Origin: Romanomermis culicivorax
Taxonomy: Eukaryota; Nematoda; Enoplea; Mermithida; Mermithidae
NCBI GenBank assembly: GCA_963922205.1
Contig: CAWUHX010000074.1
Location: 1,116,001-1,180,000, forward strand
DNA length: 64,000 nucleotides
Reading direction: 5' to 3'
Part shown: piece after piece, positions 1 through 64,000 of the stretch
Position numbering within the stretch: position 1 is the first letter of the stretch
Layout: each line of letters opens with the position of its first letter
The notes under the pieces: model-generated
What the model was told of the DNA's origin: nothing
Seen by the model: only the letters and a program-made list of their open reading frames with translations
The model's database searches: none
Made by a program: the position numbers and the translations under genes

Positions 1-1649
1 ACACAATAAGTTGTTGTTGCTGATGTCAGTGGTTTTGATTGGTAAGATCGGCACCACGTGCAACTACCTAGAGAGAGAAGAGAAAGAAGAAGAAGGCCGT
101 ACAGTAGGTGAAAAAATAATAAGAATGACCTACTGAAGGGTTGCCAACTATGAGGTATGTGTGACTGGTTGAAGAAAAAAATTTTTTTTTTTGAATAGAA
201 ATGAAGTGAGAATGTTTTATTCAGTAGGAAGGAAAAAGGATAAAAATTTAATTTGCTTGTTTAGAGAGGAGAGAAAAGAGGTTGTTAGTTTTTATTTGAT
301 TTGATTTTTGAGATAAGAAAATTTATTGGGTGAAAAAGTTATTATAATTGGGTCACACGTTATGCATAGAAGACTGAAAAAATAAAAAAGTGAAGTAAAT
401 AAAATAAAATTTGAGATAAGCAATGTGATCTGCTAAGTACGGTGTTATATGTGTCAACAGTATAATATTTGGCTTGTTTGGCTGGAAAATGAGCAACTTG
501 GCTAGTGCTCAGTGAAGATAAGAAAAAAATTTTTGAAAAAGTGTGTTGACACACATACCGGACACAGATAACAAATCACGACCACACTTGACGTCCAGAA
601 TCAAGAGTGGAAGGACTACTGTATCTCGTGATCAGAGATCCAGAAACCTTTAGGGGCTGTAGAACCTCATGGGCTGTGATATTCAAGTACCCATACCCAG
701 GTATACCATACCCAGGTATATTCTTAATTTTTATCCAAGAGTAGGAATATTTAATTACTTAGAAAACAAATTTGTAGGCAAGTATTGCTTTTGATAGTAT
801 TATTAGCATATTTGTCAGGCAGATGTAGTATGGAATGAAGCTGATTTTTGGTTTGACAAAAAAGGAGGTTGCAACAGTTGTATGACATCTTGGCAATGAA
901 CAGAGTGATATTTCAGAGAGGCTAAACTGGGTTACTTGCCATGCCTGCAGTAAACCTTGAAGTCAGCATCGAGATTCCCACCCAAGTGTCCAATAACCTG
1001 ATCCTAGAATACCTTCCTTATGCTTACAAAAAAATATAAGTTACCATATGCCGAACTTATATTTGGACTTCCCATTGTATACCAAACCAAAAGAAGAGCA
1101 GATTCGAGCTGGCAATAAGTGATAAAATATGAAGAATAAAAAAACATCAATTCACGGAATATGAGTATACAAAAAAATGTGTTACGTAAATTTATCATCA
1201 ACTCATCTCTGTTCCATTGCTGGCTCAACCTGCACATTGATGCCAGAAGTAAAATGACCACCAATACAGTTTTCCTAACAGGTTGCCACTAAAAGACGAG
1301 CTCGAAAATTTGTGTGATTTTATGTGATGGTTTTTAGACGATTTTTCTCATTTGCTATTGTCACTTTTTCGTGTTCAAACTGTTCAGTTTATCAAGTGAA
1401 ATATCCATTGATGCAAAAATTTTGTTTAATGTTCACAATGTCCCAGATTATATTAACTGAAAAAATTGTGATAAATTTATACCCATACTTTTTTCTGTGC
1501 AGAGAATTCACTATGTTGTGAGTGGGACGATTGTTAAGCATTTGTATAAAAAATAAATTAAATTTTAAAATTTTTTAAAATTTTTAAATTTTCAAAATTT
1601 TAAAAATTAAATCTAATGCTTTTAATCCTTATTTTTCCTCCATTTTCAG
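1..1649. other. AT-rich DNA with no recognisable gene
   Basis: Only short, unconvincing reading frames are present and I recognise no family. A short inverted pair (TGTGTCAACA near 449, TGTTGACACA near 543) brackets about 110 bp and could be a small foldback element. A short direct repeat of CCATACCCAGGTATA lies near 691-720. Nothing else stands out. Confidence 0.5.
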
Positions 1650-3377
1650 AAATGATGATGTAAAAGTTAGCGACTTTCAACATAGGACTATTGCTTCATT
1701 TTTCCGTTATAAGTTTTAGTGATCATATCATTTTTTCGACTTTAAAGTCGATTAAACCATCTACTTCTACTGGTCCAGATGGTTTATGCGCTTACTGCTT
1801 ATAAAAGTTAGCACTGCATTTATGCAAACTGCTTGCCCGTATACATGAAGTGTCTTTTCGAACTGGATCCATTTCAGAATTATGGAATTCTGCTCTGGTT
1901 ATTCCTATTTAAAATAAAACGTGATCCTTCCAAAATTAGTAATTATAGACCAATTTCTTTATGTTGCATTCCTTGTAAGATCATGGAAAGGATAATAAAC
2001 AATAAACTTTTGCTTTATTTTAACCATAACAAACTTTTATCTGAAAAACAATTTGGGTTTATGAAGTTTAACTCTTGTGAAACTCAGCTGCTTCAGTATA
2101 AAATTATTTGGTTACTAGATAAGGGACAATCTATTGATGTTGTATATATTGACTTTAGCAAAGCCTTTGATACTGTTTCCCACGCTAAATTAATGCATAA
2201 ACTTAGGAAATATGGAATTACTGGTTCACTTCATAAATATATATTTGCGTTTCTTTCGAACAGAAAACATTAAGTACGAATAAATAACACACTCTTCACC
2301 TTGATGCCCGTTTCTAGTGGAGTTCCACAAGGTAGTATTCTTGGACCAACCTTATTCCTATTATTTATAAACGATCTATGCCATCGTATTGAAAATTCTA
2401 TCTCTCTTTTTGCGGACGATGTAAAACTCTTTAGTCTCTCTTCAAACTCTAAAAGTTTACAAGACTTAGACAAAATTTCAGTTTGGTCTCAATCCTGGTA
2501 GCTGGGTCTCAGCAGAAATATGTTGTGTCTTGTATTTGAGAAATCATAATCCTAATAATAATTATATTTTACAAGACCAAAACTTACCTGTCAATGTAAC
2601 TTACGTTAGAAATCTTTGAGTGTTAATTTCAAGAAATTTACAGTTCAAAGATCACTATAATGACATATCTGGAAAAGCACACTCTAGAGCTAATCTAATC
2701 CTCAAATCTTTTTTCTCTAGGGATAAATATATCCATTCTCGAGCATTTAATACCTACGTTGGACCAATTCTTGAATACTGTTCTACATTCGGGAATCCAT
2801 TTCATGCTTGTGATATAGATACTCTTGGAAACGTTTAAAGAAGATTTACCCGTAAAATTTTTGGTTTCAATAGTGGCTTATCTTTTGACCAGCGTCTCTC
2901 TCAACTTAATCTTCAGCATCTCGAATTACGCCACTTAAATTTTTCTCTATGTATGATGTTCCAGATAATTAAAGGGACCTCTAGTTTAAACATAGCAAAC
3001 TTTTTCACACTGAATAAAAACAATACTCGGAAAATCAATGAATATAAATTAATTATAGACCCATATAGATTAAACGTTACCAGGTTTGACTTCTCAAATC
3101 GCTATATCAAATTATGGAATAGTTTGCCGCAAGACTTAGTATCATCACCTAATTTGCACATCTTTCAATCCAAATCGCGAAAATAAACTTCCATAAGTAT
3201 TTAGGGGGTGCACGTTAAATGGTGTCACCTTGTGACTCATGCGCCCTTTTGTTCATCGGCCTTTATACTCTTATTTATGTTCACAAATTGATGATTCTTG
3301 TTTGTATTGCGTTTTGTTCTAATACCTATTTTGCTTTTCTTTTTTTCCAGTGACAATAAAATTATTTGATTGATTGA
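1650..3377 (+). mobile_element. Degenerate non-LTR retrotransposon (CR1/Jockey-type LINE), 3' part
   Basis: This is the reverse-transcriptase half of a LINE, now dead. The order is standard: a STGPDGL-like segment near 1770; fingers and palm with NYRPISL and VYIDFSKAFDTVSH (1833-2273); SGVPQGSILGP and the catalytic box FADDVKL (2301-2501); then a thumb/C-terminal part ending in IKLWNSLPQDLV (to 3186). These pieces sit in different frames with several in-frame stops, for example TAA where the family has Gln at 2836. There is no endonuclease domain, so the copy is 5'-truncated. The 3' end runs through AATAAAATTATT into GATTGATTGA, a short tandem tail of the kind many CR1-like elements have. Clade assignment within CR1/Jockey is uncertain. 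Confidence 0.85.
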
Positions 3378-3687
3378 AATATAAAATGAAGTTGTGTCTT
3401 CTAGATTAAGTAAACTTGATCAGAGCATCAGATTGAGTCGTGGATTCAAACCCTAGATTGGTAGGTTTTGGCAGTCAAAATGTTTAAATGATGCAATGAA
3501 GAACCTTGGACCTGCAACATTACACTCTCCACAAGCTAGTCAGTCTCCTGAAATGTTTCCACATCTTCCTCTGCATTTTTGAATGTCGGCATAGCTACAG
3601 TAAGACACTCCACATGCCTCACACACTTCATCGCTTTCCCCGTTGATTGTTTCTCAGCATTTCATTTTGTATTTTACGATGTGTCGG
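3378..3687. other. Non-coding spacer
   Basis: This short stretch separates the LINE tail from the left arm of the large inverted repeat. I see no gene or family in it. Confidence 0.4.
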
Positions 3688-4235
3688 CGATTGATGAGTC
3701 ACAGGCAGGATTGGGATTCCAGAGTTCGTCCTTATTGTACGTGTTTCCCACACCCACGTTTACCCGATTAACTTAGCTAGTTATACTTAAACCCGACACT
3801 AAAATCCCACCAAAGGCTAATTTCCTTAATTGTCTCCTTTATTGCGTAAAACCGGAAAGGAGAGAATTTTCTACCTTTTATATTACGCAATAAAACAAAA
3901 CGAAAAACTTACGTACAAAACGAAAGCGGGCGAGAAAAATAAAAATGATCAACTCCCACGCACTGGGGCAATAGAAGAAAGGAATGTGTGGTGGGAGGCA
4001 ATGAATGGCGAAGAAATACCAGTGGCCGATGGGGCGCACAACGAGTACACAAAGTATATAACAATAATGTGAACAATAATAATAATGAGAGAGACCAGCA
4101 CACGCCTACCGACGTGCGCTACAGTAAGACGGCTGCTGATGGTCCGTGTTGCTCGCTCCACTTACCACCTGTGGGCCTCATACGCGCTTTGACAAAATAG
4201 CAAAAATCGGCGGAAAACACACTACAACATTCACA
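3688..4235. repeat. Left arm of a ~545-bp inverted repeat
   Basis: This stretch is matched in reverse complement by 7156-7703. Shared blocks include GATGAGTCACAGGCAGGATT at the outer edge, the ACCGGAAAGGAGAGAATTTT region, the ATGGGGCGCACAACG region, and GGCGGAAAACACACTACAAC at the inner edge. Differences are scattered substitutions and small indels. The open frames inside it are mirrored in the other arm and look incidental. It could be one terminal inverted repeat of a large DNA transposon, or one of two copies inserted in opposite orientation. Confidence 0.75.
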
Positions 4236-7155
4236 AATGTATCTCCTTTATGATAAATTGGTGACTTCCTGTGTGTTGCTCCATCTACTATACAACAATG
4301 CGTCATGGAAACTATATCCTGGATATAAATGAAAGTTTCTAAACATTCCTCATATTTCATCAAAATACTGCTTTTTAAGACATTTGCAATATTTGAAATT
4401 CAATGAATCAGCTCCTATAACTATTCTAAGTTTTTTTAGAAATCTGGCACCATTATTCATCATTCACCCATTTCGTTTACTAAATAATATGAATTTTCAT
4501 TTGATATTGAAAAAGTTTTGCAAAGTTTTAAAATTGGAAAGAAATTAAATTTTAAAATTTAAAAAATTAAAAATGACATTTAAAATACCAATATATTAGT
4601 ATTGTAGTTAAAATAATTGTTGAAATTAAAAAGCCGAAGTTGTTCGCATTCCATTCATATTTCCAAATCTTCTAGTCCAGATGCTATCACATATTTTTTG
4701 GTTTATTAAAAACGTTATTCTGAATAAAATAAACTCAGTAAACTGAACAAACTTAAATGTCCAAAATTTTGATGTTGCTTCTGGAAACTAAAAATATAAC
4801 AGAAAACAGGGCATTCTCCTCAAGTTTATCACATTTGGTGGCGTTTTCTCCAAAAAATTCAATTCATCAAAAATTAAATGGTTTCATGAAATAGGGGTAG
4901 AACAGCTATAGCTAAACTTAAATTCAAGAAAATTATCAAAATCAATAACAACATCCAGGGAATGATTTTACAGAGAAGTCATAGATCCATCAGGTTGGGA
5001 AGGTTTATCAAAAGTTAGTGAGGTTTAGTGGTCAAAGTTGATTAATGCCTGTTTTAAATGTTTTTTAATGCTTAAAACTGCACCTTTTCTATTTCCAACC
5101 CCAAAAAGTCTTCCCCGAAATGGGAAAAAGATTCCTAGTTTTTCCTCCAAAAATCACAATTTGAGGAAAATTTTGGATCTTTTTTCCTGCCCAATAGAGG
5201 CCATATTCCGTAGACTGCCGTCTGCCTGAATTTTTCGGCTACCTACCTCACAATCCTCATTCAGCACACCATTGCCAAGGTGCTAAATGGGCTGAATAGA
5301 CCCTGGCAAGCAGCGTTTCTAGCTTGCCTACACAATTTATCTACCCTGGAAGAATGAAAGACTGTGTCTGCCTGGGCCAGCCACCAGAAATTCAATTTTT
5401 GATTACATCCAGAATCAAACCTGTTACTTGAGACTACAGTATGTTTTCTATAAAATGCTTCCAAATAGAAAAGTGACACAAATCAGTACTGTGGTCAAAA
5501 TCATTTACATAGAGCTCTTACTGTAAAATTTTTCATTCGAAAAATTGTTAAACATTAGGTCAGTATGCTCACAACTTTTCAGTCCTATATGACATGCTGT
5601 TTATTAGAAAATCGTGCAAATCCGAAATACCACTTGCTTTCCACTTTCCAAGAAAAACAGACTATAGTAGTCAGAGATAATAACCACTAAGCCAAGTTGG
5701 ACCAGAAAAACTTTTCATACAAGAAATTTAAATGAATATTAATTTTGCATAACACAAATGTTTTGTGAATGAATATCGAAAGTAAGAACAAGCACTAAAA
5801 ATTGCATTTTCAACAAAAAACTCATTTCATAACACTAACAATTTTTTTGTTTTAAAAATATGTTTTAATTTTTTCCCTATATTATGAACCGATCTTATCT
5901 CTGATCCATTCAAACTTTTGTCGCACCATTATATTATAATGATGAATGATTCCATTTGGGGATTCTAACTGACAAGCAAATACCAATAATCCGCATTCTT
6001 CTCATGTATGGTCACAAGCAATAACTGGATCACTGATTCCTAGAAAAAAACACCTGCATTGTTAGGTCTGGAAAGAAAATAATAGTGCAACTTGATATAG
6101 TGAGTAGTAGGGCCATGAGCACATTGAGCCAGAAATCCTTATCATGCTGTCTCTGGTTCTTTTCTCTTGAAATTGATCCCGTTTTCAATATAACCAGGCG
6201 TTTTTCATTTGTTTCCATGGGTATTTTGAGCCTTAGGCCAGATGGATAGTTGAGACTGTTGAAGAGAGTACTAATCACAATTGATGGATTAGAATTATTG
6301 GTTATATTCTCTTTTCAACAGAAAGTGTTTGGTTGTATGTCTTCATTCGGAATTGAGCCCCTTGAGCCTAATACAAGGATAGTGAGATGATTGTTATCGT
6401 TTTCATATGCGTTTTATGAGTTCCTTGCATGCTTGTAGATATGTCTTTTCTAAAATTTCCAAGAAGATCCCAAAGGTATGATCAAACAGTCATACGTAAA
6501 CAGAAAATCTGTGCTTTTAATAGAACAGATAATATTTCTTTAAAGCACCTGCTATACATCGCCGTGCGGTACGTAAGTATAACAGCTACTTATCATATGC
6601 CACAGCACTGTAAGGCATGAAGTATAATACCTACTGTTCCATCCAGGCCTGAAATATATTGAATTATAAAAAAATGTTGAACATAAATGTCTATTCAATC
6701 TGTGTCATTGTTTGAGTTGTGTGTAGTGAAAAATTAATCTATACGTGCTGATTGATAAAACTTCTTGGATTCTAAATTCGTATAATATTTCAATTTTTCA
6801 GCATAAAATAATATTAATCCATTTGCCAAGCAATGTAGATATTCTAAAAAATATTATTAATCCATTGTCCATTCAAAGTACTTTGTCCCAATAATAAAAG
6901 TTGACCGTATTCATGAAGACAACCTTCAGCTAGGTCTACCTGCTGGTAGATTTAATATTACTTGCAGGAAGAATTTCATTTCTGCTTACGTTTAGAGCTA
7001 CAAGCAGGTAGAATTTGGTGTGTGAACGAAAAACTTAGCTGATGATAGATTTTAATTGCAGATAGTCATCTACCGACATCGCTATTCATAAGAACCGCAA
7101 TTTCTACTTCAAGGGTAGCATCTACCTGCTTTTATGAGTACGGCTAATTATGTTA
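4236..7155. other. Interior between the inverted arms, no gene seen
   Basis: The 2.9 kb between the arms has no long open frame and no transposase-like motif. A probable foldback MITE lies at about 6898-7147: its ends resemble each other in reverse complement (CCGTATTCATGA versus TTTTATGAGTACGG) and CTACCTGC blocks are mirrored inside. Near 5440-5490 is a copy of a dispersed repeat (TTTGGAAGCATTTTAT on the minus strand) also found three times at 62.4-62.9 kb. Confidence 0.45.
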
Positions 7156-7703
7156 ATGTTGTAGTGTGTTTTCCGCCAATTTTCGTTATTGTTGTCAAAG
7201 CGCATATGAGGCCCGCAGGTAGCAAGTGGAGCGAGCAACGCGAACAATTAGCAGCCGTCTTACTGTAGGGCACGTCCGTACACATGTGCTGGTCTCTCTC
7301 TTATTATTATTATGGTTCACTTTTTGTTATATACTTGGTATATTCGTTGTGCGCCCCATTGGCCACTGCTATTTCTCCGCCATTCATTGCCTCCCATCAC
7401 GCATCCTTTTCCTTCTATTACCCAGTGCATGGGAGTTGATTATTTTTTACTTTTCTCGCCCGCTTTCATTTTATACGTAAGTTTTCATTTGTTTTATTGT
7501 GTAATATAAAAGGTAGGAAAATTCTCTCCTTCCGGTTTTACACAATAAGGGAGACAATTAAGGAAAGATACTTTTCCTTAATTGGTGGGTCATTAGTGTC
7601 GGGTTTAAGTATAACCAATTAAGTTAGTCTGGTAAATGTGGGTGTGGGAAACACGTACATTAAGGACAAACCCTGAAATCCCAATCCTGCCTGTGACTCA
7701 TCA
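7156..7703. repeat. Right arm of the ~545-bp inverted repeat
   Basis: This is the reverse-complement partner of 3688-4235. If the arms are transposon termini, the element would be about 4.0 kb. I could not find a convincing target-site duplication outside the arms. Confidence 0.75.
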
Positions 7704-9140
7704 GCCGCTAGCCCACCTACAAATACAACATTAAAGGAACTATAGAAACATTATCGACTCGATCAAGATATATTAAAGCATTGCTGCTGCATGTCGTCAT
7801 ATGAAAAATTTTAACATTGTCAAAACAGCCATCAGACGCCGTATGGTGTGAAGTATAACAGCCACTCATTAGGCGCCGGTTGGCGCCGTGCGCACGGCAG
7901 CGAAGTATAGCAGGCCCTTAAGGCCCTGTCATACTTCACTGCATGGTACCGCGCGGTAGCTCGCAGCGAAGTACGACAGTTCCTTCAGAGTGAAACATGA
8001 AAAGTCAAAATGTACACAACTAACATACCCCATATGATTTATACATTGGCTAGTTGTAAGAACAAAGACTGTTTTTTGTTCATTTCTAGCCTGATCATAA
8101 ACATCCAATAGAGAGTAGGAACAAGAACACCTCCTGGCAGAAGCCTAAGAAATCTACATATTTCTGAATCTACTTCAACTGCTTGATATCAATCTTGGGC
8201 TGAGAAAAGCTGTGATCCATTTTCGGCATATAAAGCATACTCTAAAATCATTCAATTTTTCCAATAATAAATCATGAGGAATGTGCTGACATCAGTATAT
8301 ATAAAATTTAATGGTATATTTTCATCGAGTAAATGAGCCAAAATATTTCTGCAGTGAAATAGTTGTAGAGAACGTGATTATTTTACCTAAAAAATATTGT
8401 TTACTGGACAAGAGGTTCAATATTTCAAGATAATGCATGATGTTTTGATTCAAAATTTTTTCATCATCCTGTAGCAGGTGACACAACATGGTGAAACGCA
8501 ATTGCAGTTACTGCTGTTCTGGTTGTGGTTGCAAGTACAGCTACTCTTGGAATTGCTCTTTTTCAAAGTTCATACTGTTTGCAAAATAATGAAGAGAGAG
8601 AAACAATTTAGTGACCAATATTTTAGGAATTCTTAATTATAATGAATAGAGGACAGATAAAACTCGAATAGGTTATGTAACTTGATAGGACGTTGGTGAT
8701 TTCCATAAGTGTACGTTGGTAGATTATGAATGTAATTTATATATCCATGTCTGGTTTTCAATACAATGAATGTAATTTGAATTGTCAATGTCTGATTTCA
8801 ATTTTATAAACAACAATATTAAAATTGTTTATGTTTTGTGAAATCTGTTTCCATTGTTTTACTGTTTGTTGAATCATGAGTAAATCCTGCCTGCTGGGTA
8901 TGGTAAGTCTAATGCTCTCAAAAATTTTTGAAAAGATCAATACTGTTCTGGTGATATGATACCATCTGGTACCTCAGCTGTTGACCACTCAGTCTTCAAT
9001 AATTTTAGAAAAATTCATTTCAATAGTTTTATGGTTTGCTGGATGGTCAGTGTGTTCTGCCTGCATGCTGGTGTCACGTTAAGTGGAAAATTGGCCATGT
9101 CACGTCAGGTGGAAAACGTTGTTTCCCAGTCACATTGATG
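7704..9140. other. Intergenic DNA, no gene
   Basis: There are no supported genes. Around 7845-7975 is a cluster of imperfect palindromes containing GCAGCGAAGTATAGCAGGCC and its near mirror, AGGCCCTGTCATACTTCACTGC (split by one base). The motif GAAGTATAACAG recurs nearby and also near 6575-6625. Confidence 0.4.
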
Positions 9141-10010
9141 GTAAACCATATCAGTTTGACCCTATCACAGTGAGTAATAGGCTGTGACTTCTAACAGACA
9201 GGCTTTTTCCTGCTTGTTAGGGACCTAACCCAGCTAGTACTGGCTATAGGAAGACCCATAGAGTACTCTGGAGCTGTCCTGGGGTCCTGCTGTAGAGTAA
9301 TGGACAACGCTGCCAAGTTAGGAGTGACAATCACCAGGTCCTGCTCAGTGAGAGTGGGGACAAGGTCACCCGTAAAATGACCTGAATTGTGGTACCCGAT
9401 TATTAACCAGACAGTCCCTTTTTAGCCCAAACCCGAGAGGTAAGAGTCCTACCTATCTGGGGAAACCCAGGGAAACGGACTTAAGAAGGGTTCCCCAAAA
9501 ATATCCCACAATACCTCACCTAGTCCTGTTCTTCAAAAGGGATTTGGCCAAAGGGCGACAGGTCCCTGGTGATTTCAGTTTTTGGTCAGTGAATGGGGAG
9601 GCGATCCACTTGATTCTTTGACAGCGGGTACGGGAGGTCAGGAGGCGACTTTCTTCTGCGTTCAGTCAACAGGGTGCAGACGGTAACCTGGCATGGTGCG
9701 GGCAATGAGTAATGTATGTGAGTTGAGGCGGCGAATGCAGTAGACAATAGGAGTTATGCAAAGTTATTGAAATAAGAAGGGCGGCCGATGCAGTAGAATA
9801 TAATAAAAATAATATGTAAATTTGGAGGCTGCGGATGTGAAGCTAAGACAACCAGACGAAAAATGGGTGAACCCAAAGTGAGCGAAAATTAAAGAAGCAT
9901 GTCCTTTTAAGGACATGTTTATCCTTTTAATGTCATAGTTTTAAATTTAATATCATAGTTCCCAAACATTCCTTTTAAGGACATGTTTGGCTACGGCACT
10001 GGCTTGGGCC
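9141..10010. other. GC-richer non-coding block, possibly a retroelement relic
   Basis: Composition shifts sharply from the AT-rich surroundings to a G-rich plus strand with several GGGG and CCCAG blocks, yet there is no long open frame. It has the look of the untranslated part of an old retroelement, but I recognise no motif that would place it. Near 9897-9922 a hairpin (CATGTCCTT, loop TT, AAGGACATG) is followed by a partial second copy at about 9970. Confidence 0.3.
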
Positions 10011-10499
10011 GAGTTTTTGGCGTCCAAGCTAACTTCTGCAGCTAGACGCGATGCAGAAGATGCCTATGAGCACATAGACATTTTTTCGCTCACATGCATT
10101 TAGCACTGAGGCCGACTGCAGTGCCTATGCTAAGCATATGAGCATCTTTAGCTAAACTTCTAAGCTAGTCGTTTTTGCGTAACAAAAACGATGCTAATTT
10201 TCGTGGAATGCATCAAAAATAGCCATGTGCCCGTGAAGCACATTGTGACGGAAGTTTATTGCTTAAGGGTGTACTGTAGCCCGCATGCGTAAAAGTAGAT
10301 AAAACGAAACATAAAATGAACGAACAAATTTAAAAACGAACACAAAATGTATGTGCAGAAAATAATAAACAAAACGAATGGAAAACGAATGAGTTGTAGA
10401 CAAAACGTGACGAAAAACAAAATATCAGCATGATGTAGATCACGTGACCTTGGAAAAATTGAGCAGCACATGACACTGGGCTTCTAGAAAACTTAAAAA

Positions 10500-11135
10500 G
10501 TTGCACAAAACCTTAAAAGTTTTTTATAAAAAATGTAAAAAACGAGTAAACTCATAAACTATTGCATTCCAATGGCTCGAATGTAATGGATTTATGTGCA
10601 ATAACGTAAAATTTTCTGTAAAAACGAGTAAACCCAAAAACCATCAAGTTCCAAAGGGTCGGGGGTCTTGAGGTTTTACGGTCCAACTGTTTTTTGCACT
10701 AAAATTGTACCAAAAAATTTTGGGACACGATTTTCACTTATTTGGGACACTTTTTTGTTGATTCCCTATGCTCAAGCGTTGTTTTAGGGACATACTTTTA
10801 ATTGTTTTTTATAACATGATTTCCACCTAATTGTGACACATTTTATACAAAATGCAGGAAAATCATGTATTGAAGCAATATAAAACATGTCCCAAAACCA
10901 ATGCTTAAGCATAGCAAATCAATAAGTTTGCGTCCCAAATAAGGGAAAATGATGTTCCGAACAAAAATCCCTGTAAAAATTTTGTAGAAAAACAAGTAGA
11001 GGTTTGGGGATCTCGAAGGTCTCAATGGTTAAACTGACAGAAAATGTAAAAGTTTTTGTAAAATTTTTGTCAAAAACGAGTAAACCTATAAAACTATTAC
11101 ATTCTGAAGGGTCTTAGTGTTTTACTGTTTTATGG
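10500..11135. repeat. Dispersed repeat block with imperfect inverted repeat
   Basis: Three degenerate copies of a unit like AAAACGAGTAAACYYATAAA followed by ATTACATTCCAAAGGGTC occur near 10540, 10623 and 11075. Between them, about 10720-10800 and 10880-10960 are imperfect reverse complements sharing TTATTTGGGAC and CTATGCTYAAGC, which suggests a foldback or MITE. No coding potential is visible. Confidence 0.45.
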
Positions 11136-11143
11136 CTTTACAC

Positions 11144-11320
11144 CAGGGTTTTTTTCCGCACTGGTCGTTCCGCATCTTGCGGAAATCGGCCTGAAAAATT
11201 TCCGCACCACCATTATAAACCACTAAAACATTAAAAAATTTCCGTTCTGTACGGAAAACTCTCAAAAAAATTTCTGCACGACCCCAAAAAAATCCGCACT
11301 GTGCGGAAAAAAAATCCCTG
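11144..11320. mobile_element. hAT-family MITE (177 bp) with 8-bp target duplication
   Basis: The element begins CAGGGTTTTTTTCCGCA and ends TGCGGAAAAAAAATCCCTG, so its termini are inverted repeats with the CAGGG start usual for hAT transposons. It is flanked on both sides by CTTTACAC (11136-11143 and 11321-11328), a perfect 8-bp duplication. It has no coding capacity and is therefore non-autonomous. Confidence 0.92.
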
Positions 11321-11989
11321 CTTTACACAATAAATTTTTACAAAAATTTTTTCAGGACACATTTTTCATTGTTTCACATGATTTTTTATTGTCCAAAAAC
11401 TAAAATTTTTGCTCTCAGAGACATTGTATCATCAATTTTAAGGTGTGATCCGGACCAAGGTGTACTTTCTACATTGAGGTGGGTTAGAGCTTTGGGCGTA
11501 CTTCCTACACCCCCTATATCACCCCACAGATTATTCAACTTTGGATCATATTACATTGTTGACTATACTTTCTACACCGACTGTATCATCCCACACAGTT
11601 AAGCCAGTATACTTTGCTGCCTACGTTTTGTACATGGGTATTTTTGTACATGGGTATACCAGCTTGTGTGTTTTGATTGCAGAGTATTATATTTTTGTTA
11701 GATAATAAACTATTATCTGAAGACTGGAAGATCTGTCTCATTTGAATATTTAATCTCTTGGAATACATTGCTAAAATTCAAGTTTGATTTTCGATTTTTT
11801 TCATATCTGAGATGCAAATTAACATTTGCCGAGTTGATGTAAGATCCATTTTTGGGGAAAAACCTTCAATGACAGATTTATGCAGCTTGTTTTCAAAATT
11901 TTTCCATTCAAGTTTGAACTGTAACTCTCCAAAATTATCATATTTTCAATGTGAGAGCATTATTGAAATTTGAGAATTTTTGAAACTAA

Positions 11990-13010
11990 TTGTTGGAATT
12001 TGGACCTTTAACAATTGAATATTTATAATTTACTTCGAAAATTTTCTAGAAATAAATATAGAGTTTTGTGTGAAAAATCTATATTTTGCACTAAGTTCGT
12101 GCTGAAAAAAAACTAAATTTTAGAATTTCTACTCCGAAAAATCAAATATTTAGAATTTCAAGATAAAGTTTTAGGACTTTGCGATTTAAATTTTAGAGTT
12201 TTGAATCAGAAAAACTGAATATTTAGAATTTACTTCGAAAATTTTCTGCAAAAGACTTATTATATTGTGTGGAAAATCCAAATTTTGTGCTAAATTCGTG
12301 CTGAAGATGTTGAAATTTGAGAATTTCTTAATTCAAATTTTAGAATTTCGACCCTGAGAAATTGAATATTTAGAATTCCTTTTAAAAATTTTCTTCAAAA
12401 AACTTAGAATTTTGCATGGAAAATCCATATTTTGCCCTAAATTCACTGAAAATATTCAGTTTAGAGAATGTTTGAAACTAATTTCAAGAATTTTGACCTT
12501 AAAAAATGGATTTTTTTGAAATTTGCTCGGAATTTTGTTCAAAAAATTTAGAATTTTCAGTGAAAATCCATATTTGGTGCCAAATCTGATCTGAAAGAGT
12601 TGTAATTTGAGAATTTTTGAAATTTAATTTTAGAATTTTGACCTCAGAAAACTGAATTTTTATAATTTACTTTAAAATTTACGAAAATTCTGAAATTTGT
12701 GAATTATTGAAACTAAAGGTTAGAACCTTAAAAGTTTGAAAATTGTGTAATTAGAATTTACTTTGAAAATTCTCTTGGAAAAATTTAGAGTTTGTGTGAA
12801 AAATCCGTATTTCGCATTAAATTCGTGCTCAATAGGCTGAAATTTAAATTTTTGAAAGTAAATTTAAGAATTTCGTTCGACCCCCAATTTTTTAATTTTT
12901 AGAATTTGCTTTAAAATTTTATGCAATAAATTTAAAATTTTGCTTGAAAAATCCATATTCCGCGCTAAATTCGTGCTCAAAATGTTAAAATTTCCGAATT
13001 TTTAAATCTG
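11990..13010. repeat. Degenerate tandem array, unit about 145 bp
   Basis: The block GAAAAATCCATATTTTGC followed by AAATTCGTGCT recurs near 12078, 12273, 12420, 12563, 12800 and 12944. Intervals of 143-147 bp are typical, and the larger ones fit insertions or a lost box. Each unit also contains TTTAGAATTTCGACC and ATTTACTTTGAAAATTTTC. It is an old, diverged AT-rich satellite about 0.6 kb upstream of the serpin gene. Confidence 0.75.
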
Positions 13011-13486
13011 ACCGACCAACTCATTTAGAATTTTTCACTGCAACATGGACACATTTCATCACAGATTTGTCAAAAGAAAAGCTTTTCATAAAAGACTTAA
13101 TGCACCTGGAACTTTAAAATTTAAGGCTCAATTTTTACACTTATGAAACATTTTCAAAATTTGATTTGGCAGACTATGAAGAAGGAAGATGCTACTACAA
13201 CTGGACGATCACTTCTGCAACTTTGGCATGATATGTTCCATGCACATCAATAATCATTTCGCTATCAAGGCAAAATTCATACATCAGATAATAATACTAT
13301 GTGCTCGAGCAAAATGATATGTTGTCAACATGCTATCAAAAACGTTCTTCACCATGCATACTGTTTTGTTTATTCAGTTGATATTCATGGTGGAGCACAA
13401 AAGAGTAAACGCATCACTCCCTTAAGTGACATTAGAAGGGTTAGCGCATTCCAACACATTGCTCGAGTGATATTGCTCTTTTCGTC

Positions 13487-16146
<2,660 letters not shown>

Positions 16147-16193
16147 AATAAGTCATATGCATTTCCTGTGTCTTTTATGTTTGGCATGCGTGA

Positions 16194-16199
16194 AATAAA
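16194..16199 (+). terminator. Poly(A) signal of the serpin gene
   Basis: AATAAA lies 48 nt after the serpin stop codon, the expected place for 3'-end processing. Confidence 0.75.
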
Positions 16200-19100
16200 G
16201 TTTGAAGCTCTTCTCTGACTTCTGGTACTGAAATAGCAAAATGACTCTCCAAATTACTGTGGTTCTATTGTGCTACTTTTTCAAGTGTGTTTCCAGGAAC
16301 TACTGCTATTCTGTGTAGCACATGGTTCAATAATGTATTTAAAAATTTCGCACCTTATGCAAATGTGACATGTGGGCTGATACTGTAAGGTGAATATTTG
16401 TTGAATATAATGGGAATGCAACCTTACAAAAAATCTATACTTCTCTAAATGTTGTACACTGGGCAATCCAAACCTAAAAATTTGACACTTCATGAAAAAT
16501 GAAGTGAAGTGATGAGACTGGTATTTTATCCAACTCCTCAAATAACCACATCACGTAAGTGTAAATCAAGAACTGACAATACCCAATGTAATTGTGTTCT
16601 TCAGCTCAAGACAGTTTTCTTCTTGAATAGTTGCTAGAAAAAACTTTCGCAAAGATTACAGCTTTCTCATTGTTCTAGAGATTTTGCTGAAAAGTGTCAT
16701 GAATTTTGGACTCCTTAAATTTTCGGCTGAAGTCTCATTGGTGGTCATCCTATATGCAGAAGATGTTTTAGCAGCGGAAATTTTTCTCCTCTGTGTTGAA
16801 TTATCGTGTAGAAACTTTCTGGAATTTTTATCTTTTCCTCCGCTTGAGGATCAATTCCAGTTTTTGAATAAAACAATAAGTAACGTGATCGACATAAAAT
16901 TGAATGTTCGTACACGAAATTGACAGTGTGGAGTGCTAGAGATGGAGTTCTGTTGGTTTGGCCAAATCTAAATATAGTGATTTTTCAATGCATGAATGAT
17001 TATTTTTTCTGGAAGCACTATAATAAATCAGATATCAATCGGTGAGTTTCGTTGAGATATGATTTAAAATCGCCTTTACTTCCCTTTTTGATGCATGAGT
17101 TAAAATTCGGTTGACCTTCCTCTATTTTTTGGCCAAAATGTGCAGCCAGAATCGTTTCATCTCCATATTCTAAATCGAAATAAGGAGGAATATCATTCTC
17201 AAAAACTAGACTTCCATAGTTGTACAAATTTTATTTCCTCCATTTTTGATGCCACAAACCGAGCAAATGATTTGGAAAATATTTGGGTTTTTGATTTGAT
17301 ACATTTGAAATGTTGGATTTCCAATTCTAATTTATAGTATTTTAGTAAAGTTTAAGAAATCCAATAGTGAGATCATGAGACTCTCATTCTGTTTGAGAGT
17401 TGCAAGAGTTTTAACAAAAACTCAGAGCCATGTCCAAACTATGATCCCAATTCTGATCAACAAAAAATTAGAGCTATGCTGAACTGAATACAGTCGCAAT
17501 ATTAGATTTGTGTTTGATCCCTGACTGATTATCCATTTGTAACCTACATGCTAACCCAGTACTGTAAATATATAGTGTACACTATGTGATGATCATTATT
17601 AAATATTATTTCATTTCTTAATCTATCTTCTCAAGGGTGTCTGGGATTCACACCCAAACATTCCTGTAAAATTATGTGAAGTACTTTATTTTGATCCTTC
17701 CACACCCCAGTAGCTGCTATCGACCCAATTAAGACATCCTAATTAATTTGCTCATCGGCAGCTGGTCCCCTAGAACCTGCACTAAAGTACACATTCCAGG
17801 GCTACATTAATTTCTCATAAAAATCGTAAACAACACCTGCACACAGTAAAAAGTAAAAGCCCCGCCAGACAGTAGTCTCAAGTGCAACGGTAGCAATGGT
17901 CCCACAAAACATGTGTACACAGAAGAAATAGATACAGAGGCATGCACAGAAGCACAGTGGTGTGGCTAAGCCTGCCATAGGAAGCGAGCATAAGGAAAAC
18001 AGGAAAAGCATACAGTACTAGGAAAGCGTTGGAAGGTGTGACCAAGTTAGCAAGAATAACAAAGCAAGAAGCAGCGATTGGTGGAAGAAGATTGACGAAA
18101 ACGAGACCTCCCGCAACGCCAAGGGAGTGGCCACAGAAGCCGTATTTAAAGAGAAACAAATCAAGATTTTGTCAGAATTTTAGATTTTCCGATTCTGCGT
18201 TTTTATTTGCATGCCAGATTTTTGTTTGAAAGCAGTTAAACCGAGTTCCGTTCATTTGCAAGCCAGAGGGTGCATTCCTTTTTTGTTATCGACGAGCAAA
18301 GCGATCGTCGTTTTCGTTTTGTATTATCATTGTTTACCGTATCCCGTGTGGTTGTCCACTGTAGCTACCGTTCGTTTAAGATCAAGTAAAGTATCACCAG
18401 AACTGGTCGTTACACATTCATTGATGCATAATCTGTGATGCATCACACTGATTACTAATGTTTGACTTGATGCATTGAACATTCTAAGTGTTTGATGAAT
18501 GATTCCAACACAAAGATGGTAATTAAGCATTAATTAATTAATTACGACCTTTCAATGATTGATTCAAAACGTTTAAATCCTCATCTAGTCTATTTTTCCT
18601 AGGATACAAAGAGTGGAAAGCAAGACCTATTTTATACTTTCATAATTTCTGGCTGAACCAGATGTCACATAAGACAGGAAATTAGTGAACCTACTAAACT
18701 TAGTGTTGCTTCTTTGAGTAAAAAATCCTACTGCGAAACAATTGTGTAAATGACCTTGGGGGCACCACTTATATTTTCTAGTTCGCCAATTTAAAAGCAT
18801 CTTATGAAAACCAAACTTGTTTGATCACTACTGATGGCTGATTTGAAGTGTTTCATTAGTCTATGGTACTACTTTTGAGTTATACGTACGAAAACCTTGT
18901 AAAATATAGTTTTAAGAAGTTTTGTGCGGTCAATGTGAATGAAAAATTGTATCCTGCAAAAAAAATCCGATACTGCAAAGTTTTATCACATCTAGCTAAC
19001 CATCTTGAAACCAGGAATTTTGCATGGTAATCTGTCACGAGTATCCCATTAATTTGGTTTGCTAACTTCTTCGAAATTGTTCATTTTTTGTAGCTCAATA

Positions 19101-19556
19101 TCTTTCCTTCCTGGCTCCTTTTTATTTTTTTACTCATCATCATTCAAGAATCGACGGTGAAAATTTTCTCAAGAACTTTGGTAAAAATGCATCACATTTG
19201 CAACTTATGTTTGATGTTTAATAAACGAATTCAATATTTTTTTGGTTTCAAAACTAGAATCACCAAAACTCGTTATTCGTCTAGGTGGCAAAAGCTGAAT
19301 TGAATTACAATTTACAATAGAAATTTAGATCGAGTAAAAACTGATGAAAAATAAAATGCGAAGAACCATGATATACAGGAAAAATAACCAGAAAGAAATC
19401 AGTAGAAAAATAAACAGGAAAACAACTGTAGCAAAACTAACGTCGGAGATGGGATACTAACGTCATTATTTGATCATTCTGTAGGCCCTCAATAATATTC
19501 TCCGTTCTCCTAATTGAATCGAATCAATAAACATAATTAAAATCATCATCACAAAA
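16200..19556. other. Intergenic region, no supported gene
   Basis: I found no convincing exon. A somewhat GC-richer block (about 17790-18440) contains a TATA-like GTATTTAAAG at 18143 and ends near a TTACACATTC that echoes TACACATTCC at 17787. It could be a promoter or an isolated LTR, but I cannot support either. Downstream, 18440-19556 is plain AT-rich sequence. Confidence 0.35.
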
Positions 19557-19557
19557 T

Positions 19558-19563
19558 TTATTT
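19558..19563 (-). terminator. Poly(A) signal of CCT7
   Basis: TTTATT on the plus strand is AATAAA on the minus strand, about 150 nt past the CCT7 stop codon. Confidence 0.65.
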
Positions 19564-19713
19564 CACTTTCGAAACAAAAACAAGCAGGGTTCAAAAAACG
19601 AAAACTTTACAAACGCAATAGAACAAAAAAAGCCATTCTCGCAGACGTTAACAAAGAAAATAAACAAAAAAAAAGACGAAGCCGACAGAATCTTGTTTTT
19701 CGGCTCCAAAAAT

Positions 19714-22700
19714 TTAGAATGGACGACGGCCGCCGCCGCCTAACATGGGCGGCGGTTGATCGGCGCCCGGGCCGCCCGACGCTTTTGGATTCTTGACCGT
19801 TTGATCGACGGACAAAACTAAACAAGCGGCTTCGGCCGCTGACGTTACGGCGTTTATTTTCACTAAAGACGGTTCCCAAACGCAAGCCGTCATATTGTCG
19901 GCCAAATCTTCGTTGACGATGTCGACGCCGAACCATTTGCCACCTTCGATTAAAAGAAATTGGCGTAAAATAGCGGAAAACTGATTTTTTGCGTAAAGTT
20001 TTAGACTCAGGCAAACGACGGAAAGTGACAAAATGAATTTTTGAAAACCCAAGTCCTACAAGTGTCGAAAAAATTGATTTCTAAAGATTATACAAAAGGA
20101 TTATGTGTAAAAACTGAACACATTTTGATCTAAACACATCTAAAACGTTCATGTTTCCCATCCCAGCGTCAGTTCGAAAGTGTACCTATTCGAAACTAGA
20201 AGTAATGCCTGATTCACTAACTGCGCACTTCTAATCTTAAGGATCTAGCCTGTTAATCATACATGCACATAGATGGGTTGGGGGACTTAAACCAGAGGTC
20301 CCCAAGGTCAGATTTTTCAGGTAGGGGTAAAGTTGAACATTTACGGGTGTAGTGTGGCTAAATGTCTATTAAACACTTCATTTTGTCGCAAAATTAGGCA
20401 CCCAGCGATCAATTTTTAGGACCTTAGGTAGGGGTAATACCCCCTCATCCCCATGGGGTTGTCTGGCTTAAACCCTCCTACTAGTGACCATGGACACCCC
20501 CTAAGGCCAGAAAAAATCGTCAAAACCTACGAAATTTTTTAAAGACAGTTCTCTTGATAATTTTTATGCGTTTTTTTAAATGCTTTCGGAGCTCCTTTTT
20601 TGTTTTTTGCTCACCTACCTCTAACCCTCTTGATAAAGTCCGTGGACCTCCTCTGGAAAATCCTCGCTTCATCTGTCATTGATTTATAGTGTAAGATCAC
20701 TTACTGACATATACATGTTGCGGGCTTCGATGACTAACGTGGGGGAATGGGCGACTTTTTTTTGCATCGGAGGTCACCATACATGCACAGCATAGAAATT
20801 CTGCGGGGGGTCAGCCAGGACAGGGGGTGGAATACAAAATTTTTTTCATTCTTGATAATGAAAAGAAAGGTCTCAGAAGGTCTTCTAACATCCAAGCAGC
20901 ATATTCTTCAACCTATATTAGTCAGATATGTGAAAGTATTTGCTTAGACAGCACTTTTTAAAGTTTCCATGTTACTTTTTTGGAATCAAGTATGATTTGT
21001 TGTCAAACTACAAAGTCATTTCCATTTTTATGACGACCTCTTGCTCATTTTCCTTCGTTATCCTCTCAATCATTGCTGGAAAAGTTAAATCTGCTGGGGG
21101 TCAGCAAAAATCTGCTGGGGGTCAAACCCCCCCCCCACGTGCATGTATGGAGGTCACTGATTCCCCAGACTTTTGGGGGAGGGGTCCGCGAAAGAAAAAA
21201 CATCGATTTTTTCACCGAAAAGCTCCATTCTCTAAAAAACCGCGAAAATTGTGTTTATGGCGCGAAGCGCTGAGAAAATTGACGATGTGAAATTTGAACC
21301 ATTTTTTGTTCGAAAATTGACATTTTTAATCCAAAAATCGACATGTTTCAATATTTTCCCGATCAAAAATATCGGGGTCCCTATGACGTATGACAGCTAC
21401 ATGGCTAGCCATAGGATTGGAAAATACTAGGGGGTCGTCCAATGACTAGTTAAATGGCCAATGATTTCTGGGGTGTGGGTCGTATACATGTATAAGCTGA
21501 TCATTGTTTCACTGATTAGTTATTGCTCAAATATACATGTAATTGGGGAGGCGTAGTGCCATAGGAACCTATCCAGAAATCGTCGGCCATACGGCTAGCC
21601 ATTGGTCGAATTAGCTCATGGAATTTATCAATCCTATAGCTAGCCATAGGCAAATCCTGGAAAATGTCAATTTTAGTTTTTTACTGCTTTTTAGACAAAA
21701 ATTACTAGTACTTTTTGAAACGTTTTTGGACTTTTTTATCGAAAAAATTCGAATTGCTTTTCCTCCAGGAACTCCTTCGTTAACACCTTGGGGGAATCGG
21801 TGAACCCTGGCCCTAAAAAAGTCGACGGACTCCGCCGTGTCCTCAGGGCTCCGTTACCCAATATTCCAAGATTTAACCTGCTTGTCTATCGATTTACAGT
21901 GCTTGATCATCCAATATTTACTCTCATTGATAAGAATGTTTCGCAAATTTTTAATGTACTAATTTCTAATATACTAACTAACTCACTAATTTTAGATATT
22001 TCAGATTTTAATTTGGAGCTCTTGTGAAATACATAAATTTTTTTGAAATTTTATTCCCGTTTCGCTCGAATTTAAAATTAATATAACTTCTTCCACCTAA
22101 ACGTTATTATTCTCTGTGACTTAAGAAATTCAGAACATCATAAGATATTCAGATTCCAGACTCAAGAACATTTTCGACTTTAAAAAAATTCTCATCCATT
22201 ATAAGATTGAAAACGATTTCGATTCCGAAAAAAGTGGATTATTTTACCACACTACCTTGAGCATGTTTTTGACGCAATTTATTCAAAATATCCGTTGCGT
22301 CGAAACCGGCGTTGTTGGCCAATTCACGCGGAATGACTTCGAACGACCGGGCGAATGCAGAGATCAACAATTGCTCTTTACCGGCTATACTCCTCGAAAC
22401 GTCGCGTAAATATTTGCTAATCTCCATTTCGATAGCACCGCCGCCTATTTTTAGAGAAAAAATTATGGAAAATAGAAACATGGTCTCTAGCATGCTAATT
22501 TAAATTCAGAGCGAAAAATCCTTAAATTTAGAGTTATTAATTTATTTAATAATTAATATAAAAAAGTTATCAACCTGCAACAACAGAATCGTTTTTCGTC
22601 GCCCGCCTGACGATCATGATGGCGTCGTGCAAAGAACGTTCAGTTTCATCGATGAATTGCTCGGCGCCACCGCGCAAAATGAACGTACAAGTTTTGGTTT

Positions 22701-25700
22701 TCGGGCATCCAGTGAACAAATTATATCTGGAAAAATAGAAAAATGATATCTCCAAAAATCATAAAAACCAATAGTGTCAACGATAACTATGTTCAAAAAC
22801 AGAAAAATATTGATCAAAAATTATAGTCTCTTGAACAGACTAAGCAAATGCCTCTTCGCTATTCGTTATCGATCTCTTTTTTCTCCCCTAAACTTCTTAT
22901 ACCTTTCATTGCCAATTTGTTCTTCGACGAATAATTCGCAAGTTCCTAAATTTTCCGGTTGTAAATTATTCACCGAAGTTTGTATACTACCGCCGCAGGC
23001 TTCCATCGTACGTTGTAGATCTTCCTCGCTGACGCGTCCAGCGCAGAACATGTTTCTGGAAAAAGAAAAACCGAATGTTACGAACCCAATCGATAATTTC
23101 TTGACGTCAGACTCGATTGTACGATTTTTCGGAGATTGAGTAAAATTTGGGTATGTACGTATGTTCAAATTTTCATATTTCTCTCAAAAATCAAACAAAT
23201 TCCTGAATCCTGATGATTTTCTTACTTTTATTCAATATCACATTCACATATATGAAAAACAGCCGAAAAAATTAGTAGCAGCATGATAAGAACAGGAGGA
23301 ATCTTGTAATTTTTTCCGATGCACCTTTCAAAAACTTATTTAACTCCAAGTTCCTGCGCACTTTCCTCCAGACGCACCAAATTATTAGTTTTTCACTTTT
23401 GGAAAACTGATTTGTATAAGACATACATAATGAAAAAATTTAAAACGAACAAGCTAAAAAAAGATTCGTTATTCTTCAGAAACTTCTGCTCAATCTTTGG
23501 TCATAGAAGAACTAGAATCTCAAGAAAAGCAATTTTCTGTTACCTATCAGCAAACCATTGAGTAGCAACGTCGCCGATCGGTAATTTCGACAAAACAATA
23601 TTGACGCCGCTTTCGTACATTTTTTGCATTTTCTCGTAAAGAATGGTCCATTCGGCGTCGACAATTTGTTGATATTCCTAGGAAGAAAGGAAAGAATTCG
23701 CAAGAAGATCCGACATTCTACATTCACGACGTCCGCAACGAAATTCTCCGAATTGAAAAACTTAAATCACTTGAACATTATCGACTCGAATTTCCGCGTT
23801 GTCTCGTTCGGCTTTCAACTCCAATTCTATATTCAACATGGCGATTTTGGGATTTTTATAGGATTTTTGTTGCATTTCGAATCCGGCGTACGAAAACGTT
23901 TTCTTGAAAGCTACGCCCAAAACTAATTTGGATTCCTAAAAAATAAAAACGGAAGTTTATGGACATCAGCGACTCAGGAGATCGGCAAGCACATTTTAAG
24001 AATATATTAGGTCCGGCCCAGGCTCCAAAATTCCAAGAATATCGGGTCGGGGTCCAACAAAGTGGTCGCATAATTCCAGGTTTTGTTTCGGGTTCGAGTA
24101 CATGAATTAGCATAGAATTTTTTGGAATCAGACCAGATTACTCCACAGGGACGGGTATCAAGAGAGTATTACCCCCACCTAAAGCCCTAAAAATTGATCA
24201 CTGGTAGGTTAATTCTGAAACAAAATTACGTGTTTTGTGGACATTTAGCTATACTACCCGGGCAAATTTTCAACTTTACCTTAAAAATCTTAGACTTCTG
24301 GATCAGACTCATTTTTTCAAAACTGCTCAGAATTCAGCTTTTAAAACATAGTTTTGCATGTTTCTAAGTGTGCTCGTAACAAAAATGAATTTTTTTCGTG
24401 ATAATTTCCATAATTCTACATGAAATTTCGAGGTCCTTATATGACAAAGTCTACGAAGCATTGGACTCTTAAAATCATATTTATTTTATGCTAAATACAT
24501 TTATTTGCAGCATTTATCAAAAAAATGTAGGGGCCAGTCAGGATTCTGCACGGAGTCAGGAACCCCAGCAAACCTTCCAATGACATGCATATGTTGTGAA
24601 TTTAAATTGTTTGAGAACGAAGAATCCACGAGTTAGCAGACGATATAAGGATCATAATATCTGTATCTTTATATTCTAGGTGATTTCTTAAACCAGAATA
24701 ATCTGTGTCCGTTTGGTGGAGATTCTTCACATGATGGAGATTTTTCACATAATCACATTTCCAGTGTTTGTTACAACTATTCTTTGTTACAAAAAGCATC
24801 AAAACAGCTAGTATGTTTCCAGAATCTAAAGAACTGTTTGAGATTTGAGAGGTATAAAAATTCAAAGCTTGCCACAATGAACACGATTTTAATTTAGACA
24901 ATTTTATAATCACACTTTTTGTATCTTCCTATTTTAATTGCTTTTCAAAATCAGAAGAGAAGATATGAAAACCCGTCAGACAGTCCTAGAATCTTTACTT
25001 TTTCGTTCCTTTTCGAAATCATTGAAAAAACTGCTTGACGAAGAATGCAAGACTTTGTATACAAGCTTTCGACACAGGCAGTCCTAGAATCACACTGAAT
25101 TACTACATTTGAAATCTTTCCTGCAATCAGAATGACTACAGGAGAAAGAAGCTTCAACACTTGTTACTGTAAGACAAACTTCCGAATCTGGTAGATAGCT
25201 GTTAAGAATTATACTGTATCTATCGAAATTGTTGTATTTTAAGTACTTCGAGATTCTGAAACAGTAGTCTTGCATGACTTCATAATGTCTTGATTCGTAT
25301 TCCGTGATAGGAATACACTCAAATTCAAACACCGTGATAGGAATATACTCAAATTCCGTGATAGGAATACACTCAAATTCCGTGATAGGAATACACTCAA
25401 ATTCCGTGATAGGAATACACTCAAATTCAAACACTCAAATTTTGAGAAAAATCTTCCAACTCACTTCCAGAGATCCGCCATGAACTTTTTTTATACCGAT
25501 CATGTTTAAGGGTAGACGTTCGTCCAATTGGCCGACGGCATCGACGACCATATTGCCGAAAAATTCCTTTTGCGTGGCTACCAATTTAGAACTTAGAGTG
25601 GTCATGGCGCATTTGACCAACATTTCACGGTGTAATCTAATCAAAAGAAAATTTATAGAATATGAATTTTACACAATGAAAAGAGGAAAACGGAAAAAAA

Positions 25701-28700
25701 TTCAAAATATTGGAAATGTTTTAATTGAAAGTCGAAATTTTATCGTAATAGCTTGACTGAGTCAAAAAAGAAAATCAAATTTAAAAATTTTTATGCTCTA
25801 AACTTTTTACAAGGGCAGAAAAAAATAATATTTCGCAAATTCAATTTTGTGAAATTCTTAACACAATTATCAGATGTAAAATGCGCCACTACTCACACTA
25901 TAGACAACTGACACCATGAAAATTGAACAAATCATTTTTTTCGAAGGAAATTTTTCGCTAGAAAATGATTATTTTGGGAGAATGACGAATATTTTTTAAC
26001 ATATTTTTTCAAGATCTAAAAATTTTGCTGACAATTCTCATATTGATTTTATACAACAAACTTTCCATAACCTAATTTGCACACTTGAAAATTGGAAAAC
26101 GACATCCAGTACTCACTTTTTGTCTCCGGCTTTCACCTGTTCAGCCAAATCTTTGATTTTTTGGACGGCCTAGAAAAATTAAAATTGTAACATGACCGAG
26201 AATTGATATTATAATTTCATATGACAACGCTATCTATTTGCAAATTATTTAAATTTTTTCCTGCATTTGTCACCATAGATGATAAAATTTATGATCCAGT
26301 GATTATTTCAGAATTGTTCATTATTTAGAAGGAACAATATTCTAGACTATAGTGATCATACATGCACATAGGGGGGGGGGTAAACCACCATACCTGAGAT
26401 CCTGGCCACCCCCCGGCCAAAAAAAAATCGTCAAACACCCCTACTTGAACTTTTTCCAAGACAGCTTTTTTCATGATTTTTGTGCATATTTTGTATGAAA
26501 AACAGGCTTGCAGAACTTTTTTTGCTCACCCACCCCCTACCCCCCAGGGAAAAAAGTCCATGGACCCTCACCCCTGGAAAATTCCTGCCGTGCATGTCTG
26601 ATAGTGATTCTATTCAAATCAAATATCAGATCAAAAGTTGGATCAATTTTCCAATTGTTATGCTTCCAATATGCCTAATTTGCATAATCGAATTTTCCTA
26701 CATTCACAACTGCCACAGAATAACAATATGATAAATGTGATCAAGATAGGTGACATTGTGGACTATACAAGTACAGTAAACCATTCGATTAGATTTCCAA
26801 TGAAACACATGCTCTAACTTTTTTGCATTCACACTTCAAGTCAGTGTATTCTAGAAACTATTATTTATGAAAGTAAGAGTACAGTTAACCAAATCTTAAA
26901 TCTACAAGTACTATAAGCTAAAACTCATCATGTGATTCTTTCGATTACTAAATTCCAATCAATTGAAAACTTTTACCATCAGCGAAAAATCACAAAATAG
27001 TTTTAACCTATAGACTCGAGATTCTGCGAGATTCCTTTTGAAACCTAAGTAAAAACTCTAGCATCAGATTCTTGGACGCTTAAATTGTTATTGAATTTTC
27101 CAATGTTGCACGTGAGTTCCGTCCTGAAAAGTCGCAAAAATTAGAGATTTCAATTCGTGATGTACGTATATCCTTTACCAAACACAAGAAAACTCTAATC
27201 CTGGGACTTGAAACTACAGTGATCCAACAAATTTGCATACACATTTTCTAAGCTGAAGTATGCGCACTTACCAAACGAGCGGCTTTTCTATAAGCTTGGA
27301 TGATAATTTGCGGGTGGACACCTTCTTCGACGAAAGGTTTGGCGTTTTTCAAAAATTCCGACGCCAAAAGTACGACGCTAGTCGTTCCGTCGCCAACCTT
27401 GAAAATTTTTCTTTTCGACATAAAAATGAAAATTTTCGACCAACAAAAATCGACTCACTTCAGCATCCTGCGATTTGGCGATATCGACCAACATTTTGGC
27501 GGCTGGGAATTGAATGTCCAAAAGTTTGAGGATAGTAGCCCCATCGTTGGATATGGTAGATTTTCCTGGAAATAGAATACGCCACGCTGACATCATTTTA
27601 ATAGTTTGCTTGAAAAATTTTTTACGTTTGCAAGTGATTTTTCAATATGAATCGCAAAAAAATCAAGATTCAAGAGTTTTTTGATGTTCATCTTTTCAAA
27701 ATTATCGCAATTCTTTCAAGATGGTTATGAAAAAATCACGATGTGTGGCACATCAAAGGATAAAAATTTCTTAAACTAGCAAATCAATGAAGTTGCTTTG
27801 CCTCCTATATTTATATATAACGGAAACCTTATCCTAAAAGAAGAAAATTTCGATTTGCTCACAGAACAGATCCTAAAAATGGTTCGAAAACTTGTAATTT
27901 CTGTCTAAAAATGTATTTATAGAACGATGCACCGAAAAAATGAAAATTTTTGGCCATACATGTAACATAGCACCAAGGTCTGGGGAGTCAAGCGACTTTT
28001 TTAAGGTGAAGGGTCATCAATTGCCTAAAATTTTAAGGGGTCCGTGAAGCAAAAAAAAATCGTTTTATTCATCAATGAGTCTGAAAAATGGTTCAACAAA
28101 TATACTGATTTTTGTGACATTTTTCGATATTTTCTGAAATAAAATGTATAAGTCCCTATGACTACCATATGACTGGTGAATCTTGTGGGGATCACCATAT
28201 GGATGACAATATGGTCGACGATTTCTGGGGGTGGGGTGGGGGTTATGGCACTTTCACCATGTATGAGGCGGAGCGACAGCTCTGATTGACTAGTTTCAGA
28301 AATTTCTAATGATTTGACGTGCCGCCCACCATGATTTTTTTCAAGATGTCATTTTGATTTTCATCAAGATTATCTTGAAAAAATTTTGATGCACTCAAAA
28401 AAAAGTGCAACATGGAAAACCCCTGCATCTTCATTTTTGTGATGCGAAAAAATGTTGCGCATCACGGTTGGAGGCATACATGTAATTGGGGGGGGGGAAG
28501 TGCTATGGGAACCCCCCCCCCCCCCAGAAATCGTCGACCATATGGCTAGCCATTGGGCGACCCCCCCCCCCCCAGGATTTTCCAATCCTATGGCTAGCCA
28601 TATGGTAGCCCTGGGGACCCTCATAGTTTTAGTCGGAAAAATACTGAAAAATGTCATTTTTCCATGAAAAATGTCAATTTTTGAACAAAAAATGGTCAAA

Positions 28701-29176
28701 AACGTCAATTTTCTCGGCGCTTCGCGCCATAAGTACATATTTTATCATTTTTTAGACAAAAATTACTACTTTTTAAACCGTTTTCCGGGCATTTTTCATG
28801 GAAAATCGAATTTTTTTTCCTTCAGGGACCCCTCCCCCCAAAATTTTGGGAATTACTGGCCCCCGGCCCCAAAAAAGTGCTCCAACCCCCCCCCCCCCAG
28901 ACCTCGGAGCTCCGTTACATGTATGGTTGGAGGTAACGATTTTTTCCAAGTTTTCCTTCTCGTACTCCTTAGTTTATTGTAGAAATTTCTTCTCTGCCGA
29001 AAGTCTAAAACCTTACCTTTATCATCGGCGATCAATTTGTCCATGCCCCGGGGGCCCAATGTCGTACGGACGGAATCGGCTATGGCTTGGCACGCTTGGA
29101 TATTGCTAACGATTTGTCGTTTGCCCTGAGCCTGTTCGGTGCCTTCTTTAAGTAAAAGGATCGGAACGGCAGTCAT
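19714..29176 (-). CDS. CCT7: T-complex protein 1 subunit eta (CCT7)
   Basis: CCT7 is one of eight subunits of the cytosolic TRiC/CCT chaperonin, which folds actin, tubulin and other proteins using ATP. Eleven exons on the minus strand splice in frame: 29176-29017, 27565-27459, 27397-27272, 26169-26117, 25636-25465, 23935-23771, 23677-23544, 23055-22903, 22726-22575, 22444-22256 and 19943-19714. All junctions are GT-AG, giving 546 residues (human CCT7 is about 543). ATP-site motifs are [10 protein letters not shown] (38-47), GDGTT (91-95) and GGGAIE (from 408). Eta-specific stretches include [17 protein letters not shown]-like RNMFCAGRV, and [23 protein letters not shown]. The tail is Gly/Pro-rich and ends GGRRPF. 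Introns reach 2.3 kb and are packed with small transposons, but no exon is interrupted. A T-rich AG at about 29219 suggests a 5'-UTR or trans-splice acceptor. Confidence 0.97.
20258..20680. mobile_element. F2-family MITE carrying a nested F5 element
   Basis: The left end CATACATGCACATAG and interior blocks (ATCGTCAAAACCTAC, TTTTTTGCTCACC, GGAAAATCCT) match the element at 26357-26600. The right end (about 20680) is decayed, and no duplication is readable. The F5 element 20293-20465 sits inside it. Both lie in CCT7 intron 10. Confidence 0.65.
20293..20465. mobile_element. F5 MITE (CAGAGGTCC family), 173 bp
   Basis: Starts CAGAGGTCCCCAAGG and ends GGGGTTGTCTG. It is flanked by ACTTAAAC and GCTTAAAC (7 of 8 identical). 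It is closely similar to 37233-37413 throughout. It is nested in the F2 copy in CCT7 intron 10. Confidence 0.85.
20778..21149. mobile_element. F1 MITE (CATACATGCAC family), 372 bp, perfect 8-bp duplication
   Basis: The termini CATACATGCAC and GTGCATGTATG are exact inverted repeats. The flanks are GAGGTCAC on both sides (20770-20777 and 21150-21157). The sequences around the insertion resemble an F3 element on the opposite strand, so this copy appears to be nested in an older one. Confidence 0.92.
21158..21620. mobile_element. F3-related remnants in CCT7 intron 10
   Basis: The block contains ATGGCGCGAAGCGC, several ATGGCTAGCCAT-type palindromes (about 21391, 21592, 21640) and TGGGGGAGGGGTCCG. 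All of these recur in the F3 elements at 28475 and 33545. Boundaries are not clear. Confidence 0.55.
24134..24300. mobile_element. F5 MITE, 167 bp, reverse orientation
   Basis: The interior (GAGTATTACCCCCACCTAAA and ATTGATCACTGGTAGG) is the reverse complement of the F5 copies at 20293 and 37233. Flanks AATCAGAC and GATCAGAC agree at 7 of 8 positions. It lies in CCT7 intron 5. Confidence 0.8.
25298..25431. repeat. 24-bp minisatellite in CCT7 intron 5
   Basis: Five copies of CCGTGATAGGAATACACTCAAATT stand in tandem, the first with a 6-bp insertion. The array ends about 35 bp past the exon 5 donor site. Reading frames through it on the minus strand are incidental. Confidence 0.95.
26357..26600. 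mobile_element. F2 MITE, 244 bp, perfect 8-bp duplication
   Basis: Starts CATACATGCACATAGGGG and ends GCCGTGCATGTCTG. ATAGTGAT flanks both sides (26349-26356 and 26601-26608). It lies in CCT7 intron 3. Confidence 0.92.
27955..28265. mobile_element. F3 MITE, reverse orientation
   Basis: Begins CATACATGTAACATAGC and ends CACCATGTATG. The interior runs antiparallel to 28475-28925 (GTCTGGGGAGTCAAGCGAC, then GGTCGACGATTTCTGGGG). Target duplications are no longer visible. It lies in CCT7 intron 1, 210 bp from another F3 copy. Confidence 0.75.
28475..28925. mobile_element. F3 MITE (CATACATGTAA family), 451 bp, perfect 8-bp duplication
   Basis: The termini are CATACATGTAA and TTACATGTATG. GTTGGAGG flanks both sides (28467-28474 and 28926-28933). 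Inside are the palindrome ATGGCTAGCCAT twice and the hairpin GGCGCTTCGCGCC. It lies in CCT7 intron 1, ending about 90 bp from exon 1. Confidence 0.92.
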
Positions 29177-31039
29177 TTTGAATGTGAATTATTAAGAATC
29201 GAAAGCAATAGGTATCTGAATTGAATAGAAAGGATATAAAATTTTACATCAATTGACAAAAAACCATGTAAAGTAAGGATTTTTCCGAATTTTTCGGCGA
29301 AAAAATCCAAAAATTTTCTTCAGGGACCTCGAAAATTTTTTATGAAGTTAGAAGGACCGCCCATCCGCAAAAAGTCGCGTGACCCCCCAGACTTCGGGAC
29401 TCCTTTACATTTACCACACAAACAGTCTAGCTTCATAATTTTAGCATTAAAAACTTGATCCGTTAATGTTATTCAACAGGACAACTGTTTTTGAGCTGCA
29501 TATTGTGAGAAAATTTCTCAACATTTGCTGCTATATCCCAGACACCCATTTTCTTCGATTTTTTATTCTCAAAACTTGATCAATTTCCATGAAACTTCCA
29601 TTTTTGAAAGCAGCATATAAGACTCAACTAGAAACGAGGTGAATTTTACCATGTTTCAATCATTCATATCATATGAACCTGTGATTGTTTAGAACATTTA
29701 TGAAAATTTCAGTGTAAAGAAGACCTATTTTCGAAAACGGTTGACCGTAATATTATTCAGGTTTGCTTGAAGACTTATCAGATATTGTTGGTCCTTAAAT
29801 TTGTTGATTGCGGCAGCGATTGAAGTCTCAAAACAAGTTAAAAGACAGAAAAACTGTCAAGACGGACATCTGACTGCTGCTATAGTGAGCTATGGTCATT
29901 ACAATGAACGCTGGTCACTTCGATGACAATTGGTCATCCGGAATTCTGCGATCGAAAAAAATTTTCAAAATATTGAATCCAGGAGTCGATTGACTACAAC
30001 AGACAGTCTGACACAATCTAAAACCATGTTATAGTGATGCCAATGACCCCAGTGACCTCTGGTGATTCAGATGAAATTTATTGAAGAAATTCAATTTCGG
30101 AATTTTCGACCGCAAAAAAATGAAAAATCGGCTTTCAACTATTTTAATTCAAAAATTACCATTCCCAACTCGAAAACTAACATTTTTGCCTTACATGTAA
30201 CGGTGCCCCGACGTTGATAAGGGCGTGAGGATCATCGACCTCCCAAAATTTCAGGGGGTTGGTTCATGAAAAAAAATTTGATTTCTCCACCAAAAAAGTT
30301 CGGGAAAATAAATTTTGTCAGAAAAACCCGTAAAAATGTGAGAAAATCAAAATTTTTGACCTTTTTTCGATTAAGAGACTGACATTTTTTCAATTTTTTG
30401 ACCAAACGTTATAAGGATCCCTGTGGATAACACATGATTGGCAAATCCAAGTGATCTCTATATGGCCGACGGTTTCTGGGAGAGGGGTTCCTATGACACT
30501 CGAAAACTAAGAATCAAAGTAAATTTGTGGGATTCTTCAATAGGACTTTCAAGAATTAGAATGAAGGAATTCAGGAAAGGACTTTAGACAATTCGAAGAT
30601 TCCAACGACCCGCATGAACAGACATGCACGGCAAGAATTTTCCAGGCGGGAGAGCCCTAGGACTTTCAAGTGTGGTTGAGCAAAAACCAAAAAAAGTTCC
30701 GCGAACATATTTTTGATACAAAATATGCACAAAAATCAAAAAAAGCTGTCTTGGGAAAAGTTAAGGGGGGGGTTCTTTTCGAGCCAGGGTCTCAGATAGG
30801 AGTTCACCCCACTACACCCCTATGTGCATGTATGGGCACGAACCTTGTACATCCATGAAAAATTTGCATAATGCTCGGCCGAAAAAAATTCCACAAATAT
30901 TACTTAATCGACAGTTTCGAAACTTGTTTCCGAAATTTTCACAACCAAGCTGCTCATTGACCTCAGATCACAAACAACAATTGAAATAATTAGCGGAGAA
31001 GAACCCACGAACATAAAAAAGCCTGAAAAAATACAAAAA
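29177..31039. other. TCERG1-CCT7 intergenic region with MITE copies
   Basis: No gene is present. It holds an F3-like fragment (about 29280-29410), an F3 copy in reverse (about 30185-30500, one end lost) and the F2 copy at 30619-30834. The CCT7 promoter should lie in its first few hundred bases, but I see no clear TATA box. On the minus strand, a TTCTATTCAATTCAG acceptor-like site lies about 40 nt before the CCT7 start. Confidence 0.55.
30619..30834. mobile_element. F2 MITE, 216 bp, reverse orientation
   Basis: Starts CAGACATGCACGGCAAG and ends CTATGTGCATGTATG. Flanks CGCATGAA and GGCACGAA agree at 6 of 8 positions, consistent with an aged duplication. Confidence 0.8.
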
Positions 31040-31045
31040 TTTATT
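31040..31045 (-). terminator. Poly(A) signal of TCERG1
   Basis: TTTATT on the plus strand is AATAAA on the minus strand, about 150 nt past the TCERG1 stop codon. Confidence 0.65.
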
Positions 31046-31195
31046 CATATGAAAAATGAACACATGATACACCAAAACAACGTATAGTTAACCAGAATTA
31101 GTCGTTCATTCACCATTGCTTATTTAGACTGCTCACGAGCATAAAAAACAAAAATGTACAAGAAAGGAAAACATTCTCGGATACAGCAAAATACT

Positions 31196-34100
31196 TCATT
31201 TCCGCCTCGACGGTTCGGTGGCCGTTGGCGGCGGCGGCGGCCCCCGTTTATCCAATTCGTCTAGGTAAGTTTCAAGCAATTTTTCCCGTTCGTCGGGCGT
31301 ACATTCCAGAACTAAATATCGCTTATCGTTCTAGAGGAAAAGAAAAAAATAGTTTCTGGAATCTTTCATTAAAAAATTGATCTTCAAACTTTTTCTGAGA
31401 AAGTCAAGATCATACTGTAATTTTAAAATTTTAAAATTTCACTTACTTCTAAAACGGAGAGAATATCCTTCAGATGTTGCTCATTTTCCTGAATCATTTG
31501 TTTTGATCTAAAAAAATAAATAATGCGGAAATGACTGCAAGAAAAGAATTTCAAAGCAACTAACTTGAAAGTGATTATTTTCGTTTCTTTCAATAATTCT
31601 TTGAATTCATTCTTCGCCGCCATAAGTTTGTTTTGGAGATAGTCGCGGAATTCCCGTTCGCATTTCTAAGAAAATCATCAAGTTAAAATTTTTTCGGAAG
31701 ATAATACACTAGTCGTGGCTAATCATTGGGTGATCACCCACAGCATTGGCCGATCCTATGACCAGCCGCCATATAGTAATCATAGGGACCACTATACTTT
31801 TAGTCGGAAAAAGTTTTAAACAAAAAAATGGTCAAAAATTTCAATTTTCTTGCGTTTGGCGCCAATTTTGGGACTCATTTGACGAGAAAATTTACTTTTT
31901 CCATTCATGGACTCCCTAAAATTCTGAAGAATCGGTGACCCCGGCCCCAGAAAGGTCGCTTGACACTCCGGACCTCGGGATTCGGGGCTCAGAAGTATAA
32001 ATTTCCAACCAATGTCTGCAGGTTTTGACGCATTTTTTAACACTTACCCTATCACTACTGGAAAATTTTGTGAATCTGGAGTCGTCCTTAATCGTTTTTC
32101 TCACGTCTTTCCAATTAGCATTCAATGGCAACTGTAAAAAAAGTGGAAAAAATGACAAAGATCGATCCTTTGTAGAAAAATTTCTCACATTTTGTTCGTC
32201 CAGTAATTGAAAATAGGCGATCCGCAATTTCCGCTCCAATTCTGCCATGTGTTCGTCGAAAAGACGTGATTTTTCGTGTTTATCCAACAAATCAGCCGTT
32301 TGCCATCGTTCGTCTTTCCTCAAATCGCGTTTCCATTCTTTCCACGTCATCTCCGTGTGTTTAACCTTCACGGAAAGAAAAATCGAGCATTATATACAAA
32401 AAAGATGTGAGAAGAAAAATAAATATTACTAAATCCGAAAGCAACGCTTTGAAATTTTCTTCGGCTTCGGCGTACTTGTGTCTTTCCATTTCCTTGTCTC
32501 GTTCTTTCATCTGTGATTCTAATTCCGCGGCTACCTTGAAATTAATTTCAAATTTTGATGAAAATGTTTGGATTCCCGATGTGAGATCAAGGTGTACTGA
32601 AAAATCAGAAATGGAATTTGCCAATGCAGAGACTACTGAAAAATTAAGCATTCTAGCTTCAAGTCTTGAAAGAAGCAATTGTACCGGATAATTTCTCATA
32701 CTTCTAATTCTCTGGCTCGCTGAGCAGCTTCTTCTTTCTCTTTTTGCGATTGTTCATCTTTATCTTTCAATCGTTCTTTCCTGGCTTCTTCTTCATCGTC
32801 ATCCTAGGATCAAAAAAGTGAAAATTTTCAAACGAAATAAATGAGCACAAAGAAATGGGTTTGATATGAAACTTCATATCGAACGTTTAATAATAAAGTA
32901 ATTTCATAATTTTCATAATAAAAAAATCATTTTCAAGGCAAAAATTTCCGTGGTTAATGTGATTACTATAAATATTAACAACTTGAATGTGATAGTATAG
33001 GAAACTTTTTTGCGATAAACACTCATAACGGTACGACTTACAGAATCACCAGCCGGTAAATTTCTAGTAAATTCCTTAAACCAATCTTCACGTTGGCCGC
33101 TACTTTCCACTTGCTTATAACGCGGATCCGAATCCAACGATTTCTTCAATTCCGACCATTTTGTATTCTTCCTGATATTCGGACCGGCTTCTTTTAACAT
33201 GGTCATAAATTCAGACTTGAACTTAAGCGAAAAAAGGACAAATGTAGAAAAAGATACAATTTTAGAGAAAACTAGAACTAAAAAGGAGAAAATATCAGGC
33301 AGGACGCGAATCTTTTAGAGGAAATTATGAATTGGAGGGTCAAAAATTACAGCCATGAAGTGGTATTTTCTCACAAAACGGATAATTACGAAGTGAATAG
33401 TCGTGAAAAAATAAAGTAAACTAATACTAGAGCTAAATCGCTGAATTCAGAAGATTTCCCAAAATTGCCCATAAAATAAACTACGAAATGACCGAAGAAT
33501 GAACTAATAATCAGTGAAATAAAACCAAAAAACGTACGTACGAACATATACATGTAATTGGGGGGAAGTGCTATGGGAACCCCCCGGAAATCGTCGACCA
33601 TATGGCTAGCCATTGAGCGACCGCCCCGCCCCAGTATTTTCCAATCCCATGGCTAGCCATATGGTAGCCGTGGGAACTCCCATACTTTTGGTCGGAAAAA
33701 TACTAAAAAATGTCAATTTTTGAACAAAAATGGTCAAAAATGTGGATTTTCTGGGCGCTTAGCGTCACAAGTACATTTTTTCGGTCTTTTCAGGAAGAAA
33801 TTATTTGAACTATTTTTCCTGAAAAGATTAATTTTTTTTCTTAAGAGATCCCTCCACCCAAAATTTTGGGAATTACTGACCACCCCAGACCTCGGGGCCC
33901 CGTTACACGTACGCGTATGAATCAACTTAATGCAAAATCTACCTCAACGAAGAATCAGCATCATTCCACCCGATAACACTTTTAGACCAGAAATACTGTT
34001 TTCTACATTTTGTGAGAGAATTTACACGTCCTCATATCATTTCAGCAAGTTTTGGTTTTGAGAGGGAGAATATTTACATAATGTCGATAATGTAAGCTGC

Positions 34101-37100
34101 AACATTTTAAAACCTTTTAAGGCTTCAAAAAAATAATTTGCAGATAGAGCCTTAATCTTCACTCCAAAATTTCTACCGTCAATTTTTTCAGAAAGGAGCA
34201 TAATAACGTATAAACCCGTGAATTAGAGGATGTTTAATTATACATTTCTACATGACCATGATTTGAGGGAGTGTAAAATCATCGTGATGAAGACGATGAC
34301 AATTTGAAACTCAGCTATTTAAAACAATGTTTTTCGAATGGTCCCGAAAATCTACATTGCAACATTTTCACAATATTACAATAAAAAACGCAAAATTCAG
34401 ATCTTCAAAAACACGAGTTGGAATTTGTTTGCATACTTTTTTGCGATGTGTTCTGATTTTAATGATGACTCAATCTGTAGGTTAGATTAGGCAACTAAAA
34501 TTACCGTTCGACGCTTGTGCATTCAGGTGACTGGTGGGCGAACAATGTCCCTCAAAAGAAAGCCTCTTTCACTTATGCAACAGCAGCAGCGCCTAGAGCA
34601 ATTTTGCAACGCTGAAGCAACAACAAAATTTAGAAGATGTGTAAATGAAAGAAAAGTAAGAAAAACTTTTTCTGTTTTGGAAAATCTCATGGTCGGGTAA
34701 ATCGTTCGTTGATCGGCATTTTTCGATCATTGGCGACGGATCAGATTATTGTATAGATATAGCAAAAATTTATAGGAAAACTTACCACCTGAAAATTTTA
34801 CAGTGATGTGTAAACTTACTTTTTTACTAACAATTTTGCAAAGTTTAAACACCCTGTTACATATACATACCTGCAAAATAAGATTTTAAGCTTACTTTTT
34901 CTTTCATGGCGGCTCTTTCTTCGCGTTCTTTCTTGCGCAAATCACTTACAAAATCATCGAACATACTTTCCCTATCTTTAGATTTTTCGACCAATTTGAA
35001 ACGCAAATCTTTACCGAATTTTGAGGAAAAATCGCTGAACGATGACCTATAATTTCAAAAAAGGTGCATTTTAAGGCACGAAAAAATATTGCTAGCATTA
35101 CGGAAAGCTTCAAACTCACTTTCCGTGTAAATCCGCATCCTCTAACAATCGGCGAAAATTTTCTTTGGCTTCTTTCATTTTCTTTTTTCGTTCGGCTCGT
35201 TCTTCTTCGGCTCTATCTTTTACGTATTGTTCGAAAACCTGAAATACTAGGGAATTTCTAAGAAAGACTAAAAGATCCAAAGTCAAGAAACTCACAGAAT
35301 AAGGAATTGACAAAAAAATTGTGTTCTAAAAATCAACGAGTCGACTTGCTGACTAGCGAAAAACTTAAGATTTCGAGTTTCAATTTTCCTGTGACCATAC
35401 ATGCACAGCATAGAAATTCTGCTGGGCGTCAGCCAGTACAGGAGATAAGGTAGAAAAAAATTTTTCGTTCATGGTAACGAAAAGAAGGGTCTTCTAACAT
35501 CCAAGCAGCATACACTTCATCCTTGTACATATTATTAGTTAAATATGTGAAATTACTTACTTAGACTGTACTTTTTAAAGTTTTAATGTTACTTTTTTTG
35601 AATATGTATGCTTTGTTCAGAAAAATTGTTTAACTGCAGCATCATTCCCATTTTTATAAGGACTTTCTGGGGGTCAAAACACCCCAAACCCCCACCCCTA
35701 CGTGCATGTATACCTACATATGACCACGATAATTCATTATATTGATCAAACGAGGAAAAATATGAATAAGATATTAGAAAACTTAGAATCCTAATTACTG
35801 TCTAAAAAAGTTAAGTATCAATTTTTAGATACAGATGCACAAAAAAAATCAGATACTGATTGAGTGATGGTTCTAGAGTTTCTATAAATACGTGTATTCA
35901 TATTTATTTATATTTATTTATGTATTTCAAATGAATAAAAAAAATATTTTCTTCTTCAGGTTTTGATCTTACAAAACGCAGCACAATGAGCTTTTTCGGT
36001 TTTGATCGACTACATGAAAGAACTAGTCAAGGAATTTAAGACCCTAACTTTTCCAGGTTTTTCAGGTCTGCTGGTCGCCCTCAAATGTTTTGAAGTCAAT
36101 TTGAAAGACTTTTCCAAGCTGCAAAATCAATTTCAATCGCTTTCTTCACTTACGCTCTTTCTCTCTTTGCTAGTCAACAATAAATAACGTGGATCGAAAA
36201 CAATTTTGTGCAATTCTTTCTCCCAGGTTGAAAACGCGCTAACCTAAAAATGGGAAAAGTTTTTTTCCGAAATTCAAATGATTTGTTGACAATTTTACTT
36301 CTTTCTCTTTCAGCATTTCTCGAAATTGTTTCATACGAACTTCCAAAGGAATTTGGGCGCGTTCTTGGGCCGCTTTCATTTCGGCTTCCAAAGCGGCGTC
36401 TTTAACTTTATCTTTTTGCGACTGCTGTTGTTGTTCGTTGGCTTTAGCTGCAGATTCTTGCGCCGCATTTTTGACCGAAATTTCCGCTTCTGCATCTTTC
36501 GGTTTGGGAGCTCTGTAATAATAGCGCATAGACGAAACAGTAAAAGCTTCAAACGCGGAATCCGAGAATAAAACAGAAAATTTTGCTTTTTGAAAACTAC
36601 GATACTGCACGAGAAATCATATATATTATGATACTCGATTTATTGGAAATTATAAATCGTAACTCAGATGTCGATAAATGGAAACCTACTGAAACACTAA
36701 TCTAGAAAGCAAGATTAAATTCCAAACCACGAGGTTTCCTCAAAAATCGACAAAAGAGAGACGTACAAAGAATTACAAAATTCCACAAGTCAAATAATGA
36801 TTCCAGAAAGTGAACATTTCGGTCTTATACAATTATACGATCGACACCGATTTTGGTGTGCAAATGTTTCTAGAACGTTCAAAAAAATAATGAAATGAGA
36901 AAAATCAGGTTAGAAATAAAATTTATAAACGACAGTTAGGAAAATAATTTTTCAACAAGAGTAAAAATCATAGGAGATTCGAAACGTTAGAACGTCATAG
37001 AAGAAATAAATTCGTTTTTTTCCGACCAAAAGGTCTGAAAAAATTCAAGAATGGTGAACTTTGACTAAAAAGCTATTGTTTGTATGGCAATTAAGTGCCA

Positions 37101-40100
37101 AAAAATTGGCCTTCTTGATCGTTTTCTTCCAAAATTGAGCGTTTTGAGCTTTTTCGACTAAAAGGATGGAGGTTCATGCAGATATATAGCTTATTCCAGG
37201 CAATCTTAAAGGTGCCAACATATGGCTGACGGCAGAGGTCCCCAAGGTCAGATTTTTCAGGTGTGGGTAGAATTGAAAATTTGCGGGGGTAGTGTAGCTA
37301 AAATGTGCACTACACACGCCATTTTGTCTCAAAATTAAGCAACCATTGATCAATTTCAAGGACTTTAGGTAGGGGTAATACCCCCCTCATACCCCTCCCC
37401 ATAGGGCCGTCTGGCTGACGGTTTCTGGGGGCGTTCTTAATGTCACTTCCCCCATAAATGTTCATATGGTGAAAATGAGTTACTTTTTCTTCCGTTTCTT
37501 AGCTGGCGCGATTTCCAATGCATTTTCCGGTTCCGACGAACCTTGCCGTTTACCCAAAGCGTCTATACATTTAAACAATTTTAAAATCTAACGATGACTT
37601 CAGCACAAGATGATTTTTTTTCACCTCCATTTTTAGCATCTTTTTTCGACAAATCCGGAGGTTTACTGAGCAAAAGTTCGACGTCTGGGCGTCCGTATAA
37701 TTCCGGGGGTCTTTCCCATACGGAAGTTCGCGTACTCGGATTATAGAAAAATACTTTCAAGTCGCCGGTCCAAACAACGCACCTTGAAAATTTAGGTATA
37801 TTATCAACTGAAAATTAATCCCACGAATTTCAAAACTTTTGAAAAAATCAAACTTTGACGCTGCTTATGAAAATTCAAGATTCTATCACTTACCACGGAG
37901 TTCCGACCACCGGATTGCTGCTGATCGGCCTAGATTTATCTTCTTTTTTGTCCTGTTGCTGGGTTAAAACTTGATGTTCCTTACTCTCTTCCGGTTGATG
38001 CTGCAGTTGCTGTTGTTGTCGAGCGGGCGGTTCGCCGACGGTGGACGGAAAAGTTTTCGACTCTTGCTTACTTTTGGGCGGTTCTTTGGCCGCCAAGCCA
38101 TTCGTTTGACCAGATTTTGCTGGAAAAAAAAGAAATGGGAATTCTAGAGTCGACCATTTTCTCTCTTCGGTCAAGAGAAAATTATTCGATTATCATTTTA
38201 GTCTAAAATAATTTGTGTTCAAGACGGTAATTTTGAAACCTAATAGCGAAAAATGAGACTGTACAGGAATGAAAATAAATTTAAAAATTAGTGCTCATAA
38301 GCATACATTCATGCAAATCATAGAAATTCTGCTGGGGGTTAGCCAGGACAGGGCGAGGAATACCATTTTTTCGTTCTTGAAAATGAAAAAAGGTCTTAGA
38401 TAGATCTTCTAATATTGAATCAGCATATTCTTCAACTTTATATCAGTCAGATATGTGAAATTATTTGCTTAGACTGCACTTTTACAAAGTTTTAATGTTA
38501 CTTTCTGGGATTAAATATGCTTTGTTTAGAAAAATCGTTAAACTACAACATCATTCCCATTTTTATGAAGACTTCCTCATTTCTCTTGCTCATTTTCCTT
38601 CGTCACCTCAATTATATTATTGGGGTGGTCAGATCTGCTGGGGGACAATCAAAGTTTGCTGGGGTTTAAAACGCCCAAAACCCTCCACACGTGCATGTAT
38701 GCTCATAAGGAAAGGAAGTGACTCTTAATAATTTCGAAAAGTAATTCTGATCTCGTGAAGCTGGATTGATGAAGAAAAACGAAATCTTCATATATTTCTT
38801 TTTTCTATCAGAGAAGCGCCAATTTTGAGAAAAAATTGCGGTTTCGAACTTGAAATTAAAGCTAATTTTTAAGAATCACAAAAACAGTTCCAGGATATTT
38901 ACTACAAATCGGAACCTAACCTATAATAATCTCAGGATACTAAATTTTGAATGAGGGGACAAGTTCATAGACCTCCAGCCTCCAGAAATCGTCGTGTAAT
39001 GGCGACCAGACTGCCCCATAGGAATGGGCATGAGGGGGTATTACCCAGATATGCACGGCAAGAATTTTCCAGTGGGGAGGGTCCTTGGAGTTTTTATCCA
39101 CGGAGAAGGGGGGTGGGTGAGCTAAAAAACAAAAAAATTCTGGAAGCTCGTTTTTCACACAAAAAATGCACAAAAATCATCAAAAAAAGCTGTCTAGAAA
39201 AAAGTCCAGGGGGGTGATTGACAATTTTTTTGGGCTAGGGGAGTGGCCAGGGTCTCAGGTAAGGGGGTTTACCTCCCCCTATCCCCTATGTGCATGTAGG
39301 TATTACCCCTACAAGGAGTCCTTAACATTGATCACTGGTTGTATACTATTGAGACAAAATGACGTGTTCAGTGGACATTTGGCTACACTACCTCCATACC
39401 TGTCATTCAGAGGAAGTTGGGGGGAAGGCCCCAGCACCAAACTTTGTCGAACCCTATACCCGAATGTCGGAACCCCCACCTTAGTCGACATACCCAACCC
39501 CCTTCAAACTCGAAAAAATTAGGAGAAAATGTTTTTTTTGGCCTTTTTTGGGAAAATTTTCAAAATTTTCTCGACTTTTTTGGGGTTTTATCGACCCCTC
39601 TTAAATTTTAGAAATGTTGGGACCCCTATCAAAAAATTTTGGGTTTAACACCATCGCAACTGGTCGGACCTCTCACAGGTATGACTACCTCCGCACGTTG
39701 TCTACTGCTCGGAGGTAGTGTAACCAAATGACATAAATACATTTTTGTGATTTTCAGACAAAAATCCCATTTTTCAAGCCGTTTTCGATAAATTTGGGAA
39801 AAATCGAAATTATTACTCTTCTACTTCAATGACTTGCCCTAGATGTTCAAACAATCGATGACCCCATAAACAGGAAATCGCTTTACCACCCTAGACATTG
39901 AAGCTCCATTGGAAGTGGACGTCATGTAACGAAACTCTGAGTTGTGGAGGAGGTCAAGCGACTTTTTTGAGGCGGAGGGTTATCGATTGCCCAAAATTTT
40001 AGGATTGGGGCCTTTGACGATGAAAAATTTGATTTTTGCACCGACAAACGGTTCAAAAAATAGCAATTTTTGTCTAAAAAACCGTAAAAAAGTCAATTAA

Positions 40101-41966
40101 TGGCGCAAGGCGTCGAAAGAATTGACATACTCGACCATTTCTTGTTCGGAAATGAACATTTTTTATTAAAAAATTGGCATTTTTCCATTTTTTCCGACAA
40201 AAAAAATACGGTCTATACTGGTAATCATAGGTAATCAATCTTGGGATACCACCAAAGAATAAAAGATTGCAATTTAGAACATTGAAGCTCAAAACTAATT
40301 TCTGGAGTCACAGTATATAACAGTTTAAAATTTTTAAATAAAATTAGGACCTCTCATGAACTCAAATTTGAATACTGCATATTAACCTTGAACCAGAACA
40401 GTTTCTATATCGTTTTTATCAACAGCACAATGTAAATTCATATCCGCATATTTTCATGAGTTACAAAAGGTTTGAAGCTTGATTAAAATATATTCGTTTC
40501 ATTCCGCAATCTTCGGGGCGAAACAAAAGGACTAGCACGAAACTTATCGTATGGTTGTCTTGACTGTAGTCTAAAAAAAACATTTTTTACTTTCTTTATC
40601 CTTCAACATCTGCGGTTTCTCCCACGTCGTTTCGTTTGTCGCCATATTGTGGTAATAAGGCCGGCCGTCTGGCGCTCGGTATTCTTGCCAAGGTGACGCC
40701 GCTCCGGCATCCGGCGGGCCACCCATAAAACCAGGAGCCATAAACGGCGGCCGCCTGAAAAAAATTTTAAAGTAAACAACGAAAATGAAAACGTTCCGAT
40801 AATTATCATGCACATACATGTACGGAGGCCACATTCCGCCGGGCATCATCATCGGAGGCATAGGACCACCAGGGTAGCCCATTGGGAAGGCGCCGCCGAC
40901 CGGGGGATGGTTCATCATAGGGGCGGCTTGAGCTGAAGATGTATTCGATTAACTATGATTCTAACTTGAATCAAAATTTAATAAGAAATTAGATTCTAAT
41001 CTAATTTCCCGAAAAAAAGACAAATTGGAAATTTCTGAATTCATACATAATTCAGTTCGAAAAGATGAAAAATTCTAACGCTAACGTAAAATATAACATA
41101 GACATATTACTTTTGGCCATTTGTTCAACTTCGTTTTGGGTCATGATTTTCACATTGGCAGGTTTCTCCCACGCAGATTCGCGAGTTTTTGCATTATAGT
41201 AATAAACCTGGAATGATTAATTAGTATGTACAACAAGGAAAAATAGGAAAAAATAACCGAAGCTTTGATAAATTAATTCCAGGAGAACAATATTGTAAAT
41301 TTGAATTACAATATTCCAGAAAAAAGCACTTTATCAATCAAGAATTACAGGAAAAATTAGCATAGTGCAATACGAATGAAGATTTAACCAGCGAATGTTA
41401 TTCAAAATCTGCATTTTCAACAAAAAAATAAAATTTTCGATATAAAAATTCGAAATTATGTTAAAAAGCTCTGCTAACTTTGCCGTCCGCGCTTTTCGTC
41501 TCGACCCACAATTCTTGTGCCGCGGTCGTTGAATTTTCCGCGTCATTTTTGCCGACAACTGGCGCCTGCGCCGTTCCGTCGGCGTTATTTTGATCGATGG
41601 TCGAATCGCCGTTCGTACCCTAAAAATACATAAAATTAAAATGACACATAAAGAAATAGGTTATATAAAAATTAAAATCACCTGATTGGGCATCATCATA
41701 GGCAAAACAGGCGGTCGCTGAACTGGCTGACTCATTAAAGAAGGAATGGGCGCTTGAATAAAATGAAAAATTTGCGACGAAAAAAATATAATATTAGATT
41801 TTTCTAACTTACGCCTCGGAAATCCGGACCCGGGTATTAAGGGACCTCGCGGAGGGAACATCCGAGGTGGACCGCCAACGATGGGCGGGGGAACTGAAGT
41901 CGGATTTGGGGCACCCTGTCCCGGCGAAGAGCTGCTAGCTAGGGCAACGCTCGTCGTTTCAGTCAT
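31196..41966 (-). CDS. TCERG1: Transcription elongation regulator 1 (TCERG1/CA150)
   Basis: TCERG1 is a nuclear factor that binds the phosphorylated RNA polymerase II tail and spliceosome proteins, linking elongation to splicing. Twenty-one exons join in frame to 905 codons: 41966-41813, 41752-41682, 41619-41479, 41207-41111, 40932-40818, 40754-40591, 38119-37894, 37782-37625, 37562-37484, 36512-36299, 36243-36154, 35238-35120, 35046-34896, 34... see next: 33215-33042, 32803-32702, 32534-32430, 32365-32189, 32131-32048, 31665-31565, 31507-31447 and 31330-31196. The protein has a Pro/Met-rich N-terminus, WW1 (about 111-148, [11 protein letters not shown] then [16 protein letters not shown]), WW2 (about 213-245, [15 protein letters not shown]), WW3 (about 318-352, [19 protein letters not shown]), a KKRKKK signal near 400, then six FF domains. 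It ends [17 protein letters not shown], as in vertebrate TCERG1. It is shorter than human (about 1,098 aa), mostly through a shorter linker. The longest introns hold several MITEs. Confidence 0.96.
31700..31995. mobile_element. F3-related MITE remnant in TCERG1 intron 18
   Basis: GTGGCTAATCATTGGGTGA, CCATATAGTAATCATAGGG, TTGGCGCC and GACCTCGGGATTCGGGG follow the order of the F3 copies. Terminal repeats are eroded. Confidence 0.5.
33545..33913. mobile_element. F3 MITE, 369 bp, near-perfect 8-bp duplication
   Basis: Starts CATATACATGTAATTGGGG and ends TTACACGTACG. Flanks CGTACGAA and CGTATGAA match at 7 of 8 positions. Inside are two ATGGCTAGCCAT palindromes. It lies in TCERG1 intron 13. Confidence 0.82.
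35396..35712. mobile_element. F1 MITE, 317 bp
   Basis: Starts CATACATGCACAGCATAG and ends CGTGCATGTATA. The interior (AAATTCTGCTGGGCGTCAGC, CATCCAAGCAGCATA) matches 20778-21149 and 38302-38701. No clear duplication remains. It lies in TCERG1 intron 11. Confidence 0.82.
37233..37413. mobile_element. F5 MITE, 181 bp, perfect 8-bp duplication
   Basis: Starts CAGAGGTCCCC and ends GGGCCGTCTG. GCTGACGG flanks both sides (37225-37232 and 37414-37421). It ends 70 bp before the TCERG1 exon 9 donor, in intron 9. Confidence 0.92.
38302..38701. mobile_element. F1 MITE, 400 bp, perfect 8-bp duplication
   Basis: Starts CATACATTCATGC and ends ACGTGCATGTATG. CTCATAAG flanks both sides (38294-38301 and 38702-38709). 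It lies in TCERG1 intron 6. Confidence 0.92.
39005..39394. mobile_element. F5 copy split by two younger MITEs
   Basis: F5 sequence in reverse orientation (GCCCCATAGG, TGAGGGGGTATTACCC) breaks at 39046, resumes at 39300 (TATTACCCCTAC, TTGATCACTGGTTG, GGACATTTGGCTACAC), then meets a second insertion at 39395. The original far end was not found. It lies in TCERG1 intron 6. Confidence 0.75.
39046..39299. mobile_element. F2 MITE nested in F5, 254 bp, perfect 8-bp duplication
   Basis: Starts CAGATATGCACGGCAAG and ends CTATGTGCATGTAG. GTATTACC flanks both sides (39038-39045 and 39300-39307), and removing it rejoins the F5 consensus, so the insertion order is clear. Confidence 0.93.
39395..39683. 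mobile_element. F4 MITE (CATACCTG family), 289 bp, perfect 8-bp duplication
   Basis: Starts CATACCTGTCATTCAG and ends CTCACAGGTATG. ACTACCTC flanks both sides (39387-39394 and 39684-39691). The inner AACTGGTCGGACCTCTCACA also occurs near 48634 in the large F4 element. Confidence 0.9.
39927..40240. mobile_element. F3-related MITE remnant in TCERG1 intron 6
   Basis: CATGTAACGAAACTCTGAG, GGTCAAGCGACTTTTTTGAG, GATTGCCCAAAATTTTA and GGCGCAAGGCGTC follow the F3 order in reverse orientation. The far terminus is not visible. Confidence 0.55.
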
Positions 41967-42409
41967 TATTAATTTTGAAGTAAGTAATCCAAAATTAAAT
42001 CGTCTGCAAAAAACGCGATTAACATAACATTAGTAAATTTATATCAAAAATTTTTTTACGTTTGTCACGAATCATACATAAAAACAGAGCACCCCATGGG
42101 GGGGGGGGTATTACCCCCGTCTTAGATTTGGAAATTCATTTACTACCCCCATAAAAACAGCTCACTATAACAAAAAATTTTGGTAGACTTCATCCTCTCC
42201 CCAGTAGGTTATACTAATTCGAGAAAAATTGCACAATGTGTGCTTGAGAGGAATTACTCACTGGTCTTTTTGACACATTTAGTGAGCAAATGATGATGGG
42301 AAAGTATGCAACTTCTGTGTCATATGGCGATTTTTAGGAAAGGATATCAGTACATTAATACATACTACTTGTAGGAAATAATTTGGGAGATGAAATAATG
42401 ACTTATGTA

Positions 42410-43101
42410 TAGGGCTGTTTCGAGTACTTGAACTCGAACTCGATTAAAGCTCGACAATTTTGGCACTCGAACTCGAAAACTTCGAAATTTAAAACTCGAA
42501 CTCGATTTTTTTCAACCATTATTTCGAGTTCTTTTCGAGTTCAAACTTTAAAATATAATGGAATTAAGAAATCCTGCTTAGTGTTCAATGAATCAATACT
42601 TGAATTTTGTTTCAATCAAATTCAACTTGCAAAACAATAGACGTTCTGCTTGATCGCCTGATAAACAATTTCTTCAAAGCCATCTCAAATAATACTTTTT
42701 CTAGGCATTTCAATAATGATGTCAAGTCAAATATTGCTCAAATAGATAAAACGTATAATTGGTGTGGTAATACAAAATAATGCATTTGATTAAAAAATAC
42801 GATCTGCTTCAACCTGCAAGTATGACACAAATAGTGACTGCATAAAATTCTAAACCTAGTAACTATGTATGACATATGCTAAACAGTTCTATGTAGTTCA
42901 GTTGTACCACAGACCAGGTGCATAACAATATTGACTGGCATTTATGTAACAAAATGAATGCTTATATACAATAGTGAATTACTCGAACTCGAACTTGACT
43001 CGGAACAATTTTTAAACTCGAACTCGAATTCGGAAAAGCAAAAGGACCAAACTCAAACCCGAACTCGAAATTACTAAAATTCTCTGATCGAAACAGCCCT
43101 A
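42410..43101. mobile_element. hAT-type element, 692 bp, perfect 8-bp duplication
   Basis: Starts TAGGGCTGTTTCGA and ends TCGAAACAGCCCTA, exact inverted repeats of at least 14 bp. CTTATGTA flanks both sides (42402-42409 and 43102-43109). Both ends carry tandem ACTCGA/CTCGAA motifs. No transposase is encoded, so it is non-autonomous. Confidence 0.93.
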
Positions 43102-43109
43102 CTTATGTA

Positions 43110-43316
43110 TATGTGATTTATCGGAAAATCGCCCCTTGGGAAGAAAAACATCATGTTCTTAAAATCTTTCCCCTTCATGCTCTCCTTTCCTTTTTCCCAC
43201 TTCTGCGTTGGGTCTTCTGTGCGCATATGGTTATATTTCTCCACCCAAGCTGTGGCATACTTTCCTGCTATGAGTTGAGACATGCGAGGTCCGTTGATGT
43301 GGATCAGGAGTGGCAT
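43110..43316 (-). other. Candidate orphan coding exon, unrecognised
   Basis: The minus-strand frame from 43316 reads like genuine protein (GKYATAWVEKYNHMRTED, then KGKESMKGKDFKNMMFFFP), with mixed codon use and few low-complexity runs. A TTTGAAATCAG acceptor-like site lies directly before its ATG. I do not recognise a family and found no partner exon on either side. It may be an exon of an unseen gene or a fragment of an old mobile element. Confidence 0.25.
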
Positions 43317-43822
43317 CTGATTTCAAACTCGTGGTTCACAATCTAATGGGATTGATAATACTAAAGCCACATTCAGCATCAGACTTTCAATTGGAAGCAC
43401 TGCTCCAACCCTTATCAGTGATGGAATAAGCTCATACTACTGAAGATGCTGGTTCAAATAATGTTTTCAAAAGTATGTTGTGTCCGATTCTCGAAATGTG
43501 CAGGAATCAGTTGACAGGACAATGTTCAAAGTGTGACTATTTTCTGTGTATAATTAGTGCATTCAAGTTGCATGATTTGGAGCTGGAAAAAGGGGGTTGA
43601 AATAGTAAATGGTGTTTGACCGTAAGAAGCTTGAAGTAGGAGCATTAATCATTTTTTAAGTTGTAAGTGAGAATTGTTTTGTGGTGAGAGTATTACACCA
43701 CCCCCTCCGCAGAAAAGTTGGGAGCAAAAAACGGGTCACAGTATATTTCAAGTACTATCCTTGCAGTTAACAATTTTACCCCTACCTAAATTTCCGACCT
43801 TGGGGACTTCTGCTATGAGGTG
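43317..43822. other. Intergenic DNA with an F5 fragment
   Basis: No gene seen. Near 43680-43812, ATTTTACCCCTACCTAAA and CGACCTTGGGGACTTCTG are an F5 end in reverse orientation. Confidence 0.45.
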
Positions 43823-44930
43823 CATAGTTTTTTTAGCATTTTACAAGCCATGGCTTGTTGGACTGACAAAATGGCTTGTAGAATTTTAGTTGAACAAGTC
43901 AAAATGGCTTGTCAGAGTTTTTTGAATCATGTGTTTGATCATATCCGATACAGAAAAGATGCATTTTGGTGCATTTTAGAAGGTCATAATCTCAGAATTT
44001 TCCGGCGCTTCGCGCCAGTTATAACTTAAATAAGCATTATTATTTATTTCCTAGCTGAGGCGCCCCTTCTAACATGTCTACCTTCACTTATCATTTAATC
44101 TTTAATAGTTTTAATCATCTTAAACATATTATCTCATGTTTTAATTGGTAATCTTCAATATTTCATCTTGATATTCAATGAAGATTCACATTTTTCCCTT
44201 GACACATTTTTTGAGAAAGATCAATATGTCAAGTCTGTAAACTTTTTGAAACGATTATTCCTTTCTTAAGGTAAAATCAATCCAAAAGCTTCATGGAAGT
44301 ATAGTTTTCGGAAATTTCTGCTCTTCTTACTCATATCTTTTCGGCCAAGTTCATGAGAGTGTGGGAATAAAATAGTGGTTTTAAAATTTTTCAAACATAA
44401 AATTCTAGAAATTAGGACTTTTGAACAGAAAATTCGAATCTAATTCTTCAAATAAGTGTTGGAAAACTGATTTTCAGCATCGCAGAATGTCGATACCCAA
44501 AAAATTTTCCTGGCGTTTCAGGCAGGAAAGATTAATAGTTTTTTTGGGCTCTCACTTGTCATCATAAAGGACTTAACCGTCGATTTCTCATGTAATTCAA
44601 AGTCATTATGTTCTTGGATAGTTTGCTGGAAAATTTGTTCCACAATGCCTGTAGATTAGACTTTGATCAAACTCAAAAATTTCAAATGTTTACTAAATTT
44701 TAATGGATTAACGGCTCTAAAATGTTATTGAATAAATGTTGAATGACATCTCTTTTTTGATCGATTGTCGTGATGCTCAATATATACATTTCTTTAAAAA
44801 ATAACCTAGCATTGGAATTTATTCACGTATACTGATATTATAAAATTTGCTTGCAAAAATTTGGAATGGCTCGTAAAATTTTAGGCCAACAAGCCACTTG
44901 GCTTCTGACTCGTAGGTCAAAAAAACCCTG
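43823..44930. mobile_element. hAT-type element, 1.1 kb, perfect 8-bp duplication
   Basis: Starts CATAGTTTTTTTAGC and ends GTCAAAAAAACCCTG. ATGAGGTG flanks both sides (43815-43822 and 44931-44938). Subterminal repeats contain GGCTTGT in several copies, and the hairpin GGCGCTTCGCGCC lies near 44003. A 130-bp interior segment (CATTTAATCTTTAATAGTTTT and neighbours) is shared with 45764-45890. No transposase frame was found. Confidence 0.88.
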
Positions 44931-44938
44931 ATGAGGTG

Positions 44939-45604
44939 TAGTAATTAAAAGTTCTAATGTGAAAAAAATGAGAAAGAACGATGCAACTACTAGAGTTTTT
45001 TGAACAGGCTGTTACAATGTGCCACTTGGGGAAAAATTTTAGTTGCACATTTTTTGGCTGCTCACTCCAAAATCAATTACTTAATTCGCTCAATTTTATT
45101 GGAAAAAACCATCAAAAGTTAGTTTTTTGTACTTCATTCGATTCGCGTTGGTTTAAGGCTTTAAAAACCCAATTTTCTGAGTTTTGGAGAGAAAATGAAA
45201 AGGGATCGTTGATATGAGTAACTTATTCGGCGCATAGCACGGAAAATTTTTTCAGAATCTGATATTCTGGAAGGCTGGAAAATAGATTTTTCTGACTTGT
45301 ACATCCAAGACAGAAGGTATATATTTTCAGTGAGTTGAATTGATTTTCAGTGGGGCTAACTAACTTTAGAAAACTGGTCAAGCAATTAAGAATTTGGATT
45401 CTTCAACCAGCAGGAACTTGTACTACAGTCTCAAACTCGAAGTTTTATTAACACAAAATTCAAAAAGATATTGAGAAAATAACCGAGAAAAATCTTGCTT
45501 TTCCTCGAATTCGTCAAAAAACAATACAGGATCAAAGATCCATAATAGTCAAAATATGTCATTCATTACTTCATTCATAGAAGCTATCAGCATTGGCTAG
45601 AATG
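44939..45604. other. Spacer between transposons, no gene
   Basis: AT-rich with no convincing frame. GGCGCATAGCAC near 45229 is a decayed form of the hairpin seen in F3 elements, so part of this is probably old MITE sequence. Confidence 0.4.
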
Positions 45605-46317
45605 CATACCTGTAAGAGGTCCGATCCACTGTTTTTTCCACATTAGCGCTATAATGCGGAAAAAAATCTGGAATGTGGAAAAAATTTTTGAGGTCTTTCC
45701 ACAAATGTGGAGTTTTCATATTGAAAACATGCATTTTGGTGCAACTTAGGGGGGGTCCAAATAATCATTATTATGTATTACCTAGCTAGGGTGCGGCTTT
45801 TAGCATGTCTACCGTCATTTACCATTTAATCTTTAATAGTTTTCATCATTTTAAACTTGTTATATCATGTTTAATTGGCAATCTTGAAAATCTTTATATT
45901 TAATGAAGATCCGCATTTTTTCCTTCATAGATTTTTTGACAAAGATCAACACGTCAACTTTCTAAACTTTTTGAAGCGTTTGTTTTGTTACTTTTTTAAC
46001 GTAAATTCAATTCAAAAGCTTCGTGGAAGTATTTTTGAAAAATTTCTAAGCTTCTGATGACTCATAGCTTTTCAGCCAAATTTATGAAAGGTTACGAACA
46101 AATTGATTGTTTTGAAATTTTTCCTATGAACTTCCAGAAATTACGATTTATGAACACAAAATTTAAATCTAATTTTTGAGATATGGTCAGAATGATTATC
46201 AGAATGCTTTAAAAAGCCCAAAAACACTTGAATAAAGTGTTCAAGAGCATTTTTACAAGCGAAGAAACGAGGACTTTTGGACGAAAAAAAAGGTTCCCAC
46301 ATGTGGAAAAAAATTTG

Positions 46318-46824
46318 GGTAAAGTACGGATGACGGTGGCCACGCCGAAATGTCTCTGACGCCAGTTTTTGGGGGTTTTCATGATGACGGGAAGAAAGAA
46401 CAAGCGAAATTATGCATGGGAAAAGCGCCAAAGCGAAGTCATGGGAAAAAAATTGCATAATTATTATGCAGTGTGACACCGCCGTAGGGGTGGCCACTGC
46501 CATGACTAGCGAGTAGACGTTAATTTTTCCTTTAAAATTTTCCTTAGGCTTAGGCTTAGGGTACAGCAGCTGCGCCCCAAGGGCGCAGCGCTGTTGAGGC
46601 TCTTCCAAATGAAGTTGTTTAGTTAAAATAGTACCAAGGGTCTTAAAGGAATTCTCTCTAATTTTGAGACTGCATAATAATTATGCAAATTTTTTCCCAT
46701 AACTTCGCTTTGGCGCTTTTCCCATGCATAATTTCGCTTGTTCTTTCTTCCCTTCATCATGAAAACCCCCAAAAACCGGACTCAGAGACATTTCGGCGTG
46801 GCCACCGTCATCCGTAAAAACTCC
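46318..46824. mobile_element. MULE-like foldback element, 507 bp
   Basis: Two ~140-bp arms (about 46326-46465 and 46671-46817) are near-perfect reverse complements, containing CGGATGACGGTGGCCACGCC and AAGCGCCAAAGCGAAGT. They enclose a 200-bp spacer with the run TTAGGCTTAGGCTTAGGG. The insertion is flanked by AAAAATTTG on both sides, up to 9 bp, though the A-run makes the exact length uncertain. Long arms plus a ~9-bp duplication fit a Mutator-like element. No transposase is present. Confidence 0.75.
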
Positions 46825-47065
46825 AAAAATTTGACCTCTTCCACATTTGTGGAAAAAACAGTGCTTTCTTAACGTAAATTCAATTCAAAAGCTTCATGGA
46901 AGTTTTTTTGGAAAATTTCTACGCTTCTGACTCATAGCTTTTAGGCCAAATTTATGAAAGGTTACGAACACGTTAATGGTTTTTAAATTTTTCCAATGAT
47001 AAATTTCCAGAAATTACGATTTATGAACACAAAATTAAAATCTAATTTTTGGGATATATGCTCAG

Positions 47066-48126
47066 CAGGGTTGGCAAAAACCCAGTTTTTGAAATCTTCA
47101 TTTTTGGGTTTTTGGGTTTTTGGGTGGGTTTTTCTGGGTTTTTCTGGGTTTTTCTGGGTTTTTGGTGGGTTTTTCTAGGGTTTTTGTTCCAGTTTTGTAC
47201 TAATGAATGATCATTTTACTTAAAATATATATGAGAATGTTATTTTTAACGTATTAAGTGTATTAAATTGCTGAACAGTGTTCAAGACTGACTATACATT
47301 TGGTTGTAACATATTTACACGAGTCACGCGACTGCACATTGCACAACGATTTTATCGATTTGGCTCATTAAAACGATTGGCTGTTTATTGAATTTTTTAT
47401 TGCATGATCTAAACACTAAAAATTGAAATGTCACTTTAAAAAATTGAAAATTACGGAAATCAAATTTCACGCATCGGCTTCGCTCACTTCATCAGATTCA
47501 CAGTCAGGGGAACTTTCTAGCAGCCCAAAGTTTGTCTTAACGAATACCAGTTTGCGCACTGTTTCCATCGACAATTGATTTCGCAGCTTGGAATGTATGA
47601 AGCCAAAGGTAGAGAAGTTTCTTTCCGAAGATGCAGTAGAGACAACGAGCGAAAAAACCTCAATTAATTTTTTATACATGTAATACATTGAAACAAATAA
47701 CATGTTATCTATGTGTACCTTCAGAGCGATTCGTTGCACCAGCGGCCAGTCAGCTCCATCTGTGAGCCAATACTCAAGGACAGACTTTTTCTTTTTGACG
47801 AGCATCTGGTCTGGTAGCGAAATGAGTTATTTTGTTTTTGTAATTTTGCCTCAATCATGTATTGCGTCAATTCTTGATACACAGCACTTTTTCGGTCAGC
47901 TAGTTCTGGATTTGCCACAGGGAAATTAACGATGAAATCCTCAATCTCGTTCTGGATTTGCCACAGGGAAATTAACGATGAAATCCTCAAATTAACGATG
48001 AAATCCTCATTTTAAAAGAATTAAGAAAAACCCAAAAACCCAAATTTTGTCAAAAAAATGCACCCAGAAAAACCCAGAAAAACCCAAAAACCCAAAAACC
48101 CAAAAACCCAGGTCTTGCCAACCCTG
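47066..48126 (-). mobile_element. hAT transposon relic with transposase fragment, perfect 8-bp duplication
   Basis: Starts CAGGGTTGGCAAAAACCC and ends CTTGCCAACCCTG. ATGCTCAG flanks both sides (47058-47065 and 48127-48134). Repeated GGGTTTTT blocks line both ends. It carries the 3' part of a transposase gene on the minus strand (47467-47990). It is 1,061 bp, far shorter than an autonomous hAT, so it is internally deleted. Confidence 0.95.
47467..47990 (-). pseudogene. hAT transposase, C-terminal fragment
   Basis: The last ~110 codons (47805-47467) contain the hAT dimerisation signature: YWLTDGADWPLVQRIALKVH, then ASSERNFSTFGFIHSKLR and a trailing KLVFVKTN. An upstream piece in another frame (47990 to about 47820, DFIVNFPVANPELADRKSAV) continues the same protein, so there is at least one frameshift. 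The catalytic DDE core is absent. A ~44-bp direct duplication (TCTGGATTTGCCACAGGGAA and following) lies at its 5' edge, near 47907-47995. It cannot encode an active enzyme. Confidence 0.9.
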
Positions 48127-48742
48127 ATGCTCAGAATAATTATCAAAACGCATTAAAAAGCTCAAAATCACATAAATAAAGCGTTTGTGAGCATTTTCAA
48201 GCGAAAAAACGAGGATTTTAAGACGAAAACTTGTCGTCAAAAAATTTTTCCACATGTGTAAAACAATTTGACCTCTTCCCACATTTGAGGAAAAAAATTC
48301 GTGGAAAAAAACTATGGTCCGACCAGTTGGAGGATAAACTTGATAAACCAAAAATTTTGGGGAGCGGGTCGAAAAAAGCCGCGAATTTTACCAAAAAAGG
48401 CACTTCTTGCCAATTTTTTCTAATTTTACCAAGTTTAGGAGGGGAGGGGGTTGCATACCTGTACTTGGGGGGGGTTGGGGGGGGACCCCCCCCCATCTTG
48501 GCCAACCTTAAATCATTTTCCCCCCCAACCCCCCCCCCCAGTTTGAAAAAAAAATGTTCAAAAAAGTGTATGTTTTTTGGCTTTTTTTGGGAAAAATTTC
48601 GACTTTTTCCTACCCCCCCCCCCCCCAACTGGTCGGAGGTCTTACAGGTATGGGGGGTTGGGGGAGTTGAATTGAGTTATAGGGTTGACCAAGTTTTGGG
48701 GGGAGGTCCCACCAAATCCCCAGTTACAGGTATGCTAGAATG

Positions 48743-49159
48743 AAATTCCCTGACCGCGCACTGAAAAAATTAAAAAAATTTATGAGATGTATTGAATTGA
48801 AGTAAGTACCGGAAAATTTTCAGTTATTCCATTTTATAATGCATAAAAAGTGCATGCATTTCCTCCGGACAGAAAACTGTATAATTTAATCAAAGACAAG
48901 TTGCAATATGCAATTTAGCAAGCAATTTGATTGCACAGCCCGAAATTTGGTTGCTGTGCGGAAAAAAAATGCTGGCAACCACGCGACGCAAACGATGGAA
49001 AAATTCGAGATTTTTGGTTTCAGCAACAGTAAACCGCATATATGTATGTTAAAAGGTACGCGCAAACACCTGTGCATCGATATGTATATTCAGCATCAGA
49101 GACCAGACCGGACGGAGAACGAGATGTACCCAATTCAGCGAAACGCAAAATAGCAAGAC
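48743..49159. other. Spacer before the LTR element
   Basis: No gene. Its last ~30 bp (ATTCAGCGAAACGCAAAATAGCAAGAC) resemble the units of the minisatellite resuming at 61422, the site the retrotransposon split. Confidence 0.5.
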
Positions 49160-49750
49160 TGTTGTGGAGCAATTTGACGTATTTGTAAAGCTCGTGTCGT
49201 TTGCGAAAAAGATCGGCAAGTTTGAATTGGAAAGATCCTGACGAGACCACCGAAGAGGCGTGGCTACAATGTGAAGAAATTATGAAAGTGTTTTTTCATT
49301 AGTTTGCGTTGTACTGTAGCCGAACGGTTGTGTTTTGGCGTTTTGTCTGAAAAGTGTGTGGCGGCTTTGTACATTAGTAAATTGTGTGAAAAGTCTGTTC
49401 TAAGTTGAGTCAAACTATTTGAAAAATAGTTTGAGTGAGTGAAACTCCTAAGCGGTTAAGATAATACGGCGCGGGTTTTCGGCATCCGAAAACCTTTGAC
49501 GACCTGAGCGAAGATCCCTGGATAAAATTGACACAGCGCTCTCTACGAGCCCGTCAATCTCCTGCGTTCGGCTATCGTTGCGTTATTTCCGTAAAACACT
49601 CCGAGTGTTTCGTCTACAGCGTTCCGCACGCTCTTCTACGTTCCGTACGTCTCTTCTAAAACGCGCGATAAATCGTCGAGCTACACAGCTAATTTCTCAT
49701 CTGCGTTCCGTCGTCTACGCTTCTATCATCTTATTTTCTCACGCACGACA
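49160..49750 (+). repeat. 5' LTR
   Basis: Begins TGTTGTGGAGC and ends CACGCACGACA. The same 591 bp recur at 60831-61421. It should hold the element's promoter and polyadenylation signals, but I could not assign a TATA box with confidence. Confidence 0.97.
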
Positions 49751-49753
49751 TAA

Positions 49754-49770
49754 TTTGGTGACCGTACCAG
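49754..49770 (+). other. Primer-binding site
   Basis: TTTGGTGACCGTACC begins five bases past the LTR; from TGG on it would pair with a tRNA 3' end that reads GGTCACCA. I did not assign the tRNA. Confidence 0.6.
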
Positions 49771-49825
49771 CTCGTCTAAAGGTTGAGGAAACGCCGAAAT
49801 TTGCGAAAAATCGAAAATCCGAAAA

Positions 49826-52800
49826 ATGGAAGAAAACCGCACGCGTCGCTCTACAGCGCTCGGTTACGAAAAAGGTTTCTATAAGAAACTAGCGAATCCC
49901 GATAATCTAGAAATCGAAAAAATCGATTGCGAAAACGCGAATCTACCGCTTCTCTACGAAGCAGATAAGCGTAATTTCGATCTACCAGAAACGTCCGCTC
50001 CGCTAAAAACGCGAAAAACCTCGCGATCTCTATCTCCGAAAATCGTCGAAAATCGAAAATTCAACTTTCTAAAACCGAAACCGAAGGATACCGATCCTCG
50101 AAAAATCTTCGATAATGACGCGTACATCGACGTAATGCAAAAATGCGATGCAGAAATGATAAATTTTCATGGCGACGCTACTAACGCGTTAAGCGAAATG
50201 GTCACAATAGGGACTCAGCATCGAAAAATTCTCGAAGACTACAAAGCCGAAATGGAAGCGATGCGAGCTCAGAAAGAAGAGCTATTGAAACCGAACATTC
50301 CTGAAATCGAAAATATCGCGAGACCTACGAGCTCTTACGCTCAGTCTCTAAAATCGACTAAACCGAAAAACGTCACTAGCAATCGAAAAAGTCAACTTAG
50401 TTTTCGTAGTATAATCGATGATGATGATGATCTAATCATCCCGACTCAAACGTTTGACCGCTCTAATGCGCTAAACGCGCTAAACTCTCAGATAAATTTT
50501 CCGTCTATCCCACCAACTCAGGTGCATAGATCTTTCGCCGATGACGACACGAGAATTAAAACTATCTGTAAAAAGATAGCGCCGCAAAAACTAGATAATT
50601 CGACCCGAAATCAACAAGTGTTGAAATTCTTCATTGCGCTCGAAAACGAGTTCGGCCTTGATGCGTCTGAATATGTGAAACTTCACACGTTGCGTCGCTT
50701 GACTTGCGATGGTGCCCTGAACACCATACGAGATGTCCGATCCTATGATGAAGGGAAACAGATTTTGATGTGTATGAATGCACCGAATTGCGACCAAGAT
50801 ACGCTCCAATGCGAGCTCCAGTCTATCGCTCCGTTTGAAACCGAAGATCCGTCAGCTTTCTTAAATCGAATCAGTACCTACGTACATCTACTGTACTATG
50901 ACAGAAGCGCTCAGTATCGCCATAGAAAAGTTATCACAACTTTTCTTTGGAAAATGCCGCAAATTTACAGAGTCTCGATTGATGCGAGTACTCTAGAAAC
51001 GATCACTGACTTAGCTATAGCCGTCGCGAAAGTTCAGAAAATCCAAAGAGCGAACAAACAGTCAATTGTCAGAGTAGAACAACCTATACTGGTTAACACA
51101 CTCGAAAATCGGTTGGAAGAGCAACCAGCTCAATCGCGTTTCAGAAATGATTCGAAACCTCGTTTCAGAGATAACTCTCAATCCCGAAACAGAGACGACT
51201 CTAGACAGCGAAATAGCGTGAGATTTCAAGAAAATTCGACTCTAACGAAAACGAAAGAATTGGAAGAAAGCATAAAACGAGTCCTAGAAAAGTTCGGAAT
51301 CCGAGAAAATTCGCAAAACGCAAACAATTTCGAAAATCGAAGATCGCGATTCGATCGCGGAACGAGTCCGAACTTTCGGAATAGAGAAAACATTCCTATA
51401 CGGGATTTCTCTCAGAATCGAAACTTCCAACGAAATCAGTCACGTGAACGACCCGTAAAATATTGCACCTATCATGGTCAATGTAAACACGACAGCTCCG
51501 AATGCTATCAATTGAAACCACAGGCTTCTCAGCCTCGGCAACAGCAACCGAATCATCAATGGCAAAATAACCATAATTGGCGTCCTCGTTTTCAACAAAA
51601 TACGCGTAACTACACGCTCAATCAGAATCAAAATTTTGACCGAAATAACCGATTCTTCAATCGTGATAATCGAAACTACCAGAGAGATGTTGCAAACATT
51701 TCTCTCTGCGATTCCGAATCCCGACAAGAAAAGATAATCGAAAAGCATTATTACTATCCGATGAACAACTCACAGTCTATACAGACTCAGCTAACTTCTC
51801 CGAAATCTTCGCAACAAGTTTTGCCATCAAAAACCAAAACGGTGTCCAACTCACCTACAACTTTCGTTCCGATGAAACCGACGACTAGTACAGCTAATAT
51901 GCTTGAACCGACAGAAGCTTCTAAAGCTACAAACTTTTTCGTCGCTCCGGGAATCACTGATTTCACAATCGAAAAACCTACTGAACCGTGGATTGCGAGA
52001 TCTAGTGTGTGTCGAATCGAAGAATGTTCGCAAAAAGATATCAAACTTCTGAGCTTATACGCTCCTACTCGTGCTTTTCATATCGATGCCGAAATCGGAA
52101 AAACCAAAACGAAAGCGTTAATCGATACCGGTGCTCAGTGTTCAGTCATTTCCTCATGTCTAGCTCAACGCTCTATGGGGATTGACTATGATACTTTGGA
52201 AACATCCGCGCAGATAAAAGTAGCGGACGGTGCTATCGTCGATGCCAGAGGTCCGATAATCTTCAAAATCAGTTCATCTTTCGGAACGCATCTAGTACGA
52301 TGCTGGATACTACCTACTACAGGAGAGCAATGCCTCCTAGGAACCGATTTCCTAGTGCATCCGAGCGTTCGAGCCATAATAAACTTTCGCGAAAATTTCA
52401 TCAGAATTGGAGACGTTCAACAAGAACTAAATCTAGTTTTGAAACCAATCGAAAAAGCGCCCTACGATGAAGTATTTTCAAATACTTCTACGGGACAAAG
52501 TCAAACACAAATGGTGAAAATCGACAGATCGCTACCGATTTTGAATATCTCGTCATGCTACGTAGAACCGAATTGTCAGACTTGGGTAAACGGAAAAGTC
52601 TTTCCTTTCACAAACGAAAGCTTCAAAAGCGTCATAGTTCAGCCCGTGAACTTCGGAAAAGAAAACTGCGAATATCTGATCGAACTTGCGATAATCAACA
52701 TAACTGAGGGCAAATGTCCACTATTATTCGTCAATAATAGTGCGAACGGTATCCACCTGCAACCTAACCAGCTCATCGCTGAGGTTAAATTCAAACTCGA

Positions 52801-55800
52801 AGAATCGAAAATGACCGTCGCGTCACTAAGCGATCATGAAGAAGACTATGAGCCAGCGACGTTGGTTAAAGATCAGTCAACTATGTCGGAAGAAGAAAAA
52901 CTTCAACTCGCTCTCGAAAAAATGACCGAAAAATCGAATATCGACGTTGAAGATAGAAAAATCGCTATCAAAGTCTTCAAGCAGTATCGTGATGTTTTCA
53001 GTCTCCCTGGAGATCAGCCTACTCTCACTCACGAGTTAACGGTCTCTATAGACACCGGTGATGCAAAACCAGTCGGGAAACACTACTATCGTGCGCCGAT
53101 TGAGCAAAGACCAATGGTTCGTCAGAAAATCCAAGAAATGCTAGAAAAAGGTCTCATAGAACCTTCGCAATCACCGTGGGCAGCACCTATGTTTCTGGTA
53201 ACCAAAAAAGATGGAAGTTGGCGACCCGTAGTCGATTATAGAGGTATAAATGAAGTAACTCCTAGCGATAAGTTTCCGATCCCGAGAATCGATGACTATC
53301 TAGATGCTTTAGGCAATGCAAGATTTTTCTCAACTCTAGACTTGAAAGCAGGGTACTGGCAAATCCCTTTAGACATCGCTTCACGCGATAAAACTACTTT
53401 CGTCAGTCAAGAAGGCTTATTTCGATTCAAAGTTCTACCTTTTGGTTTGAAAAACGCTCCCGCTGAATTTCAAAGATTAATGGAACGGATCCTGCATCCA
53501 TACATCTGGAAAATCTGTTTGGTCTATATTGACGATATCATAGTCTTTTCGCAAACGTATAACGATCATCTAGCACATATCCAACTGATCTTTGATGCTC
53601 TCCGTGACGCGAATCTAACGCTAAGACCTGATAAATGCGATTTCGTACCGAAACAAGTAAAATTTCTTGGTCACTTGCTAAGCGAAAATGGAATCTCGCC
53701 TGATCCCGAAAAGGTCTCCGCGATCGTAAACTATGAAATGCCAACAACAGTCAAAGATCTTCAAAGTTTTTTGGGCCTAGTCCAATGGTGTAGACGATTC
53801 ATACCGAATCTTGCCACTCTCTCGCGACCTCTCTATCAACTTCTACGAAAAAACGCGAAATATGAGATATGCGAAGAACATCGTACAGCATTTAACGAGA
53901 TTAAAACATCTCTAACCTCAACTCCTTTTTTGCGATATCCTGTCTATAACGACGAAAAATCGAAATTCATCATTCAAACTGATGCTAGCACAACTGCTAT
54001 CGGTGCGATTTTGTATCAAGAAAATGAAAATGATCAATGGGTCATCGCTTACAACAGTAGAGTTCTGTCTGACGTAGAAACCCGCTACAGTACGACTGAG
54101 CGCGAATGTCTAGCAATCGTAGAAGCTTTCCGTTGGTACAGATACTATGTCTATGGTCAAAAAGTAACGGTCAGAACTGATCATAAACCTTTGCAATGGA
54201 TTAAAGAAGAAAAACATCGAAATTCGCGACTTCAGAACTTCGCAATAAAACTACAAGATTACGACTATCGTGTTGAATATGTAAAAGGTAAAGAAAATGC
54301 TTGCGCTGATTTTCTATCACGAAATGAGCCTCGCGCTAAAGTAAAGCCAAAGACTAGCGAAGAAGTAACAAATGAAATATTCAGACCAACATTTCGCGAA
54401 GGGAAAAAGACTGTTGTAGCGGCCATAACAAGGTCAATGACGCAGAAAGAAGAAAGAAATAAAGTGCCGAAGTTCGAAGAAGATTTCCAACAGCCTGAGA
54501 AACGGCTAGTAACCATAGAATCACCGGAAGAAATCAGAGAAGCTCAAAGAAAAGACCCGTACATCGCGAAGTTGATAAAAGTTCTGGAACAAAACCAAAT
54601 CTCTACGATTTCATCTGCTTTTCATACCGAAAACGAGATAGTGTACCGAACATCAAAACAAGCTAACACAGCTTCCGCGATAGTAGTTCCAACTACTTTG
54701 ATAGAAAGTGTTCTGTATCAATTCCATGGAGCAAAGATTTTGAGCCATCAAGGTCATAGACGCACCACAGCAATGATTCGTCAGCATTTCTGGTGGCCGA
54801 AAATGGAAGAATCGATAATAAAGTGGATCAAAACATGCAAAACATGTCAACAAACAACTTCTCAGTTGCCTAAACCTCCTCCTTTGATGCCGATACAACC
54901 AAAATATCCATTTGAAATCGTCGCGACCGACATAGTAAACATATCCCCTCTGGGTGAGAAAAGATCATACGTCATCGTATTTCAAGACTACTTCACTAAG
55001 TGGGTAAGCGCTCATTTGATTCCGGATCAAAAAGCAGCCACTATAGTCGAAAGTTTCGTAAACAACGTAGTATTGGTTCATGGCAGCCCGAAACATCTTC
55101 TATCAGATCAGGGTTCAGGATTCACTTCAAACTTGATGAAAGACATCGCGAAACTTCTAAAAGTCCAGAAAATCAATACTACTGCGTATCACCCGCAATG
55201 TAATGGAATGGTAGAAAGATTCAATCAAACGCTGATTTCGCAACTCAAGAAATTCACCGCTGAAGACCCCGATAATTGGGAACGATATCTACCTTTCGCG
55301 ACTTTCGCCTATAACGCTGTTCCTCACACAGCTACTCACTTCTCTCCGTTTCGACTTTTGCGAGGGTATGAACCCAGAATCACTATAGATTTCAACTGCG
55401 CTAAAAGTCTAACGCTACCGCTAAACTACGATGCGTATCAGTACATCTTCACGCGAGCGCAACTAACGCTATATAACGAAGTTTCCGAAAACTTAAAAAA
55501 CGCGTCCGAATCGCATAAACGATACTTCGATAAGAAAGTGAAAGACCAAAAATACGATCTAAACGATCTCATACTGTTGCTTAACAATAAAAAAGCAACT
55601 AAAATCGATAAAGACTATATCGGACCCTTCGTAGTGGTCGAAAACTCCGAAATTTTGAAAAACGTCATAACTATCGATAGTTTAGATTGTCCCGGACAAT
55701 CTCAGAAAGTCTCACTTTCTCGCGTAAAGCCATACATGCCTCGCACGGCATTGGCAATCTTAGAAACGGAAGACAACGGTCCTCCAAAAATTTGTAAACA

Positions 55801-55804
55801 TTAA
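49826..55804 (+). CDS. Gag-Pol polyprotein, 1,992 codons, intact
   Basis: One open frame encodes capsid and enzymes with no stop or frameshift between them. The first ~600 residues are Gag-like: charged, Asn/Arg-rich around 430-600, with a Cys/His knuckle near 546 ([19 protein letters not shown]). Protease has LIDTGAQCS (Asp767). Reverse transcriptase has [29 protein letters not shown] and YIDD at 1234-1237. RNase H starts at TDAS (Asp1386) with the TERECLAIV motif. Integrase has an HHCC finger (His1634 to Cys1671/Cys1674) and a DDE triad at Asp1702, Asp1761 and Glu1797, with the canonical 35-residue spacing. Enzymes follow the Ty3/Gypsy order. All catalytic residues I checked are present, so it may be active. 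Gag and Pol share one frame, so the ratio cannot be set by frameshifting. Confidence 0.97.
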
Positions 55805-56294
55805 AATTAATATTTTTGATATATTTCAACTAACAATAATTTTTAATTTTGATAAATAAAGTCTAACTATTTAATAATTTTGAGCAAAGCGATGAGTACA
55901 AATTTTCGAATATTTAAAAACGCGCAAAACGCGCTCATACAGATTCTATGTGTAATGAATGAAAGGAATGTGTGTGATATTATTATGTGATTTTGTACTT
56001 ATTCACGTCCATTTCGAATAAATTGACCTTCCATAAGTAGTTGCGCAGAAGAAAGATTGAATAGAAAGCGCGCGCTGTAGGAAAATCTTCCTCTGGTCCC
56101 ACCCAATCTGAACTTTACACTTTTCGCCATGTGCATGAAAATTTAAATTCGTGGTTTAACAACTTTCCACTTTACACCTTCATCTTTTAGCAAGATAGTT
56201 TGGCTTAAATTTTTCATTTCGTTAAATTGAAACGATAGAGAACGGTCGCATCGAATTTGAAATTCTTCAAGATTAAAGTTGAAAGATAAAAGCG
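55805..56294 (+). other. Non-coding link between pol and the accessory genes
   Basis: About 490 bp with no gene. It contains AAATAAAGTC near 55854, a possible internal poly(A) signal, and may hold a promoter or splice acceptor for the downstream genes. I see no other feature. Confidence 0.45.
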
Positions 56295-59200
56295 ATGGCG
56301 AGTGAATCGGAGGCGACGACGTCGCAAGAATCGGCGATATCAACGTCGCTAATAAATCCGCCGCCGATATTTCGAAAAGCTTTTAACAATCAAGACCGAT
56401 ACGTGGCGTATCAGAAAAAGCAATACCGTCAAGACGACAGATTTTTCTTTGCTGATGGTAAGTTCTGCACTGCCATATAGACTAAAGTCTCTAAAAAGAA
56501 ACTCCGGGTTTCACTTCCCCTGGGAAGAATAAAGTATCGATCCATCGATAAGAAAATGGGAGTCGCGGTAACTTCGCTAGAAGATTTGCACGCCGCGATT
56601 CGAATGAGTGACGTTTCCATGCGAAACTAAATCTCACAGAAATTAATCGAAATTTTATGATATTTTTTAGAATACAATATCAAAAGAATGATCCGAATCA
56701 CGGAATTCGAACGTTGGTTCGAGACGGTATATGCGAGACCGCTCAACGTGCTACCCGACCCTCAATACGTTGAGAGCGGACAATTGAAAGGCGCCCTATC
56801 GGCATACGCAAAACCGAACTTCCGCGGCCATGTGCTAGTCGGATTCGACGTCGAAAAGATCTCGACTACTCAACTATACATACACAAGAAAACGAAGATG
56901 AATATAGTGAACCAGAACCCGACCCACGTCGCTCCGTTCGTCCAGCTGGGTTTTCCCACTGGATACACTATAATGTTCGACGCCTTAGCGGCGACACCCG
57001 AGGACTGGACGGCTTTCTACGAGTTCGTGTCGGCCCCTAAAACGATCGTAATCGGATTCGATCAAGCCGACGATTGGAAATGTCTCAAAGACATGCGCGG
57101 ACGAGAGTTTTACTCATCCGACGCTCGAAAAACGCACTCTAACGTGCTCGCGCCTAGTATACTGGTCGACGTCCAGATTATACTAGAAAATATCGAACGC
57201 TCACCCGAAAAGTGGGAAAGAGCTCGTCTGATCGGTTTGTGCCCCGAAAATAAAAAATTGAAAGGAATCGTCACCGACGCGTTCGCGCTAGACGTAGAAC
57301 GCTACACGTTGTATTTTCCGCAAGCGAACGATCGCATCGCCCAAGCAGGCAAACCCGACGATCAAGTTTTGACGTATTCGATTCTAGATGCGTACTATCC
57401 GATACTAATGTTTTTGGCGTACGGGCGCTACGGCTTCGTAGACAGCGTCTACGACAGCATTCAAATCTTCCCGCATGATTTCTTGCCGCCCGAATACATA
57501 CACATCGCTGCGCAAAACTTGTATGATAACACTAACATCGATCGCGAAGGCGATGAAAAGGGCGCTTTCGGTGTCGTAGATCCGACGCTCTCGAAGAGTA
57601 TGCTGCATGCGATCATGCGCGACGAAATCTTGGCGTTAAATCGAATCGTATACTACGACTATAACGTTCCGAACATGCGATACTGTACGTATAATCACGT
57701 AAACGTGGAGCACTCCACTAAACCGCTCGGATTGAAAATGCATCCGACAAAACTACCGACGATAAAAGGTAGCAAAAACAACACGTCTTCGTTGACCGAC
57801 GACGGAAAGATTGAACCGTATGACGACGCCGCTGAATGCGCGAGAGTAATTGAGCGAGCTTTACGCTCCAATGACGTAGTTAGCATCCATCACGAAGTCG
57901 GCGCACCTATGTCTTTGCTATTTCTTTCCGAAATAGACCAAAACATGGTGACAAGTGATGACGCGAAACAAATAAACTTCGAATTAATCGTAAACGATCC
58001 GTTCACCACCTACGGTCCTCCAGAAACGTGGCCTATCTACGAAATAAAATGCGACCATCAGATCGCCGAAAAGCCGGCTCTAACGCCGCTCTACTCAGTT
58101 CCGAACCATCATCAATGGATGAATGCTGTTCGCGGAACTATGCCGCTAGTCGCTCACGTCTGCTCCCCACACTCCGAAATGGAATTGCGAGCAATCCTCA
58201 AAAATGAGATCTCGAAACTGTTATCGAAAAGTGACAGTATCGACATAGATCTTATTTGCGAGCAAAATTGGGTGAAACGAGACGGCACGTTCGAATTCGA
58301 ACTAATGGAATGGACTAGTCGCTTGCCCTACAACGAAAAGAATCGCAGCGACAGTAAACGACCGATATATGTGAATCGATATTTTATGCGACAGATCATA
58401 TTCAAAAACGACTGTTTTCCAGTCTCTAACGAAACAGATCTCGTAACAAAAAAGAAGTATAGGGAAAACCCCTATTACTACTTTTCTTACAATTCGCCGA
58501 TTTTAATGTCGAGAAAATGCGAGCAACTCATTTGCTTTCCGCCGAGTCACACTCTAACAATGAGTTCGAACTTGCCCGTAATACCGACCGCCATATTGTC
58601 GGGAGAAAGTCCCACAAAAACGCCTACACAGGCTCCTACACAATCCACCGCGGATACCGAATTCGATGCGGAAACGGCGATGGCCGTCGATTCGTTGCTC
58701 AAACAAACCGCCGAAGAATCGTTCGCGGTAAAAACAGAACTACCATCCGAATCCGACGTCATACAACTCGAAAGCGAAGAAGAAGACGTATCCACAGCTG
58801 ATACTACTGCACCTGTAACGACGACTAAAACAACGTCCTCGTTCACTCCGCTATCCAAAAACTTGTCGAGCAGTACATTCGAATTGGAATCGGAAGAAAT
58901 AAAGAAACGAAACATACAAGAGGTAGCCGCGTTGGTAAAAACCTCATCGATGTACGATGTTTCGCGTATGGAAGAGGAAGAAGAAGACGAAACGAAAATG
59001 GTACCTCCAAAAATCATACCTACGCGATATCGGATACCGAAGAAAAACGAGGAAGACACCTCTACCCCGATAAGTACCGAAACCGCCACTCCAGTTTTGG
59101 AGGTGAAAGACGACCGATTGTGCGATGAACACAGCGTACCCATTCGCAATGTCAGAGCGTATCAGTTTTCATTGTTTCGCAGACGAAATGCCATCGATAA

Positions 59201-59543
59201 ACAGCTGCGCACAATACAGGATTATCTGGACACACACCCAGAAGATCCTAATTACGTGCCTCCATCCAAAAAACGCCGCGAATCACGAGAAGATACTCGT
59301 AGTAGAGAACGAAAACAAACCGAATCACAATCACGAGAACGACCCTCGCGGTCTACTGCTCGCAAAGAAAGCGACGATTATGACAGTCGAAAATATCGGC
59401 ATGGTGAATACGCGTCGAACGAGCGTCCTAGAAAATTTCACCGAGATCGCGATTATAGACGAGAACATCCTAGCGAATCAAAAGATCGACAAAAAAGAAT
59501 TGAATGGGCTAGCGCCTTGAAACGCGATCAATTGAAAAAATAA
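56295..59543 (+). CDS. Accessory gene with RNase D-like DEDDy 3'-5' exonuclease domain, one intron
   Basis: The main frame opens at 56688 (951 codons). An upstream exon 56295-56457 joins it in frame: donor GATG/GTAAGT, acceptor TATTTTTTAG at 56670, intron 213 nt, together 1,011 codons. In 56688-based numbering, residues 48-240 match RNase D/WRN-type exonucleases: motif I VLVGFDVE (Asp54, Glu56), motif [14 protein letters not shown] (Asp129), motif [13 protein letters not shown] (Tyr230, Asp234). All five DEDDy residues are present. The middle (about 250-640) is unrecognised. The tail is acidic and Ser/Thr-rich (about 640-830), then Arg/Ser-rich with [12 protein letters not shown], a likely nuclear signal and RNA-binding tail. 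No signal peptide or membrane span is seen, so it is not an envelope. Domain call by motif; no alignment was run. Confidence 0.8.
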
Positions 59544-59585
59544 CAGTTAGAGAGCCAACAGCCTCTGACGGCTGGCTCCAAACCA

Positions 59586-60554
59586 ATGATCGACGAACCA
59601 ACAACGTCGCAGCAAGCAGAAGCGGCTAGCGAACAACAAAAGTCGCAAAGAACCGTCCGAGAATACAAAGTTGCGCATCGACGACATGGTAGACAGCGTA
59701 CACCGCCGGAAGAACGGTACCCTAGCGTACCTACAGCACCTATTACGGCTCAAATCCAACCGAGAACGACCGATGACGTAATTATCATTAATTACTTCAA
59801 TCGTGCTCATTTGGATTTCGATCCCGTAATTTTACGTCAAGCCACCGCGGCTTCGCAACAAATAGCGCAGGATTTTCCTGACTATTTTCAAGCGCAATAT
59901 TTGCGACGAGATCCACATTGCACAGAAGAACTCACTGCAGTTCTTCTAAGTTGGATGTGCGATTACTATAAGTACTACGGCGCTGAAAACGCAATCGTGA
60001 TAACACAGCTCACGCTGTTCCTCTTCCACGCCAGACAAGCCTACAACTACAAAACTACCGATAATTCGTATTCGATGGCTCTACGCTACATCTTGCAATG
60101 TCTCACCGACACGCGAGCCCCGAACTATCCGGCAACTGAAGAAAGAAAGAGTATCATTCGAGATATACATCGCGAGTATCAAATCGAAATGGACAAGCGA
60201 GCCGAAGAAAAGAAAAAGAAAGACGCCCAAGCCATGGCAAAAGCGGCCGTACCACCAAAGTACCAAATGACACCGGCTCCGATCATCACTATGGCCACGA
60301 CAGTGACAACTCAACCGTCGATGGTTGGAGTGAGAACCTCGCTTGGAGCCGCGCAGCGAGCTTTGGCCCCGCGAGCACCGACCACGAGTCAATCGATACA
60401 GATGCCCCCGCCGGGTATTCTGAAAGCGAGCAAAACCCCGGTCAAAGTTTTGCCTAAAGGTCGCGGATTTCCGCCGAAATGGGTCAAAATGGATAAGTAT
60501 CACGATGCTAACGCATCTCATTTCCTTTCACTAGTTTATTCTTTTTTCCATTAG
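59586..60554 (+). CDS. Second accessory protein of the retrotransposon, 322 codons, unknown function
   Basis: The frame starts 42 nt after the exonuclease gene stops and ends 276 nt before the polypurine tract. No family is recognised. It has a polar N-terminus (Gln/Ala-rich, then RHGRQRTPPEER), a globular-looking middle (about 65-195, with FPDYFQAQYLRRD and LSWMCDYYKYYGAENAIVI), a charged helix (EMDKRAEEKKKKDAQAMAK) and a Pro/Thr/Ala-rich basic tail. There is no signal peptide, membrane span or zinc knuckle. Codon use resembles gag-pol, so it is part of the element. How it would be translated (own mRNA, reinitiation) is unknown. Confidence 0.75.
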   Translation: MIDEPTTSQQAEAASEQQKSQRTVREYKVAHRRHGRQRTPPEERYPSVPTAPITAQIQPRTTDDVIIINYFNRAHLDFDPVILRQATAASQQIAQDFPDYFQAQYLRRDPHCTEELTAVLLSWMCDYYKYYGAENAIVITQLTLFLFHARQAYNYKTTDNSYSMALRYILQCLTDTRAPNYPATEERKSIIRDIHREYQIEMDKRAEEKKKKDAQAMAKAAVPPKYQMTPAPIITMATTVTTQPSMVGVRTSLGAAQRALAPRAPTTSQSIQMPPPGILKASKTPVKVLPKGRGFPPKWVKMDKYHDANASHFLSLVYSFFH

Positions 60555-60817
60555 AATCTTTTCTTTGAAATCTCTAAAAATTTTAAATTTCTCGGTGCTA
60601 AATACTAGTTTTCATTTGCTGATCACTTTGTGCCGTAACATTTTTTGTGATAACATCGTTTAAATTTTCTTTGTTTGTGTAGTATGTGCCGCAGAGTAGA
60701 GAAACGAGAATGACGAATCGTCGAAAGAAACTTGCCCAAAACGAGCTAAACGCTCTCATTCGATCAATACGCAAATTCACCACGATACGTCGAAATCGCT
60801 TGAGGCGATTTAGATCG

Positions 60818-60830
60818 AAAGGGGGAGGAG
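60818..60830 (+). other. Polypurine tract
   Basis: AAAGGGGGAGGAG lies directly before the 3' LTR, the expected primer for plus-strand synthesis. Confidence 0.9.
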
Positions 60831-61421
60831 TGTTGTGGAGCAATTTGACGTATTTGTAAAGCTCGTGTCGTTTGCGAAAAAGATCGGCAAGTTTGAATTG
60901 GAAAGATCGTGACGAGACCACCGAAGAGGTGTGGCTACAATGTGAAGAAATTATGAAAGTGTTTTTTCATTAGTTTGCGTTGTACTGTAGCCAAACGGTT
61001 GTGTTTTGGCGTTTTGTCTGAAAAGTGTGTGGCGGCTTTGTACAGTAGTAAATTGTGTGAAAAGTCTGTTCTAAGTTGAGTCAAACTATTTGAAAAATAG
61101 TTTGAGTGAGTGAAACTCCTAAGCGGTTAAGATAATACGGCGCGGGTTTTCGGCATCCGAAAACCTTTGACGACCTGAGCGAAGATCCCTGGATAAAATT
61201 GACACAGCGCTCTCTACGAGCCTGTCAATCTCCTGCGTTCGGCTATCGTTGCGTTATTTCCGTAAAACACTCCGAGTGTTTCGTCTACAGCGTTCCGCAC
61301 GCTCTTCTACGTTCCGTACGTCTCTTCTAAAACGCGCGATAAATCGTCGAGCTACACAGCTAATTTCTCATCTGCGTTCCGTCGTCTACGCTTCTATCAT
61401 CTTATTTTCTCACGCACGACA
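60831..61421 (+). repeat. 3' LTR
   Basis: 591 bp, same length as the 5' LTR, with five substitutions relative to it. It ends CACGCACGACA and is followed by AGAC, which duplicates the four bases before the 5' LTR. Confidence 0.97.
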
Positions 61422-61560
61422 AGACTAAACAGCGAAGTCCCAAAACAGCGATGCCTCAAAACAGTGATTCTCAATACAGCAAGTCTCAATACAGCGAGGT
61501 GTCAATACAGCGATTCTCAAAACAGCGAAATCTCAGAACAGATTCTCAAAATTGCGAATT
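61422..61560. repeat. ~15-bp minisatellite, split by the retrotransposon
   Basis: About eight units like CAAAACAGCGATTCT or CAATACAGCGAGGTCT follow the 3' LTR. One or two more units precede the 5' LTR (49129-49159), so the insertion occurred within this array. Confidence 0.8.
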
Positions 61561-62960
61561 TTCAAAAAAGTTATCTTAAGAATCGAAAAATGGAGACTGG
61601 GCCGGGCAGAAGTTTTGACGCATGGTATATAGGGTCCTCCGTTTCGATCTGGTAGATGCGTTGTCATATATTTTTGCACGAATCGCCAGATTTCCGAATT
61701 ATGACTCCACTGCATTTTTTTTGTTTTTTCCCTTTTTATTTTATTTTTTATTCTGGTTAATCTACTACTAATCGTCTACATGCATATTTTTTATTTCCTT
61801 TTTCGTTTGCATTGGCTTATTCCCGCCTTATTTTGGGCCGCTTTTTGTTTACTTTTATCAGGTTGTGTACTTTTGTTGTATTTTTTAGCTACTTTTTATT
61901 ACCTCATTTTATTTCCTTTTTTGTTCTGCCTTTACTGCTTAATTGTTTTTTTTTTATTTATCTTATTTGCTCAGTTCATTTTGTTTTATTCATTCCATTA
62001 ATTTAATTTTTTTGCAATTAAGCTCCATACAAAACATTTTTAACGAGGAATCCTTATGATAATTTTTTGCTTGTTTTTTAACGTTTCGCAAGAGTGTTTC
62101 TGACAGATATTTTTTGTGATTTTGGAATGGCCCGTTCCTGTACCAACCGCAACTGCAGCACAAATACTGTGAAACTTAGATGACCAAAGACAACTACAGT
62201 CTGTTTTTCTCGAAATTCTTCCAAATAATTAAGGCGGAAAGCAAGTAGCATTTCGGATTTTTGCGATTTTCTGATGAATAATATTTCATCATACTGATCT
62301 AACCTTTGCCAATTTTTCGAGTGAAAAATTTTACAGTAAGAATTTTAAGTAAACGATTTTGACGGCAGTACCGATTTGTGTCACTTTTCTATTTGGAAGC
62401 ATTTTATAAAAAACAGACTATAAGAATAGACTATCTCAACTAGCAAAACGATTTTACATAATTTGGATATTTATTATAAAATGATGCGTGCATTTACTGT
62501 AATGCAGAACTTTTTACTATTCGCTATATAGAGATTCGCTCTTTTGAGAATCGTTGCATTGGGATCTCGCAGTAATCAGAAACGCTTTTTTGAGTTTCAC
62601 TGTATTTTGGACATGTTGGAAAAATATCTTCAACTTTTGATTCAAATCTAAGAAATGTCATGACTTCAATGAAAGCAAAAAACTATGTACAGACCGTTTT
62701 TATAAAATGCTTCTAAATTAAAAGAACACGAATATGAGATGACTGTAAAATTCTGTAGATGAACCTTTCATTATAGAATTTGCACTGAAAAAATCCAAGT
62801 GTTAGTATGTCATATTTCGACTCAATATGACGTTACGGCTCGGCAGAAAAAGCTGAGAATAGAAAATAGTTCTTTTCTAGAGTCATCATTTGGAAGCATT
62901 TCATGAAAATAGACTGTGGAATCATGTTGCTGTTTCAGCCATTCCAAATAAAAAACAAAA
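61561..62960. other. Intergenic region with dispersed repeat copies, no gene
   Basis: T-rich DNA up to about 62020 gives open frames that look like artefacts. Three related copies of TTTGGAAGCATTTTATRAAAA occur near 62384 (plus), 62700 (minus) and 62888 (plus), and a fourth near 5475 (minus); the 62373-62413 and 5447-5500 copies share about 40 bp in reverse complement. No gene seen. Confidence 0.5.
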
Positions 62961-62964
62961 CCGC

Positions 62965-62970
62965 TTTATT
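62965..62970 (-). terminator. Poly(A) signal of SF3B4
   Basis: TTTATT on the plus strand is AATAAA on the minus strand, about 90 nt past the SF3B4 stop codon. Confidence 0.6.
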
Positions 62971-63060
62971 TTCCACAATATGCGAACAATAACCAAAAAC
63001 TTACAAATTTCATAAGTCTCGAGAATCGAAGATAACATTCGATCGAATAACAAACGATTT

Positions 63061-64000
63061 TCAACTCGACGGTGGCGGCGGTCTGGGCGGCATTGGAGGT
63101 CGCGGCGGCATACCATACATTCCTTAAAAAGAATGAGTTGGTCATCTAGATCTCTAGACAACGCAAAATATGGACAAGTAAAAAAATTCAATATTTTCGA
63201 TGCTAAAAGATGATTTTGGAGCGTATTTGAAAGTGCAAAATTCGACGAATTGTGAAAATTTCATTTTTTGAATTTCAAACTTTTATCCCCTAAAAACAAG
63301 TTCCTAATTGTAAATTTCTCCACATTATCTATGAAACAAATTTAAACGTCATCCCCGAGCGTTCATTGCCAAAAATTGTATTTGAAAACTTACCGCCGGG
63401 CGGAGGAGGCGGCGGCGGTGGGAAACCGGCCACCGGCGGTCTTTGTTGCCCGGGTGGCGGCGGAAAACCCGCGCCGACGCCCATCGGCGGTGGGGGCGGT
63501 GGTGGCGGCCGGACGACGCCCATCGGTGGTCGACCACCCATCATTGGTGGCAACGGCGGACGAGGCATAGGTGGCGGAACGGCGCCCATCGACGAAGGCG
63601 GCGGCGGAGGCATCATGCCGCCCGGCATGCCCATTGGCGGCATGGGAGGCATCGGGGGCATCATTGGCATGTGCGGAAAAACTGCATAGAAATAAATTTT
63701 GAAAATACAAAGTTAGGAACAGACGACATTGAAGACAATAAAAAATGGGTTTTCGGTTTCTAGGACGACAAAATTTTTGAAAAATAAAAATTTAACACAT
63801 TTTTTCAAATTTCATAGACTTTTTCAAATTGAATTTGAAATTCCCTCAAGATTTAACGACCAAAAAATTAAAAGCCAACCTGAAGATGCCGGCGGCGGCG
63901 GAGGCGGGAATAACGGCATCGGCGGCATAGGCGGAGCGTCGGCGAACAATTGATGGGGTCGGTCGGCAGGGAATATTGGATTTTGAGCGGCCAATAATCT
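63061..64000 (-). CDS. SF3B4: Splicing factor 3B subunit 4 (SF3B4/SAP49), C-terminal part
   Basis: SF3B4 is a U2 snRNP protein that helps fix the branch site. Only the last three exons are in the window: 64000-63880 (continuing beyond the edge), 63681-63394 and 63122-63061. They splice in frame (phase 1 at both junctions) with GT-AG borders. The first piece reads [20 protein letters not shown], the conserved stretch that follows the two RNA-recognition motifs in SF3B4. After it comes a Pro/Met/Gly-rich tail ([14 protein letters not shown], then polyproline blocks) ending RPPPPSS. The two RRMs must lie to the right of the window. The Pro-rich tail is shorter than the human one and is encoded by a separate exon. 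Reading frames on the plus strand over these exons are shadows of the repeats. Confidence 0.93.

Follow-up and report, generated by a model that had tools for sequence, protein, structure and literature searches.

A Ty3/Gypsy retrotransposon of Romanomermis culicivorax with a predicted third gene of the DEDDy exonuclease family

In LTR retrotransposons, a third gene is generally taken for an envelope gene. In the nematode Romanomermis culicivorax, a 64,000-nucleotide stretch of contig CAWUHX010000074.1 (hereafter the window) holds an element for which the first-pass annotation, made from the letters alone, proposed in this place an RNase D-like exonuclease of the DEDDy type. Is this gene, ORF3, really related to such enzymes, is it kept by selection, and what could the element use it for? 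Our reading is that ORF3 is a DEDDy third gene, predicted to be expressed by splicing, whose product would be nuclear, associated with RNA and auxiliary in a process at RNA 3' ends; taken as a whole, we regard this explanation as quite probable.

Judged from its sequence, the element around ORF3 (49160-61421) is a multi-copy Ty3/Gypsy retrotransposon of intact appearance, in agreement with the first-pass annotation. All features given here, apart from the strandless target-site duplication, lie on the forward strand. The 5' LTR (49160..49750, TG...CA) and the 3' LTR (60831..61421) are each 591 nt long and differ from one another at 5 positions, and the element is flanked by the target-site duplication AGAC (49156..49159 and 61422..61425). 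A putative primer-binding site, TGGTGACCGTACCAGC (49756..49771), starts 5 nt past the 5' LTR, and a polypurine tract, AAAGGGGGAGGAG, is read at 60818..60830. Gag-pol is a single ORF of 1992 aa (49826..55804; ATG at 49826, stop at 55804) encoding aspartic protease, RT (YIDD), RNase H, H2C2 and DDE integrase (rve) domains; the LTRs, the short target duplication and the order PR-RT-RH-IN place the element in Ty3/Gypsy.

ORF3 lies after gag-pol, as had been annotated, but the uninterrupted frame first drawn for it gives way to two predicted exons. We compared 30 copies, namely those with the best protein match among the 48 that were scored from 5429 candidates. Exon 1 (56295..56457, 163 nt, with an ATG start) is stop-free in all 30; it is followed by a predicted GT-AG intron (56458..56670, 213 nt here and 213-215 nt across copies) and by exon 2 (56671..59543). 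Start codon, donor and acceptor are conserved in 30/30 copies, and the intron is retained in each of them. The ORF3 protein would be translated from a spliced two-exon mRNA, and the RNA used for reverse transcription would be the intron-containing form, since every copy compared keeps the intron.

The stop that ends exon 2 (59541-59543) is private to the window copy (1/30). In 25/30 copies the frame extends 313 codons beyond 59543 to the next in-frame stop, so that the downstream frame (59544..60554), separate in the window copy, is joined to ORF3 in those 25; a known domain was not found in it. Stop-codon readthrough was considered and rejected because the stop occurs in the window copy only. 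The CAGTTA that directly follows it fits CARYYA, a readthrough context known from tobacco mosaic virus and present at 6 of 3479 stop triplets within the window; a literature search for CARYYA readthrough in retrotransposons found no report, and RNA folding 3' of the stop is unremarkable (z -1.93).

Before this stop, composition and motif mark a basic R/E/S-rich tail (59250..59540) with a nuclear-localisation-like KKRR at 59268. Mean hydropathy over 19 residues, a simpler test than a dedicated predictor, gave no transmembrane segment in ORF3 (top value 1.31) or in the downstream frame (0.99). Because it combines this tail with the lack of a membrane segment, the product would be a nuclear, RNA-associated accessory protein rather than an envelope.

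The exonuclease-like domain occupies approximately 56811..57470, limits that come from alignments and profile comparison. The motifs GFDVE, DDWKCL and YSILDAY claimed by the first-pass annotation are present in this order, with all the DEDDy residues, and their codons were located. In the numbering of the spliced protein, motif I (GFDVE, 56847..56855) supplies D114 and E116 (codons 56847 and 56853), motif II (DDWKCL, 57069..57074) D188 (codon 57069) or D189, and motif III (YSILD, 57375..57389) Y290 and D294 (codons 57375 and 57387). The assignment of the motif II aspartate is uncertain, as it varies with the alignment: MAFFT with WRN-like proteins selects D188, the first D of DDWK, alignments with family B (described below) select D189, the second, and one profile alignment selects D185, the D of GFDQ; D188 is retained in 30/30 copies, D185 and D189 in 29/30 each. 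A MAFFT alignment with 12 WRN-like proteins (18-23% identity) places each of the five residues in an invariant column. WRN, EXD2, Mut-7 and RNase D (PF01612) share the motifs and their order with ORF3, but these proteins are cellular, and the ORF3 domain is longer between motifs II and III. A single-sequence structure model of the domain, in which no alignment was used, had a mean pLDDT of 29.7, too low to carry meaning.

The profile search that the first-pass annotation had suggested as a check gave no direct match for the ORF3 domain in Pfam, NCBIfam or PDB sequences, and no direct DEDDy-family homologue at E up to 10; from PHROG the single match (E 0.061) was to a PHROG without known function. 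A search of 5.8 billion proteins with residues 1-320 gave 1608 candidates, none of them a relative of ORF3, and none was found in the viral contigs, genome contigs or phages searched, nor in viral contigs searched with a pol alignment. PF01612 was reached through an intermediate from the same genome, family B (L047-L050). L047 aligns colinearly with the window domain (BLASTP 2e-10, 22% over 238 aa) and matches PF01612 above cut-off (1.5e-7), as does L050 (4.5e-7); the fragments L048 (3.1e-4) and L049 (0.12) remain below it. Moreover, a profile of the window domain, L047, L050 and L048, compared with a profile of 13 WRN-like proteins and RNase D, gave a probability of 54 and E 1.3e-4. It is this bridge that we consider decisive for homology, and membership of the ORF3 domain in the DEDDy family is, from these comparisons, almost certain.

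Scores against constructed profiles point to one side of the family. At three gap settings, the domain outscored 4000/4000 shuffles and 2837/2837 real protein windows when a mixed WRN/EXD2/RNase D-type profile was used; for a profile of WRN+EXD2 its score was reached by 0-5 of 4000 shuffles and 0-10 of 2837 windows, and with WRN only by 5/2000 and 44/2797. It was reached by 364/2000 shuffles with an RNase D-type-only profile and by 248/2000 with EXD2 plus RNase D-type, and the domain thus appears to resemble WRN-type rather than RNase D-type profiles. With catalytic columns masked the signal was weak (40-137 of 4000 shuffles, 163-373 of 2797 windows). A four-block PSSM score was reached by 0/2000 shuffles in a first run and, in a larger one, by 5/40000 shuffles, 1/157 E. 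coli windows and 2/4023 retroelement windows; single-sequence hhalign of the domain gave a score not above shuffles.

Family B is one of the further DEDDy ORF3 families of the same genome, of which one lies clearly and one probably in Gypsy-like elements. At the position equivalent to ORF3, family A, likewise Gypsy-like, shows PF01612 (1.4e-10), and with BLOSUM45 its score against the ORF3 domain was reached by 0/5000 shuffles; single-sequence hhalign of this pair was not significant and was outscored by one pol piece, and a mixed MAFFT alignment put the motif I residues out of register. In a separate BLOSUM45 run with members of family A, shuffles reached the ORF3-domain score in 0/4000 (L042), 19/4000 (L033) and 2/4000 (L039) cases, with BLOSUM62 in 184, 2857 and 146 of 4000, and with BLOSUM45 and the catalytic residues masked in 43, 3322 and 229 of 4000. 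One genome holds more than one diverged DEDDy group among its Gypsy-type elements. The downstream frame looked by eye like the tail of family A; this was rejected, 1083/5000 shuffles equalling the score.

Selection was read from the copies. The five DEDDy residues are identical in the 30 best-matching copies, among which pooled dN/dS is 0.09 (codon bootstrap 0.06-0.11), and 0.09 (0.04-0.17) for the domain. Variants common to at least 3 copies are 92 synonymous and 15 not, while private ones are 120 and 106, with 7 stops among the latter (Fisher 2.5e-9); in the domain alone shared variants stand at 19:2 and private ones at 21:23 (Fisher 9.4e-4), and the synonymous excess among shared variants spans domain, middle and tail. 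Invariant residues and mainly synonymous shared variants argue that ORF3 is under purifying selection, and with so many copies in working order the gene probably benefits the element. The ratio may overstate the constraint, because noncoding parts diverge less (0.015-0.020) than 4-fold sites (0.052); relative to noncoding divergence, dN (0.0073) amounts to 0.37-0.47. Choosing the best protein matches also pushes dN downward. Divergence of exon 1 (0.0183) matches that of the adjoining noncoding sequence, and the 16 two-state variants of the exon, 12 synonymous and 4 replacing, are too few to demonstrate coding. The claim of a Gypsy element with a DEDDy exonuclease-family domain is nevertheless borne out by family B homology, by the invariant residues and by this selection.

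Absence of the ORF from other copies, which the first-pass annotation had held to speak against its proposal, is found in part: 4 of 6 extra pol copies read (84-90% identical) are without ORF3, but 47/48 scored ORF3 copies have a pol end 857-886 nt upstream. Since those four lack the gene, ORF3 is an optional cassette. The ORF3-less copies form a subfamily diverged from the window element, and three such related elements have gag-pol frames of 2008-2009 aa whose matched part is stop-free. Their spacer from pol end to 3' LTR (about 740-770 nt) has roughly the summed length of the ORF3 flanks, and was considered as an empty site; this was rejected on sequence, as identity of the joined flanks to it is only 47-48% on the left and 52-61% on the right. 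The spacer is other sequence, and homology picks up again at 60794. A selected exonuclease-family gene absent from a close subfamily offers a natural comparison, with and without, of the enzyme's benefit.

The precedent that the first-pass annotation pointed to is real, and DEDDy ORF3s are already published: the bdelloid LTR retrotransposons Juno and Vesta are reported to carry one, present in some families, lacking in others and acquired at least 2 times (PMC5408684). That optional presence is shared with the window element, a variant that extends the bdelloid cases to high-copy elements whose DEDDy gene is predicted to be spliced. As described there, the Juno/Vesta motif reads DEED in place of DEDD and full-length copies are scarce, whereas the window element has D, E, D, D and the Y, the residues of motifs II and III both being D, 48 copies were scored and ORF3 is predicted to be spliced. 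Terminons/Athena are also described as retroelements with DEDDy ORFs, but of the Penelope-like RT class and not Gypsy (PMC5408684, PMC6431247).

As to function, we consider it rather likely that the domain is catalytically active. The protein would bind, and probably trim, RNA 3' ends, either of the element's own transcripts or of host small RNAs that silence it. An auxiliary role at the RNA level, named on its own, is a possibility that we put slightly short of even; that it consists specifically in counter-silencing is doubtful. Because the close subfamily has open gag-pol frames and lacks the gene, an auxiliary role (silencing escape, RNA stability, export) is more likely than one that cDNA synthesis or integration cannot do without. 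Such elements make it testable whether exonucleases serve retroelements in countering small-RNA silencing or in handling the RNA of the elements themselves.

The best surviving rival makes ORF3 a nuclear RNA-binding export factor that uses the exonuclease fold for binding only, by analogy with CERV, which is needed for export of the intron-containing genomic RNA of Cer1 in C. elegans (PMC10309623). Cer1, too, is a Gypsy element without env, its third protein standing in the env position and made from a spliced mRNA (here predicted), and position, retained intron, KKRR with basic tail and lack of a membrane segment would all suit such a factor. Catalytic residues kept in 30/30 copies are not expected of a protein that merely binds; a simple Cys/His pattern found in ORF3 no cluster like the CERV cysteine-rich loop; and CERV, where that paper treats its domains, has H, M and pseudo-GTPase-like G domains and no exonuclease. 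The primer sites also differ, TGGGGGCCG (tRNA-Pro) in Cer1 and TGGTGACCG here. We consider this rival unlikely.

Somewhat less likely again is that ORF3 acts ahead of integration, by trimming the 3' ends of reverse transcripts or by removing the tRNA primer. RNA and single-stranded DNA 3' ends are given as DEDDy substrates (PMC5408684), and two Dada DNA transposons, elements of two species, carry a DEDDy domain to which the authors attribute processing of cleaved ends, there within the transposase of a DNA transposon (PMC3706591). These steps seem not to need ORF3, since the three elements with open gag-pol do without it, and ORF3 sits outside the gag-pol frame. That ORF3 is a captured host gene and a passenger without function for the element, as its optional presence might suggest, is highly improbable given the synonymous excess, the further DEDDy families and a codon use closer to gag (r 0.81) and pol (r 0.80) than to one short serpin exon (0.53). 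A chance match of the motifs, to which the missing direct profile hit and the weak similarity of the non-catalytic part might point, is less probable still in view of family B and the profile-profile comparison.

Returning to the auxiliary RNA 3'-end role, we suggest tentatively that several diverged Gypsy-type groups of this genome, two shown and a third probable, carry an exchangeable DEDDy third-gene cassette that replaces env and acts on RNA 3' ends. If so, LTR elements would have an exonuclease-based means of silencing escape or of managing their genomic RNA, the targets being either silencing RNAs of the host or intron-containing RNA of the element itself. Among relatives of pol, the 120 listed of 683 are 29-44% identical over the matched stretch and none of these shows PF01612; one of the relatives, P0099 of Adineta ricciae, reaches 42.5% across the RT region.

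The third gene (ORF3) is enclosed by a complete-looking LTR retrotransposon at 49160-61421. Its two LTRs are 591 nt each, differ at 5 positions and have TG...CA termini; AGAC stands on both flanks, a TGG primer-like site comes after the 5' LTR, and a polypurine tract adjoins the 3' LTR on its 5' side. The gag-pol frame runs from the ATG at 49826 to 55804 and encodes protease, RT, RNase H and integrase; the LTRs, the AGAC flanks and this Gypsy order with the expected motifs bear out the assignment of the element to Gypsy in the first-pass annotation. Its closest relatives, among 120 listed of 683 matches in a set of 5.8 billion proteins, are Gypsy-type polyproteins with 29-44% identity over the matched stretch, and in the RT region identity to relatives reaches 52%.

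ORF3 is predicted to comprise two exons (56295-56457 and 56671-59543). In all 30 copies compared, including that of the window, the ATG, the 163-nt length of exon 1, the donor and the acceptor are kept, and the predicted intron is 213-215 nt long. Exon 1 is stop-free in all of them; the difference between copies there (0.0183) is at the level of noncoding DNA and its variants are too few to prove coding. The stop at 59541-59543 is private to the window copy and absent from the other 29, and in 25 of the 30 copies the next in-frame stop comes 313 codons further; the family protein would thus have about 1,320 residues, and the separate downstream ORF of the window would be its C-terminal part. 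Within the 960-codon frame, internal stops are found in 14 of 48 scored copies. CAGTTA directly follows the private stop (59541-59549). It is a CARYYA context, a rarity among the stop triplets of the window (6 of 3479), that was weighed as a readthrough signal and taken as a coincidence, because the other copies have no stop there.

Searched directly, the window ORF3 has no exonuclease match in Pfam, NCBIfam, PHROGs or PDB sequences. The five DEDDy residues (D114, E116, D188 or D189, Y290, D294) stand in the correct order, as first claimed, and fall in invariant columns of a MAFFT alignment with 12 WRN-like proteins. In semi-global scoring against a mixed profile, none of 4000 shuffles and none of 2837 windows of real proteins scored as high as the window domain; against a profile of WRN and EXD2 only, nearly all of both scored below it. 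The domain showed no signal against RNase D-type profiles that lacked WRN (z 0.9 and 1.2), and most of the profile signal was lost once the catalytic columns were masked; for the window domain alone, therefore, the DEDDy case rested on motifs.

The link was provided by the same genome. PF01612, the Pfam DEDDy 3'-5' exonuclease family, was searched across all 595 contigs (359 Mb) of the assembly; each of the 91 matches was marked as exceeding the cut-off, and some of those outside the loci described below may be host genes. Five further loci were taken: L051 and the four of a group called family B (L047-L050), which the window ORF3 matches in tblastn at 8e-9 to 3e-11 (targets of 1.3-1.5 kb). 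L047 and the window domain match each other at 2e-10 (22% identity over 238 residues), and against PF01612 L047 reaches 1.5e-7. The motifs of the two align, save that the motif II aspartate of L047 is opposite the second D of DDWK; directly upstream of the L047 ORF is a short pol-end match (E 8.7e-4). L050 matches PF01612 at 4.5e-7, and the fragments L048 and L049 fall below the cut-off (3.1e-4 and 0.12). A profile of the window ORF3 and family B, compared with one of WRN-like proteins and RNase D, gave E 1.3e-4 and probability 54. The first-pass proposal of a DEDDy-family domain in a Gypsy ORF3 is thus borne out by homology through family B, which settles the prediction of a DEDDy protein, and not by a direct Pfam match.

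A separate Gypsy-like family with an ORF3 of about 608 aa matching PF01612, family A, is represented by loci L033-L042, where PF01612 scored best, and by L043-L046, which are longer stretches; L051 shares 74% identity with it. The frame is typically about 608 aa (292-614 in nine loci read), with PF01612 E-values of 1.4e-10 and 2.8e-10 in the two loci tested, and its best PDB-sequence matches are 3cym, an uncharacterised RNase D-like protein (0.0029), and WRN (0.0062). In L043 it is preceded by a frame of 1155 aa that matches RNase H and, just below the cut-off, H2C2, and in which RT and integrase cores had no match; frames 5' of this ORF3 in eight loci are 27-39% identical to the window integrase region. 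Direct repeats consistent with LTRs occur in L043 (469 nt, 100%) and L044 (391 nt, 100%), both truncated where their stretch ends, in L046 (625 nt, 97.6%) and in L045 (138 nt, 96%); the family was probably recently active, because the L043 repeats are identical over the 469 nt covered.

The precedent from bdelloid rotifers exists: DEDDy ORF3s are described in the LTR elements Juno and Vesta (PMC5408684), whose reported copy number and motif are unlike the copy number and DEDD motif of the window element. DEDDy ORFs are likewise described in Terminons (PMC5408684, PMC6431247) and a DEDDy domain in Dada DNA transposons (PMC3706591). No report of a DEDDy ORF3 in another Gypsy lineage was among the matches listed, in which subscription literature was covered in part.

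The first-pass annotation held that copies lacking the ORF would speak against it. A pol end lies 857-886 nt upstream in 47 of 48 ORF3 copies (59 of 150 pol places used for distances), whereas four of six extra pol places, which had no listed ORF3 and were read at the expected position, lack it. The other two (97% and 96% in pol) do carry ORF3, and its five DEDDy residues are all present. The four (pol 84-90%, three with open frames of 2008-2009 aa) carry instead LTR sequence 88-92% identical to the window 3' LTR (in one, over 153 nt only), beginning about 740-770 nt past pol; the spacer is unrelated sequence and homology returns at 60794. The third gene is therefore an optional cassette. In the ORF3-less subfamily (L058-L061) this spacer holds tandem units like GGTCATCARAATAAAGACTCT.

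Pooled pairwise comparison of the 30 copies gave dN 0.0073, dS 0.083 and a ratio of 0.09 (0.06-0.11), dN being lowered by the use of best protein matches; the ratio is 0.09 (0.04-0.17) in the exonuclease-like domain. Among variants common to at least three copies, 92 are synonymous and 15 replacing, against 120 and 106 among private ones (7 stops among the latter; Fisher 2.5e-9), where replacements are nevertheless underrepresented. The contrast holds in the domain alone (19:2 against 21:23, 9.4e-4) and in the continuation past codon 961 (30:4 against 49:28, 0.012; 26 of 30 copies); excluded were 54 sites whose rarer state occurs in two copies, 21 that have three or more states and 11 unclassable. 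As a caution on the ratio, noncoding DNA around ORF3 (55805-56294 and the intron, L003-L032) differs by 0.015-0.020, against 0.052 at fourfold sites (0.046 away from CpG), suggesting noncoding constraint or faster synonymous change.

The invariance of the catalytic residues argues for an enzyme, and the open gag-pol frames of ORF3-less elements would place it outside the core copying and integration steps. Hydropathy gave no membrane segment for the protein, which carries the motif KKRR and a basic tail rich in R, E and S. In these traits, in the intron of every compared copy and in its env-like position it resembles CERV, the third protein of the C. elegans Gypsy element Cer1, described as a spliced nuclear protein that is needed to export the unspliced genomic RNA (PMC10309623). 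Judged from sequence, ORF3 most likely encodes an auxiliary nuclear protein that would act on RNA 3' ends. This stays within the proposals of the bdelloid study, which mentions 3'-end processing and silencing-related roles, with activity yet to be demonstrated (PMC5408684).

Among the window genes near the element are those of a serpin and of an FF-domain protein; at 13445-15681 and 14507-15230, serpin gene pieces lie around a long tandem repeat that reads as (SINQ)n in its reverse frames. Elsewhere in the window are a reverse transcriptase fragment at 1812-2273 (RVT_1 6.5e-16; non-LTR type by eye), an inverted repeat at 46325-46816 (148-nt arms, 96% complementary, spaced by 196 nt) and a hAT transposase dimerisation-domain fragment at 47467-47826 on the minus strand (Pfam 1.5e-10).
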